Source: Minwuia sp.
Lineage (GTDB): Bacteria > Pseudomonadota > Alphaproteobacteria > Minwuiales > Minwuiaceae
Reading direction: 5' to 3'
DNA length: 45,855 nt
NCBI GenBank assembly: GCA_029213165.1
Contig: JARGNO010000008.1
Location: forward strand, 57,107 to 102,961
Each line of letters begins with the position of its first letter. Positions within the stretch are counted from its first letter, which is position 1. Under the pieces are notes generated by a model that saw only the letters and a program-made list of their open reading frames with translations, was not told the DNA's origin and searched no databases. The position numbers were made by a program, and so were the translations under genes. Below, in pieces: positions 1-45,855 of this stretch.

Positions 1-329
1 TTCTCGACCCAGACGCCGTAGGCCTCGCAGACCGATCCGTCCTCGTCAGCCGCCAGCACCACATCAAGCTCGTACTTGGCCTTGAACTTGTCATGCTTTG
101 CGACGGTGTCCTTCGAGACGCCGATGACCTCGGCACCCGCTGCGCGGAAATCCCCGATCAGGCCGGTGAAGGCAATTGCTTCCTTGGTGCAGCCTGGTGT
201 GTCGTCACGCGGATAGAAGTAGAGCACCACGGCCTTGCCGCCGAGCGCGCCGAGGCTGGTCGCGCCGCCGCTGTCGGTCGGCATGTTGAAGTCCGGCGCT
301 GCATCGCCTGATTCAACCCTGTCTGTCAT
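1..329 (-). CDS. bcp: Thiol peroxidase Bcp (peroxiredoxin), C-terminus cut by window edge
   Basis: Atypical 2-Cys/1-Cys peroxiredoxin of the Bcp/PrxQ family, a cytoplasmic enzyme that reduces hydrogen peroxide and organic hydroperoxides with thioredoxin. Seen: 109 residues of the N-terminal part, with the family signature YFYPRDDTPGCTKEA around peroxidatic Cys47 and later VCEAYGVW with Cys101. The resolving Cys found five residues after the first one in E. coli Bcp is absent (Ile52 there), so resolution would use another Cys or an external thiol. The ATG is preceded by GGAAGG at nine bases. It lies 70 bases downstream of glnE on the same strand, so the two probably share a transcript. The gene continues past the left edge. 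Confidence 0.93.
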   Translation of the reverse strand, partial: MTDRVESGDAAPDFNMPTDSGGATSLGALGGKAVVLYFYPRDDTPGCTKEAIAFTGLIGDFRAAGAEVIGVSKDTVAKHDKFKAKYELDVVLAADEDGSVCEAYGVWVE

Positions 330-399
330 TTCCCTGATCCTTCCGTCATTGCAGCGGCGAAACAGCCGTCGCCGGTGCCTGAGTGCAAATCGGCAGGGC

Positions 400-3369
400 T
401 CAGTCCCGACCGACAATCCGTTCATATACGTCACCGATCAGTCTCTGGGTTTCAACCAGCCTTTCACGCACGCCGTCGAATGACCCGGCCCCGGTGAGGC
501 GGGCAAGCAGGGTGCGGAAGTCGGGTGAGGCGGCATCTTCGGTGAATTTGCCACTGAAACACAAACGCAGCAGCGACTGCGTGCCCTGCAGATCGGCATG
601 TGCCTGGATCAGCGCGGCGGTATCGCTTCCTTGCAGCAGGTCATGCTCACCCAGCCGTTTCAGCGCAGTCGCGACATTTCCGCTGACGATCCCGGGGTGT
701 CTGTGGGCATTGGCCAGGATCAGGTATTGCACCATGAACTCCAGATCCACGAGCCCGCCACGCACATGCTTCACGGCCCAGATATCGGCGGTGCCATGAT
801 GCGCCATGATCTTTGCCCGCATGTCCCGGACCCGGTTGCGCAACTCTTCCACATCCTGTTCGCGCGTCACGACCTCGTGCAGGACATGTTTCAGTTCATA
901 TGTCAGCGATTCAGGACCGGTGATCACCCGGGCCCGCGTCGCGGCCATCAGTTCCCATATCCATGCGTCCTGCCGCATGTAGCTGGCATAGGCGGACAAG
1001 GGCACGGCAACGGCCCCCGAGTTGCCGGACGGGCGCAGCCGCATGTCCACTTCGTAGAGCATACCCTCTGACGTCAGGCTGGAGATCGCGGTGATGTAGC
1101 GCTGGCTGACGCGGGTGAACCAGGGGCCGATGGACAAGGGGGCATCTCCATCAGAACTGTGCACGTCCTGTCCGTCGTCGTAGACGAACACCAGATCAAG
1201 GTCGGACCCGAACGCCAGTTCCTGGCCGCCCAGCTTGCCCATGGCGATGACTGCCATGCCTGCCGGTTCGACGGTGCCATGGCGTACGGCAACCTGACGG
1301 ATGACACGGGGCAACAGGTCCTGCAGGACCGTGTCTGCCGTCAGGCTGAGTGCCTCCCCCGCCGCATGAGCGCCAATCCGCCCCTCCAGCAGATCGACCC
1401 CGATCCGGAACTTGCGCTCATTCGCGAAACGCCGGACAGCGTCCAGTTCGCCCTCATGATCCTCGGCATGGGACTGTTCGATGGCAATCCGCTCCAGCGC
1501 CGCCTGCGGATCAAGCAGGTCGTCGTCACCGGGTTCAAGCAGACAGTCGAGCAGGTGGACCTTGCGGCTCAATGTTTCAGCCAGCCCCGGCGCGGTTCCC
1601 ATGATCCGCGCCAGCAGGCGCAGCAGGCCGGGATTTGCGTGAAGCAGCGACATGAACTGGATGCCGGCCGGCAATTGTTTCAGGAAACTGTCGAACCGCC
1701 GCAATGCCGCATCGGGATTGGCCGTGGCGGCTACCGCCTTCAGCAGTGCCGGTACCAGATCGTTCATCAACTGGCGGGCCCGCGAGGTCCGGGTGGCCCG
1801 GTATCGGCCTGCATGCCAGCCCTTGATTGTCTCGATGATGCCTTCTGGTGACTGGAATCCCATCTGTTTCAGGGTTTCCACCGTGCCCGGATCCGGGTCG
1901 GTGCCGGTGAAGACAAGGTTGCCGCGGTCTGCGGCGAGGCTCGGTGCCTCCGCGAACAGGTCGGCATAGTGATTGTGGACAAGTGTCAATCGCGTGGTCA
2001 GTGCCTCTGCAAACGCGTTCTCGTCAGGAAACCCCGAGAAGCAGGCCAGTCGCCGAAGTCCCTCATCGGTCTTCGGCAACACCTGTGTCTGACTGTCATC
2101 CAGCATCTGCAAGCGATGCTCGATCCTGCGCAGGAAGCGGTAGGCCTGCGTCATGTCCTCGGCCACATCGGGCGCCAGACGTTCTGCAGCCACCAGCAGA
2201 TTCAGGGCTTCGATCGTGCGGCGGTTGCGCAGGCTGGGATCGCGTCCGCCGAAGATCAACTGCTGTGTCTGGGCGAAGAACTCTATCTCGCGGATGCCAC
2301 CGCGCCCGACCTTGATGTCATGACCGGCGACGGTGATCCGGTCGTGCCCCTTGTGCGCGTGGATCTGGCGCTTGATGGACTGGATGTCGGCGATGGCGGC
2401 ATAGTCGAGATTGCGGCGCCAGATGAAGGCGTCGATCTCTTCCATGAAACTCTCGCCCGCAACCAGATCTCCGGCGGCGACGCGGGCCTTGATCATTGCG
2501 GCCCGTTCCCAGTTCTGTGCGAGGTTCTCGTAGTAGAGCAGCGCCGCCTCCGACGAGAGTGCAACCGGCGATGATGCCGGATCAGGCCGCAATCGCAGGT
2601 CTGTGCGGAAGACGTACCCGTCCGGCGTCCGTTCCTGCATCAACTGGACCAGTTTCCGGATCATGCGCGGAAAGAATTCCCGGGGGGCGTCGATGGAACG
2701 CGCCAGCGCAGCGGGTTCGTCGAACAGGACAATCAGGTCGATATCGCTGGAGTAGTTGAGCTCGCCAGCACCCATCTTGCCCATCGCCAACACGAAAAGG
2801 CCCGAGCCTTCCGCAGGGTCGGCGGCATTGGCCAGCGTCATGTGACCATCGGTCTCGGCCTGCGCCAGCAGGAACCTGAGTGCGCTGCGCACCGCACCAT
2901 CCGCGAAATCGCTGAGCGCCTGTGTCACCTGTTCGACCGTCCAGACGCCGCCTGTATCGGCCATCGCAATCAACAATGCGATCCGGCGCTTGATCCGGCG
3001 CAGGCTTCCCGCCATCTGACGGAATGAGGACGGGCCCGACCAGCAGCTCTCAAGCTGCTGCATCTCTGTTTCGATCAGGGCCTCGACCGGTGCCTGCAGC
3101 AGGGATACCGGCAGGTCTGCCTCGCGATGAACCAGGGCGGTCAGATAGGGGCTGTTGCCAAAGATGCCATTCAGCAGTTCACCCATATGCGGGTGCCCGA
3201 CGACGTTCTGGCGATCCGTTGTCGTGATGCCGCGATCAGGGGTGTCGGCAGACAGCCACTTCTCGCGTGATCGTGCGACGGCGTCGGCATTGTCCACCAG
3301 TGGCTTTTCGATGATGCTGTCGGCAAAAGAGGTCAAGTCAGATTCCTGAGCTGGAACAAACGGGTCCAC
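400..3369 (-). CDS. glnE: Bifunctional glutamine synthetase adenylyltransferase/deadenylase
   Basis: GlnE adds AMP to, and removes it from, glutamine synthetase in response to PII and so sets nitrogen assimilation. The 989-residue length fits the family (about 950-1000). Two nucleotidyltransferase cores are visible: an N-terminal deadenylylase core with MGKMGAGELNYSSDIDL (about residues 196-212) and a C-terminal adenylyltransferase core with MGKLGGQELAFGSDLDL (about 710-726). Each carries the paired Asp of the G/S-S-D-x-D motif. LRLRPDPAS (about 258-266) and MRLRPSGNSG (about 776-785) are the matching second motifs. The chosen start is GTG at 3369 with a weak GGGACGG upstream. It is divergent from the AsmA-like gene and upstream of bcp. 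Confidence 0.97.
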   Translation of the reverse strand: MDPFVPAQESDLTSFADSIIEKPLVDNADAVARSREKWLSADTPDRGITTTDRQNVVGHPHMGELLNGIFGNSPYLTALVHREADLPVSLLQAPVEALIETEMQQLESCWSGPSSFRQMAGSLRRIKRRIALLIAMADTGGVWTVEQVTQALSDFADGAVRSALRFLLAQAETDGHMTLANAADPAEGSGLFVLAMGKMGAGELNYSSDIDLIVLFDEPAALARSIDAPREFFPRMIRKLVQLMQERTPDGYVFRTDLRLRPDPASSPVALSSEAALLYYENLAQNWERAAMIKARVAAGDLVAGESFMEEIDAFIWRRNLDYAAIADIQSIKRQIHAHKGHDRITVAGHDIKVGRGGIREIEFFAQTQQLIFGGRDPSLRNRRTIEALNLLVAAERLAPDVAEDMTQAYRFLRRIEHRLQMLDDSQTQVLPKTDEGLRRLACFSGFPDENAFAEALTTRLTLVHNHYADLFAEAPSLAADRGNLVFTGTDPDPGTVETLKQMGFQSPEGIIETIKGWHAGRYRATRTSRARQLMNDLVPALLKAVAATANPDAALRRFDSFLKQLPAGIQFMSLLHANPGLLRLLARIMGTAPGLAETLSRKVHLLDCLLEPGDDDLLDPQAALERIAIEQSHAEDHEGELDAVRRFANERKFRIGVDLLEGRIGAHAAGEALSLTADTVLQDLLPRVIRQVAVRHGTVEPAGMAVIAMGKLGGQELAFGSDLDLVFVYDDGQDVHSSDGDAPLSIGPWFTRVSQRYITAISSLTSEGMLYEVDMRLRPSGNSGAVAVPLSAYASYMRQDAWIWELMAATRARVITGPESLTYELKHVLHEVVTREQDVEELRNRVRDMRAKIMAHHGTADIWAVKHVRGGLVDLEFMVQYLILANAHRHPGIVSGNVATALKRLGEHDLLQGSDTAALIQAHADLQGTQSLLRLCFSGKFTEDAASPDFRTLLARLTGAGSFDGVRERLVETQRLIGDVYERIVGRD

Positions 3370-3470
3370 ACGACCGTCCCACCAACCCTGAGCGCCACGC
3401 GCGGTCCGGTCAAGGTGGGCGTGCGCGCAAACGGGGCAACAGGAAACGCAGTCTCGCAGGCCGACTGGGC

Positions 3471-6400
3471 ATGTTGCTCATGGCGTTTGTCGGGGCAATT
3501 TTTGCAGTCAGCACAACGGCGGGAATCCTCGCTGCCTGGCGGCTGTCCGAAGGGCCTGTCGCGCTGGGTTTCATGACCCCCTGGTTGCAGGAGCGCATTG
3601 GCGACCTGCCCAACGGGAAAACCCTGAGTTTCACCAGCGTGCAGGTCGTCTGGGACGGAGAGTCCGGTGCGCTGGATCTGGAGGTTCTGGATGCCAGCCT
3701 TGCATCGGCTGATGGCACCCAGGTGGCAAGTGTGCCGGAGGCGGCGCTGTCATTCGATGGCGCGTCACTGCTGGAGGGGCAGGTCAGACTTCGAACTGTC
3801 AAGCTGAAGGGCCTGAACCTGGATATCCGTCGCAATCCTGATGGTGGCCTTGAACTCGGACTGGCGGGTTCGGACGATGATGTCGGTTCAGCCGACAGCA
3901 CGCTGCGTCCGCTGAACGAATTGCTGGACGAACTGTTTGCATCCGGTGACGACGATGACGGGCCATTGTCCCGGCTCAGTCGTATCGTTATCCGCGACAG
4001 CCAGATCGTCATGAACGATGTTGCGCGCGGTCGGTTTTTCCTGCTCTCGGTCGATCAGATTGCCGTCAGTGCGGCTTCCCGTTCGGTGCTGGTCGAGGGG
4101 GAGATGGTCCTGGATGCGGAGCAGCTGAAGCTGCCGCTCGACGTTGGCCTGGTCATCAACCGGGAGACCGGTTTCACACTCGCGAATATCGATTTCGAGC
4201 CCTTCCTGATCCCGGAAATGACCATGGCATTGTCCGGTCCCGATCAATTGCTTGGCTTTCAGTTTCCGGTATCGGGCCGAATTTCGGTGCAGTTGGACGC
4301 GCAGGGCACTGCCGAGAAGGTCCGGCTTGAGCTGAGTGCAAGGCGTGGCCAGATCGCCTTGCCCGGTATTCTCGCGGCACCGGTGCCAATAGTCAGCGCC
4401 GAGCTGAAAGGGACCTTCGATCCGGCCTCGTCGGTTCTCTCGGTAGACAGGCTCGATTATGACTCGGGTGTCGTGCAGGCGAGGGCCAGCGGGCGGGTCG
4501 AAATAACGGACGCCGGTCCCGACCTTGATATCGTGATCGAGGGCGATGACCTGCCGGTTGTACTGATACCGGCCTATTGGCCTGTGGATCGTGCTGCGGG
4601 TGTCCGGAACTGGATCGAGGCCCATCTGCTCGACGGGCGGGCCGATCAGGTCCGTGCGCGTCTGGACATGCGACCGGAGTTCTGGTCACTGAAAGTGCCG
4701 CCCGAGGCGTCGCTGGACGTGAGGCTCTCGTTTCATGACGCGCGCGTCCGCCTTTACGAACCTTACGACGACATCACGGGCGGGCAGGGCACCGTGGCGG
4801 TCACCGGCCGGACGCTGAACGTGTCGATGGATCAGGGTCGGAGTGCGGGACTGACGTTGTCGGATGGAGTCCTGAAGATTGACGACTTCGGGAAGGCCCG
4901 CCCACTGCTGACGACCGAGTTCGTGGGGGAGGGGACAATCGCCGCATCCGTTGCGGCCTCTGTCCGTGGCGCTCTCGCGCGTTCCGTGGGCGGCCCCCCC
5001 GATGTTTCAGGCATGAGTGGTGATGCTGCGACGCGGGTGCGACTGTCGCTGCCTGTTGCGTCAGATACCAGACTGGACGAAATCGATATCGCTGCCGCGT
5101 CTCATGTCAGGAATGTCACGGCACAGGGACTTTATGGCGGCATGAGCTTCACGGCTGAGGCGCTGGCGCTGCGCGTCGATGCGGAACGCCTGGCGGTGGA
5201 GGGAGCCGGCGAACTGAACAATGTGCCTATGGCGTTGCGCTGGATTCAGGAATTCCGGCCCGATGACGGCTTCGGCCAGCATTTCAGTGTTGGCGGGCGG
5301 GTGGATCCGGAGTCGCTCGCGCGCCTGGGCGTTGATGTCCCCGACTGGATAACGGGTGCGGTCGGGGTGCGGTCGGATATCCATGTCAAGGACGATGGTG
5401 TCGTTGCCGCGACCGTGGATCTGGATCTGACGCCAACCGGCCTTGAACCGCCGGGCGGGTTCTGGCTGAAAGTACCGGGCACCGCTGCCCGCGCGGGTTT
5501 TCAGGTGTTACGAACACCTTCGAACGTCCTGCGCCTCGATGGGCTGGAGATCGTTGCGCCGGATCTGATATTCCGGGGGGCGCTATCCGGGACCGTGGCG
5601 AACGGGCTGGAAAACATGGAGGTCGAACTGCTGCAGTTGGGGCAGGACCGACTGTCCGGCCAACTGCGGCGCCTTGATGGAGAGCGCTGGGGTCTTGATG
5701 TGGCGGCTGAATCTCTGAATGCGGAGCCATTGGTCGCCATCTTGCGGGAGTCGACTTCTGACGAACCCTCTCATCTGAACCTGGAAGCCGCTTTCACATT
5801 CGGCCAGCTGCGACTTGACCCGGCAGTCACCGTCGCCAACGCAAGTGGCCAACTGACCCTGATTGACGGCCAACTGGCTCGGCTTGAGACCACAGGACTG
5901 GTCGCAGGAACCGAACCACTGTCCATTTCCGTAAAGCCGCAGCAACCGGGCACCGCAGTCGGTGTCGGCACCAGGGACCTGCTGGTCGAAAGCGGTGATG
6001 CGGGCGCGATGCTTTCCGTGCTGGACCTCACCGATGCCTTGCAGGGGGGCAAGCTGATGATCACGGCCAGCATTGCACCCGACGGGCAGGCCACCGGACT
6101 GCTTGGCATCGACAACTTCCGTCTGACGGAGACGCCGACCGGGGCGCGGCTGCTTTCCCTCGCTTCCCTGACCGGGATAGGCCAGGCCATGTCAGGCGAG
6201 GGATTGGGATTTGTCCGTGCCGATATTCCGTTCGGTTACGACGGGACGCGGATGAATTTCAAGGGTGCGCGCGCCACCGGACCTGCCCTGGGAATCACGG
6301 CTGACGGCTACATTGACAGGGACCTGGAGGAAATTCGTCTGGTCGGCAACGTCATTCCGGCCTATTCGCTGACCAGGGTATTGGGTGCGATCCCGCTGAT

Positions 6401-6593
6401 CGGGACCATTCTTGGCGGTGATGACGGCATTTTCGGCGTGACCTATCTGATCGAAGGCCCGGCGGCAAAACCGACCATCACCGTGAATCCGCTCTCGGCC
6501 CTGGCGCCAGGCATCCTGCGCCGCATGTTCCTGGAACCGGTCGATCCAAGTCAGCGGCCGGAAGTCTTCGCGCCGCCGGTCAACGACCGCTAG
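3471..6593 (+). CDS. AsmA/YhdP-like envelope protein (DUF3971, AsmA-like C-terminal region)
   Basis: A 1040-residue protein with one N-terminal membrane segment (about residues 1-22) followed by a long beta-rich body of short repeated strands typical of AsmA-like, bridge-forming proteins of the Gram-negative envelope. The N-terminal third (LRTVKLKGLNLDIRR and similar) matches the DUF3971 style, and the C-terminal quarter (FRLTETPTGARLLSLASLTGIG, then YSLTRVLGAIPLIGTILGG) is the AsmA-like C-terminal region. YhdP-type relatives are linked to phospholipid transport to the outer membrane; that role here is inference. The reading frame is open upstream of the ATG (basic residues RKRSLAGRLG) but has no ATG, GTG or TTG before it, so 3471 is the first usable start. 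It is divergent from glnE, an order often seen in Alphaproteobacteria. Confidence 0.85.
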   Translation: MLLMAFVGAIFAVSTTAGILAAWRLSEGPVALGFMTPWLQERIGDLPNGKTLSFTSVQVVWDGESGALDLEVLDASLASADGTQVASVPEAALSFDGASLLEGQVRLRTVKLKGLNLDIRRNPDGGLELGLAGSDDDVGSADSTLRPLNELLDELFASGDDDDGPLSRLSRIVIRDSQIVMNDVARGRFFLLSVDQIAVSAASRSVLVEGEMVLDAEQLKLPLDVGLVINRETGFTLANIDFEPFLIPEMTMALSGPDQLLGFQFPVSGRISVQLDAQGTAEKVRLELSARRGQIALPGILAAPVPIVSAELKGTFDPASSVLSVDRLDYDSGVVQARASGRVEITDAGPDLDIVIEGDDLPVVLIPAYWPVDRAAGVRNWIEAHLLDGRADQVRARLDMRPEFWSLKVPPEASLDVRLSFHDARVRLYEPYDDITGGQGTVAVTGRTLNVSMDQGRSAGLTLSDGVLKIDDFGKARPLLTTEFVGEGTIAASVAASVRGALARSVGGPPDVSGMSGDAATRVRLSLPVASDTRLDEIDIAAASHVRNVTAQGLYGGMSFTAEALALRVDAERLAVEGAGELNNVPMALRWIQEFRPDDGFGQHFSVGGRVDPESLARLGVDVPDWITGAVGVRSDIHVKDDGVVAATVDLDLTPTGLEPPGGFWLKVPGTAARAGFQVLRTPSNVLRLDGLEIVAPDLIFRGALSGTVANGLENMEVELLQLGQDRLSGQLRRLDGERWGLDVAAESLNAEPLVAILRESTSDEPSHLNLEAAFTFGQLRLDPAVTVANASGQLTLIDGQLARLETTGLVAGTEPLSISVKPQQPGTAVGVGTRDLLVESGDAGAMLSVLDLTDALQGGKLMITASIAPDGQATGLLGIDNFRLTETPTGARLLSLASLTGIGQAMSGEGLGFVRADIPFGYDGTRMNFKGARATGPALGITADGYIDRDLEEIRLVGNVIPAYSLTRVLGAIPLIGTILGGDDGIFGVTYLIEGPAAKPTITVNPLSALAPGILRRMFLEPVDPSQRPEVFAPPVNDR

Positions 6594-6680
6594 ATCTGTC
6601 CGGTGTTCGCCGGATGGTGTCGCTGCCGGCCTGTGATGCACACCGGAAGCAGTGGACAATGTGCCAGCGGGGGCGAAGCC

Positions 6681-7337
6681 TCAAGGGCGGGACAGCGGCA
6701 GCCCGGTCATACGGCATACGGCCAATGTCAACTGGTCGATGATCGCGGCATCTTCGATCTGATAAGGACCGGGTCGGTTGATGATCGCGTTGTTCAGAGT
6801 GCCGATCACCATCTGCATTGCAAACTGATAGCTCCTTGGCGTTACGGCATCGCCAAATTCCGGGTTGCAGGCACACAATGCCTCATGGCTTACGCTCACC
6901 ACGCGGGCGCCGGCCCGCTGCAATGGCGATATCGCGTCAGGCTGGCGCAGCTGACGGGCAATGATTGCGCGGAGCAGGCCCTGATTGGCCAGCAGAAAGC
7001 CGTGCGCTACCGAGACGACGTGCCAGATGCCGACCTGCGGGGACAGGCCCTTCAGGCGTGAGGGCGACAGCTCCTCAGTCACCAGGTCATCCAGTTCGGC
7101 GACGACTTCTTCCATGATGACGTCAAGCAGGGCGTCCTTGTCCTTGAAGCGTTGGTACAGCGTGCCGATCGAACAGCTTGCTTCGCGCGCGATCTGTTCC
7201 ATGCGCAGGGTATCGTAAGGAATTTCCTGCAGCAGATTTCGTCCGGCACGAAGAATCGCCTGCTGACGCTGCATGGACCGTTGCTGGCGCACAGGCATGA
7301 CACGGTCATCGTGCCTGTCCGGTTCAGTGATGCTCAT
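6681..7337 (-). CDS. TetR/AcrR family transcriptional regulator
   Basis: A 218-residue one-component regulator. The N-terminal TetR DNA-binding domain is clear at about residues 22-70 (QQAILRAGRNLLQE, then the helix-turn-helix MEQIAREASCSIGTLYQRFKDKDALL); the remainder is the helical ligand-binding and dimerisation domain. The ATG has GGAGG close upstream. It is divergent from the diiron protein gene at 7474, and the 136-bp interval holds a perfect palindrome beside a TTGACA element, so it very likely represses that gene and perhaps itself. The ligand is unknown. The 3' end faces the AsmA-like gene tail to tail with 87 bases between them. Confidence 0.92.
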   Translation of the reverse strand: MSITEPDRHDDRVMPVRQQRSMQRQQAILRAGRNLLQEIPYDTLRMEQIAREASCSIGTLYQRFKDKDALLDVIMEEVVAELDDLVTEELSPSRLKGLSPQVGIWHVVSVAHGFLLANQGLLRAIIARQLRQPDAISPLQRAGARVVSVSHEALCACNPEFGDAVTPRSYQFAMQMVIGTLNNAIINRPGPYQIEDAAIIDQLTLAVCRMTGLPLSRP

Positions 7338-7413
7338 GGTCCTCCACCGGGTTCATTGGTATCGACGCACCGCATTCTCCGCCCTCGCTCCCGGTTCGTC
7401 CAGCAGGATACAC

Positions 7414-7442
7414 TTGACAAATGAACATGAATTCATGTTCAT
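7414..7442 (+). promoter_or_regulatory. TetR-type operator overlapping a promoter
   Basis: A -35-like TTGACA (7414-7419) is followed one base later by a perfect 22-bp palindrome (7421-7442) with half-site ATGAACATGAA and its inverse complement, centred on a GAATTC. The palindrome fills the space where the spacer and -10 element would lie, so a bound repressor would block polymerase. It sits 31 bases before the ATG of the diiron gene and 83 bases from the start of the divergent TetR gene. The assignment to that regulator is inference from position. Confidence 0.75.
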
Positions 7443-7473
7443 GTTTGCAAAACGAGAACAAGGGAGCACGCTG

Positions 7474-8562
7474 ATGACCACTATCGACCGCTATGTCCTG
7501 CCGGTGGAGAGCACAGGCTGGAACTTCGACGGCAAGACCGAAATCGCATTTGTCTGGGAATATGATGACGAGCGCGAGAAACTGTTGCAGCTCTACGACA
7601 AGGGCAAGAAGCAGCAGTGGGACGCAGCGGAGCGCATCGACTGGTCGATTGACCTGGATCCCGAGAACCCGATGGAGATCGATGACCGGATCGTGCCGAT
7701 CTTCGGTACCGACATCTGGAACCGGATGACGGACAAGGAAAAGACCCAGACCCGCATCCATCAGCAAGCTGCGCAGATCTCCCAGTTCCTGCATGGGGAG
7801 CAGGGTGCCCTGATCGCCACGGCCAAGATCGTGGCGACGGTGCCGCACCTGGATGCCAAGTTCTACGCCGCGACACAGGTGATGGACGAGGCCCGGCATG
7901 TGGAAGCATACAACCGGCTGCTGCACGAGAAGATGGAACTGGCCTATCCGATGACCCCGGGCCTGAAGACGCTGCTGGAACAGGGGCTGACCGACAGCCG
8001 CTGGGACATGACCTATCTGACCATGCAGGTTCTGATCGAAGGGCTGGCGCTGGCCGCGTTCCAGCGCATCCGGGACTATTCGACCAATCCGCTGGCCGCA
8101 GCCGTCAACGCCTATGTCATGCAGGATGAGGCGCGCCACGTCGCATTTGGCCGACTGTCGCTGCGGGACTTCTATCCCGAACTGACGCAGTCAGAGCGGG
8201 ATGAGCGCGAGGAGTTCGTCGTCGAGGCCTGCTATCACATGCGCGACCGCTTCAATCAGATGGAAGTCTGGGAGCAGCTTGGCCTGCCGGCCAAGGAATG
8301 TGCCGCTGCGGTGATGGAATCACAGCACATGGCGCAGTTCCGCCAGCGCCTGTTCAGCCGTGTCGTGCCGATCGTGAAGGACATCGGCCTGTGGGGTCCG
8401 CGTGTCCAGAGCGCCTTCGCGGAGATGGGGGCAATCCAGTTCGCCGATGTGAATACCGAGGAGATGCTGGAGAACGACAGCAGGGTTGCCGACGAGCATG
8501 ACCTGAAGATGTTTGTCGAAAGGGAAGCCGGGCCGTTGCCGGGCCAGGCTGCCGCAGGCTGA
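7474..8562 (+). CDS. Ferritin-like diiron protein (possible AurF-like oxygenase)
   Basis: A 362-residue protein of the ferritin-like, carboxylate-bridged diiron superfamily. Ligands expected of a four-helix diiron core are visible in order: Glu109 (HGEQGAL), Glu139 and His142 (MDEARHVEAY), Glu189 (IEGLAL), Glu219 and His222 (QDEARHVAFG). Two ExxH motifs plus two single Glu is the pattern of AurF-like N-oxygenases and ribonucleotide-reductase R2-like oxidases rather than storage ferritin. The substrate is unknown. The start at 7474 has GGGAG eight bases upstream; in-frame ATGs further upstream fall inside the operator palindrome and are rejected. It stands alone on its strand, divergent from TetR, and ends in a strong hairpin. 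Confidence 0.85.
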   Translation: MTTIDRYVLPVESTGWNFDGKTEIAFVWEYDDEREKLLQLYDKGKKQQWDAAERIDWSIDLDPENPMEIDDRIVPIFGTDIWNRMTDKEKTQTRIHQQAAQISQFLHGEQGALIATAKIVATVPHLDAKFYAATQVMDEARHVEAYNRLLHEKMELAYPMTPGLKTLLEQGLTDSRWDMTYLTMQVLIEGLALAAFQRIRDYSTNPLAAAVNAYVMQDEARHVAFGRLSLRDFYPELTQSERDEREEFVVEACYHMRDRFNQMEVWEQLGLPAKECAAAVMESQHMAQFRQRLFSRVVPIVKDIGLWGPRVQSAFAEMGAIQFADVNTEEMLENDSRVADEHDLKMFVEREAGPLPGQAAAG

Positions 8563-8568
8563 CAATGC

Positions 8569-8613
8569 ATCAGGTGCGGGCCGGAAGGTTGATGCCTCCG
8601 GCCCGCATCTGAT
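8569..8613. terminator. Bidirectional terminator-like hairpin
   Basis: A long imperfect inverted repeat fills the gap between the convergent diiron and crotonase genes. The arms are ATCAGGTGCGGGCCGGAAGG and CCTCCGGCCCGCATCTGAT around the six-base loop TTGATG, with one G-T pair and one bulged base. There is no run of T on either side, so it may act as a transcription barrier or 3'-end stabiliser rather than a textbook intrinsic terminator. Confidence 0.65.
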
Positions 8614-9407
8614 CAGCTGCCCGTCCAGTTCGGCGGGCGTTTCTCCAGAAACGAGGCGACGCCTTCCTGGTAGTCGTTCGATGTCTGGCTGAGGGCGTAT
8701 TGGTCCAGGTCCATGAAGCTGACCGCGTGGTTCAGCGCCTTGGCGGCCACATCCACGTCACGCTTGCACATGCGCACCTGCACCGGCGGCAGGGAGGCGA
8801 TGCGTTCCGCCATTTCCATCGCCTTGGCCATTGCCCCGCCCTTTGGCGTGACTTCGTCCGCCAGGCCCCAGTCGAGCGCGCGTTCCGCCCCGACCCTCTC
8901 CGCCATGACAACCACACGTTTGGATTTCGCCGGTCCGCACAGGTTCACGAAGCGCGGCACCGAATTCCAGCTCATGTTCATGCCCCGCTCGATCTCCGAC
9001 ACGTAGAGGGTTGAGCCTTCAGCCATCACACGCAGATCCAGCGAAACGGCAAGGGCAACGCCGCCGCCGACGCACCAGCCCTCAATGGCGCAGATCGTCA
9101 TCTGCTCCAGATCCTCCCAGGCCTTGCACATGCGCGGGCCGGTCTGCAGCAGTTTCCGCCGCTTCTGCAGCGGGGCGGTGCGCATGGCCAAGGAGCCGGG
9201 GTCCTTCAGGTCGAACCCCATGGAGAAATTGTCGGCCCGGCCGGTCAGCACGATGACGGAGGTCTCCAGATCCTCGTCGAAGTGCTTTGCGATCGCGGTC
9301 AGTTCCTGCATGGCCTCCAACGACAGCGGATTGGCCGCCAGGCCGCGGTCAAATCGGACAATCGCGATGCGGCCCACTTTCTCTATCGTCGAGAACTTCC
9401 ATTCCAT
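8613..9407 (-). CDS. Enoyl-CoA hydratase/isomerase (crotonase) family protein
   Basis: A 264-residue crotonase-fold protein. The oxyanion-hole segment MGFDL and the second signature WCVGGGVALAVSLDLRV followed by YVSEIERGMNMSW are clear. In classical enoyl-CoA hydratase two Glu act as acid/base; here the second is kept (Glu of SEIERG) but the first is replaced by Ala (GGGVALA against GGGCELA). Simple hydratase activity is therefore doubtful, and an isomerase, hydrolase or other crotonase-type reaction is possible. The start at 9407 has GGGGGAGGAAG directly upstream and is preferred to an in-frame ATG 15 bases earlier. It is convergent with the diiron gene and divergent from the DUF1330 gene. 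Confidence 0.88.
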   Translation of the reverse strand: MEWKFSTIEKVGRIAIVRFDRGLAANPLSLEAMQELTAIAKHFDEDLETSVIVLTGRADNFSMGFDLKDPGSLAMRTAPLQKRRKLLQTGPRMCKAWEDLEQMTICAIEGWCVGGGVALAVSLDLRVMAEGSTLYVSEIERGMNMSWNSVPRFVNLCGPAKSKRVVVMAERVGAERALDWGLADEVTPKGGAMAKAMEMAERIASLPPVQVRMCKRDVDVAAKALNHAVSFMDLDQYALSQTSNDYQEGVASFLEKRPPNWTGS

Positions 9408-9420
9408 GGCTTCCTCCCCC

Positions 9421-9438
9421 ATAACTGTCGGTCAGTAA
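9421..9438. promoter_or_regulatory. Possible TetR-family-like operator
   Basis: The 71-bp divergent gap between the crotonase and DUF1330 genes holds ACTGTCGGTCAGT (9424-9436), an imperfect palindrome with ACTG/CAGT arms; its inverse complement resembles the ACTGACCGACAGT-type sites of some TetR/FadR repressors. Position and form are suggestive only. Confidence 0.25.
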
Positions 9439-9478
9439 TCAGTGTGGAACAATTCACAGCAACCGGGGAGCCGAGTCC

Positions 9479-9766
9479 ATGAGCGCATATGTGATCGCCA
9501 GGGTAAATGTCACCGATCCCGACAAGTACGAGAACTACAAGGCGCTCGCGCCGGCTACGATCGCAAAGTACCAGGGTGAGTATGTCGCCCGGGGCGGCGA
9601 GACCGTGACGTTCGAGGGACCGGCGGAATCCCATCGCGTGGTGGTGCTGCGCTTCGCATCGCTGGAGGCCGCGAAGACCTGGTACCACTCGCCCGAGTAT
9701 CAGGCGGCCAAGAAGGAGCGCGAAGGCGCGGCGGACGGCTCCTTTATCGCGGTCGAGGGGCTCTGA
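9479..9766 (+). CDS. DUF1330 family protein
   Basis: A 95-residue protein matching the small DUF1330 family of ferredoxin-like alpha/beta barrel (dimeric) proteins. Family features seen: N-terminal YVIARVNVTDPDKYENYKALAPATI, then GGE..TFEGP, RVVVLRFASLEAAKTWYHSPEYQAAKKER. The biochemical role of the family is not established. The ATG has GGGGAG about ten bases upstream. Nothing nearby explains a specific function; it is divergent from the crotonase gene and 34 bases ahead of the P-loop gene, with which it may be co-transcribed. Confidence 0.93.
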   Translation: MSAYVIARVNVTDPDKYENYKALAPATIAKYQGEYVARGGETVTFEGPAESHRVVVLRFASLEAAKTWYHSPEYQAAKKEREGAADGSFIAVEGL

Positions 9767-9800
9767 GCCTGTCGCTCAATCTGACTTCTGGAGTTCACTG

Positions 9801-10709
9801 ATGTTCTATGAATCCGGCGATGCGTTCCGTCGCGCGGCGCACAAGTCGATCACGCTTCTCGGCATGTCGGGCGTGGGCAAGACGATGCTGGCTGAACGTC
9901 TGCCGACGGATCTTTGGTTTCACTATTCGGCGGATTACCGGATCGGGACCAAGTATCTGGAAGAGGACATTCTGGACAACATCAAGCGTCAGGCGATGCA
10001 GGTCCCGTTCCTGCGCAACCTGCTGCTGTCGGATTCGATCTATATCTGCTCCAACATCACCGTACAGAATCTCGATCCGATCTCGACCTTTCTGGGCAAG
10101 ATCGGACGACCGACCCCGGACGGCATGGAGGAGGGCGGACTGAGCTACGCCGACTTCCGCGAGCGCCAGGACCTGCATGAGCAGGGTGAGATCAGTTCCA
10201 TGCATGATGTCGCGCGTTTCATGCGCAAGGCGCTGGACATCTACGGCTATCCGAACTTCATCAATGACGCTTCCGGCAGCATATGCGAGATCGTGGACCC
10301 GACCGGCGACGAAGAGGATCCGGTGTTGCATGCACTGGCCGAGCATACATTGCTGCTCTACATCCGCGCGGGCGAGGCAGACTACAACAGGATCCAGGCG
10401 GCGGCGATGCGCAATCCGAAACCACTGTTCTACCGCGATGATTTCCTGCGCTCGGTGATCCCGGAGTACCGGGTGGAGCAGGGGCTGTCCGCCGCGCCTG
10501 TCGAGGAGGTGGCGGACATTGACCCGGATGATTTCGTGAAATGGGTGTTTCCGAAGCTCTGGCAGCATCGCATCCCGCGCTACCAGGCCATCGCCGACCG
10601 CTATGGATATGTGGTCGAAGCGGCGGATGTCGCCGGGGTCCGTGACCATGACGATGTGATCAACCTGGTCGCGGAAGCGATTGACCGCCGTGTGCGGGCT
10701 GCGGCCTGA
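9801..10709 (+). CDS. P-loop ATPase/kinase-like protein of unknown function
   Basis: A 302-residue protein with an N-terminal Walker A motif GMSGVGKT (residues 21-28) directly after SITLL, as in small nucleotide kinases and shikimate-kinase-like P-loop proteins. No clear Walker B or recognised effector domain follows. The middle contains the striking INDASGSICEIVDPTGDEEDP and the C-terminal part a helical FVKWVFPKLWQHRIPRYQAIADRYGY. There is no signal peptide or membrane segment, so it should be cytoplasmic. It lies 21 bases upstream of the metA-type gene on the same strand, so the two are probably co-transcribed; whether it acts in methionine metabolism is unknown. Confidence 0.75.
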   Translation: MFYESGDAFRRAAHKSITLLGMSGVGKTMLAERLPTDLWFHYSADYRIGTKYLEEDILDNIKRQAMQVPFLRNLLLSDSIYICSNITVQNLDPISTFLGKIGRPTPDGMEEGGLSYADFRERQDLHEQGEISSMHDVARFMRKALDIYGYPNFINDASGSICEIVDPTGDEEDPVLHALAEHTLLLYIRAGEADYNRIQAAAMRNPKPLFYRDDFLRSVIPEYRVEQGLSAAPVEEVADIDPDDFVKWVFPKLWQHRIPRYQAIADRYGYVVEAADVAGVRDHDDVINLVAEAIDRRVRAAA

Positions 10710-10730
10710 TCCGGCGGGGAGCGTTTCGAA

Positions 10731-11657
10731 ATGACACTTTTCCTGCCCGAAGGGTTGCCCTGTCTGTCGCAATTGCGTGACGAAGGGCTGAGCGTTGCCG
10801 AAGTTGCCTCACCGGATGAAGCGCTGGATGATGCCTTGCGGATCGGCATCCTCAACCTGATGCCGGACAAGATCGCGACCGAAGTGCAACTGATCAGGAT
10901 GCTTGCCCATGACACCCATGATGTCGCGGTCGTGCTGTTCGCGACCAGTGCCTACATGGATCGCGTGCGGCAGCCCGATTACCGATCTGCAAACACGCCC
11001 GTCGAGCATCTTCGGAAGTTCTACCGCAGCTTCGAAGACGTGCGGGACTTCGAATTTGACGGATTGATCATCACCGGTGCGCCGGTCGAACAGGTCCCCT
11101 TTGAAGAGGTGCCTTACTGGTCCGAGATGGTACAGATCCTGGACTGGATCGGACAGCGCGGTCTCGGCGTCTTCAGCATCTGCTGGGGTGCGCAGGCGGC
11201 ACTGAAGCACTATTATGAAATGCCGAAACATGTGTTGAGCGCCAAAAGGTTCGGGGTGTTTTCTCATGCAGTACTGGATAATGGAACCATGCTTGGGGGC
11301 GTGAGCAGACCCTTTGAAGTTCCGGTTTCACGACATTCCGAAACCCGTCGGGAGGATCTGCCCCGCGACACCGATCTGGTGGTCCTGGCGGAAAGCGCCG
11401 AGGCTGGAATCTGCCTGCTGGAGGACCCGGTGAAAGGTTGCGTCTACATGCTCAATCACTTCGAGTACGACGCGGACACCCTGAAGCGTGAATATGACCG
11501 GGACAAGAATTCAGGGGCACCGATCAACCTGCCGCTGAACTATTACCCGAACGATGATGACACCGCCGAACCGGTGGCGCGCTGGCAGCGGGATGGTCAG
11601 GCATTCTATGGCAATTGGCTCGACAGCATCGCAAGGCGTCGCGCCCGGCCTGTCTGA
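10731..11657 (+). CDS. metA: Homoserine O-acyltransferase, MetA family (acetyl-CoA use predicted)
   Basis: Activates homoserine for methionine synthesis by O-acylation in the cytoplasm. The 308 residues align end to end with E. coli MetA: NLMPDK with Lys47, nucleophile Cys151 in SICWGAQAA, and catalytic His243 and Glu245 in LNHFEYD. The residue after TGAPV is Glu120, matching Glu111 of Bacillus cereus MetA, which is reported to favour acetyl-CoA; succinyl-CoA enzymes such as E. coli's have Gly there. Homoserine O-acetyltransferase activity is therefore the better prediction despite the family name. No SAM riboswitch is possible in the 21-bp gap upstream; control would come from the promoter of the preceding gene. 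Confidence 0.93.
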   Translation: MTLFLPEGLPCLSQLRDEGLSVAEVASPDEALDDALRIGILNLMPDKIATEVQLIRMLAHDTHDVAVVLFATSAYMDRVRQPDYRSANTPVEHLRKFYRSFEDVRDFEFDGLIITGAPVEQVPFEEVPYWSEMVQILDWIGQRGLGVFSICWGAQAALKHYYEMPKHVLSAKRFGVFSHAVLDNGTMLGGVSRPFEVPVSRHSETRREDLPRDTDLVVLAESAEAGICLLEDPVKGCVYMLNHFEYDADTLKREYDRDKNSGAPINLPLNYYPNDDDTAEPVARWQRDGQAFYGNWLDSIARRRARPV

Positions 11658-11819
11658 AGCCCGGACGCTGCGCCTGCAAAGCTGGGTGGTGTTGTTTTAT
11701 TTCAACCACTTCCGGTACCAGTCACGTTAGCTTGCTGGTCATCAACTTGCATTACGTTGGGGTGCAATTGGTCTAATGTGCATTCTGCAACTTGCGGAAG
11801 AACCAGAGGTTTGACTTGC

Positions 11820-14012
11820 GTGTCTGATATGTCGGCGACTGGCGGTGGAACGGGAAGGGCGAGGACAGTGCTGTCCCGCGCCCTGCTTGTGCTTGCGCTG
11901 ATCCTGTCGCCTGTCAGCAATGGTATTGGCCAATCGGCTGCTGTCGATGCGCCGCTGGTCCGCGTGCTGTCCGCCGACCTCGGCCCGATGGCGCGGCTGG
12001 AATTCTCCTGGCCCGGTCCATTCCATGCTGAAGTCAGCCGGAGCAGCCGCCAGTTGCTGCTGCAATTCGATCAGGAGTTCAACAGCCCGTTTGTCGGCGC
12101 GTTGCGCCAGCGGCTGGCAAACTGGGTTGTCGGCGTCGACAAGCGCGCGCGCTCCATCGCCATCACGACCCGCGAGGATGCCCAGTTTGCCGTTCAGATC
12201 GACGGCAACGTGCTGGCCGTGGAGATCACGGCCCAGCCTGCACGGCTCGATGGTGGTCCTGTCGGAGGCACGACGACGGCACTGACCCTGCAGCCACCAT
12301 CTGCCGCCGCGCGGGGAAATGATCGCAGCCGAACCGTGCAGCTTGTACCACCAGGCAACAGTTCACATGCGCGGGCACCTGCCGTTCCGGCGCCGGCACC
12401 GGACCGCGACCCGTTGACGGAGCGGCGACTGGATGAAGCGGCAGAGCGTGCCCTGAGACAGCTTCGGCTGAAAGGGCCGAGTGTCCTGCCGGAAGTTTCC
12501 AGTGCCACCGTCGAGCAGGGCAGCACCACCGTGACGGAGCTTGTCCTGCAACCGCGTGTCGAGACTTCGTCCGACGCGACCGGCGCGGATATCATGTTCC
12601 ATTGGCCGAAGTCGGTGACAATCGAGCCGGAGGCGAGTGCGCGCGAACTGCTGCTCAGGTTTGCGGAGCCGATCGACAGTGGCGTCGCCGATGGCATCGC
12701 CGAGCAACTGCCCGGCTGGCTCAGCAGTGTTTCCGTCGGCTATGACAGCATGCTCATTATTGCCACACGCCCGGTTAATTTCGGTTTGGGCCACGAAGGG
12801 TCCATCACGCGGATCACGCTGACAGGCTCGGGCGAGGAGGCCATCGACGGCAGGTCAGCGGAGGATCTGCGCCTGGATGTGCTGCGTGCGCGCCTGAAGG
12901 CACGACAGGGCAAGACAGATGCGGCGCGCTCCGACCTTCAGGACCTGCAGCAGACCGCGCCGGAGAATGCCGACGTGCTGGTCGAGCTTGCAACGCTGGA
13001 GGAGAGCGTCGGCTCATGGCGCCGCGCGGTCAGCCTGTATGACAGGGCACTGAACCTCGACCCGAACCGGCGCGAACTCGCTTCGGCCAGGCGTTCGCTG
13101 GACCGCGAGAACGGTTCACAGCTTCGCATCGACAGCGATATCCAGTTTGTCGAAGGCGGCGACACCCAGTGGATCACCGTGGGCAGCGGTCGGGTCATCA
13201 CCTCGATGACCACGGAGTTCGGTGTCCGGGTCGAGAACCGGTGGCTGGATGATGATCAGGTGCTGCGGGTCAATGGTGTGACAGAGGCCGTCAGCGAGAT
13301 GCATCAGCGTGGTGAGGTCTATGGCGCGGTCGAACTGGCGCCGGGCCACGATCTGGAGGGCACCCTGCTTGCCGGTGCCGGATCCCCCGGCGCAGCGCTG
13401 AGATACGATTACAGGACCCCGCAGACCCGGACCACCTTGCGCCTGACCCTGCATCGTTCGTACTGGGAACTGGTCGAGGGGATCGTGGATGGTGCGCTGC
13501 AGGACGCCATCGGCCTGCGCCACGAGCATCAGCTCAGCCGTCGCTGGTTCGCGGAGGCAGAAGCGAGCCTGAACCGGTTCGGCATCGACAACATCGAGAC
13601 AGCCGCAACCTCCTTCGACCTTGGCGGCGCCCTGCGTTACCGCGTGCCCTGGGAAGCAGCCGACCTGACGGTGGGCTACACGCTTAGTGGCCGCTACGTC
13701 GGCGGTATCGAGACGCGGCGCGACGCGAATGGCAATGCCTTCAATCCCTTGCCCCTGACCGATACCGAATTCCATTCGCTGGATCTCTCCCTGGGTGACG
13801 CGATCGGTTCGGATTTCCGTTACAACACCTTCCTCAGCCTGTCGGTCGACCGCATCGGCGACGGAATTGGTCCCAGCATCGGCGGCGAACTGTTCTGGGA
13901 GATCACCGAGGACTCGCAACTCGGCCTGCGCGCCGGTCATTCCCGGGTTTCGGGGCGTGGTGATGATGCGGTCTTCACGCGTTTCGGCGGTCATCTGCTG
14001 GTCAGGTTCTGA
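11820..14012 (+). CDS. PelB-like outer-membrane protein (AMIN-like domains, TPR, beta-barrel)
   Basis: First gene of the Pel exopolysaccharide operon. From the GTG start (AGAGG ten bases upstream) it encodes 730 residues: a signal peptide or anchor (about 13-40), an AMIN-like beta domain (about 46-124), a Pro/Ala-rich linker, a second similar beta domain (about 238-335), TPR-like helices (about 346-435, including GSWRRAVSLYDRALNLDPN), and a C-terminal beta-barrel (about 436-730) ending in aromatic VRF as outer-membrane proteins do. TPR plus barrel next to pelD matches PelB, the Pel export porin, but PelB of Pseudomonas is near 1190 residues with many more TPRs. The tandem AMIN-like domains may replace part of that scaffold. 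The stop is two bases from the pelD ATG. In-frame ATGs at 11757 and 11829 are less well placed. Confidence 0.7.
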   Translation: MSDMSATGGGTGRARTVLSRALLVLALILSPVSNGIGQSAAVDAPLVRVLSADLGPMARLEFSWPGPFHAEVSRSSRQLLLQFDQEFNSPFVGALRQRLANWVVGVDKRARSIAITTREDAQFAVQIDGNVLAVEITAQPARLDGGPVGGTTTALTLQPPSAAARGNDRSRTVQLVPPGNSSHARAPAVPAPAPDRDPLTERRLDEAAERALRQLRLKGPSVLPEVSSATVEQGSTTVTELVLQPRVETSSDATGADIMFHWPKSVTIEPEASARELLLRFAEPIDSGVADGIAEQLPGWLSSVSVGYDSMLIIATRPVNFGLGHEGSITRITLTGSGEEAIDGRSAEDLRLDVLRARLKARQGKTDAARSDLQDLQQTAPENADVLVELATLEESVGSWRRAVSLYDRALNLDPNRRELASARRSLDRENGSQLRIDSDIQFVEGGDTQWITVGSGRVITSMTTEFGVRVENRWLDDDQVLRVNGVTEAVSEMHQRGEVYGAVELAPGHDLEGTLLAGAGSPGAALRYDYRTPQTRTTLRLTLHRSYWELVEGIVDGALQDAIGLRHEHQLSRRWFAEAEASLNRFGIDNIETAATSFDLGGALRYRVPWEAADLTVGYTLSGRYVGGIETRRDANGNAFNPLPLTDTEFHSLDLSLGDAIGSDFRYNTFLSLSVDRIGDGIGPSIGGELFWEITEDSQLGLRAGHSRVSGRGDDAVFTRFGGHLLVRF

Positions 14013-14014
14013 AC

Positions 14015-15547
14015 ATGCAGTCCGAACAGGCCAGACAATTGCTCGGTTTCGGTGAGGAAGAAGCCTCACGCACGGTCGTGAAGCAGGAATCCCGCTTCCT
14101 GAAATCGGCACAGGGTGTCGCCTATCTCGAGATCACGCTGATCATGTTGCTGCTGGTCGGCATTGATTATCTGATCGGCGGCATTGACGGTTTTGCGACG
14201 GTCAATCCGAACCCCTACTGGATTCCGGTCATCCTCATTTCCGTCCAGTACGGCGTCTTCGAGGGGCTGGTTGCGGCCTTCCTTTCATCGCTGCTGTCTG
14301 TCGGGTCACGGCTGATCGGACCGATACTGGAAGACGCCATCGACAATGGCCTGGACGTGGCCATCAGCGATGCCATTGGCGGTGATTTCACATCCTTCAA
14401 CAGCGAGGACTACCTGATCGCCTGGCAATATGCTGCTGAACCGCTGCTGTGGCTGATCGTTGCCCTGATGGTGGGCCTGCTGCGGGAAAGGTTGCGGCAG
14501 CGCAATCAGCAGCTTGCACACCAGTTGAGCGAGACGTCGGAGCGCGAGCAGGTCCTGACCACGGCCTACGAGCAGTTGCTGCATACCAAGGAGCATCTGG
14601 AGGTTCGCGTCGCCGGCCAGTTGAAGACCGTCTTCACGCTCTACCAGGCGGCAAAGGCCATCGAGAAGCTCGGCCCCGGTGAGGTGCTGATCGGCATTGC
14701 CGATCTTGTCCGCGCGGTCATGCAGCCGACGAAGTTCTCGCTCTATCTGCTGAATGGCAGCGTGCTTGAGGCCGTCACCAATGATGGCTGGGACGATGAT
14801 GATACCTATGCACGGGTATTCGATTCCTCGACCGCGATCTTTCAGGAAGTGGTGGGACGGCGCCACATCATGTCCGTGGTCAACACGGCAGATGAACGGC
14901 TGCTGGCGGGGGAGGGCATCCTCGCGGGGCCCCTGACATCCGTCGATACCGGTGAAGTCGTCGGTATGTTGAAGATCGAGAAGCTCGGCTTCCTGGATCT
15001 GCATGTCTCGTCGCTGGAGAACTTCCGCATCCTGAGCGAATGGGTCGGTACGGCCTTCGCCAATGCCCGTCGGTTCCGCAAGGCGCAGGGCAACATGTAC
15101 TTCAATGACGACCGGACCCTGTTGAGCGATACCGTTTATCGCCAGCACTCGCGCTTCATGAAGACGCTGGGCGAGAATCTGGGGATCGATGTCGCCGCGA
15201 TCCAGTTGAAGGCAGAGGGGCTGGACGTACTGCACGAGAACCGCCGCCATGCGGTGATCAAGGCGCTGCGGGACGTGGTCGAACAGCACATGTCACCCAT
15301 GGTGCAGGCTTTCGAATACAAGCAGAACGGCCGCGAGTTCGCCCTGATCCTGCCAACCGTCAATGCGGAAAGGGATGGCGCTTCGGTGGCCGACAGCATT
15401 GCCAAGGCCGTGATGCACTATCTGGAACTGGCAGAGGTGGAAGGGGTCAGGATCTCCGCAACCCCGAAGGCGATCCATTCCACCCCGATCGAGCAGGACA
15501 CGGGAAGCAGCCCGAGCACGCCAATCCTTCGGGCAGGCCAGGGATGA
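14015..15547 (+). CDS. pelD: PelD-like regulator of Pel polysaccharide synthesis
   Basis: A 510-residue inner-membrane protein with the PelD layout: hydrophobic segments (about residues 35-56, 67-97, 140-156), a coiled-coil (about 157-200), a GAF domain (about 205-350) and a degenerate GGDEF domain (about 365-480). PelD normally binds c-di-GMP and switches on the PelDEFG synthase. Here the GGDEF position reads NGREF (438-442), so no cyclase activity is expected, and by-eye alignment puts MVQA where the RxxD inhibitory-site motif should be. C-di-GMP binding is thus doubtful. The start follows the PelB-like stop by two bases, and the stop overlaps pelE by ATGA, so translation is likely coupled. 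Confidence 0.88.
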   Translation: MQSEQARQLLGFGEEEASRTVVKQESRFLKSAQGVAYLEITLIMLLLVGIDYLIGGIDGFATVNPNPYWIPVILISVQYGVFEGLVAAFLSSLLSVGSRLIGPILEDAIDNGLDVAISDAIGGDFTSFNSEDYLIAWQYAAEPLLWLIVALMVGLLRERLRQRNQQLAHQLSETSEREQVLTTAYEQLLHTKEHLEVRVAGQLKTVFTLYQAAKAIEKLGPGEVLIGIADLVRAVMQPTKFSLYLLNGSVLEAVTNDGWDDDDTYARVFDSSTAIFQEVVGRRHIMSVVNTADERLLAGEGILAGPLTSVDTGEVVGMLKIEKLGFLDLHVSSLENFRILSEWVGTAFANARRFRKAQGNMYFNDDRTLLSDTVYRQHSRFMKTLGENLGIDVAAIQLKAEGLDVLHENRRHAVIKALRDVVEQHMSPMVQAFEYKQNGREFALILPTVNAERDGASVADSIAKAVMHYLELAEVEGVRISATPKAIHSTPIEQDTGSSPSTPILRAGQG

Positions 15548-16812
15548 GTGGTGCGGCACTTTCCGATGCAGCGCTTGCAGCGGAACTGGAACGGATCGAG
15601 GAGGAGCGGGAGCGTCGCAGGGCCACTGTCGGTGGCCGGGATCACGCCACGTTTTCCATCCTCGGGATCGCCATCTTCGCAACCCTCGCCGAAGCTGGTC
15701 TTCTGGTCCAACTGTACATGTCGTTCGGGCCAGCCTGGATCTCGGCGCTGATACATATCGTTGTGGTTGGCCTGCTGGGGCTCGGCGCGTGGCGAATTCG
15801 CCCCAATGGGGGGCATTCCCGTTATCTGGTCCTGCTGTCAGTGACCACAACATTCCTGGGCGTCTTCGGACCACTGGGGACGATGCTGGCAATGCTGTTG
15901 CACGTCTATTTCCGCAGGAACGCTACCCCGTTCGAGGAATGGTATGCGTCCCTGTTTCCCGATCACTTCGATGCACCGTCGGAGAGGCTCTACGAGATGC
16001 TGACCCGGGGCCTCGCCGACTCGGCGAAGCAGGAGAACGTGACGTCCTTCACGGATGTCCTCCAGTATGGCTCCATCGAGCAGAAGCGGGCCGTGATCTC
16101 CCTGCTGACCCGTGACTTCAAGCCGGAGTTCGCGCCAGCCCTGCAGTCCGCCCTCTCCGACGCCAATCCGGCGGTGCGGGTGCAGGCCGCAACGGCCGCC
16201 GCAAGCATCGAGAACGCATTTCTCGAACGGGCAATGGAGCTTGAGCAGGCGGCGAAGGCCGCGTCAGGTGATCATGAGGCCCAGCTTGAAGTTGCCCGCC
16301 ATTTCGACAATTACGCCTTCAGCGGAATCCTTGATGGCGACCGCCAGTCGGAAAACCGGCGCAAGGCGGAGGAATCCTATCGGGCGGCACTGGGTCTGGA
16401 ACCGACACTGGCCGATGCCCTGCTTGGCGTCGGTCGGCTGATGGTACGGACCGGGCGTCTGGAGGAGGCTGCGCGATGGTTCGAGGCCGGTTTCGCCAAG
16501 GGTATCCTGCGACCGAGCGAGCTTGCCTGGTACATGGAGGCAGTCTTCCGCCTGGGCGACTTTGACAGGCTGCGCTATGCCGTGGCCGGTTTCGGCGATG
16601 ACCTGCTGGCCGACACCGCAATCAGTGACCGCCTGCGGGACGTGATCCTGGCCTGGCAGGGCGTGGATCCGACGCGGGATCTGGAAGAGGCCGAGCGACA
16701 GGCCGTTTCCCCGGCGGGGCATGTGACCGGCACGTCGCCGGACAATGTACCCGATGATGCAGGACTGACGCCGACGACAGGGGAGGCTCTGGTACCGAAT
16801 GGCGCGCGTTGA
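15544..16812 (+). CDS. pelE: PelE-like membrane/TPR protein
   Basis: A 422-residue inner-membrane protein of the Pel synthase complex. Seen: a charged N-terminal helix (RIEEERERRR), three membrane segments (about residues 37-59, 62-83, 94-122), then a soluble part with HEAT-like helices (about 180-225) and TPR-like repeats (about 235-350, including KAEESYRAALGLEPTLADALLGVGRL and GRLEEAARWFEAGF). PelE is thought to scaffold PelD and PelF at the membrane. Pseudomonas PelE is shorter (about 330), so this copy has an enlarged helical domain. The gene overlaps pelD by four bases and pelF by 14. Identification rests on architecture and on its place between pelD and pelF. Confidence 0.85.
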   Translation: MSGAALSDAALAAELERIEEERERRRATVGGRDHATFSILGIAIFATLAEAGLLVQLYMSFGPAWISALIHIVVVGLLGLGAWRIRPNGGHSRYLVLLSVTTTFLGVFGPLGTMLAMLLHVYFRRNATPFEEWYASLFPDHFDAPSERLYEMLTRGLADSAKQENVTSFTDVLQYGSIEQKRAVISLLTRDFKPEFAPALQSALSDANPAVRVQAATAAASIENAFLERAMELEQAAKAASGDHEAQLEVARHFDNYAFSGILDGDRQSENRRKAEESYRAALGLEPTLADALLGVGRLMVRTGRLEEAARWFEAGFAKGILRPSELAWYMEAVFRLGDFDRLRYAVAGFGDDLLADTAISDRLRDVILAWQGVDPTRDLEEAERQAVSPAGHVTGTSPDNVPDDAGLTPTTGEALVPNGAR

Positions 16813-18337
16813 TCATTTCGAACCCGTTGATGTCTGCCTGGTCCTGGAGGGAACCTACCCCTATGTCGCCGGCGGTGTGTCGAGCTGGGTGCATGACCTG
16901 GTGGGCGCGCAGAGTGATCTGACCTTTCACATCGTCAGCCTGATGCCCGGCGAGAAACCGCCAGAGCGGCGTTATGAAGTGCCGGACAATGTAAGGGGCA
17001 TCAACCATGTGTTCCTGCAGAAGATGCCTTCCGGCAAGGGCAGGGTGAAACGACTGAAGAAGCACCTGAGCGACATGGAACCGGCGCTGAAGTCCATGCA
17101 GGCATCGGGCGATCTCAGTGATGTTGCGCATCTGCTGCAGACACTCGCCCCCAATCGGGAAGCTTTCGGTCGCGAGTCACTGCTGAATTCCGAGCCTGCC
17201 TGGCAGATGCTGCTGCGGATGTACAAGGAGGACATGCCCGAAAGCTCCTTCCTCGACTATTTCTGGACCTGGCGTTCGCTGCTGGGGGGGCTGTTCAACA
17301 TCCTGCTGTCACCGATGCCGGAGGCGAAGGTGTTCCATACCGTCTCGACCGGCTATGCAGGGCTGTTCGCGGCGCGGGCGAAGCTGGAGACCGGGCGACC
17401 GGTGCTGCTGACCGAGCATGGCATCTACACCAATGAACGCCGCATCGAGATCGCCATGGCCGACTGGCTCTACGAGGCACCGGGCGGCAGTCTGGGTCTG
17501 GAGAAGCCGAAGCGGGACCTGAAGGATCTCTGGATCGATACCTTCGTGGCCTACAGCCGCTGCTGCTATCAGGCCTGTGACCAGATCATCACCCTCTATA
17601 CGGGCAATCAGGACCTGCAGCGGCGTGATGGCGCGGCGGAGGAACTGCTGCGCATCATCCCCAACGGCGTGGACTACGAGAAGTATTCGAAGGTCGAGCG
17701 GACACCGAACGACCGGCCGACGATTGCCCTTATCGGGCGCGTTGTTCCGATCAAGGACGTCAAGACCTACATCCGCGCCGTCGCCCTGCTGCGGCGGGAC
17801 GTTCCCAACGTCAAGGCACTGATGATGGGCCCCACGGACGAGGACGAGGACTATTACCGCGAGTGCCTGCAGATGGTTGACCATCTGGATCTGAAGGAGA
17901 ACTTCATCTTCACCGGTCGCGTTCAGTTGACCGAGTATCTGGGCCAGGTGGATGTCATGGTGCTGACCTCCATCTCGGAGGCGCAGCCGCTCGTCATCCT
18001 GGAAGGCGGTGCGGCAGGTATCCCGACCGTTTCGACCGATGTGGGCGCCTGTCGCGACATGCTGTTCGGCATGCCGCACGAGGATCCGCCGCTGGGCACG
18101 GGCGGTGCCATCACGCCGCTCTCCAACCCCGCCGAGACCGCGAAGGAACTCGCGGCGCTGATCAAGGATCCGGCCTACATGGCCAGCGCCAGGAAGGCGA
18201 TCAAGGAACGCGTGCGCAAGTACTACAACAAGCTGGAGATCGACCGGATCTACCACGAACTCTACGTGACCTTCATTGCGCATGAGACAATGCCCGAGGA
18301 AGAACGCGTGAAACGCGCCGAGCAGGAGGCCGCCTGA
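16799..18337 (+). CDS. pelF: GT4 family glycosyltransferase PelF
   Basis: A 512-residue cytoplasmic GT-B glycosyltransferase that polymerises the Pel polysaccharide from a UDP-sugar. The PelF hallmark EGTYPYVAGGVSSWVHDLV (residues 17-35) is intact, as are LLTEHGIYTNERRIEI (about 203-218), IPNGVD (287-292), the nucleotide-binding ALIGRVVPIKDVKTYI (310-325) and the EX7E motif with Glu394 and Glu402 in SEAQPLVILEGG. Length and motifs fit a functional enzyme. It starts 14 bases before the pelE stop with GGGGAGG upstream, and its stop overlaps the pelG ATG (TGATG). This is the most securely recognised member of the operon. Confidence 0.97.
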   Translation: MARVDHFEPVDVCLVLEGTYPYVAGGVSSWVHDLVGAQSDLTFHIVSLMPGEKPPERRYEVPDNVRGINHVFLQKMPSGKGRVKRLKKHLSDMEPALKSMQASGDLSDVAHLLQTLAPNREAFGRESLLNSEPAWQMLLRMYKEDMPESSFLDYFWTWRSLLGGLFNILLSPMPEAKVFHTVSTGYAGLFAARAKLETGRPVLLTEHGIYTNERRIEIAMADWLYEAPGGSLGLEKPKRDLKDLWIDTFVAYSRCCYQACDQIITLYTGNQDLQRRDGAAEELLRIIPNGVDYEKYSKVERTPNDRPTIALIGRVVPIKDVKTYIRAVALLRRDVPNVKALMMGPTDEDEDYYRECLQMVDHLDLKENFIFTGRVQLTEYLGQVDVMVLTSISEAQPLVILEGGAAGIPTVSTDVGACRDMLFGMPHEDPPLGTGGAITPLSNPAETAKELAALIKDPAYMASARKAIKERVRKYYNKLEIDRIYHELYVTFIAHETMPEEERVKRAEQEAA

Positions 18338-19713
18338 TGGCCGGTATCGGATTCGCGCTGCGCCGCCTGACGGATCGCGATGACCTGCTTGGTATCGTCC
18401 AGGGTTATGCGCATTCGACCATCGTCTCGTCGGGGCCGTGGCTGTTCACGATCCTTGCCGTCGGCTCGATCAACCTCTTCGGGATCTATTTCACGGACCT
18501 GGAAGAGCTGATCTCCTTCCGGATCGTGCTGATATACAATTTTGCCTTCAGTCTGGCTTTCTCCGGGCCGATCCTGCTGGTGGCTACCCGGTATCTGGCC
18601 GACATGATCTTCAAGAAGGCGGTGATCGAGGCACCGGGGATGCTGATCGCGGCCCTGTTCATGCTGCTCGGCACGCAGGCCTTCATTGTTGTGCCGTTCT
18701 ATGTCTTCGTCGTCGATATTCCGCCGCTGATCATTGCGGGGGCGCTGGTGAACTACTTCCTGGTCACCGCCATCTGGATGGTGAACGTCTTCCTGACGGC
18801 GCTGAAGGATTATCGCTCCATTACCATGGCCTTCTTTTTCGGGATGGCTGCTGGCGGCGCGATGGGGCTGTTCCTGGCCGCGGATTTCGGCGCATTCGGT
18901 ATTCTCATCGGCTTCAACTTCGGGCTTGGCCTGATCTTCTTCGCGCTGGTGGCCCGGGTCTTTGCGGAATACCCCTACCGCATCACGCGCCCGTTCGCGT
19001 TCCTGGCCTATTTTCGCAAGTACTGGGATTTGGCGCTGGCCGGACTGATCTACAATCTGGCGATCTGGGTCGACAAGTGGGTGATGTGGTGCGCGCCGGA
19101 GCGGGAGGTGCTGGAAAGCGGCTTCGTTTCCTACCCGATCTATGACGGCGCCATGTTCCTGGCCTATCTGACCATCGTGCCCGCAATGGCGGTGTTCATC
19201 GTCAACATCGAGACGCGCTTCTTCGAGCACTACCAGCGGTTCTATCGCGACATCGAGCATCACGCGAACTACGAGCGGATCGAGGAGAACCACCAGAACC
19301 TGATCGACGCCCTGCTGGCCGCGTCCCGCAACGTGATCGTGCTGCAGTTCTGTCTGTGTGTGACAGCCATTCTGGTGGCGGGCCCACTGTTCGAGGCCGT
19401 TGGCATTCCGGCACTGCAACTGGGCATCTTCCGCTTCGGCGTGCTGGGCGCCCTGTTCCATGTGCTGCTGATGTTCGTCGGGATCGTGCTGGCCTACTTC
19501 GACCTTCGCAAGGTGATGCTGGGAGTGCAGGTGCTCTATCTGCTGACCAATGGACTCTTCACCTGGATCACGATGGAACTGGGTTTCCCCTACTACGGCT
19601 ACGGATATTTCATGGCCTCGCTGCTGACCTTCCTGATCGCTTATGGCGTCTGCGCCTGGCATGTCGGCCGGTTGCCGTTCCTGACCTTTGTCCGCAACAA
19701 CGCGTCGGTGTAG
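18337..19713 (+). CDS. pelG: Pel polysaccharide flippase-like membrane protein PelG
   Basis: A 458-residue polytopic inner-membrane protein with about 12 hydrophobic segments, of the MOP/MATE-like exporter superfamily. It is the presumed channel that moves the Pel chain across the inner membrane with PelDEF. The family start MAGIGFALRRL is present, followed by YAHSTIVSSGPWLFTI, and Lys/Trp-rich IWVDKWVMWCAPE in the middle. It overlaps pelF by one base. The minus strand opposite is open for over 500 codons, a by-product of the codon bias rather than a gene. The operon may continue into the GFA-fold gene 11 bases downstream. Confidence 0.96.
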   Translation: MAGIGFALRRLTDRDDLLGIVQGYAHSTIVSSGPWLFTILAVGSINLFGIYFTDLEELISFRIVLIYNFAFSLAFSGPILLVATRYLADMIFKKAVIEAPGMLIAALFMLLGTQAFIVVPFYVFVVDIPPLIIAGALVNYFLVTAIWMVNVFLTALKDYRSITMAFFFGMAAGGAMGLFLAADFGAFGILIGFNFGLGLIFFALVARVFAEYPYRITRPFAFLAYFRKYWDLALAGLIYNLAIWVDKWVMWCAPEREVLESGFVSYPIYDGAMFLAYLTIVPAMAVFIVNIETRFFEHYQRFYRDIEHHANYERIEENHQNLIDALLAASRNVIVLQFCLCVTAILVAGPLFEAVGIPALQLGIFRFGVLGALFHVLLMFVGIVLAYFDLRKVMLGVQVLYLLTNGLFTWITMELGFPYYGYGYFMASLLTFLIAYGVCAWHVGRLPFLTFVRNNASV

Positions 19714-19724
19714 GGGGAAGGGCA

Positions 19725-20168
19725 GTGACAATCGGGAGCGATCAGAAACATCTCGGCGGCTGTCTCTGCGGTGCTGTGCGCTACAGCGTGACGGGCGCAC
19801 CGTTGATCGTGGCCCACTGTCACTGCCGGGACTGCCAGCGTGGCGGCGGGGCAGGGCATTCGACCGGCGCCATGTTCCCCGTGGATCGGTTCAGGATCAG
19901 CGGAGACCTGAGCGAATTCACACTCACGTCCGACAATGGGTCCCGCGTCATCCGGTCGTTCTGCCCGACCTGCGGCAGCGGGATTTTCGGGCGCAATGAC
20001 GGCATGACCGGTCACGTCACCATCGCCCTGGGGACACTGGACGACCCGTCAGCCTTCACGCCCGAAGTCGTGGTCTTCGCCCGCTCCCGTCCCGTGTGGG
20101 ACACGATGAACCCGGCCCTGCCGACCTTCGACGACCAGCCTGCCTGGAAGCCGGACGGGGAGGGATAG
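19725..20168 (+). CDS. GFA-fold zinc protein (glutathione-dependent formaldehyde-activating-like)
   Basis: A 147-residue protein of the GFA/Mss4-like fold. Zinc-binding cysteines are seen in order: GGCLCGAVRY, HCHCRDCQ and FCPTCGSGIF. The family includes glutathione-dependent formaldehyde-activating enzyme and many uncharacterised relatives; activity cannot be told from sequence. The start is GTG at 19725 with GGGGGAAGG just upstream; the longer open frame reaching into pelG is rejected. It lies only 11 bases after pelG and could be read from the same transcript, though no functional tie to Pel is evident. It is convergent with the next crotonase gene. Confidence 0.88.
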   Translation: MTIGSDQKHLGGCLCGAVRYSVTGAPLIVAHCHCRDCQRGGGAGHSTGAMFPVDRFRISGDLSEFTLTSDNGSRVIRSFCPTCGSGIFGRNDGMTGHVTIALGTLDDPSAFTPEVVVFARSRPVWDTMNPALPTFDDQPAWKPDGEG

Positions 20169-20195
20169 TCCCTCAACCCGTCGGCAACAGGCTGC

Positions 20196-20960
20196 CTACC
20201 GGCCCTTCCAGACCGGATCACGCTTTTCGATGAAGGCGCGGGGGCCTTCCTTGAAGTCCTCCGTCTCCGACATGGCCTTGCTGGCGGCGGCGCTCATCTT
20301 CCAGAGTTCGGCGTCGTCCAGCTTCAGGGCGTTGACGGCGATCTCGCGGCTGGCGCGAACCGCCAGCGGCGCATTGACCACGATGCGGTCGGCCAGATCG
20401 AGTGCAGCCTGCGCCAGACCGTCCAGCGGCACGACATGGTTCACCAGGCCAAGCTGGTAAGCACGGTCGGCGCTGATCGGATCGCCGGTCAGGATCATCT
20501 CCATCGCCGGTCCCATGCCGACCGCGCGGGGCAGGCGGAACAACCCGCCAGCGGCCGCGGCGAGGGAGCGTTTCACCTCCGGCAGGCCGAAACGCGCGCC
20601 CTCAGCCGCGATGACCATGTCGCAGGACAGCACGATCTCGCAGCCGCCTGCGACCGCCGCGCCATTGACGGCGGCGATCAGGGGCTTGGTACGCTCACGT
20701 TTCACCAGGCCTGCAAAGCCGCCGCGCTCCGTCGACAGGGCACGACCGTTTCCGGCGGATACTTCCTTTAGGTCAGCACCGGCACAGAAGACCGTGCCGC
20801 TGGACTGGATGATGCCAACCCAGAGCTCCGGATCATTCTCCAGCTTGTCGATGGCGGCTTCGATGCCGGATGCCACATCGCCGTTCACGGCATTGCGGGC
20901 TTCCGGTCGGTCCAGCGTGATGACGAGCACGCGGCCCTTTGCTTCTGTGTTTACGGCCAT
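20196..20960 (-). CDS. Enoyl-CoA hydratase (crotonase family)
   Basis: A 254-residue crotonase-family enzyme predicted to add water across 2-enoyl-CoA in fatty or carboxylic acid breakdown. Both catalytic Glu positions of rat enoyl-CoA hydratase are kept: GGCEIVLSCD and GLPEVKRSLAAAAGG. CAGADLKEV carries the oxyanion-hole residues, and the C-terminal FKEGPRAFIEKRDPVWKGR is typical of the family. This contrasts with the crotonase at 8613, which lacks the first Glu. The start at 20960 has GGGGAGG nine bases upstream and is preferred over the longer frame. It lies 78 bases downstream of the LysR gene on the same strand. Confidence 0.93.
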   Translation of the reverse strand: MAVNTEAKGRVLVITLDRPEARNAVNGDVASGIEAAIDKLENDPELWVGIIQSSGTVFCAGADLKEVSAGNGRALSTERGGFAGLVKRERTKPLIAAVNGAAVAGGCEIVLSCDMVIAAEGARFGLPEVKRSLAAAAGGLFRLPRAVGMGPAMEMILTGDPISADRAYQLGLVNHVVPLDGLAQAALDLADRIVVNAPLAVRASREIAVNALKLDDAELWKMSAAASKAMSETEDFKEGPRAFIEKRDPVWKGR

Positions 20961-21038
20961 GGTCTGCCTCCCCTTGCATGACAATGCACATCATCCCTGA
21001 AGTTGGCAGCGAGAGTCCAATGCGAAGCGCAGGTCCGG

Positions 21039-22031
21039 CTATTCGCTGAACGAATGGAAGTTGAATGACTCCTGCAGAAACTGCTCCAGTGCGCTTGCAC
21101 CGGGGGAGGGCAGCCGTGCCTGGCTGATTGCGAACACCATGCGCTGGACCGGCAGGTCCACTTCCTGCGTGAACAGGTGAAAGCGGGCGCGAAGCCTGCC
21201 GAACTGGGGATTCTGACTGATCAGCGGCGCACAGGCGTCCGTGTTGTCCACCAGGTCCTGGATGACGTCCATGTCGTCGCAGACATAGTGGGGATTCAGT
21301 GGCGGCAGTCCATTGCGCGCGTATAGCGTGGCGAGATCGGTCTGCAGCGGCTCCACAGTTGCCGGAATGATCATCGGGCAGGAAAGGATGTCCCGCTCGG
21401 TCACGATGGTACGATGGGTCAGCGGATGGTCCCGACGTACCGTGAAGGCGCTGTGAAACGAGGCGAGCGGTGTCAGCTTCAGGTCCGGCCAGCGCTTCAG
21501 CCAGCCACGGTGGCCAACAATTCCATCCAGATCCCCACTGGCCAGCCGGGGCACCAGGTCGTCTGTCGCTCCGGTCGTGATCTCGATCCGCAAACCCGGG
21601 CGTTCCGCCGCCAGGTTGGCGATGGCGTTCGCGATATAGCGCTGGTAGCCGGGTGGACAGACACCGATACGCAGCCGCCCGGCATGCAGGCCGCGATGAT
21701 CCGCAACGTCCGCCAGCAGGTCGTCCACGTCACCAATGATCATCCGCGCGCGCTCGACAAAGCGCCGCCCCTGTTCCGTCACGCGCACTCCGCGCGGCAG
21801 GCGGACAAACAGCGGGGTGCCCAGTTCCGCCTCCACATCCGCCAGGCTGCGGGTCAGGGCGGACTGGGTGATGTACAGCGCCTCCGCCGCGCGGGTCACA
21901 TTCTCGAACCGTGCCGTCTCCACGACGTGTCGCAATTTTCTCAGATCAATGGCGATGCCCGCACTCCATTCGTCAGGTGAATGGTTCTGATTTTCAAAGG
22001 AATTGGACTGAATTGCAAACACGCGCGACAC
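21039..22031 (-). CDS. LysR family transcriptional regulator
   Basis: A LysR-type regulator (330 residues from the GTG at 22031). The winged helix-turn-helix is clear: DLRKLRHVVETARFENVTRAAEALYITQSALTRSLADVEAELG is one continuous match to the family, followed by the linker helix and a substrate-binding domain (RLRIGVCPPGYQRY onwards). The start is uncertain: LysR proteins usually begin just before DLRKL, about 28 residues later, but the only in-frame ATG/GTG codons are at 22031 and 22022, neither with a good ribosome site. It is divergent from the nitronate monooxygenase gene, and the classical arrangement suggests it controls that operon in response to a pathway metabolite. Confidence 0.9.
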   Translation of the reverse strand: MSRVFAIQSNSFENQNHSPDEWSAGIAIDLRKLRHVVETARFENVTRAAEALYITQSALTRSLADVEAELGTPLFVRLPRGVRVTEQGRRFVERARMIIGDVDDLLADVADHRGLHAGRLRIGVCPPGYQRYIANAIANLAAERPGLRIEITTGATDDLVPRLASGDLDGIVGHRGWLKRWPDLKLTPLASFHSAFTVRRDHPLTHRTIVTERDILSCPMIIPATVEPLQTDLATLYARNGLPPLNPHYVCDDMDVIQDLVDNTDACAPLISQNPQFGRLRARFHLFTQEVDLPVQRMVFAISQARLPSPGASALEQFLQESFNFHSFSE

Positions 22032-22066
22032 TCGGCGGTGATCATTTGCTGGGGAGGGTCAGGATC

Positions 22067-23212
22067 ATGCGGTCAGCCGTGACGGAAATGCTGGGAATCG
22101 AATTCCCGCTGATAGCGTTCTCGCATTGTCGCGACGTGGTGGCGGAAGTCTCGAAAGCCGGTGGTTTCGGCATTTTCGGCGCCGCCGGAATCGGACCGGG
22201 CAAGTTGGAGGCTGAACTCGCCTGGATTGATGATCATGTGGACGGCAAGCCCTATGGCGTCGATCTGATTGTTCCCATGCGCTACGAGTCCAAGGGGGCG
22301 AAGGTCACCCGCGATGATCAGGTTTCCAAGGTGCCGCAGACGCACCTCGACTTCGTCACCGGGGTGTTCAACCGCCATGGCATCGAAGGGGACGCGCTTG
22401 ACCCCGACAGCCTGAAGCGTGGCACCCGCCTCGGGACGAATATTCGCGACGACGGTGCCAGTGCGCTGCTGGAAGTGGCCTTTGCGCACCCGATCAAGCT
22501 TATCGCCAATGCGCTGGGCACACCGCCTGCCTACATGATCGAGATGGCGCGGGCGCACGGTGTGCCCGTGGCGGCACTGGTCGGCGCGCGCGAACATGCA
22601 ATCAAGCAGGTGCAGGCCGGTGTCGACATGATCGTGGCCTCCGGCGGGGAGGCTGGCGGTCATTGCGGTGAGGTTTCAACCATGATCCTGGTGCCGGAAG
22701 TCGTCCGCGCGGTACGCGAGATTTCGGACATTCCGGTCGTTGCCGCCGGCGGCATTGTGACGGGGGAGCAGATGGCCGCCTGCATGGCCATGGGGGCACA
22801 GGGCGTCTGGACCGGCTCGGTCTGGCTGACCACGGCGGAGGCGGAAACGTCACCCGTGGTGAAGGAGAAGATGCTGGCCGCCACCAGCCGCCAGACCATC
22901 CGGGCCAAGTCCCGTACCGGCAAGCCCTCACGCCAGTTGCGCTCCGCATGGACCGACGCATGGGAGGCACCGGACGCGCCGGAACCGCTGCCGATGCCGC
23001 TGCAGTCGATCATCGCCGAACCGGCCATGGCCCGCATCACGCGGCTGGCCGAGGGCGGGCACGAAGGCGCGCGCGACCTGGCGTCCTACTACGTGGGACA
23101 GGGCGTCGGGCTGATGAACACGGCACAGAGCGCCAAAGGCGTCGTCTATCAGTTCATGGAGGAGTTTCTGGACGCCTCCGAACGGCTGACCGGCCTGACC
23201 GCCCAGGACTGA
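22067..23212 (+). CDS. Nitronate monooxygenase (2-nitropropane dioxygenase family)
   Basis: A 381-residue FMN-dependent TIM-barrel enzyme that oxidises alkyl nitronates. Seen: PLIAFSHCRDVVAEVSKAGGFGIFGA near the N-terminus, the catalytic His199 in ASGGEAGGH, FMN phosphate-binding VVAAGGIVTGEQ (about 224-235) and MGAQGVWTGS (about 242-251). The C-terminal 120 residues are longer than in minimal members. The ATG at 22067 has GGGGAGG nine bases upstream; the frame is open further left but runs into the LysR gene. It is four bases ahead of the acyl-CoA synthetase gene, so an operon is likely, under control of the divergent LysR protein. The natural substrate is unknown. Confidence 0.92.
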   Translation: MRSAVTEMLGIEFPLIAFSHCRDVVAEVSKAGGFGIFGAAGIGPGKLEAELAWIDDHVDGKPYGVDLIVPMRYESKGAKVTRDDQVSKVPQTHLDFVTGVFNRHGIEGDALDPDSLKRGTRLGTNIRDDGASALLEVAFAHPIKLIANALGTPPAYMIEMARAHGVPVAALVGAREHAIKQVQAGVDMIVASGGEAGGHCGEVSTMILVPEVVRAVREISDIPVVAAGGIVTGEQMAACMAMGAQGVWTGSVWLTTAEAETSPVVKEKMLAATSRQTIRAKSRTGKPSRQLRSAWTDAWEAPDAPEPLPMPLQSIIAEPAMARITRLAEGGHEGARDLASYYVGQGVGLMNTAQSAKGVVYQFMEEFLDASERLTGLTAQD

Positions 23213-23216
23213 CACG

Positions 23217-24857
23217 ATGACCCTGACCATCGGAGAGGTGCAGGAAGCGATAGCCGCAGCACTGCCGGAACGCGAGGCCATCGTGCATGGCGCGCGACGC
23301 ATCAGCTATGCGGAGCTGACCGACAGGACGCGTCGGCTGGCCAACCTGTTCCTGGCCCATGGCATCAGCATTCACACTGAACGGGACAAGTTGCAGGGTT
23401 GGGAGTCCGGCCAGGACCACATCGCTGTCCTGATGCACAATTGCCCCGAGTACATCGAGACCCTGCTGGGGGCCTACAAGGCGCGCGCGGTGCCCTTCAA
23501 CGTCAACTACCGCTATGTGGCGGAGGAGATGGCCTATCTGTTCCGCGATGCCGGGCCGAAGGCGATTGTCTATCAGGCGAAGTTCGCTGCAGTGCTGGCT
23601 GAGGTGCTGCCCCGGATCACGTCGCCGGTCCTGCTGTTGCAGGTGGCGGACGGCTCCGGCGCTGCTCTGTTGCCGGGCGCGTTCGACTATGAAGCCGCGC
23701 TTGCAGGCTCCAGCGCCACGAAGCCGGATGTGACGCCTTCGGCTGATGACCTCTATTGCATGTACACCGGCGGCACGACCGGGATGCCGAAGGGCGTGCT
23801 GTGGCGACAGGTTGACTGTCTCGCCGCCAATCTGGACGGGCGGGACCGGCATGGCGTGGCAATCCCGGATGTTGCCGCCTTTGTCGCGCGGGCGAGGAAG
23901 CGGACGCACAATATCGTGCTGCCCGCGCCGCCCTTCATGCATGGTGCGGGCTGTCAGACGGCGCTGTCGGCACTCTGCTCCGGCAATACGGTGGTCATTT
24001 CGAACGTGCCGGACAGGCTGGATACGGATGATCTGCTGGACACCATCGCGCGGGAGCGGATCACCATGCTGCTGCTGATCGGTGACGCCTATGGCCGCCC
24101 GCTGGCGCAGGCCGCAAGGGCCCGCGATCATGACTTCTCCAGTCTCAGCCTGATCGTGAACACGGGCGCGATCATGTCTCCGGCCACCAAGGCGGAACTG
24201 TTGCGTCTGGCCCCCGGCGCGCGGACGGTCGATGCCCTTGGTGCGTCGGAAAGCGGGCCGCAGGCGATACAGGTCACCGGGCCGGAAGACGGCACAGGCG
24301 CTGCGTCATTCCGGATCGCTGACGATGCCGTCGTCCTGAATGCCGACATGACCGAAGAACTGGCCCCGGGACACGATGGGCTTGGCTGGCTGGCGAAAAG
24401 CGGCGCTGTCCCGCTTGGCTATCTGAACGACCCGGAGAAGACGGCGAAGACGTTTCCGACAGTGAATGGCATCCGCTATGTCATTCCGGGTGACCGGGTG
24501 CGGCTGCTGGCGGGCGGAGTACTGGAATTCCACGGTCGCGAGTCCTTCACCATCAATTCCGGAGGAGAGAAGATCTTCGCCGAGGAGGTGGAGCAGGCCA
24601 TCAAGCATCATCCGGGTGTTGCCGATGTCGTCGTCACTGGTCGGCCCAGCGAACGCTGGGGGCAGGAGGTCGTTGCCATCATCCAGCCTGCGAACGGAAC
24701 CACGCCTGACCGTGCGGAGCTGCTGGCGGAGGCGGAACGGCACATCGCGCGCTACAAGTTGCCGAAGGCCTTCCTGTTTCTCGACGCCATCCAGCGTGGC
24801 CCAAGCGGCAAGACCGATGCGAAATGGGCGCGCGCCAGGGTAGGGGATGCAACATGA
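23217..24857 (+). CDS. AMP-dependent acyl-CoA synthetase
   Basis: A 546-residue member of the ANL superfamily that activates a carboxylic acid to its acyl-CoA through an acyl-adenylate. The P-loop YTGGTTGMPKGV (residues 183-194) and the hinge region FHGRESFTINSGGEKIFAEEVE are intact, and the C-terminal catalytic Lys532 sits in PSGKTDAKW. Chain-length or aromatic preference cannot be read from sequence. It follows the nitronate monooxygenase by four bases and overlaps the thiolase-like gene by ATGA, so the three form one translationally linked unit. Confidence 0.95.
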   Translation: MTLTIGEVQEAIAAALPEREAIVHGARRISYAELTDRTRRLANLFLAHGISIHTERDKLQGWESGQDHIAVLMHNCPEYIETLLGAYKARAVPFNVNYRYVAEEMAYLFRDAGPKAIVYQAKFAAVLAEVLPRITSPVLLLQVADGSGAALLPGAFDYEAALAGSSATKPDVTPSADDLYCMYTGGTTGMPKGVLWRQVDCLAANLDGRDRHGVAIPDVAAFVARARKRTHNIVLPAPPFMHGAGCQTALSALCSGNTVVISNVPDRLDTDDLLDTIARERITMLLLIGDAYGRPLAQAARARDHDFSSLSLIVNTGAIMSPATKAELLRLAPGARTVDALGASESGPQAIQVTGPEDGTGAASFRIADDAVVLNADMTEELAPGHDGLGWLAKSGAVPLGYLNDPEKTAKTFPTVNGIRYVIPGDRVRLLAGGVLEFHGRESFTINSGGEKIFAEEVEQAIKHHPGVADVVVTGRPSERWGQEVVAIIQPANGTTPDRAELLAEAERHIARYKLPKAFLFLDAIQRGPSGKTDAKWARARVGDAT

Positions 24858-26386
24858 TCCGTAACGACACGCCCATCCTGATCGGTGTTGGTCAGCTGAC
24901 GGTTCGCGATGAGCCGCTGGACGCTCTCTCGACGCCGATGGACCTGATGGTCAGGGCGGCGATCCGTGCCGCTGACGATGCGCATGTGCTGCGCCGCACG
25001 CTGGCCAGTCTGGATGCCGTGGTGGTGGTGAAGAGCTTTCGTGAGCCGATGCGGAATTCGCCTGCGATCCTGGCCCGGAAGCTCGGCGCGATGCAGGCTG
25101 AGACATGGCTGACGCCGGATGGCGGTCAGGCGCCGCAGGCGCTGGCCAACCGCTTTGCCGCCGAGATCGCGGCGGGGCGCAAGCGCTTCGTTCTGCTGGC
25201 GGGGGCGGAGGCGATGGACAATGCGCGGCGCCTGATCAAGTCCGGCACCAAGCCGGACTGGAGCCAGCCTGCCGACAGGGATGCCGACCTGCTCTGGCCC
25301 GACAAGCCGATGGTGACGGCGCATGAACGTGCCCATGGCATCTGGGCCGCAACCAACAATTATGCGCTGCTGGAGAATGCCTGTCGCCATCATGCGGGCC
25401 GCAGCATCGACGAGCATCAGATGGCCATGGGCGAACTGTTTGCGGGCTTCACGGATGTCGCCGCGCAACAGGAACATGCCTGGTTCCCGATCCGCCGGAC
25501 GGCGGCGGAGATCGCGCAGACCGGCCCGAAGAACCGCTTCGTCGCCTGGCCCTATACCAAGTTCATGAACGCCATGAACCAGATCAACCAGTCGGCGGCC
25601 CTGCTGATGACCTCGGTCGGTGAGGCGCGGCGGTTGGGTGTACCGCAGGACCGATGGCTGTTCCTGCACGGCTGCGCCGACACCACCGAACTCTGGTACA
25701 TGCATGAACGGCAGAACTATTTCTCCTCCCCCGCCATGCGGCTGATGGCGGAGCGGGCCTTTGCCATGGCCGGGCGGAGCATCGACGAAATCGACCTGAT
25801 CGACATCTATTCATGCTTCCCGAGCGCCGTGCAGATTGGCCGCGATGCGCTGGGGATCGCCCATGACGACCCGCGCCCTCTGACCGTGACCGGTGGCCTG
25901 CCGTACCATGGCGGTGCCGGAAACAATTATTCGATGAACGCGATCGCCAACATGGCGGACCGGCTTCGCGCCGCACCGGGCCGGTTCGGTCTGGTCACGG
26001 CCAATGGCGGCTATCTCAGCAAGCACGCCGCCGGGATCTGGTCCACGGACCCGGTTTCAGGCGAAGCACGCTGGCAACGGGCGGACCCTTCCGGCTATCA
26101 GCCGCTGATCGATGGCCTGCCCCGTCCACCCTTCACGGAGACGCCTTCCGGTACAGGGGAGGTCGAGACATGGACCGTCACTTTCGACCGCAATGGTGAG
26201 CCGACGGGGGCAGTCGTCGTTGGCAGGCTTGGTGCCCATGATGACCCGCAGGCAACACGTTTCATCGCCAATGTTGCGGATGACCGTGACCTGCTGCTTT
26301 CCATGACACAGGCTGATCTTGTCGGCCTTTCCGGCACGGTGGCGACCGATGACAAGCTGGGACGCAACATGTTTCAGGCTGCCTGA
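24854..26386 (+). CDS. Thiolase-superfamily protein, catalytic cysteines missing
   Basis: A 510-residue protein with the thiolase fold plus a C-terminal add-on domain, as in the thiolase-like proteins often annotated acetyl-CoA acetyltransferase. Thiolase-type segments seen: ILIGVGQLTVRD, LLAGAEAMDNARR, IDEIDLIDIYSCFPSAVQ, TVTGGLPYHGGAGNNYSMNAI and LVTANGGYLSKHAAG. The His of the GGLPYHGG motif is present, but the nucleophilic Cys position (TPDGGQAPQA) and the C-terminal Cys position (TANGGYLSKHA) are not Cys. A normal Claisen thiolase reaction is therefore unlikely. The start overlaps the synthetase stop, implying action on its CoA product. Confidence 0.85.
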   Translation: MIRNDTPILIGVGQLTVRDEPLDALSTPMDLMVRAAIRAADDAHVLRRTLASLDAVVVVKSFREPMRNSPAILARKLGAMQAETWLTPDGGQAPQALANRFAAEIAAGRKRFVLLAGAEAMDNARRLIKSGTKPDWSQPADRDADLLWPDKPMVTAHERAHGIWAATNNYALLENACRHHAGRSIDEHQMAMGELFAGFTDVAAQQEHAWFPIRRTAAEIAQTGPKNRFVAWPYTKFMNAMNQINQSAALLMTSVGEARRLGVPQDRWLFLHGCADTTELWYMHERQNYFSSPAMRLMAERAFAMAGRSIDEIDLIDIYSCFPSAVQIGRDALGIAHDDPRPLTVTGGLPYHGGAGNNYSMNAIANMADRLRAAPGRFGLVTANGGYLSKHAAGIWSTDPVSGEARWQRADPSGYQPLIDGLPRPPFTETPSGTGEVETWTVTFDRNGEPTGAVVVGRLGAHDDPQATRFIANVADDRDLLLSMTQADLVGLSGTVATDDKLGRNMFQAA

Positions 26387-26414
26387 GAGCCTTCGGCTGC
26401 GCCGCCGCTTCCGG

Positions 26415-26966
26415 TCAGAAATCCAGCGTGTGCACTTCCGCGTTGTTCAGGAAGCGGTCGATAAGCATGTAGAAGAAGGTGCCGTGGCCGACCACGGCGA
26501 TGTGCTCCTCCGGTCGGCTGGCGATCCAGCCGCGGAAACGTTTCACCCTGTCCATCAGCACGTCTTCCGGCTCCCGGATGAAGGGACCGTCGTGGCCGTC
26601 TTGCGTATGCCACCAGGGGTCATCCAGATGATCGAAGGTCAGGTGCGGGAAGTCGTCCACCAGTTCTGCGGGGGAACGGCCGACATCGCAACTGGCCGCC
26701 AGATGCTCGCGGTGAATGGCCTCCACCTGCACCGGCAGCTCACGCCCGCCGAAGGCGCCCATGCTGGTCTGGATCGCACGGGTGAAGGGGCTGGTGACCA
26801 CCAGATCGACCGGCACATCGGCCATCTGACCACGCAGGCAGGCAACCTGTTCCTTGCCCAGATCCGACAGCGGCGCGTCGAACAGCATCGGATCGACCCC
26901 GGTCAGCGACATCTGCGCGTTGAAGGTCGATTGGCCATGGCGGATCAGGTGGACGGTACGGGCCAC
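26415..26966 (-). CDS. Histidine phosphatase family protein (phosphoglycerate mutase-like)
   Basis: A 183-residue protein of the histidine phosphatase superfamily. The phosphorylated His10 lies in LIRHGQST, Arg63 in SPFTRAIQT, an acidic residue in HREH (85-88) and the second His161 in VVGHG, giving the complete active site. Substrates range from phosphoglycerate to sugar phosphates or proteins and cannot be chosen here. The start is GTG at 26966 with GGGAG about nine bases upstream. It is convergent with the thiolase-like gene (28 bases between) and 49 bases downstream of the amidohydrolase gene on the same strand. Confidence 0.92.
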   Translation of the reverse strand: MARTVHLIRHGQSTFNAQMSLTGVDPMLFDAPLSDLGKEQVACLRGQMADVPVDLVVTSPFTRAIQTSMGAFGGRELPVQVEAIHREHLAASCDVGRSPAELVDDFPHLTFDHLDDPWWHTQDGHDGPFIREPEDVLMDRVKRFRGWIASRPEEHIAVVGHGTFFYMLIDRFLNNAEVHTLDF

Positions 26967-27015
26967 GCGGCGACTCCCGGATAGTTGTGCTGGTAACCGG
27001 CTTGGCGTTGGCGGG

Positions 27016-28707
27016 TCAGCCCCGGATCAGGCGACCCGGACGGTTGCCGGTCAGTTCACTGTTGTTCAGCGTCTCGATACCCGACACGAAGGTATGGCGA
27101 TAGCCATTCGATCGCTGGATCAGGCGTTTTCCGCCAGCGGGCATGTCATAGACCACCTCCGGCTTCAGGGCGCGCAGGTTGTCGAAGTCGATGACGTTGA
27201 TATCGGCCTTCATGCCCGGTGCCAGCAGGCCGCGGTCCGTCAGACCATAGGTGAGGGCGGTATCGCGCGTCTGCTTCTTCACCAGATGCGGCAGGGGAAT
27301 GCCCTCGCCACGCTTGCGGTCGCGGCCCCAGAGCGTCATCAGCGTGGTCGGCGAACTTGAATCGCAGATCAGCCCCACATGCGCGCCGCCATCCGCCACG
27401 CCGCAGACCGTCTCCGGGTCCAGCAGCATTTCCCGGATCACGTCCAGGTTGCCCGCGTTGTAGTTCTCGAACGGGTACAGCATGATCGCCTTGCCGTCCT
27501 GTTCCATCAGCATTTCCAGCGCCTTGGCCCAGGGATCGACGCCTTCACGCTCCGCCAGTGCGGCAATGCTGTTCGTGAGGTCGGGTTCGTAGTCCAGCGG
27601 CTCCTGCAGACGGCAGGCGCGGGTCATGGCGAAACCCATCCACTTGGTGTGGCCGTTCTCCGGTCGCTCATTGATCAGGCGGTCCCGCAGGTCGGCATCG
27701 TTCTTCAGCCGCTGGTAGCGTTCCTCCGGCGTAAGGTCGGCGAGCGCACGCCAGGTCCGGTGGGTCATGAAGGGGTGCACGGAGGTCTCAAGCCCCATCA
27801 GAATACCGATCGGACGGCTGGCGACCTGGCCATTGACCTTCTGCCCTGCCGCATTGGCGGCGCGGATACCCGCACGGGTATCGAGCCAGCGATCCGGCGC
27901 ATTGTCGACCTGGATCAGCAGCACGGAGAGGGGGCGCGAGGATTCGGCCGCCACCGCCCGCAGGGTCTCGAAGTCGCCCGGTTCGAAGTCCGAGTTCACC
28001 TGGATGATGCCGCGACCGGCGCGTTTCATCGCGTGGGCGAGTCCGACCAGTTCCGGCTCCCGCGCCGTCAGCGACGGGGTGAAACGTCCGTCCGCCGCCT
28101 TGTGCTTGATGGTGCGTGAGGTGGAGAAGCCCAGCGCACCGGCACCCAGCGCTTCCTCCAGCAGCAGGCCCATGCGCTTGATCTCGTCTTCCGTGGGCAT
28201 GGACCCATGATCCGCCCCCCGGTCGCCCATGCAATAGAACCTGAGTGCTGCGTGCGGGACCTGGGCGCCGATATCCATGGTGCGGTCGGTTTCGGCCAGC
28301 ACGTTCAGGAAGTCCGGAAAGCTTTCCCAGCGGAAATCGATGCCTTCGGACAGCACGATCTCGGGAATGTCCTCCACCCCCTCCATCAGGTTGATCAGAT
28401 AGGGTTCCGCACCTGGTCGCACTGGCGCGAAGCCGACGCCGCAATTGCCGAAGACCGTTGTCGTGACGCCATGCCACGAACTGGGAGTCAGATCCGCATC
28501 CCAGGTCGCCTGACCGTCGTAGTGGGTGTGGATATCGACCCAGCCGGGTGTGACGAGCGCGCCATCCGCCTGGACTTCGCGAGTTGCCGGACCGGCCTTG
28601 CCCTCCACGGAGACAATCACCCCGTCCTTCACTGCCACATCCGCCGTGCGCGGCGCGCCACCACTGCCGTCGATGACCGTGCCGCCCCGAATGACCAGAT
28701 CGTACAT
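27016..28707 (-). CDS. N-acyl-D-amino-acid deacylase family amidohydrolase
   Basis: A 563-residue metal-dependent amidohydrolase related to D-aminoacylase. It opens with the urease-type beta-sandwich (MYDLVIRGGTVIDGSGGAP), then metal ligands His60 and His62 in DIHTHYDGQ and Cys89 in FGNCGVGFAP, matching the Cys/His metal site of D-aminoacylases. GVADGGAHVGLICDSSS near the C-terminus carries the late Asp/His region, and GLLAPGMKADINVIDFDNL closes the sandwich. The acyl/amide substrate is unknown. The start at 28707 has GGGGAGG six bases upstream. It sits in a minus-strand set with the MFS permease, the small unknown protein and the phosphatase. Confidence 0.9.
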   Translation of the reverse strand: MYDLVIRGGTVIDGSGGAPRTADVAVKDGVIVSVEGKAGPATREVQADGALVTPGWVDIHTHYDGQATWDADLTPSSWHGVTTTVFGNCGVGFAPVRPGAEPYLINLMEGVEDIPEIVLSEGIDFRWESFPDFLNVLAETDRTMDIGAQVPHAALRFYCMGDRGADHGSMPTEDEIKRMGLLLEEALGAGALGFSTSRTIKHKAADGRFTPSLTAREPELVGLAHAMKRAGRGIIQVNSDFEPGDFETLRAVAAESSRPLSVLLIQVDNAPDRWLDTRAGIRAANAAGQKVNGQVASRPIGILMGLETSVHPFMTHRTWRALADLTPEERYQRLKNDADLRDRLINERPENGHTKWMGFAMTRACRLQEPLDYEPDLTNSIAALAEREGVDPWAKALEMLMEQDGKAIMLYPFENYNAGNLDVIREMLLDPETVCGVADGGAHVGLICDSSSPTTLMTLWGRDRKRGEGIPLPHLVKKQTRDTALTYGLTDRGLLAPGMKADINVIDFDNLRALKPEVVYDMPAGGKRLIQRSNGYRHTFVSGIETLNNSELTGNRPGRLIRG

Positions 28708-28763
28708 GTCTGCCTCCCCTGACAATTGCCGGGGATCATACGGTGCAGATGACGGCGGCTCAA

Positions 28764-29204
28764 TCAGGCATGCAGTGGGATGGGCATGCGGTCGGGAGGA
28801 ATGAAGGTGCTTCGCGCGGTATCGGAGAACAGGTTCTCGCGGCTGTAGTGGGTCAGCATGATGTCCTGCAGCAGCAGGCGCGGGTTGGCGTCGATGAAGG
28901 CGTCTGCCGACAGCGCCGGTATCGGATCACTGTGCATGAAGTGGTGCACGGCCAGTATCCAGGCACGGGTGACCGTCTCATGGTACTTGGCTGCAGGATC
29001 GACACCCAGGTGGGTCAACAGGCTGATGATGGCCGCTCTCATGCGGTTGCAGGCTTCGTCGGGACCCGTGGTGACCAGGTAGATATAGGCCAGCCGGATA
29101 TGCTCCCGGTGATGGAAGTCACCGGGGGCAACGCGAAACGCCTCGAAATCGTCGCGCCAGGCCTTGTCCGCGTCGGATACCTGATGGGAGATACTGGCGG
29201 TCAT
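28764..29204 (-). CDS. Conserved-looking protein of unknown function
   Basis: I do not recognise this 146-residue protein. It appears soluble and helical, with no signal peptide or membrane segment. A His-rich motif FHHREHIRLAYIYL (His31, His32, His35) and a second set, YHETVTRAWILAVHHFM, recall a small metal- or heme-binding helical bundle, but that is only an impression. It starts inside the end of the MFS gene (ATGA overlap) with GAGG upstream, so it is translationally coupled to the permease and may serve the same pathway. Confidence 0.7.
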   Translation of the reverse strand: MTASISHQVSDADKAWRDDFEAFRVAPGDFHHREHIRLAYIYLVTTGPDEACNRMRAAIISLLTHLGVDPAAKYHETVTRAWILAVHHFMHSDPIPALSADAFIDANPRLLLQDIMLTHYSRENLFSDTARSTFIPPDRMPIPLHA

Positions 29205-30514
29205 CTGCTGATCCTCACCTTGCCCGGCACCGTTCGCACCTTGCGTGGTGCCGCGATCCAGATAGCAACCGCGGACACCACGGACAAGCCGATGGCCAGC
29301 AGGAACGCCATCCGATAGCTGCCGGTCGCGTCATAGATCATTCCGGTGACCCAGGGTCCGGCGGCGCCGCCACCGATCAGGGCGACCGAAAGGACACCGA
29401 AGATCGAGCCATAGTGCGGCCCCTCGAAGATCTCCGCCACCATCGGCCCCATCACCGAGGTCACGGCGTAGCCAAGGCAACCCTGCGCGATGACCATGAC
29501 ATAGAGCAGGATGTGCGATGGCTCGTTCTCCAGCGCGATCAGGGTCGCGAAGCAGATCAGGAAACCGAGGCAGCCAAGGCTCCACACGGCTTCCCGTCCG
29601 ATCCTGTCAGACAGCGCACCCAGGCCGATCTGGCCGGGAATCGCGACGATGCTGACCAGGCCAAGCGCCCATCCGGCCAGGATGGGGTCGAAACCGGATT
29701 CGATCAGGTAGGTGGTCTGGTGCACCTGCACGGCATACCAGGTGTAGGTGCCCAGCGAGAAACCCAATGCCAGCCACCAGAAGCGCGCAGTGCGCAGCGC
29801 GCGCGCGAGCGTCCAGTCCTGCGCCGCCCATTCCCGGTCAACGATATTGTCGGTGGCCGTCTCGCCAGCCTTCGGGATCGGCAGCGGGATGCCGTCCGGC
29901 ACCTGTCCGATATCCGCGGGCTTGTGGCGGACCAGCAGATTGAGGGGGGCGATCAGGCAGACCACCATCAGCCCCATGGCCCAGCAGGCTTCGCGCCAGC
30001 CAAGGTCGATGATGATCGTCTGCAGCAGTGGCAGGATGATGATCGCGCCGACACCCACACCTGAGAAGGCGATGGAGATGGCGAGCCCGCGACGACGGGC
30101 AAACCAGTTCGGCAGATAGAGCGACTGCGCGGTGAAGGTCATCATGTTGGCACCACCGCCGACCAGCACGCCGAGCGTGGCGTAGAGGTGCCAGGGGACT
30201 GTCATCATGGGTGCCAGAAACAGGCCTGCGGCCAGCAGCACCACCCCGCATTCGATGACCAGCCGCGGGCCATGACGGTCCATGGCGCGCCCGACGATGG
30301 GGCTGAGGATGGCCGAGACCAGGAACCCGAAGGAAAAGGCACCGGCAACCAGCCCGCGATCCCAGCCGAATTCCGCTGTCAGGGGCGGCAGCATCAGGGA
30401 AAAGCCGGTGCGCGCGCTGACGCCGATTGCCATGGTGACGAAGGCGACGCCAATGACGATCCAGCCGTAGAAGAACGGCAGACGGGCGGTCCAGTGAGGC
30501 GCGGGCGCGTTCAC
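29201..30514 (-). CDS. MFS transporter (oxalate/formate antiporter or monocarboxylate-like)
   Basis: A 437-residue inner-membrane permease with 12 predicted helices. N-terminal FFYGWIVIGVAF followed by FGWDRGLVAGAFSFGFLVSAI and the loop motif GRAMDRHGPR is the pattern of the OFA/MCT-type branch, which carries small carboxylates. The second-half motif GALSDRIGRE is also present. The substrate is not readable; the neighbouring acyl-CoA synthetase and amidohydrolase suggest an organic acid. The start is GTG at 30514 without a clear ribosome site. It is downstream of leuA on the same strand but separated from it by a 12-bp-stem hairpin. Confidence 0.93.
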   Translation of the reverse strand: MNAPAPHWTARLPFFYGWIVIGVAFVTMAIGVSARTGFSLMLPPLTAEFGWDRGLVAGAFSFGFLVSAILSPIVGRAMDRHGPRLVIECGVVLLAAGLFLAPMMTVPWHLYATLGVLVGGGANMMTFTAQSLYLPNWFARRRGLAISIAFSGVGVGAIIILPLLQTIIIDLGWREACWAMGLMVVCLIAPLNLLVRHKPADIGQVPDGIPLPIPKAGETATDNIVDREWAAQDWTLARALRTARFWWLALGFSLGTYTWYAVQVHQTTYLIESGFDPILAGWALGLVSIVAIPGQIGLGALSDRIGREAVWSLGCLGFLICFATLIALENEPSHILLYVMVIAQGCLGYAVTSVMGPMVAEIFEGPHYGSIFGVLSVALIGGGAAGPWVTGMIYDATGSYRMAFLLAIGLSVVSAVAIWIAAPRKVRTVPGKVRISR

Positions 30515-30524
30515 AGGGGGAGCG

Positions 30525-30552
30525 CGGGTGCAGCGCCGCTGCGCTGCACCCG
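30525..30552 (-). terminator. Strong hairpin after leuA
   Basis: A perfect inverted repeat with 12-bp arms (CGGGTGCAGCGC and GCGCTGCACCCG) and a four-base loop lies between the leuA stop and the MFS start. It is well placed to end leuA transcription on the minus strand. No T-run follows on that strand, while TTCCTT follows on the plus strand. Confidence 0.7.
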
Positions 30553-30563
30553 TTCCTTGCGCA

Positions 30564-32255
30564 TCAGCCGCTGACCGTCGAGAGACGGTTCACGGCGGAG
30601 ACGATGGCCTTCAGGGAGGCGGTCGTCGTGTTCTCGTTGATACCGACGCCGAACCGCTGCTCACCATGGGCGTTCGCCAGACGAATGAAGCAGACGGCCC
30701 GGGTGCGGGATCCGCGTTCGCTGGCATGGATCGCGTGCTCGCGATAGTCGGTCAGGTTGGCGTTGACGCCGAACCGTTCCTTCAGCCCGGTGAAGAAGGC
30801 ATTGATCGGGCCATTGCCCTCACCGGAAATCGCCACGGATTCGCCGCCGTGGCGAACGACTGCCGTGACAATGGAATTGCCGTCAACGGTGTCGGACGAT
30901 GCGACCTTGTAGGATTCCAGTGTGAAGGGGGTATCGGACTCCAGATAGGTCTTCTCGAAGGTCTCGAAGATATCATCGCCGGACATTTCCTTGCCGGTGG
31001 TGTCCGTGATCTTCTGCACCACCTGACTGAACTCCACCTGCAACAGGCGCGGCAGTTCGATGCCGAAATCATTCTCCATGATATAGGCCACGCCACCCTT
31101 GCCGGACTGGCTGTTGACCCGGATGATCCCTTCATAGGCGCGACCCACGTCCATCGGATCGATGGGCAGGTAAGGCACTTCCCAGAGACCGTCGTTGGAA
31201 CTGCGTACCGCCGTCATGCCCTTCTTGATCGCGTCCTGGTGCGAGCCGGAGAAGGCGGTGTAGGCCAGTTCGCCCGCATAGGGATGGCGCTGGTGCACTG
31301 GCAACTGGTTGCAGTGCTCGGCCACCGCGATGGACTCGGTGATGTTCGTGAAATCCAGTTCCGGATCAAGGCCCTGGGTGAACATGTTCAGCGCCAGGGT
31401 AACGAGATCGACGTTGCCCGTGCGCTCGCCATTGCCGAACAGGGTGCCTTCGATCCGGTCCGCACCGGCCATCACGCCCAGCTCCGTCGCCGCAACGGCG
31501 GTTCCACGGTCATTGTGCGGATGCAGGCTGAGGATCACCGAATCACGGTCGCGCAGGTTGCGGTGCATCCATTCGATCTGGTCGGCGTAGTAGTTGGGGG
31601 ACGCCATCTCCACCGTAGCCGGCAGATTGATGATGATCGGGTTTTCCGGCGTCGGCTCGAAGACATCCATCACCGCATGGCAGACGTCGCGGGCGTATTC
31701 CAGTTCGGTACCGGTGAAGCTTTCCGGGCTGTACTCGATCCGCACGTTCTGGCCTTCCAGCGTCGGGATCAGACTCTTAACCTTCTTCGCGCCCTCGACC
31801 GCGATCTCGGTGATGCCGTCCTTCTCCAGACCGAAGACGACCTTGCGCTGCACGGTGGAGGTCGAGTTGTAGAGGTGGATGATGACGTTCTTCGCGCCCT
31901 TCACTGCCTCGAACGTACGCTCGATCAGGTGGTCACGGGCCTGCGTCAGCACCTGGATCGTGACGTCGTCCGGGATCAGGTCGTTGTCGATGATGTGGCG
32001 CACGAAATCGAAATCGGTGTCCGAAGCGGCAGGAAAGCCGACCTCGATCTCCTTGAAACCGACGGCGAGCAGGTGGCGGAAGAAACGCAGCTTCTTGTCG
32101 CCGTTCATCGGTTCGATCAGGGCCTGGTTGCCGTCGCGCAAGTCGACGGAGCACCAGATCGGTGCCTTGTCGATGGTCCGTGTCGGCCACTGCCGGTCAG
32201 GCAGGTCGATCTGCGGGAAGGCGCGGTACTTGTGGGTATTCGGCATGCTTGTCAT
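30564..32255 (-). CDS. leuA: 2-isopropylmalate synthase
   Basis: First committed enzyme of leucine synthesis: acetyl-CoA plus 2-oxoisovalerate to 2-isopropylmalate. The 563 residues fit the longer LeuA type found in actinobacteria and some proteobacteria. The catalytic barrel shows the family entry motif SVDLRDGNQAL (Arg40, Asp41) and metal ligands His245 and His247 in LHPHNDRGT, plus GTLFGNGERTGNVD. The C-terminal portion (about 430-563, ending in VGINENTTTASLKAIVSAVNRL) is the leucine-binding regulatory domain. The start at 32255 has GGAG about ten bases upstream. A leader peptide gene and competing hairpins lie upstream, suggesting attenuation. Confidence 0.97.
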   Translation of the reverse strand: MTSMPNTHKYRAFPQIDLPDRQWPTRTIDKAPIWCSVDLRDGNQALIEPMNGDKKLRFFRHLLAVGFKEIEVGFPAASDTDFDFVRHIIDNDLIPDDVTIQVLTQARDHLIERTFEAVKGAKNVIIHLYNSTSTVQRKVVFGLEKDGITEIAVEGAKKVKSLIPTLEGQNVRIEYSPESFTGTELEYARDVCHAVMDVFEPTPENPIIINLPATVEMASPNYYADQIEWMHRNLRDRDSVILSLHPHNDRGTAVAATELGVMAGADRIEGTLFGNGERTGNVDLVTLALNMFTQGLDPELDFTNITESIAVAEHCNQLPVHQRHPYAGELAYTAFSGSHQDAIKKGMTAVRSSNDGLWEVPYLPIDPMDVGRAYEGIIRVNSQSGKGGVAYIMENDFGIELPRLLQVEFSQVVQKITDTTGKEMSGDDIFETFEKTYLESDTPFTLESYKVASSDTVDGNSIVTAVVRHGGESVAISGEGNGPINAFFTGLKERFGVNANLTDYREHAIHASERGSRTRAVCFIRLANAHGEQRFGVGINENTTTASLKAIVSAVNRLSTVSG

Positions 32256-32391
32256 TGGTTCGGTCTCCGGATGCTCGGCGCATGTTCAGGTCAGTTCCGG
32301 CTCAGGCGCGCCCGTAAAGCCTGTTGTGGCAGAGGGGCAGCCCGACAGGCGAGCCGGGATGTGTTCTGGTGAATCGCTTGAAGGAAATTCC

Positions 32392-32453
32392 GGGGTCCTG
32401 ATCAACGGGACCCCACGCACGGGGGCTTTACCCGACTCTAGCTGAGAGCCGGG
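32392..32453 (-). promoter_or_regulatory. Putative leuA attenuator hairpins
   Basis: On the minus strand, going downstream, four pairing segments follow each other. CCCGGCTCT and AGAGTCGGG form a 9-bp stem with one G-T pair (32453-32431) that overlaps the last leader codons. A C-run (32425-32421) is next, then GGGGTCC (32414-32408) and GGACCCC (32398-32392), which pair perfectly over a nine-base loop. The middle segment can instead pair with the C-run, so the structures exclude each other as in translation-controlled attenuation. Only a short T-run (GGAATTTCC) follows, so terminator strength is uncertain. Confidence 0.55.
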
Positions 32454-32500
32454 ATACCTAGGTCGAGGCCAATTAGGCGAATGTGGACCGGTGCGTACAT
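32438..32500 (-). CDS. Leader peptide of leuA (branched-chain amino acid attenuation)
   Basis: A 20-codon open frame upstream of leuA, reading MYAPVHIRLI then GLDLGIPALS and a TAG stop. Four Leu (positions 9, 12, 14, 19), three Ile and one Val make up 40 percent of it, the composition of ilv/leu leader peptides. Two of the four Leu codons are CTA, a codon that is rare in GC-rich genes, which would sharpen stalling. The stop lies inside the first hairpin of the attenuator. No ribosome site precedes the ATG; the promoter -10 sits only seven bases upstream, so the message may be leaderless, as described for the trp leader of Sinorhizobium. Confidence 0.7.
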   Translation of the reverse strand: MYAPVHIRLIGLDLGIPALS

Positions 32501-32507
32501 GCTGCGA

Positions 32508-32536
32508 ACGTTAGCCACCGACTGGTTAACCGTCAA
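32508..32536 (-). promoter_or_regulatory. Predicted leuA promoter
   Basis: On the minus strand TTGACG (-35, 32536-32531) is followed after 17 bases by TAACGT (-10, 32513-32508). The -35 differs from consensus at one base. The expected transcription start falls at about 32500-32502, at or next to the ATG of the leader peptide. Confidence 0.55.
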
Positions 32537-32624
32537 TTACCAAAAGAACGATTGTCGCGGTCGCGGCTTGGCTTCATATCCGCGAACGACTATCAGGAAT
32601 GCAGATCATGCAGGCGGAGACACC

Positions 32625-33668
32625 TTGACCACCTTGTCATTCCAGAACGTCAGTCACCGGTTCGGGGACTTCCAGGCCGTGGACTCGCTTTCGCTGGAAA
32701 TGGCGGAGGGGGAGATTGTCTGCCTGCTTGGCCCGTCCGGCTGTGGCAAGACCACCAGCCTGCGTCTGGCAGCCGGGCTGGAGACCCTGCAGGAAGGCAG
32801 GATCGTGATCGACGGACAGGTGGTGGCGGAGGCCGGTTTCAGCGCACCGCCCGAAACCCGCCGCATCGGCATGGTGTTTCAGGACTATGCCCTGTTCCCG
32901 CACCTGAGTGTTGCCGGCAACGTCGGCTTTGGCCTGCCCGCCACGTCGCGAAACGAACGGGTCGGGGAAGTGCTGACCCGCGTCGGGTTGCAGGATCGCG
33001 CCGACGTCTTCCCGCACCAGTTGTCAGGCGGCGAGCAGCAGCGTGTGGCGCTGGCCCGTGCACTGGCACCGGCACCACGTCTGATGCTGATGGACGAACC
33101 CTTCGCCAACCTGGATGTGACTCTGCGCAATGCGGTGCGTGACGATACGCTGGCCTTGCTGAAACGCCTGGGCGCGACAGTCATGCTGGTGACCCATGAC
33201 CCGGAAGAGGCCATGCGCATGGCAGACCGGATCGCAGTCATGCGGGCGGGCAAGCTGGTGCAGTTCGGTCCGGCGGCAGATGTCTACCTGAAGCCGGTGA
33301 ACCGCTTCATGGCGACGTTCTTCGGTGCGGCGAACGATATCCCGGCGATGGCGGAGGGGGATCGGATCACCACCGCCTTTGGCACGCTGCCCCAACCGGA
33401 AGGCATGCGCTCCGGACCTGTCGAGATGCTGGTCAGGCCGGAAGGTGTCATGCTGGGCGGGCAGGGTGGCGAAGCCCTGTCGGCGGAGATGACGGTGGCC
33501 GACATCCGGCTGATCGGCCCCTATTGGCGGGTGCAGCTGACTGGCACCGGTCTGCCCACGTTGCGGGCGCGAACGATCAATCGCCCGCCGCCGCCAGGTG
33601 AGACGGTTCGCATCGCATTCGATCCCGAGCGCGTAATCCTTTTCCCATCTGGTACGGATGGCCTATAA
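32625..33668 (+). CDS. ABC transporter ATP-binding protein (FbpC/PotA-like)
   Basis: A 347-residue ATPase of the ferric/thiosulfate/polyamine importer class. Walker A GPSGCGKT (36-43), Q-loop FQDYALFPHLSV (86-97), signature LSGGEQQR (133-140), Walker B LMLMDEP (153-159) and the switch His in LVTHDPEEAMRMADR are intact. A TOBE-like regulatory domain follows (MLVRPEGVML near 267 and beyond). The start is TTG at 32625 with GGAG five bases upstream; the longer frame from 32481 would overlap the leuA promoter and leader and is rejected. No permease or binding-protein gene is adjacent, so it is an orphan subunit whose partners must be elsewhere. Confidence 0.88.
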   Translation: MTTLSFQNVSHRFGDFQAVDSLSLEMAEGEIVCLLGPSGCGKTTSLRLAAGLETLQEGRIVIDGQVVAEAGFSAPPETRRIGMVFQDYALFPHLSVAGNVGFGLPATSRNERVGEVLTRVGLQDRADVFPHQLSGGEQQRVALARALAPAPRLMLMDEPFANLDVTLRNAVRDDTLALLKRLGATVMLVTHDPEEAMRMADRIAVMRAGKLVQFGPAADVYLKPVNRFMATFFGAANDIPAMAEGDRITTAFGTLPQPEGMRSGPVEMLVRPEGVMLGGQGGEALSAEMTVADIRLIGPYWRVQLTGTGLPTLRARTINRPPPPGETVRIAFDPERVILFPSGTDGL

Positions 33669-33741
33669 GGACCACATGACAGGTTCCCCGGTCGCGCGGC
33701 GGGCGGGGGCAACAGAAAACTGATTTATGGGAGTTTCCCCT

Positions 33742-33954
33742 ATGGGTTCATTCAGCATCTGGCACTGGGTCATCGTGCTGGCGGTCGTGCTGATCCTCTT
33801 CGGCGGCGGCGGCAAGATCTCTCGACTGGCCGGTGATCTGGCAGGCGGCATCAAGAGCTTTCGCAAGGGCATGAAGGATGAGGATGCCCCGGACGGCGGT
33901 GAGCAGCAGCATGCAAAGGTTTCCGAGGAAAAGGACAAGGCCGCACAGGGCTGA
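33742..33954 (+). CDS. tatA: Twin-arginine translocase subunit TatA
   Basis: A 70-residue single-span protein that oligomerises to form the Tat export path for folded proteins. The N-terminal helix [26 protein letters not shown] leads through the FGGGK hinge into an amphipathic helix ([16 protein letters not shown]) and a polar acidic tail, exactly the TatA layout. GGGAG eight bases before 33742 fixes the start; an in-frame ATG 15 bases earlier lacks a ribosome site and would consume that sequence. First gene of tatABC. Confidence 0.95.
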
Positions 33955-34001
33955 TCCCGCACCTGGTCCCGCGACCCTGAACAGACGGCTGGGCAGCACA
34001 C

Positions 34002-34472
34002 ATGCTTGATCTCGGTTGGACGGAACTGCTGGTCATCGGCATTCTGACCATCCTCATCTTTGGTCCGAAGGAATTGCCGGTTGTCTTCCGCACGGTCACG
34101 CAGTGGCTCGGGAAGGCCCGTTCGGTTGCGCGCGAATTCCAGCGCACGGTGGACGACATGGCGCGCGAAACGGAACTCGACGAGATCCGGAAGGCGGCCA
34201 AGAACGCTGCTTCCGACATGAACACCATGGTCGACCCGACGGGCAGCATGGAAGGCCTGTTCGACGATCCGGACACGCAGAAATCGAAATCGAAATCCCA
34301 GCCCCAGTCGATGCCCCATACTCCCCGCCCGGAAACGGTCCGCAATCCGTCGGACGGGAATGATGGCCCGGCCGCATCGCAGGCACCTGCAGCACCAGCC
34401 AGCGCACCAGCCCCTGCGGAGCCGGAGAGTGGTTCCACGACCCCTGAGCAGAACAAGGGCGGACAGGCTTGA
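34002..34472 (+). CDS. tatB: Twin-arginine translocase subunit TatB
   Basis: A 156-residue Tat receptor-complex subunit. MLDLGWTELLVIGILTILIFGPKELP is the typical TatB span and hinge (FGPKELP), followed by a long amphipathic helix (VTQWLGKARSVAREFQRTVDDM) and a flexible Pro/Ala/Ser-rich tail. With TatC it recognises twin-arginine signal peptides. It lies 47 bases after tatA and its stop overlaps the tatC start (TGATG), so coupling is likely. Confidence 0.96.
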   Translation: MLDLGWTELLVIGILTILIFGPKELPVVFRTVTQWLGKARSVAREFQRTVDDMARETELDEIRKAAKNAASDMNTMVDPTGSMEGLFDDPDTQKSKSKSQPQSMPHTPRPETVRNPSDGNDGPAASQAPAAPASAPAPAEPESGSTTPEQNKGGQA

Positions 34473-35308
34473 TGTCGGAGAGCGCCAAGATTGGTGGGCC
34501 GGAGGATGACATTCTCGACGATGATGATCCGGAGGCTGGCAAGCAGCCACTGCTGCAGCATCTGATCGAGCTTCGCAATCGCCTGCTCTATTCGGTGGCG
34601 GCAATCTTCGTGGCGTTCGTCTTCTGCTTCATCTTCGCGGAGGACATCTACGCGGTGCTGATGCGCCCGCTGGTGGATGTGCTGGGGGAAGATTCGGGTC
34701 GGCGGATGATCTTCACCGCGCTGCACGAGGCCTTCTTCACCTACATCAAGGTGGCATTCTGGGCGGCATTCATCCTGGCGTTCCCGATCATCGCCTCGCA
34801 GATCTACATGTTCGTGGCACCGGGCCTCTACGACAATGAGAAGGGCGCCTTCCTGCCGTTTCTGGTGGCGACCCCGATCCTGTTCATCATTGGCGGCAGC
34901 ATGGTCTATTTCCTGGTCATGCCGCTGGCCTGGGAATTCTTCCTCTCGTTCGAGGCACCCGGTGCACAGGGCGAACTGGCAATCCAGCTTGAACCGAAGG
35001 TGAACGAATACCTCAGTCTGGTGATGAAGCTGATCTTCGCCTTTGGACTCTGCTTCCAGTTGCCGGTGCTGCTGACCCTGCTTGCCAAGGTCGGACTTGC
35101 GTCATCCAGCGGGCTCAGGGCCAAGCGCAAATACGCGATCGTTGGTGTCTTCGTGGTGGCCGCCATCGTGACGCCGCCGGACCCGATCAGCCAGCTCACC
35201 CTGGCGATCCCGATCATCGTGCTCTACGAAATCTCGATCTTCTGCGCCATCTACGTCGAGAAGAAGCGCCGCGAGAAGGAAGCCGCGCTGGACGCCGAAC
35301 AGGCCTGA
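34472..35308 (+). CDS. tatC: Twin-arginine translocase subunit TatC
   Basis: A 278-residue six-span inner-membrane protein, the core of the Tat receptor. The family entry LLQHLIELRNRLLYSV is preceded by an acidic N-terminal extension (GGPEDDILDDDDPEAG). FTALHEAFFTYIKVAFWAAF and the first periplasmic Pro-rich region are conserved, as is FVVAAIVTPPDPISQLTLAIP near the end. The ATG at 34472 overlaps the tatB stop; the TTG codon three bases earlier is not needed. Last gene of the operon, converging on the HPt gene. Confidence 0.97.
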   Translation: MSESAKIGGPEDDILDDDDPEAGKQPLLQHLIELRNRLLYSVAAIFVAFVFCFIFAEDIYAVLMRPLVDVLGEDSGRRMIFTALHEAFFTYIKVAFWAAFILAFPIIASQIYMFVAPGLYDNEKGAFLPFLVATPILFIIGGSMVYFLVMPLAWEFFLSFEAPGAQGELAIQLEPKVNEYLSLVMKLIFAFGLCFQLPVLLTLLAKVGLASSSGLRAKRKYAIVGVFVVAAIVTPPDPISQLTLAIPIIVLYEISIFCAIYVEKKRREKEAALDAEQA

Positions 35309-35317
35309 TGGGGAAGA

Positions 35318-35336
35318 CTCCCGCAAGCGGCGGGGG
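35318..35336. terminator. Terminator-like hairpin between tatC and the HPt gene
   Basis: CTCCCGC and GCGGGGG pair (seven base pairs, one G-T) over the loop AAGCG in the 48-bp convergent gap. It could serve either strand; no T-run follows. Confidence 0.4.
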
Positions 35337-35356
35337 GTGCCGGAGGGCAGGGCCGA

Positions 35357-35902
35357 TTACAGACTGTCCCTGAATTTCTGCTTCTTGATCAGGACATGCA
35401 GGCTGCGCACGATTTCCTGACCGGTCGGGTCATCACTGCCCTTCACGTCGAAGCGCAGGATCGCGTGCAGGGCCTCGGTATGGGCCATCAGCACCGGAGC
35501 ATCGTCCAGCGACAATTCATTCTGATTGTCGAGAAAATTGCAGAGGCTGTCGGCAACGGAAGTCAGCAGGGTGTAGCCAAAGGTGCTGCCCTGACCCTTC
35601 ACATTGTGGGAGATGTCATAGATCTTCTCGCGCTTGTCCGCTATCTCGTGCGTGCCTGCGCTGCATTCGTTGAGGATGACACGAAGCTCGACCACATCCT
35701 CCATTGCCCAGGTACGGAAGTCTCCAGCCATCTCCTCGATGGCCTTTTCCGCCTCCCTGATGCGCGCGGGATCGACCCTTTCGCCGGGGCCGGTCTTGGC
35801 ACGCAGCGTATTCGGCACATGTATGATCTGGTGTTCGCCCGCAACGAGCTCACCCATCGGATCGGCATCATCCAGATCAGTGTCGAGTAGGGAAACCGTC
35901 AT
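35357..35902 (-). CDS. HPt (histidine phosphotransfer) domain protein
   Basis: A 181-residue soluble protein. The C-terminal two thirds form a helical HPt domain with the phosphorylatable His99 in the motif ISHNVKGQGSTFGYTLL, the H-x-x-K-G pattern followed by Gly-rich and Phe/Leu residues that defines such domains. HPt proteins relay phosphate between hybrid kinases and response regulators. The N-terminal 45 residues are acidic and probably disordered. No kinase or receiver gene is nearby, so its partners lie elsewhere. It is divergent from the GH114 gene and convergent with tatC. Confidence 0.82.
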   Translation of the reverse strand: MTVSLLDTDLDDADPMGELVAGEHQIIHVPNTLRAKTGPGERVDPARIREAEKAIEEMAGDFRTWAMEDVVELRVILNECSAGTHEIADKREKIYDISHNVKGQGSTFGYTLLTSVADSLCNFLDNQNELSLDDAPVLMAHTEALHAILRFDVKGSDDPTGQEIVRSLHVLIKKQKFRDSL

Positions 35903-36012
35903 CTTCTGCTCCGGCAGCGGGTTTTCGGGTTGGCACTTGCAGACCTTCTTAACCGTCGCCTGGTAAAGATTGTCATAATGGAAAACGGCAAGGTTGCTGG
36001 AGGAGAGGCGGC

Positions 36013-36951
36013 ATGTACTGGTTGCGGACGAGGCTGCCTCTTATGGTGCTCGCGATGGGAATGGTAATGGCAAGTGGTACCGCGCGGGCTGACCTTTCGG
36101 GAGTGCGCCATTTCACCTATTGGCTGGCCAATCCCGGTCCGGCCCTGATAGCGGCCAGTGGTTTCGACATGGCCGTGGTCGATTATTCCCGCGACGGATC
36201 AGGCGCCGAGGCTTTCAGCCGTGACGACATTGCCCTGATGCAGCAGAAACCCGATGGCGAACGCCGGATCGTGCTGTCGTATCTGTCGGTAGGGGAGGCG
36301 GAGGATTACCGCTACTACTGGAAGCCGGAGTGGTCCAGCAAGGCACCTTCATGGCTGGAGGCGGTGAACCCTGACTGGCCGGGCAACTTCAAGGTCCGCT
36401 ACTGGGATCCCAACTGGAAACGGATCATCTTCGGCAGCCCGGACGCATATCTGGACCGGATCATCGCCGCCGGATTCGATGGGGTCTACCTCGATATCAT
36501 CGACGCCTACTGGTACTTTCAGGAGAAGGGGCGAAAGACCGCTGCAAAGGAAATGACGGATTTCGTCATGGAACTGGCCGCCTATGCCCGCAGGAAGGTG
36601 CCTGGCTTCCGCATCGTGCCGCAGAACGCCGAAGACCTGATGGTCGATCCCGCATATCTGGCCATGGTCGATGGTCTGGGGAAGGAAGACGCCTTCTTCG
36701 GCTGGGACGGCGATGGCGTGCCGAATGCCGATGAGTCCACCGCCTGGATCATGCAGCATCTCAAACTGATCACGGATGCTGGCAAGCCTGTCTTCCTGAT
36801 CGAATATCCGTCCGATCCGGAACGTATTCGGGAAGCCTACCGGAAAGGCCGGGACGCGGGCCTGATTCCCTATTCCACGGTCAGGGCACTTGACCGCATG
36901 GTGGTCAATCCCGGGTTTGATCCGCAGGTGCCGGGTCTGTTGCAGCGTTAG
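36013..36951 (+). CDS. Secreted GH114-type glycoside hydrolase (endo-alpha-1,4-polygalactosaminidase-like)
   Basis: A 312-residue exported TIM-barrel protein of the GH114/TM1410 type. The signal peptide spans residues 1-26 with cleavage at ARA-D. Barrel motifs and acidic residues expected near the active site: VVDYSRDG (Asp57), LSYLSVGEAEDYRYYW (Glu95), RYWDPNW, FDGVYLDIIDAYWYF (Asp161, Asp164) and VPQNAEDL. GH114 enzymes cut galactosaminogalactan-type polymers, and the hydrolase domain of PelA is a distant relative. A link to the pel operon in this window is therefore worth testing, although the gene lies 16 kb away beside lipid A genes. A strong GGAGGAGAGG precedes the ATG. Its 3' end overlaps lpxK by 47 bases on the opposite strand. 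Confidence 0.87.
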   Translation: MYWLRTRLPLMVLAMGMVMASGTARADLSGVRHFTYWLANPGPALIAASGFDMAVVDYSRDGSGAEAFSRDDIALMQQKPDGERRIVLSYLSVGEAEDYRYYWKPEWSSKAPSWLEAVNPDWPGNFKVRYWDPNWKRIIFGSPDAYLDRIIAAGFDGVYLDIIDAYWYFQEKGRKTAAKEMTDFVMELAAYARRKVPGFRIVPQNAEDLMVDPAYLAMVDGLGKEDAFFGWDGDGVPNADESTAWIMQHLKLITDAGKPVFLIEYPSDPERIREAYRKGRDAGLIPYSTVRALDRMVVNPGFDPQVPGLLQR

Positions 36952-37927
36952 CCGCTCCTGATACAGCTTCCAGCAGACCATCCAGCAGATCAGGCCGCTG
37001 AAACTCCAGATGGATATCCACAACCCTGAAGAGGTCCCGCGCCTCCGGGGGCAGGCGGACATGATCCTTGGCCGTGGTGACGGCAACGGCATCAAGGCTG
37101 CGGGCGCGATCCACGGCGCGCAGGATGTCGTCACCCGAGAAGACATGGTGATCCGGGTGGGCCAGCAGGTCCATCACCTGCGCCCGCATCTCCTGCAGGG
37201 TCTCGGCGAACTTTTCCGGTCGGCCAATGCCGGTCATGGCAACCACCCTCTGCCCTGAAAGGTCCATGGCGGTCCTGTCCGGGACGATATGGGCCTTCAG
37301 GACAGGCAGGCTGGTGCGCGTGATGGCGTCAGGAACCATCCCATTGCCGATGGCGATCACAGCATTGGCACGTGCCAGCCCTTCCGCAGCCGGTTCCCGC
37401 AGCGGGCCTGCCGGGATCACGCGCCCGTTGCCAAGGCCGAAACCCAGATCCACCACGATGATGGAAAGGTCCCTGGCAAGCGTGGGGTTCTGATGCCCGT
37501 CGTCCATCAGGATCAGGTCCGCACCTTCCGCCGCCAGTTTCGCCCCGGCAACCCGGTCCGCAGCTATGAAGGTCGGTGCAACGCGCGCATGCAGCAGCGC
37601 CTCGTCACCCACATCCGCGACACCGTGCCGGGCCGGATCGACCCGATGCGCACCACGGGAGGAAAGACTGCCGCCATGCCCGCGCAGCAGGATATGGACC
37701 GTCTTGCCACGCGTCTGGAACCAGTCTGCCAGTGCAGCAACGGTAGGTGTCTTGCCCGCACCACCAGCCGTCAGGTTGCCGACACAGATGACCGGAACGG
37801 CTGCGTGCCAGGCATTTGCCCTGCGTCGACGCAGGCGGGTTGCCGCTGACCAGAACCAGCTTGCCGGGGTCAGAACCGCTGCCATTGCGGACCGACGTCC
37901 ACCACGCCAGAACGCCGGGGGCCGCAT
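36905..37927 (-). CDS. lpxK: Tetraacyldisaccharide 4'-kinase
   Basis: Inner-membrane-associated kinase that adds the 4'-phosphate to the lipid A disaccharide. The 340 residues contain an N-terminal hydrophobic/basic segment, the Walker A motif GNLTAGGAGKTPT (50-62), the acidic MDDGHQN (141-147) and VVDLGFGLGNGRVIPAGPLREP, a strong LpxK signature. The start overlaps the waaA stop (TGATG) in the order msbA-waaA-lpxK. The last 15 codons lie opposite the end of the GH114 gene, so both ends would form complementary RNA if co-expressed. Confidence 0.96.
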   Translation of the reverse strand: MRPPAFWRGGRRSAMAAVLTPASWFWSAATRLRRRRANAWHAAVPVICVGNLTAGGAGKTPTVAALADWFQTRGKTVHILLRGHGGSLSSRGAHRVDPARHGVADVGDEALLHARVAPTFIAADRVAGAKLAAEGADLILMDDGHQNPTLARDLSIIVVDLGFGLGNGRVIPAGPLREPAAEGLARANAVIAIGNGMVPDAITRTSLPVLKAHIVPDRTAMDLSGQRVVAMTGIGRPEKFAETLQEMRAQVMDLLAHPDHHVFSGDDILRAVDRARSLDAVAVTTAKDHVRLPPEARDLFRVVDIHLEFQRPDLLDGLLEAVSGAANAATDPAPADQTRD

Positions 37928-39201
37928 CAGGAAAGTTCCTGAGGCAGGTAAGGGGCGATCTCTGCCAGCACCCGCGGCAGGACACCGTCATGCGCAGCAG
38001 TTGCCTCAAGGCAGCGCAAACGGGCTTCAGCAAGCTCTTCGGGTGTTGTCAGCAACCGTTTGATCGTTCCTGGCAACATGGTCGCGCCATCGACCCGGAT
38101 CATGGCCCCGGCGTCCTGCATCTCCTCCGCAACTGCCCGGAAATTCTCCATGGATGGGCCGCACAGGGGAACGACACCCAGACGTGCCGCCTCCAGCAGG
38201 TTCTGGCCACCGTGCGGGATGAAGGAACCGCCAATCACGGCAAGCGGCGCCAGCCGGTAGAACAGTCCCAGTTCCCCCATCGTGTCCGCGAAATGGACGC
38301 TGCATTCCGCGTCAGGGTCTTCGCCACGGCTGCGAAAGGTCACGGCCATCCCCTGACTGGTGAAGGCCCTGGCCATTTCGGCGGCGCGTGCGGGGTGACG
38401 CGGAACCGCGATCAGCAGCGCCCCCGCATGGCCCTGCAACAGGTGCCGGTGTGCGTCCGCCAGCGCCTGCTCCTCACCCGGATGCACACTTGCCGCCAAC
38501 CAGACGGGCCGGTCACCGATGCAGCACTGCAGGCGCGCCAGTTCGGCATCATCCACCGTCAGGGCCACTGCTGCGTGCTTCAGGTTGCCTGCCTCCACAA
38601 CATTCCCGGCACCGAGTGCCCTGAAACGTTCCGAATGCTCTGCCGATTGCGTCAGGATCAGGGCAAACCGGCGCAGCAGGGCGCTGATCACCGGGCGCGC
38701 CAGCTTCCAGCGTCCAAAGGATCGTGCGGACATGCGCCCGTTCAGCAGGATGAGTGGCTTGCCGGTCTCATCCATGGCGCGGATCAGGCCGGGCCAGAGC
38801 TCGCTTTCCACCCAGAAGGCTGCATCCGGGCGCCAGTGCGCAATGAAGCGTGCGGTTGCGGCCGGCAGGTCCAGCGGCACGAACTGGTGGAACGCGCCAT
38901 CGGGCAGGCGGTCCTGCAACAGGTTGGCCGAGCTGACGGTCCCTGTGGTCACCAGAATGGAAATGTCAGGCCGCTCCGCCCGCAGCCGGGCGATCAGCGC
39001 GAGCACGGACTGGGCCTCCCCCACACTCGCACCATGGATCCAGATCAATGGTCCAGCGGGACGCGCCAGTCCGGGATGACCCAGCCGCTCACCGGTACGG
39101 GCGGGGTCTTCCTTGCCGTGTTTCAGACGATGCCGCAGCAGGGTGGGCGCGAGTGGCGCAAGCAGTGCGCCGACCCCGCCATAGACAGCCTGGCCAACCA
39201 A
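37927..39201 (-). CDS. waaA: 3-deoxy-D-manno-octulosonic acid transferase (Kdo transferase)
   Basis: GT-B membrane-bound enzyme that attaches Kdo to lipid A precursor. From the TTG at 39201 it is 424 residues, the usual length. Seen: an N-terminal anchor (YGGVGALLAPLAPTLLRHRLKHGKED with the catalytic region RTGERLG), IWIHGASVGE, VESELWPGLI and GGSFIPHGGQNLLEAARLGVVPLCGP near the C-terminus. The TTG is four bases after the msbA stop and has only GAGAG-like sequence upstream; in-frame ATGs further left (such as 39267) would overlap msbA and add a basic stretch foreign to the family. It is coupled to lpxK downstream. Confidence 0.94.
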   Translation of the reverse strand: MVGQAVYGGVGALLAPLAPTLLRHRLKHGKEDPARTGERLGHPGLARPAGPLIWIHGASVGEAQSVLALIARLRAERPDISILVTTGTVSSANLLQDRLPDGAFHQFVPLDLPAATARFIAHWRPDAAFWVESELWPGLIRAMDETGKPLILLNGRMSARSFGRWKLARPVISALLRRFALILTQSAEHSERFRALGAGNVVEAGNLKHAAVALTVDDAELARLQCCIGDRPVWLAASVHPGEEQALADAHRHLLQGHAGALLIAVPRHPARAAEMARAFTSQGMAVTFRSRGEDPDAECSVHFADTMGELGLFYRLAPLAVIGGSFIPHGGQNLLEAARLGVVPLCGPSMENFRAVAEEMQDAGAMIRVDGATMLPGTIKRLLTTPEELAEARLRCLEATAAHDGVLPRVLAEIAPYLPQELS

Positions 39202-39205
39202 GCTC

Positions 39206-41098
39206 TCAGTCCGCGCCGACAGCCGCCGCCCCGGCGGGTGCAGGCATCTCGCCCGTGCTGTCAGCATAGAGTTCGGCATAGCGGCCGCCACGGGCAAGCA
39301 ACTCACCATGGGTGCCACTTTCGGCAACCTGACCGTCCTCGATCACATAGATCCTGTCGGCGTTGACGACGGTGGTCAGGCGGTGGGCGACCATGATGGT
39401 GGAACGCCCCTTCGCCAGGCGGGCGAGCGCGGCCTGTACCTTGCGCTCCGATTCCGTGTCGAGGGCAGAGGTGGCTTCGTCCAGCAGCAGGATCGGCGCG
39501 TCCCGCAACATGGCGCGGGCAATGGCGATACGCTGGCGTTGCCCGCCACTCAACCGGAACCCGGCCGCCCCGACGACCGTTTCATAGCCCTGCGGCAGGT
39601 TCCGGATGAAGCCATGCGCATTGGCGGCAATCGCGGCCGCCTCGATCTGTTCGGATGTCGCCTCGGGTCTGCCATAGGCGATGTTGGCGCGAATCGTGTC
39701 ATCGAACAGGGCGGTGTCCTGCCCGACAAATCCCATCGCGGCGCGCAGGCTGGCAGTGCTGACCTGATCCACCGCCTGGCCGTCAATCTCCACGGCGCCG
39801 GAACTGGCGTCATAGAAGCGGGCGGTCAGGTTCAGGATCGTCGACTTGCCGCCACCGGATCCACCGACCAGGGCAATGGTTTCACCCGGCTGGCAATTCA
39901 GGCTGACACCACGCAGCGCCGCAGTGCCGTCGGGATAGGCGAAATGCACATCGCGGAAACGCACCTCTCCGCGGTCCACCTTCAGTTCCCGGCCATTGGA
40001 CCGGTCCTCGATCTCCGGCAGGCCGTCAATGGACTGGAACAGCCGGTCTGCAGCGGCGAGGCCCGACTGCAGGGCTGCGGTCAGCTTGCCCAGGCGGCGG
40101 ATCGGCTGCGCCATCATCAGCAACGCGGTCAGAAAGGCGAAGAACTCCCCGGGCGTCATGTTGCCTGCAAGAACGCGATGACCGCCGAAATAGATGATCG
40201 CGGCAATCGCGATGCCGACGAAGACCTCGATCAGCGGCGTGATCAGGGACCGGGCGCGCAGGTTCTTGATGAACATGTTTTCCCGCGCGTCCATCACCTG
40301 TGAACCGCGCTCGACCTCATAGGCCTCCCGGCCATAGGCCTTCACCTGACGGACCCCCGACAGCGTGTCGTCGAGGAAGGAGGAGAGGGAACCGGAGGTC
40401 TGCTGTATGCCCTCCGACGATTTCCGCGACAGGCGTCCGATCCGCAGCATCGGCAGTGCGGTCGCGGGCAGGATCAGGGAGGCGATCAGCGCCATCTGCC
40501 AGTCCTTGGTGAACATCACCACGATCAGGAAGACGGCCGTCAGCATGTCCTTGCAGAGCGCGACCGTCGTTGTCGCCAGTGCTTCCCGCAACACCACGGT
40601 ATCTGTCAGGAACCGGCTGATGAACTCCCCCACCGTCTCCAGATGGAAAAAGCGCAGGTCAGCCCGGATCAGACGCCGGTAGAGATGTTTCTGAATATCG
40701 GTCACGACCCGGAATCCGACGGCCCGGATCGTGAAGTGCTGCAGGTAGGTGGAAACCGCCAGGACGCAGAAAATGGCGATCATGATCAACGGGATGATCA
40801 CCAGCTGGCTCTCGTCACCATTGATGAAGATATCGTCGATCACCGGCTCCAGCTGATGCACGATCAGCGCCGTGCAGCCAGCCACCAGGACAACCGCGAT
40901 GATTCCGATGATCAGTTCGGTCAGGTACTGTGTCACGTACTCGGACCAGATACGCCGTATCAGTACACCTGTTGATGCGCGCGGACGCTTGCCCGGCGTC
41001 TGCGGCGCAGGTGGTGTGGGCGTCGCGTCATGCGCGTCACGGCTCTTGGTCTCGGTCAACGGAACGGGTTCCCTGAATTGTGTCGGGCGGCGAAACAT
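39206..41098 (-). CDS. msbA: MsbA-like ABC transporter (fused permease and ATPase)
   Basis: A 630-residue half-transporter, predicted to flip lipid A-core across the inner membrane. Six membrane segments (about residues 60-330) precede the nucleotide-binding domain: Walker A GGSGGGKST (412-420), LSGGQRQR (516-523), LLLDEATSALD (537-547) and MVAHRLTTV. The first 45 residues are Pro-rich and cytoplasmic. Position directly before waaA and lpxK supports lipid A export over other substrates. The start chosen is the ATG at 41098; the open frame runs 332 codons further but lies antisense to the reductase gene and is rejected. No strong ribosome site is visible. Confidence 0.9.
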   Translation of the reverse strand: MFRRPTQFREPVPLTETKSRDAHDATPTPPAPQTPGKRPRASTGVLIRRIWSEYVTQYLTELIIGIIAVVLVAGCTALIVHQLEPVIDDIFINGDESQLVIIPLIMIAIFCVLAVSTYLQHFTIRAVGFRVVTDIQKHLYRRLIRADLRFFHLETVGEFISRFLTDTVVLREALATTTVALCKDMLTAVFLIVVMFTKDWQMALIASLILPATALPMLRIGRLSRKSSEGIQQTSGSLSSFLDDTLSGVRQVKAYGREAYEVERGSQVMDARENMFIKNLRARSLITPLIEVFVGIAIAAIIYFGGHRVLAGNMTPGEFFAFLTALLMMAQPIRRLGKLTAALQSGLAAADRLFQSIDGLPEIEDRSNGRELKVDRGEVRFRDVHFAYPDGTAALRGVSLNCQPGETIALVGGSGGGKSTILNLTARFYDASSGAVEIDGQAVDQVSTASLRAAMGFVGQDTALFDDTIRANIAYGRPEATSEQIEAAAIAANAHGFIRNLPQGYETVVGAAGFRLSGGQRQRIAIARAMLRDAPILLLDEATSALDTESERKVQAALARLAKGRSTIMVAHRLTTVVNADRIYVIEDGQVAESGTHGELLARGGRYAELYADSTGEMPAPAGAAAVGAD

Positions 41099-41254
41099 AG
41101 CAGCATCAACCGCAGTCGTCCGCCCCACCATCGCGGCGACTGATCGCACCCGATGCGGCGGGTTCCACTTGGGCGCTGCCTTGGGTATGTACAAGAGGCC
41201 GGTCGTGCAAGTCATGTGGCTGCATGGCGCCCGCGCGACAAGGGATCGATGCGC

Positions 41255-42466
41255 ATGAGCGAGCATATTGTAATCGTCGGGGCCGGCCATGCCGGGGGAA
41301 CACTTGCGACCCAGCTTGCCCGCGCCGGTGACCGGTTTCGCGTCACCCTGATCGGCGCGGAAGCCTGGCCCCCCTATGAACGCCCGCCGTTGTCGAAGCA
41401 GTTGCTGATGGGTGAGGTGCCGACGGAGAAACTGTTCCTGCGGCCAGAGAGCTTCTACGCCGACAAGGGGATCGATCTCAGGCTCGGAACCGAAGTCATC
41501 TCGATCGACCGGGCGGCAAAGACGGTTGCGCTCGCAGGCGGCGAATCGCTCGCCTATGACCGGCTGGCGCTCTGCACGGGCACGGAAGTGCGCGAGATCC
41601 CGGTGGCCGGGCGTGATCTGCCGGGGGTGCACTACATTCGCACGATCGACGACACCCTCGCTGTCCGGGAGAAGGCGACACCCGGTGCCAGGGTGGTGAT
41701 TGCCGGTGGTGGCTATATCGGGCTGGAGGCCGCGGCGGCGCTGCGCAAGCTGGGATGCAGCGTGACGGTCATCGAGATGATGGACAGGGTCATGGCCCGT
41801 GCCGTGGCCGAACCGGTATCGCGCTTCTACGAGCAGGCGCACCGGGCCGAAGGGGTGCGGATCCTGCTTGAGACCGGTGTCGCGGAGATTGGCGGCGATG
41901 GCCGCGCGGAGCATGTGGCCGACAGCCACGGTCATGTTCATCCCGCCGACATCTTTCTCGTCGGCATTGGCGTCGTTCCGGTTGTCGCGCTGGCGGCGGA
42001 CGCCGGGCTTGCGGTTGACGACGGGATCGTCGTTGACGCACGGGCGCGGACATCCGATCCGGATATCTTTGCGGCCGGTGACTGTACCCGGCACCCGAAC
42101 GCCCTGCTGGGGCAGACCGTGCGACTGGAGTCGGTCCAGAACGCCGTCGATCAGGCACGCTGCATTGCCAACGAGCTTTCCGGCAAGGGTGCGGACTATG
42201 CGGATGTGCCGTGGTTCTGGTCCGACCAGTATGACCTGAAGATGCAGATGGCCGGTCTGCCCGCCCCGGATGACGAAGTGGTTGTGCGTGGCGAACCGGC
42301 GAACCGGTCATTCTCCGTCTTCTATCTGCGTGACGGCAGGATCACCGGGGTGAATGCGATCAATGTCGGCGCCGACTACGTGCGCGGGCGCAAGTGGATC
42401 GGGGAGGGGCGTACAATCGACGCGACCCGTCTTGCCGATACCGAAATTCCGATCAAGGAAGTCTGA
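41255..42466 (+). CDS. NAD(P)H-ferredoxin reductase (FAD-dependent pyridine nucleotide oxidoreductase)
   Basis: A 403-residue flavoprotein of the rhodocoxin/putidaredoxin/BphA4-type reductase family. FAD-binding GAGHAGG (9-15), PPYERPPLSK (39-48), NAD-binding VVIAGGGYIGLEAA (147-160) and the FAD motif DIFAAGDC near residue 275 are all present, and the C-terminal dimer/cap domain follows. It passes electrons from NAD(P)H to a 2Fe-2S ferredoxin, whose gene is 28 bases downstream. Start 41255 has GGGA nine bases upstream; another in-frame ATG lies six bases earlier. Divergent from msbA. Confidence 0.94.
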   Translation: MSEHIVIVGAGHAGGTLATQLARAGDRFRVTLIGAEAWPPYERPPLSKQLLMGEVPTEKLFLRPESFYADKGIDLRLGTEVISIDRAAKTVALAGGESLAYDRLALCTGTEVREIPVAGRDLPGVHYIRTIDDTLAVREKATPGARVVIAGGGYIGLEAAAALRKLGCSVTVIEMMDRVMARAVAEPVSRFYEQAHRAEGVRILLETGVAEIGGDGRAEHVADSHGHVHPADIFLVGIGVVPVVALAADAGLAVDDGIVVDARARTSDPDIFAAGDCTRHPNALLGQTVRLESVQNAVDQARCIANELSGKGADYADVPWFWSDQYDLKMQMAGLPAPDDEVVVRGEPANRSFSVFYLRDGRITGVNAINVGADYVRGRKWIGEGRTIDATRLADTEIPIKEV

Positions 42467-42494
42467 TACTCAATCCAGGGAGGGCCCGGAGAGC

Positions 42495-42809
42495 ATGCCG
42501 GTCATTCACATCACCAATCGCGCTGGCGCGGAATCGACGCTTGAGGCTGAAAGCGGCATTTCCATCATGGAGAACCTGCGCGACAACGACTACGAGATCG
42601 ATGCGATCTGCGGCGGTTCCTGTGCCTGTGCCACCTGCCACATCTATGTCGATGCGTCATGGGCGGACAAGCTGCCGGCACAGGATGACGACGAGAAGGG
42701 ACTTGTGGAGGACGAACCGACCTACAAGCCGAATTCCCGCCTGTCCTGCCAGATCGAGATGACCGATGCCCTGGACGGCCTGAAACTGACCATAGCGCCG
42801 GAAGCCTGA
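42495..42809 (+). CDS. [2Fe-2S] ferredoxin, adrenodoxin/putidaredoxin type
   Basis: A 104-residue ferredoxin. The cluster ligands follow the C-x5-C-x2-C-x36-C pattern: Cys39, Cys45, Cys48 (AICGGSCACATCHIYV) and Cys85 (RLSCQI); Cys43 is extra. This spacing is that of vertebrate-type/ISC and P450-reducing ferredoxins. With the upstream reductase it forms an electron transfer chain for a monooxygenase, P450 or cluster assembly; no oxygenase is adjacent, and the partner is unknown. The start has GGAGAG just upstream. Convergent with the lipase gene across 30 bases. Confidence 0.95.
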   Translation: MPVIHITNRAGAESTLEAESGISIMENLRDNDYEIDAICGGSCACATCHIYVDASWADKLPAQDDDEKGLVEDEPTYKPNSRLSCQIEMTDALDGLKLTIAPEA

Positions 42810-42839
42810 GCGGTCGCAGCCGTCAGACGGCGGACCCTG

Positions 42840-43991
42840 TCACAGGTCCTGCTTGCGCACGTTCACATAGAACGAACGCAACTTGGCCCGGTACACGCCG
42901 CAATCATGATACTTGTCGATGCGGGCGTTGCGGGAGAACGCCCCTTCGGCCCATGCCCTGACGTGGCGCCACGTGCGTTCGATGGCGCTGACGCCATGCA
43001 GGTTCCTGACGCCATGGAACTGTTCGTTCGGGCCTGGCGCGCAGATTGTCAGATAGCGCTGGTAGCCGTAGTGCCGGAACCTCTGGAGCCGGATCAGGAA
43101 ATTCAGCGCCGGTTGCGACCAGCGCTGCCCGAACAGTTCCGGGATGCGCGCGATCACTTTCAGGATGTCGATGCCGAGGCTGGAAGGCGGGACATTCGGC
43201 ACCGGATCAGCCCCGTTGACGACGCGGTAGATGGGCGTCCGGAAACGGCTTTCGAGGGCATCGTCGCCGACCCGTGGCGCACCGAAGGTGTAGCAGGCAG
43301 CAAGCGTCTCCCCATGGCAGTACCAGGTCGCGATCACCGCCAATGCACCGCCGAGCGAATGCCCCGTGATGAACAGCGGCAATCGCTTGTGCTTCATCAG
43401 GATGGGATTTATCTGATCGCGGACCGACATGAAGGCTGCGTGAAAGCCGCCGTGCATCTCGCCAAGCCTGGAAGTGCCGTCACGCGACAGCACAGGTGCC
43501 CGTTCGGTCACGTTCAGGTTGGTCAACCAGTCCCGGACCTGCTGCGTGCCCCGGAAAACAAGCACGATCATGCCCGGGTCCGTGGCCGACGCTTTCCGCC
43601 GCACGATGAAGCCCTGCGTATCGGTTACCGGTTCGTGGATCACATGCAGAAGCTCGAAATTCGCGACTTTCAGCACCTCGCGCAGGATGGCATTTGACTC
43701 CTGCTCCGATGCCTTCTGGCCCCTTGTCGATGCCGGCGGCCGCCGTGCAATGAGCCTTTCGGAGAGGTCTCGCAGCAGTTCGGCGATTTTCTGCTGGTCA
43801 GCCAACCGGGCCAGATCCGCCGCCAGGGAGAGCAACTCCTGCTCGCTTTCCTCATCAAACGGCAGATAAGCCAGTTGCGACAGGGATGCCATCATCCATG
43901 CCATGCGGTCACTGTATGCGGCGCGTTTGACGGGCTGCGGTGTCTGACTCAATGAAGTCAGGTCGGCCTTCACGGCGGAGTCGACGGACAT
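42840..43991 (-). CDS. Lipase, class 3 family
   Basis: A 383-residue alpha/beta-hydrolase of the fungal-type (class 3) lipase family. The nucleophile Ser212 sits in ITGHSLGGALAV, Asp262 in VNGADPVPNVPP, and a likely His362 in KYHDCGVYRAKL, giving the triad. MIVLVFRGTQQVRDWLTNLNV is the other conserved block. About 110 residues precede the hydrolase domain, helical and charged, without a signal peptide, so the enzyme looks cytoplasmic. GGGAGG nine bases upstream supports the ATG. The substrate is unknown. Same strand as rimO, 212 bases downstream of it. Confidence 0.92.
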   Translation of the reverse strand: MSVDSAVKADLTSLSQTPQPVKRAAYSDRMAWMMASLSQLAYLPFDEESEQELLSLAADLARLADQQKIAELLRDLSERLIARRPPASTRGQKASEQESNAILREVLKVANFELLHVIHEPVTDTQGFIVRRKASATDPGMIVLVFRGTQQVRDWLTNLNVTERAPVLSRDGTSRLGEMHGGFHAAFMSVRDQINPILMKHKRLPLFITGHSLGGALAVIATWYCHGETLAACYTFGAPRVGDDALESRFRTPIYRVVNGADPVPNVPPSSLGIDILKVIARIPELFGQRWSQPALNFLIRLQRFRHYGYQRYLTICAPGPNEQFHGVRNLHGVSAIERTWRHVRAWAEGAFSRNARIDKYHDCGVYRAKLRSFYVNVRKQDL

Positions 43992-44131
43992 GCGCGTTAC
44001 CTCCCGAAGAAGTCCCGGATATCTCGCGCCAGGTGCAGTCCGGTATTCGTCGGAGTATCAGTGCTTCTGCAAGTCCCGGCAGTAGAGATACCGATCAGCG
44101 ATACAACAACAGGATGCGGCAGCAGTCAGCG

Positions 44132-44157
44132 GATGCACAACCATTTATTGGTGCATC
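44132..44157. repeat. Inverted repeat between rimO and the lipase gene
   Basis: GATGCAC (44132-44138) and GTGCATC (44151-44157) flank a 12-base AT-rich centre in the 212-bp gap. It could be the end of rimO transcription or an operator for the lipase gene on the minus strand; no T-run clearly follows. Confidence 0.35.
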
Positions 44158-44203
44158 GGGAAGAGGATCATCAATGTCTGCCTGCCCGGTGCTGGGATGT
44201 CTC

Positions 44204-45553
44204 TCAGACCAGTTGGCCCCAGAGATCATAGTGATCTGCCTCGGTGATCTCGACACGCACCATGTCACCGGGTTCCAGTTCGGTCTCGCCATTGAGGAAG
44301 ACGCATCCGTCGATGTCCGGGGCGTCGGCCTTGGATCGCGCGATGGCCCCGTCTTCGTCAACCTCGTCGACCAGCACCTCGTATTCCCAGCCGATCTTCT
44401 GTTTCATCCGCTGCTCGCTGATCGCCTGCTGGGCCTGCATGAAGCGGTGCCAGCGCTCTTCCTTCACTTCCTCCGGCACGTGGTCCGGCAGGTCGTTGGC
44501 GGCCGCTCCGGCGACGGGCTCGTAGCGGAAACAGCCGACACGATCCAGCTGGGCCTCTTGCAGCCAGTCCAGCAGGAACTGGAAATCTTCTTCGGTTTCA
44601 CCCGGAAAGCCGACGATGAAAGTGGAACGCAGGGTCAGGTCCGGCACGTCGTGCCGCCAACTGCGGATGCGGTCCAGGGTCTTCTCCTGCGCTGCCGGGC
44701 GGCGCATGGCCTGCAGCACGGTCGGGCTGGCGTGCTGGAACGGAATATCGATGTAGGGAAGGATCTTTTCCTCCGCCATCAGCGGGATCAGCCGGTCCAC
44801 GTGCGGGTAGGGGTAGACATAGTGCAGGCGTACCCAGACCCCGAAACGGCCCAGTGCTTCGGCCAGATCGAAGACATGGGCGTTGATCTGTTCACCGTGC
44901 CAGGGGGTGGACGCGTGGCGGATATCGACGCCATAGGCCGAGGTGTCCTGCGAGATCACCAGCAGTTCCTGAACGCCTGCCTCGACCAGTCGCTCCGCCT
45001 CGTAGAGCACCTTCGCGGCCGGACGGCTGACCAGCTTGCCACGCAGATCAGGGATGATGCAGAACTTGCAGGAATGATTGCAACCTTCTGAAATCTTGAG
45101 ATAGGCATAGTGGCGGGGCGTCAGTTTCAGTCCCGCCTCCGGCACCAGGTTGAGCCAGGGTTCATGGGTCGGCGGGACATGCGCGTGCACGGCTTCGACA
45201 ACCTGCTCGTACTGGTGTGGTCCGGTTACGGCCAGGACACCCGGATGACTCTGCCGTATCGCCGCCTCGTCCACCCCCATGCAGCCGGTGACGATGACCC
45301 GCCCGTTCTGCGCCATGGCCTCGCCGATGGCGTCCAGGCTTTCCGCCTTGGCGCTGTCGAGGAAGCCGCAGGTATTCACCACGACGGCGTCCGCGTCGGC
45401 ATAATCCGGCGAAAGCTCATAGCCCTCCGCCCGCAGCGAAGTGATGATCCGCTCCGAATCCACCAGGGCCTTGGGGCAGCCCAGGGAAACGATACCGATC
45501 TTCGGCGCAGCGGAGCCGCTGCCGGAAGCTGTCTTGTCAGATATTGTTGTCAT
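44204..45553 (-). CDS. rimO: Ribosomal protein S12 methylthiotransferase RimO
   Basis: Radical-SAM methylthiotransferase that modifies Asp of ribosomal protein S12. The 449 residues show the three Cys of the N-terminal UPF0004 cluster (Cys26 in [11 protein letters not shown], Cys62 in NTCGF, Cys91 in TGCMG), the radical-SAM Cys158, Cys162, Cys165 in [11 protein letters not shown], and a C-terminal TRAM domain ([12 protein letters not shown] onwards). [11 protein letters not shown] and [10 protein letters not shown] separate RimO from MiaB. The ATG at 45553 has weak GAAG-like sequence upstream. Apparently transcribed alone. Confidence 0.97.
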
Positions 45554-45855
45554 GCGCGCGCTTCTACGCGAGGTCGCGCGTCAGGGAAAGTGCCAGATCG
45601 CACGCCCGGGCCGCGGACGGAAAATGCAGGCTGCCTTCGCTGCCGCCGCGACGGCGGTTTCTGCCTTCACCGGGTGCTACCGCAGGGACCTTGCAGGCAC
45701 CCGACGGTTGCACATCCGGCATGCCATGGACCATTGGCGGTACCCGTGATGACAGCGGAGCCGTGAGGGAACAGTCGCTCTTCATTCTGATAATCATTTT
45801 CAAATAAATGATGCGATTGATTATTAATAACTGAAGTATTCACAAAGTAGATTTC
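45554..45855. other. Upstream region of rimO and of an unseen gene past the right edge
   Basis: About 300 bases without a convincing gene. The first 200 are GC-rich; a 41-codon plus-strand frame there has no support. The last 75 are sharply AT-rich, unlike the rest of the window, and contain a Fur-box-like sequence, so this is probably the promoter region of a gene beginning beyond 45855 on the plus strand. Confidence 0.5.
45788..45802. promoter_or_regulatory. Fur-box-like operator
   Basis: TGATAATCATTTTCA matches the 7-1-7 Fur consensus (TGATAAT, one base, ATTATCA) at all but one position. It lies in an AT-rich stretch next to the right edge, consistent with an iron-repressed gene further right. 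Some Alphaproteobacteria use RirA/Irr in place of Fur, so the regulator is not certain. Confidence 0.6.

Follow-up and report, generated by a model that had tools for sequence, protein, structure and literature searches.

The pel operon of one Minwuia genome appears split and dispersed, not stripped

The Pel system of Pseudomonas aeruginosa is encoded by pelABCDEFG. Its PelC ring has been termed essential (PMC12141448, partial text), and R367/D370 of its PelD are required for c-di-GMP binding (PMC2170427, in the text available). In other taxa, pelB fission, pelA rearrangement and gain or loss of the pel locus have already been described (PMC7112194, partial text). The glycosidase family GH191 uses D as nucleophile and E as acid/base, and for TmGH191 (TM1410) itself no activity or binding was found (PMC12054363, for the accessible part).

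The window, that is the whole stretch of 45,855 nucleotides analysed here, comes from a genome of the genus Minwuia (completeness 99.86%). It holds the following features.

9801 to 11657, plus strand: a P-loop gene (9801-10709) and metA (10731-11657), both inside the pel cluster of two congeners but not pel-specific
11829 to 14012, plus strand: outer-membrane part of PelB, from an AlphaFold model and a PDB structure match; the start may be GTG 11820 or TTG 11757
14015 to 15547, plus strand: PelD, with TM helices, GAF and degenerate GGDEF, from a model fold match
15293 to 15304, plus strand: PelD residues 427-430, SPMV where the c-di-GMP motif RxxD would stand
15544 to 16812, plus strand: PelE, from its position, identity to PelE-position genes and weak TPR/HEAT-like matches
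16799 to 18337, plus strand: PelF glycosyltransferase, NCBIfam PelF NF038011, 452.5 bits (cut-off 100), and PF11997
18337 to 19713, plus strand: PelG transporter, PF16933, 415.6 bits (cut-off 29)
36013 to 36951, plus strand: GH114/GH191 (TM1410-type) glycosidase with a Sec-like signal peptide, PF03537, 98 bits, conserved D161 and E225

The five same-strand ORFs at 11820-19713 (PelB-like, PelD, PelE, PelF and PelG) are separated by a 2 bp gap between PelB and PelD and overlap at PelD-PelE, PelE-PelF and PelF-PelG; the compact run with a PelB-like gene in front, noted in a preliminary description of this DNA, is real. All pel ORFs in the window are open, and PelG is present as a single copy in its own genome. 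The PelF glycosyltransferase is found together with PelG, as in Pel systems. PelE shares 38-42% identity with the same-position gene in four of five alphaproteobacterial operons (L047-L051) and 31% with that in the fifth. The promoter and terminator scan of the window remained under the shuffled mean for both. Between the window genes PelB and PelG we detected neither pelA nor pelC, as the preliminary description had stated for this locus.

We consider it likely that the Pel-type system of this genome is complete but dispersed, with one part of it in the window. The profile search detected a PelA-type deacetylase of 758 aa on another contig of the same genome, C66 (G000:C66:49910-52087, 821 bits; G000 is the window genome), matching the PelA structure 9cgy with E 5.4e-58 and retaining HIDGDG and HTxSHPF. 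The deacetylase was found in 7/7 Minwuia genomes, the G005 copy being interrupted by a contig end. The PelA deacetylase of Pel systems thus appears, from its sequence, to be encoded on C66, and its loss is ruled out by this gene. The earlier claim that pelA is missing does not extend to the whole genome, which has this gene and, within the window itself, the PF03537 gene. The suggestion that the lineage, without PelA and PelC, exports an unmodified polymer via a reduced apparatus drew on the window pel genes having no neighbouring pelA or pelC, and PelC was indeed not found in the genome; it is unsupported for this organism because the deacetylase is intact with its metal-site motifs, and with the adjacent TPR gene also intact and the window carrying a GH191-type gene, we regard it as highly improbable.

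The C66 deacetylase is adjoined by a PelB TPR scaffold of 1614 aa, detected with a profile from other pel loci. This TPR protein lies beside the deacetylase in six of the seven Minwuia genomes; the only one without a TPR match is G005, a 660-contig assembly of 89% completeness. The PDB search with the TPR protein gave nothing at 1e-3. The window PelB is predicted to consist of a signal peptide, two beta domains (~11955-12233 and ~12555-12827), a short TPR part (12858-13112) and a 16-stranded barrel from ~13119. Its AlphaFold model (pLDDT 81) has as top PDB match the PelB of the PelBC structure 9h80 (9h80_M, E 3.3e-16; TM 0.76 by target length and 0.43 by query length), while the sequence search against the PDB gave TPR matches only. 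The PelB barrel plus TPR scaffold of Pel systems is therefore present as two genes, the barrel in the window and the TPR part on C66.

The cluster was found in one contiguous run in the congeners G003 and G006 (MFS/deacetylase-TPR-P-loop-metA-PelB-D-E-F-G). In the window genome and the congeners G001, G002 and G004 it is broken at the same point, after the TPR gene and before the P-loop gene. An assembly artefact is rejected as the cause, because in G002, assembled as one contig, the two parts lie far apart, at 1.20-1.21 and 4.13 Mb. In other alphaproteobacteria the series GH-deacetylase-TPR-barrel-(PelC)-D-E-F-G is uninterrupted, and contiguity is therefore probably the ancestral state. The single operon of Pel systems is absent from the window genome, and gene order and sequence comparison indicate that its pel operon is split, not stripped. 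That metA is unrelated to pel, as initially described, is functionally plausible, yet two congeners have the gene within their pel cluster. For the P-loop gene we rejected a role in pel; outside Minwuia it occurs in 3/53 genomes, all without PelG.

The preliminary description had also considered that the missing functions are supplied elsewhere and had proposed a search for pelA and pelC in the rest of the genome. This search recovered the PelA functions, namely the deacetylase on C66 and probably the hydrolase (GH191-type, 16 kb downstream), whereas PelC was not found. A 4-row profile gave no PelC match in the window genome at E<=10, nor did a 16-row profile at E<=1; the PelC lipoprotein of Gram-negative Pel systems was likewise undetected in six congeners. 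The rows of A3 and A7 include sequences from the positive controls G059 and G121; controls being in or close to the profile rows, the power for a far-diverged PelC is not demonstrated. PelC-like weak matches inside 391- and 812-residue frames of two relatives (G008, G052) were read as other CsgG-like proteins and not counted. Replacement of PelC by an extra PelB beta domain was not supported, PelC-bearing loci also aligning over one such domain.

PelC is lacking between pelB and pelD in 40 of the 62 scorable loci, five of these Minwuia-type; the 62 comprise the window and 61/80 retrieved loci, which are the best 80 of 254 to an alphaproteobacterial PelF query and therefore not an even sample. 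The other 19 loci, in which barrel and PelD were not both resolved in that order, were left unscored; three of them (L157, L171, L175) hold PelC, giving a PelC total of 25/80 (best 80 of 254). The profile cut-offs for pel-locus annotation and PelC scoring were chosen by us. The empty profile searches support PelC loss in the window genome, and by the locus counts it is not special to the Minwuia lineage. A PelC that is present and too diverged, or replaced by another lipoprotein (CsgG/LpoB-like), is an unlikely explanation that keeps some weight: the protein is small and divergent, one alphaproteobacterial PelC (L048) scores as CsgG/LpoB-like, the ring is termed essential in P. aeruginosa, the search controls were close to the profiles, and weak matches occur in congeners (G006, E 0.04 with the 4-row profile; four congeners, E 0.44-0.79 with the 16-row profile). 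However, the profile is only partly covered by these matches, and none of them recurs in the window genome, where the searches were empty and the pelB-pelD gap leaves 2 bp.

PelD has the TM, GAF and degenerate GGDEF architecture as judged by the fold of its model, for which P. aeruginosa PelD ranks 3-6 among the structures and diguanylate cyclase ranks 1-2. The single-sequence PDB search gave no match, and an 8-row profile matched GGDEF proteins only; the PF16963 search is uninformative, because it was silent in all controls as well as in the own genome. RxxD is replaced by SPMV/SPVV in 7/7 distinct Minwuia-type PelD examined, a site comparison in which the counterpart of the second arginine (P. 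aeruginosa R402) was not mapped with confidence. The usual c-di-GMP switch of Minwuia PelD is therefore probably lost, and this protein would be a natural, probably c-di-GMP-blind PelD still with the GGDEF fold. The split locus, the lost RxxD and the lack of PelC could also be read as a relic decaying after rearrangement. We find this very unlikely, since the ORFs are open, PelF (95.7-96.9%) and PelG (95.6-98.5%) are highly identical in congeners G002 and G001, and the more distant G003, G004 and G006 retain the same genes.

The glycosidase at 36013-36951 matches TM1410 with E 5e-52 (272 residues aligned, D and E positions present) versus 5e-7 for the PelA hydrolase. It thus resembles TM1410/Env-GH191 with putative catalytic D and E, assigned from conservation and from the statement on nucleophile and acid/base in the partial text of PMC12054363. 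A GH166-type PelA hydrolase was not found, the sole PF03537 match in the genome being of the TM1410/GH191 type, and this enzyme probably takes the place of the PelA hydrolase domain. The genomes with PF03537 and those with PelG are the same 11/60, own included; among 289 genomes of the class, a sample overlapping the first, both are present in 15, one alone in 1 and 6, and neither in 267 (p 2e-19, kinship ignored). TM1410-type genes lie directly 3' of pelG in three closely related Nitrospinota loci. In none of the seven Minwuia genomes does the gene adjoin pel genes (the distance is 16-20 kb in G000 and G002 and 2 Mb in G006, and the remainder have it on separate contigs), so the case for a Pel role draws on co-occurrence, fold class and a linkage seen in another phylum. 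An Hpt gene was detected beside it in all six Minwuia genomes with that flank covered. In a tree of 48 rows (TM1410 and the remainder of 60 hits after duplicate removal) the window-type clade is separate from the hydrolases of contiguous pel operons, and one member, on a long branch, is from a genome without PelG (L046, G291). Of seven high-scoring GH114 proteins only L036 was caught by the profile and is in this tree. A scavenging or interspecies enzyme unrelated to the own Pel, leaving Minwuia without a PelA-type hydrolase, would agree with the distance and with the tree, but not with the shared genomes and the Nitrospinota linkage, and seems doubtful to us.

In the dispersed system that we favour, pelB(barrel)-pelD-pelE-pelF-pelG in the window is the first piece, the deacetylase followed by the TPR scaffold on C66 is the second, and the GH191-type glycosidase is the probable third. 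An alpha-1,4 GalNAc polymer would be made and passed through the inner membrane by PelD-E-F-G; in the periplasm it would be partially deacetylated by the separate deacetylase. The long TPR protein would guide the polymer, the barrel would export it without a PelC ring, and the GH191 enzyme would trim it. Synthesis may be gated by another signal or none, the PelD fold being kept and its RxxD site lost. As a tentative proposal, which we put at somewhat under even chances, Minwuia makes a deacetylated Pel-type polymer through a PelC-free exporter with a PelD no longer reading c-di-GMP, and has synthesis/export, modification/scaffold and trimming genes at three places, making the steps independently controllable; among relatives of this PelF, Gram-negative exporters would more commonly be without PelC than with it, and PelC-query surveys would have missed them. 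A pel cluster with no pelA next to it does not mean that the genome has none; pelA may sit elsewhere, and operon-based surveys can therefore misinterpret loci of this kind. Since PelC is often lacking from Gram-negative pel loci that are otherwise complete, barrel-scaffold coupling without a P. aeruginosa-type PelC ring becomes a testable question.

Compared with P. aeruginosa pelABCDEFG, Minwuia has homologues of PelD, E, F and G, of the PelB barrel (9h80) and of the PelA deacetylase (9cgy), but its PelA functions are distributed over separate genes that are dispersed, PelB is encoded by two genes, PelC is lacking, PelD is without RxxD and the hydrolase is GH191-type rather than GH166-type. 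The Bacillus cereus operon pelDEA(DA)FG is similar in its separate deacetylase and hydrolase genes and lack of PelC; it differs in being Gram-positive with no outer-membrane part, and its PelD keeps RxxD and binds c-di-GMP (PMC7112168, partial text). Relative to the rearrangements in PMC7112194, dispersal over the chromosome and the genus Minwuia are not described in the text available. The window glycosidase appears like the GH191 family (TM1410, Env-GH191; PMC12054363, partial text) in sequence. PelC-less alphaproteobacterial and acidobacterial operons (e.g. L137, L139, L150, L166) differ from Minwuia in being contiguous and in having hydrolases of the non-TM1410 clade; PelD keeps RxxD in L137, L139 and L166 and is without the GGDEF part in L150. 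These operons share with Minwuia the hydrolase, deacetylase, TPR protein, barrel and PelD, E, F and G.

The interval 11820-19713 of the window contains the PelB (barrel), PelD, PelE, PelF and PelG genes, all on the plus strand, with 2 bp between PelB and PelD and successive overlaps from PelD to PelG; the preliminary description, listing these genes without pelA or pelC, was correct for the interval. Window PelF and PelG exceeded the curated cut-offs in the family profile search. Sequence-only search gave no informative match of the window PelB and PelD to P. aeruginosa structures, and both were therefore modelled, on alignments of 31 and 33 rows. The PelB model comprises, from the N-terminus, a signal peptide, a pair of beta domains, five helices of the TPR type and a barrel of 16 strands, and its top PDB match was PelB of 9h80 (E 3.3e-16, TM 0.76 by target length), followed by BcsC. 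For the PelD model, diguanylate cyclase took ranks 1-2 and P. aeruginosa PelD structures ranks 3-6 (E about 6e-7), with low TM scores, ascribed to domain placement.

The features discussed below are the following:
Window 9801-11657: P-loop gene and metA, found within the pel cluster in two congeners (loci L054, 5476-7319, and L056, 13194-15037)
Window 15293-15304, plus strand: SPMV at the RxxD position of PelD
Window 36013-36951: candidate hydrolase gene (PF03537)
Contig C66 of the same genome, 49910-52087: 758-aa frame, deacetylase

The missing PelA functions were proposed to be supplied elsewhere, or else an unmodified or differently modified polymer to be exported. In five other alphaproteobacteria a single run encodes a GH of about 290 residues, a deacetylase of about 750 and a TPR protein of about 1040, then the barrel, PelC (between barrel and PelD in two of the five), D, E, F and G, and the about 750-aa protein matches the PelA structure 9cgy (E 2.5e-56). 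Profiles of the deacetylase and TPR protein were searched through 19 whole genomes, and the deacetylase was present in 14, including all seven Minwuia. In the own genome (4.12 Mb, 120 contigs, completeness 99.86%) the C66 frame has intact PelA motifs HIDGDG and HTxSHPF and is directly followed by the TPR protein (1614 aa), so that the absence of pelA does not hold at the genome level.

The gene order MFS / deacetylase-TPR-P-loop-metA-PelB-D-E-F-G occupies one place in congeners G003 and G006, and MFS / deacetylase-TPR lies apart from a contiguous P-loop-metA-PelB-D-E-F-G in the own genome, G001, G002 and G004; the G005 assembly is too fragmented to show the order. G002 is one contig, with the two parts near 1.21 and 4.13 Mb. 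Because the outgroup operons are contiguous, the simplest history would be a single break that parted the TPR gene from the P-loop gene. Compared with the in-cluster congener copies, identity is only 55% for metA and 78% for the P-loop protein, hinting at metA replacement.

The PF03537 profile detected a single gene in the own genome, 36013-36951, with a Sec-like signal peptide. PF03537 and PelG occur in the identical 11 of 60 genomes (own included); in a sample of 289 genomes from the class, the two are found together in 15, with one having PelG alone (G121), six PF03537 alone and 267 neither (Fisher p 2e-19, uncorrected for kinship). By similarity the protein from the window belongs to the TM1410 type (E 5e-52 vs 5e-7 for the PelA hydrolase). 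A 48-row tree placed it in a 15-member clade (97/94) that also contains TM1410, the six remaining Minwuia proteins, proteins of the PelG-containing genomes G072 and G035, three Nitrospinota proteins, and the long branches L159 and L046 (the L046 genome lacks PelG); hydrolases of contiguous pel operons fell outside. The Nitrospinota genes (L165, L174, L179) lie immediately 3' of pelG; at these loci 389-557 bp separate the barrel and PelD matches, which may conceal an unrecognised gene. The candidate hydrolase gene adjoins the pel genes in none of seven Minwuia genomes, and an Hpt gene is beside it in all six with that flank covered. TM1410 is assigned to the new family GH191 in PMC12054363, where the specificity reported for the family member Env-GH191 is said to agree with the GH166 (PelA) preference for partly deacetylated stretches, and where TmGH191 is reported to have been inactive.

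The absence of pelC was borne out as far as profiles reach. A 4-row PelC profile was strong in 5 of 22 genomes, one of the matches being truncated where its contig stops, and in none of seven Minwuia; at E<=10 it found nothing in the own genome, the best congener being G006 (E 0.04). A 16-row profile, whose three positive controls scored between 1e-61 and 1e-76 (two of them themselves profile rows), found nothing in the own genome at E<=1 and only E 0.44-0.79 in four congeners. We scored the 62 loci in which barrel and PelD could both be resolved, in that order (the window and 61 of the 80 named loci, which ranked best among 254 for an alphaproteobacterial PelF query): PelC was present in 22 and missing in 40, five of them Minwuia-type, with <=180 bp between barrel and PelD domain matches in 37 of the 40. 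PelC-less loci occur among Magnetococcales (one of two), Acidobacteria, Telmatospirillum, Roseomonas relatives, some Azospirillum and a Rickettsiales MAG. An earlier survey, according to PMC7112168, was queried with PelC, and PelC-less loci would therefore be invisible to it; the literature searched, including the accessible portion of PMC7112194, yielded no printed statement on PelC-less Gram-negative loci. Five gammaproteobacterial and Chromatiales MAG loci (L193, L196, L199, L201, L208) have a tandem pair of PelC-like genes between pelB and pelD.

The P. aeruginosa PelD RxxD motif (R367, D370) is described in PMC2170427 as required for c-di-GMP binding and pellicle. SPMV or SPVV replaces it in each of the seven distinct PelD of Minwuia type, which come from the window, G001, G002, G003, G004, G006 and L133, a near relative, and the window model retains the GGDEF fold despite this loss. 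Among 68 PelD (window and 67 named loci), 41 keep RxxD, 15 have other letters (five Minwuia-type) and 12 lack residues there, the GGDEF part apparently being absent; GGDEF-less PelD is already known in Streptococcus (PMC12345266).

A PelA-type deacetylase was not found in 10 of 14 pel-bearing genomes of unstated completeness, with a profile seeded on alphaproteobacterial deacetylases. Seven are from Caldimonas, Roseomonas relatives and Microvirga (L167, L173, L178, L188, L190, L202, L206); the others are L171 and the small MAGs L199 and L203, and the positives are L135, L137, L175 and L176. In all seven PelD lacks either RxxD or the GGDEF part, and the scorable ones (L167, L173, L190, L202) have no PelC; the unmodified polymer idea might apply to these seven loci. 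Profile searches of the L171 genome, an unclassified alphaproteobacterial MAG, found neither PF03537 nor deacetylase. In L175, another such MAG, pelD and pelE precede the hydrolase, TPR, barrel and PelC genes.

Taken together, the sequence comparisons indicate that the genome of the window has a dispersed Pel system, PelC-free as far as profiles reach, with PelD that is probably c-di-GMP-blind.
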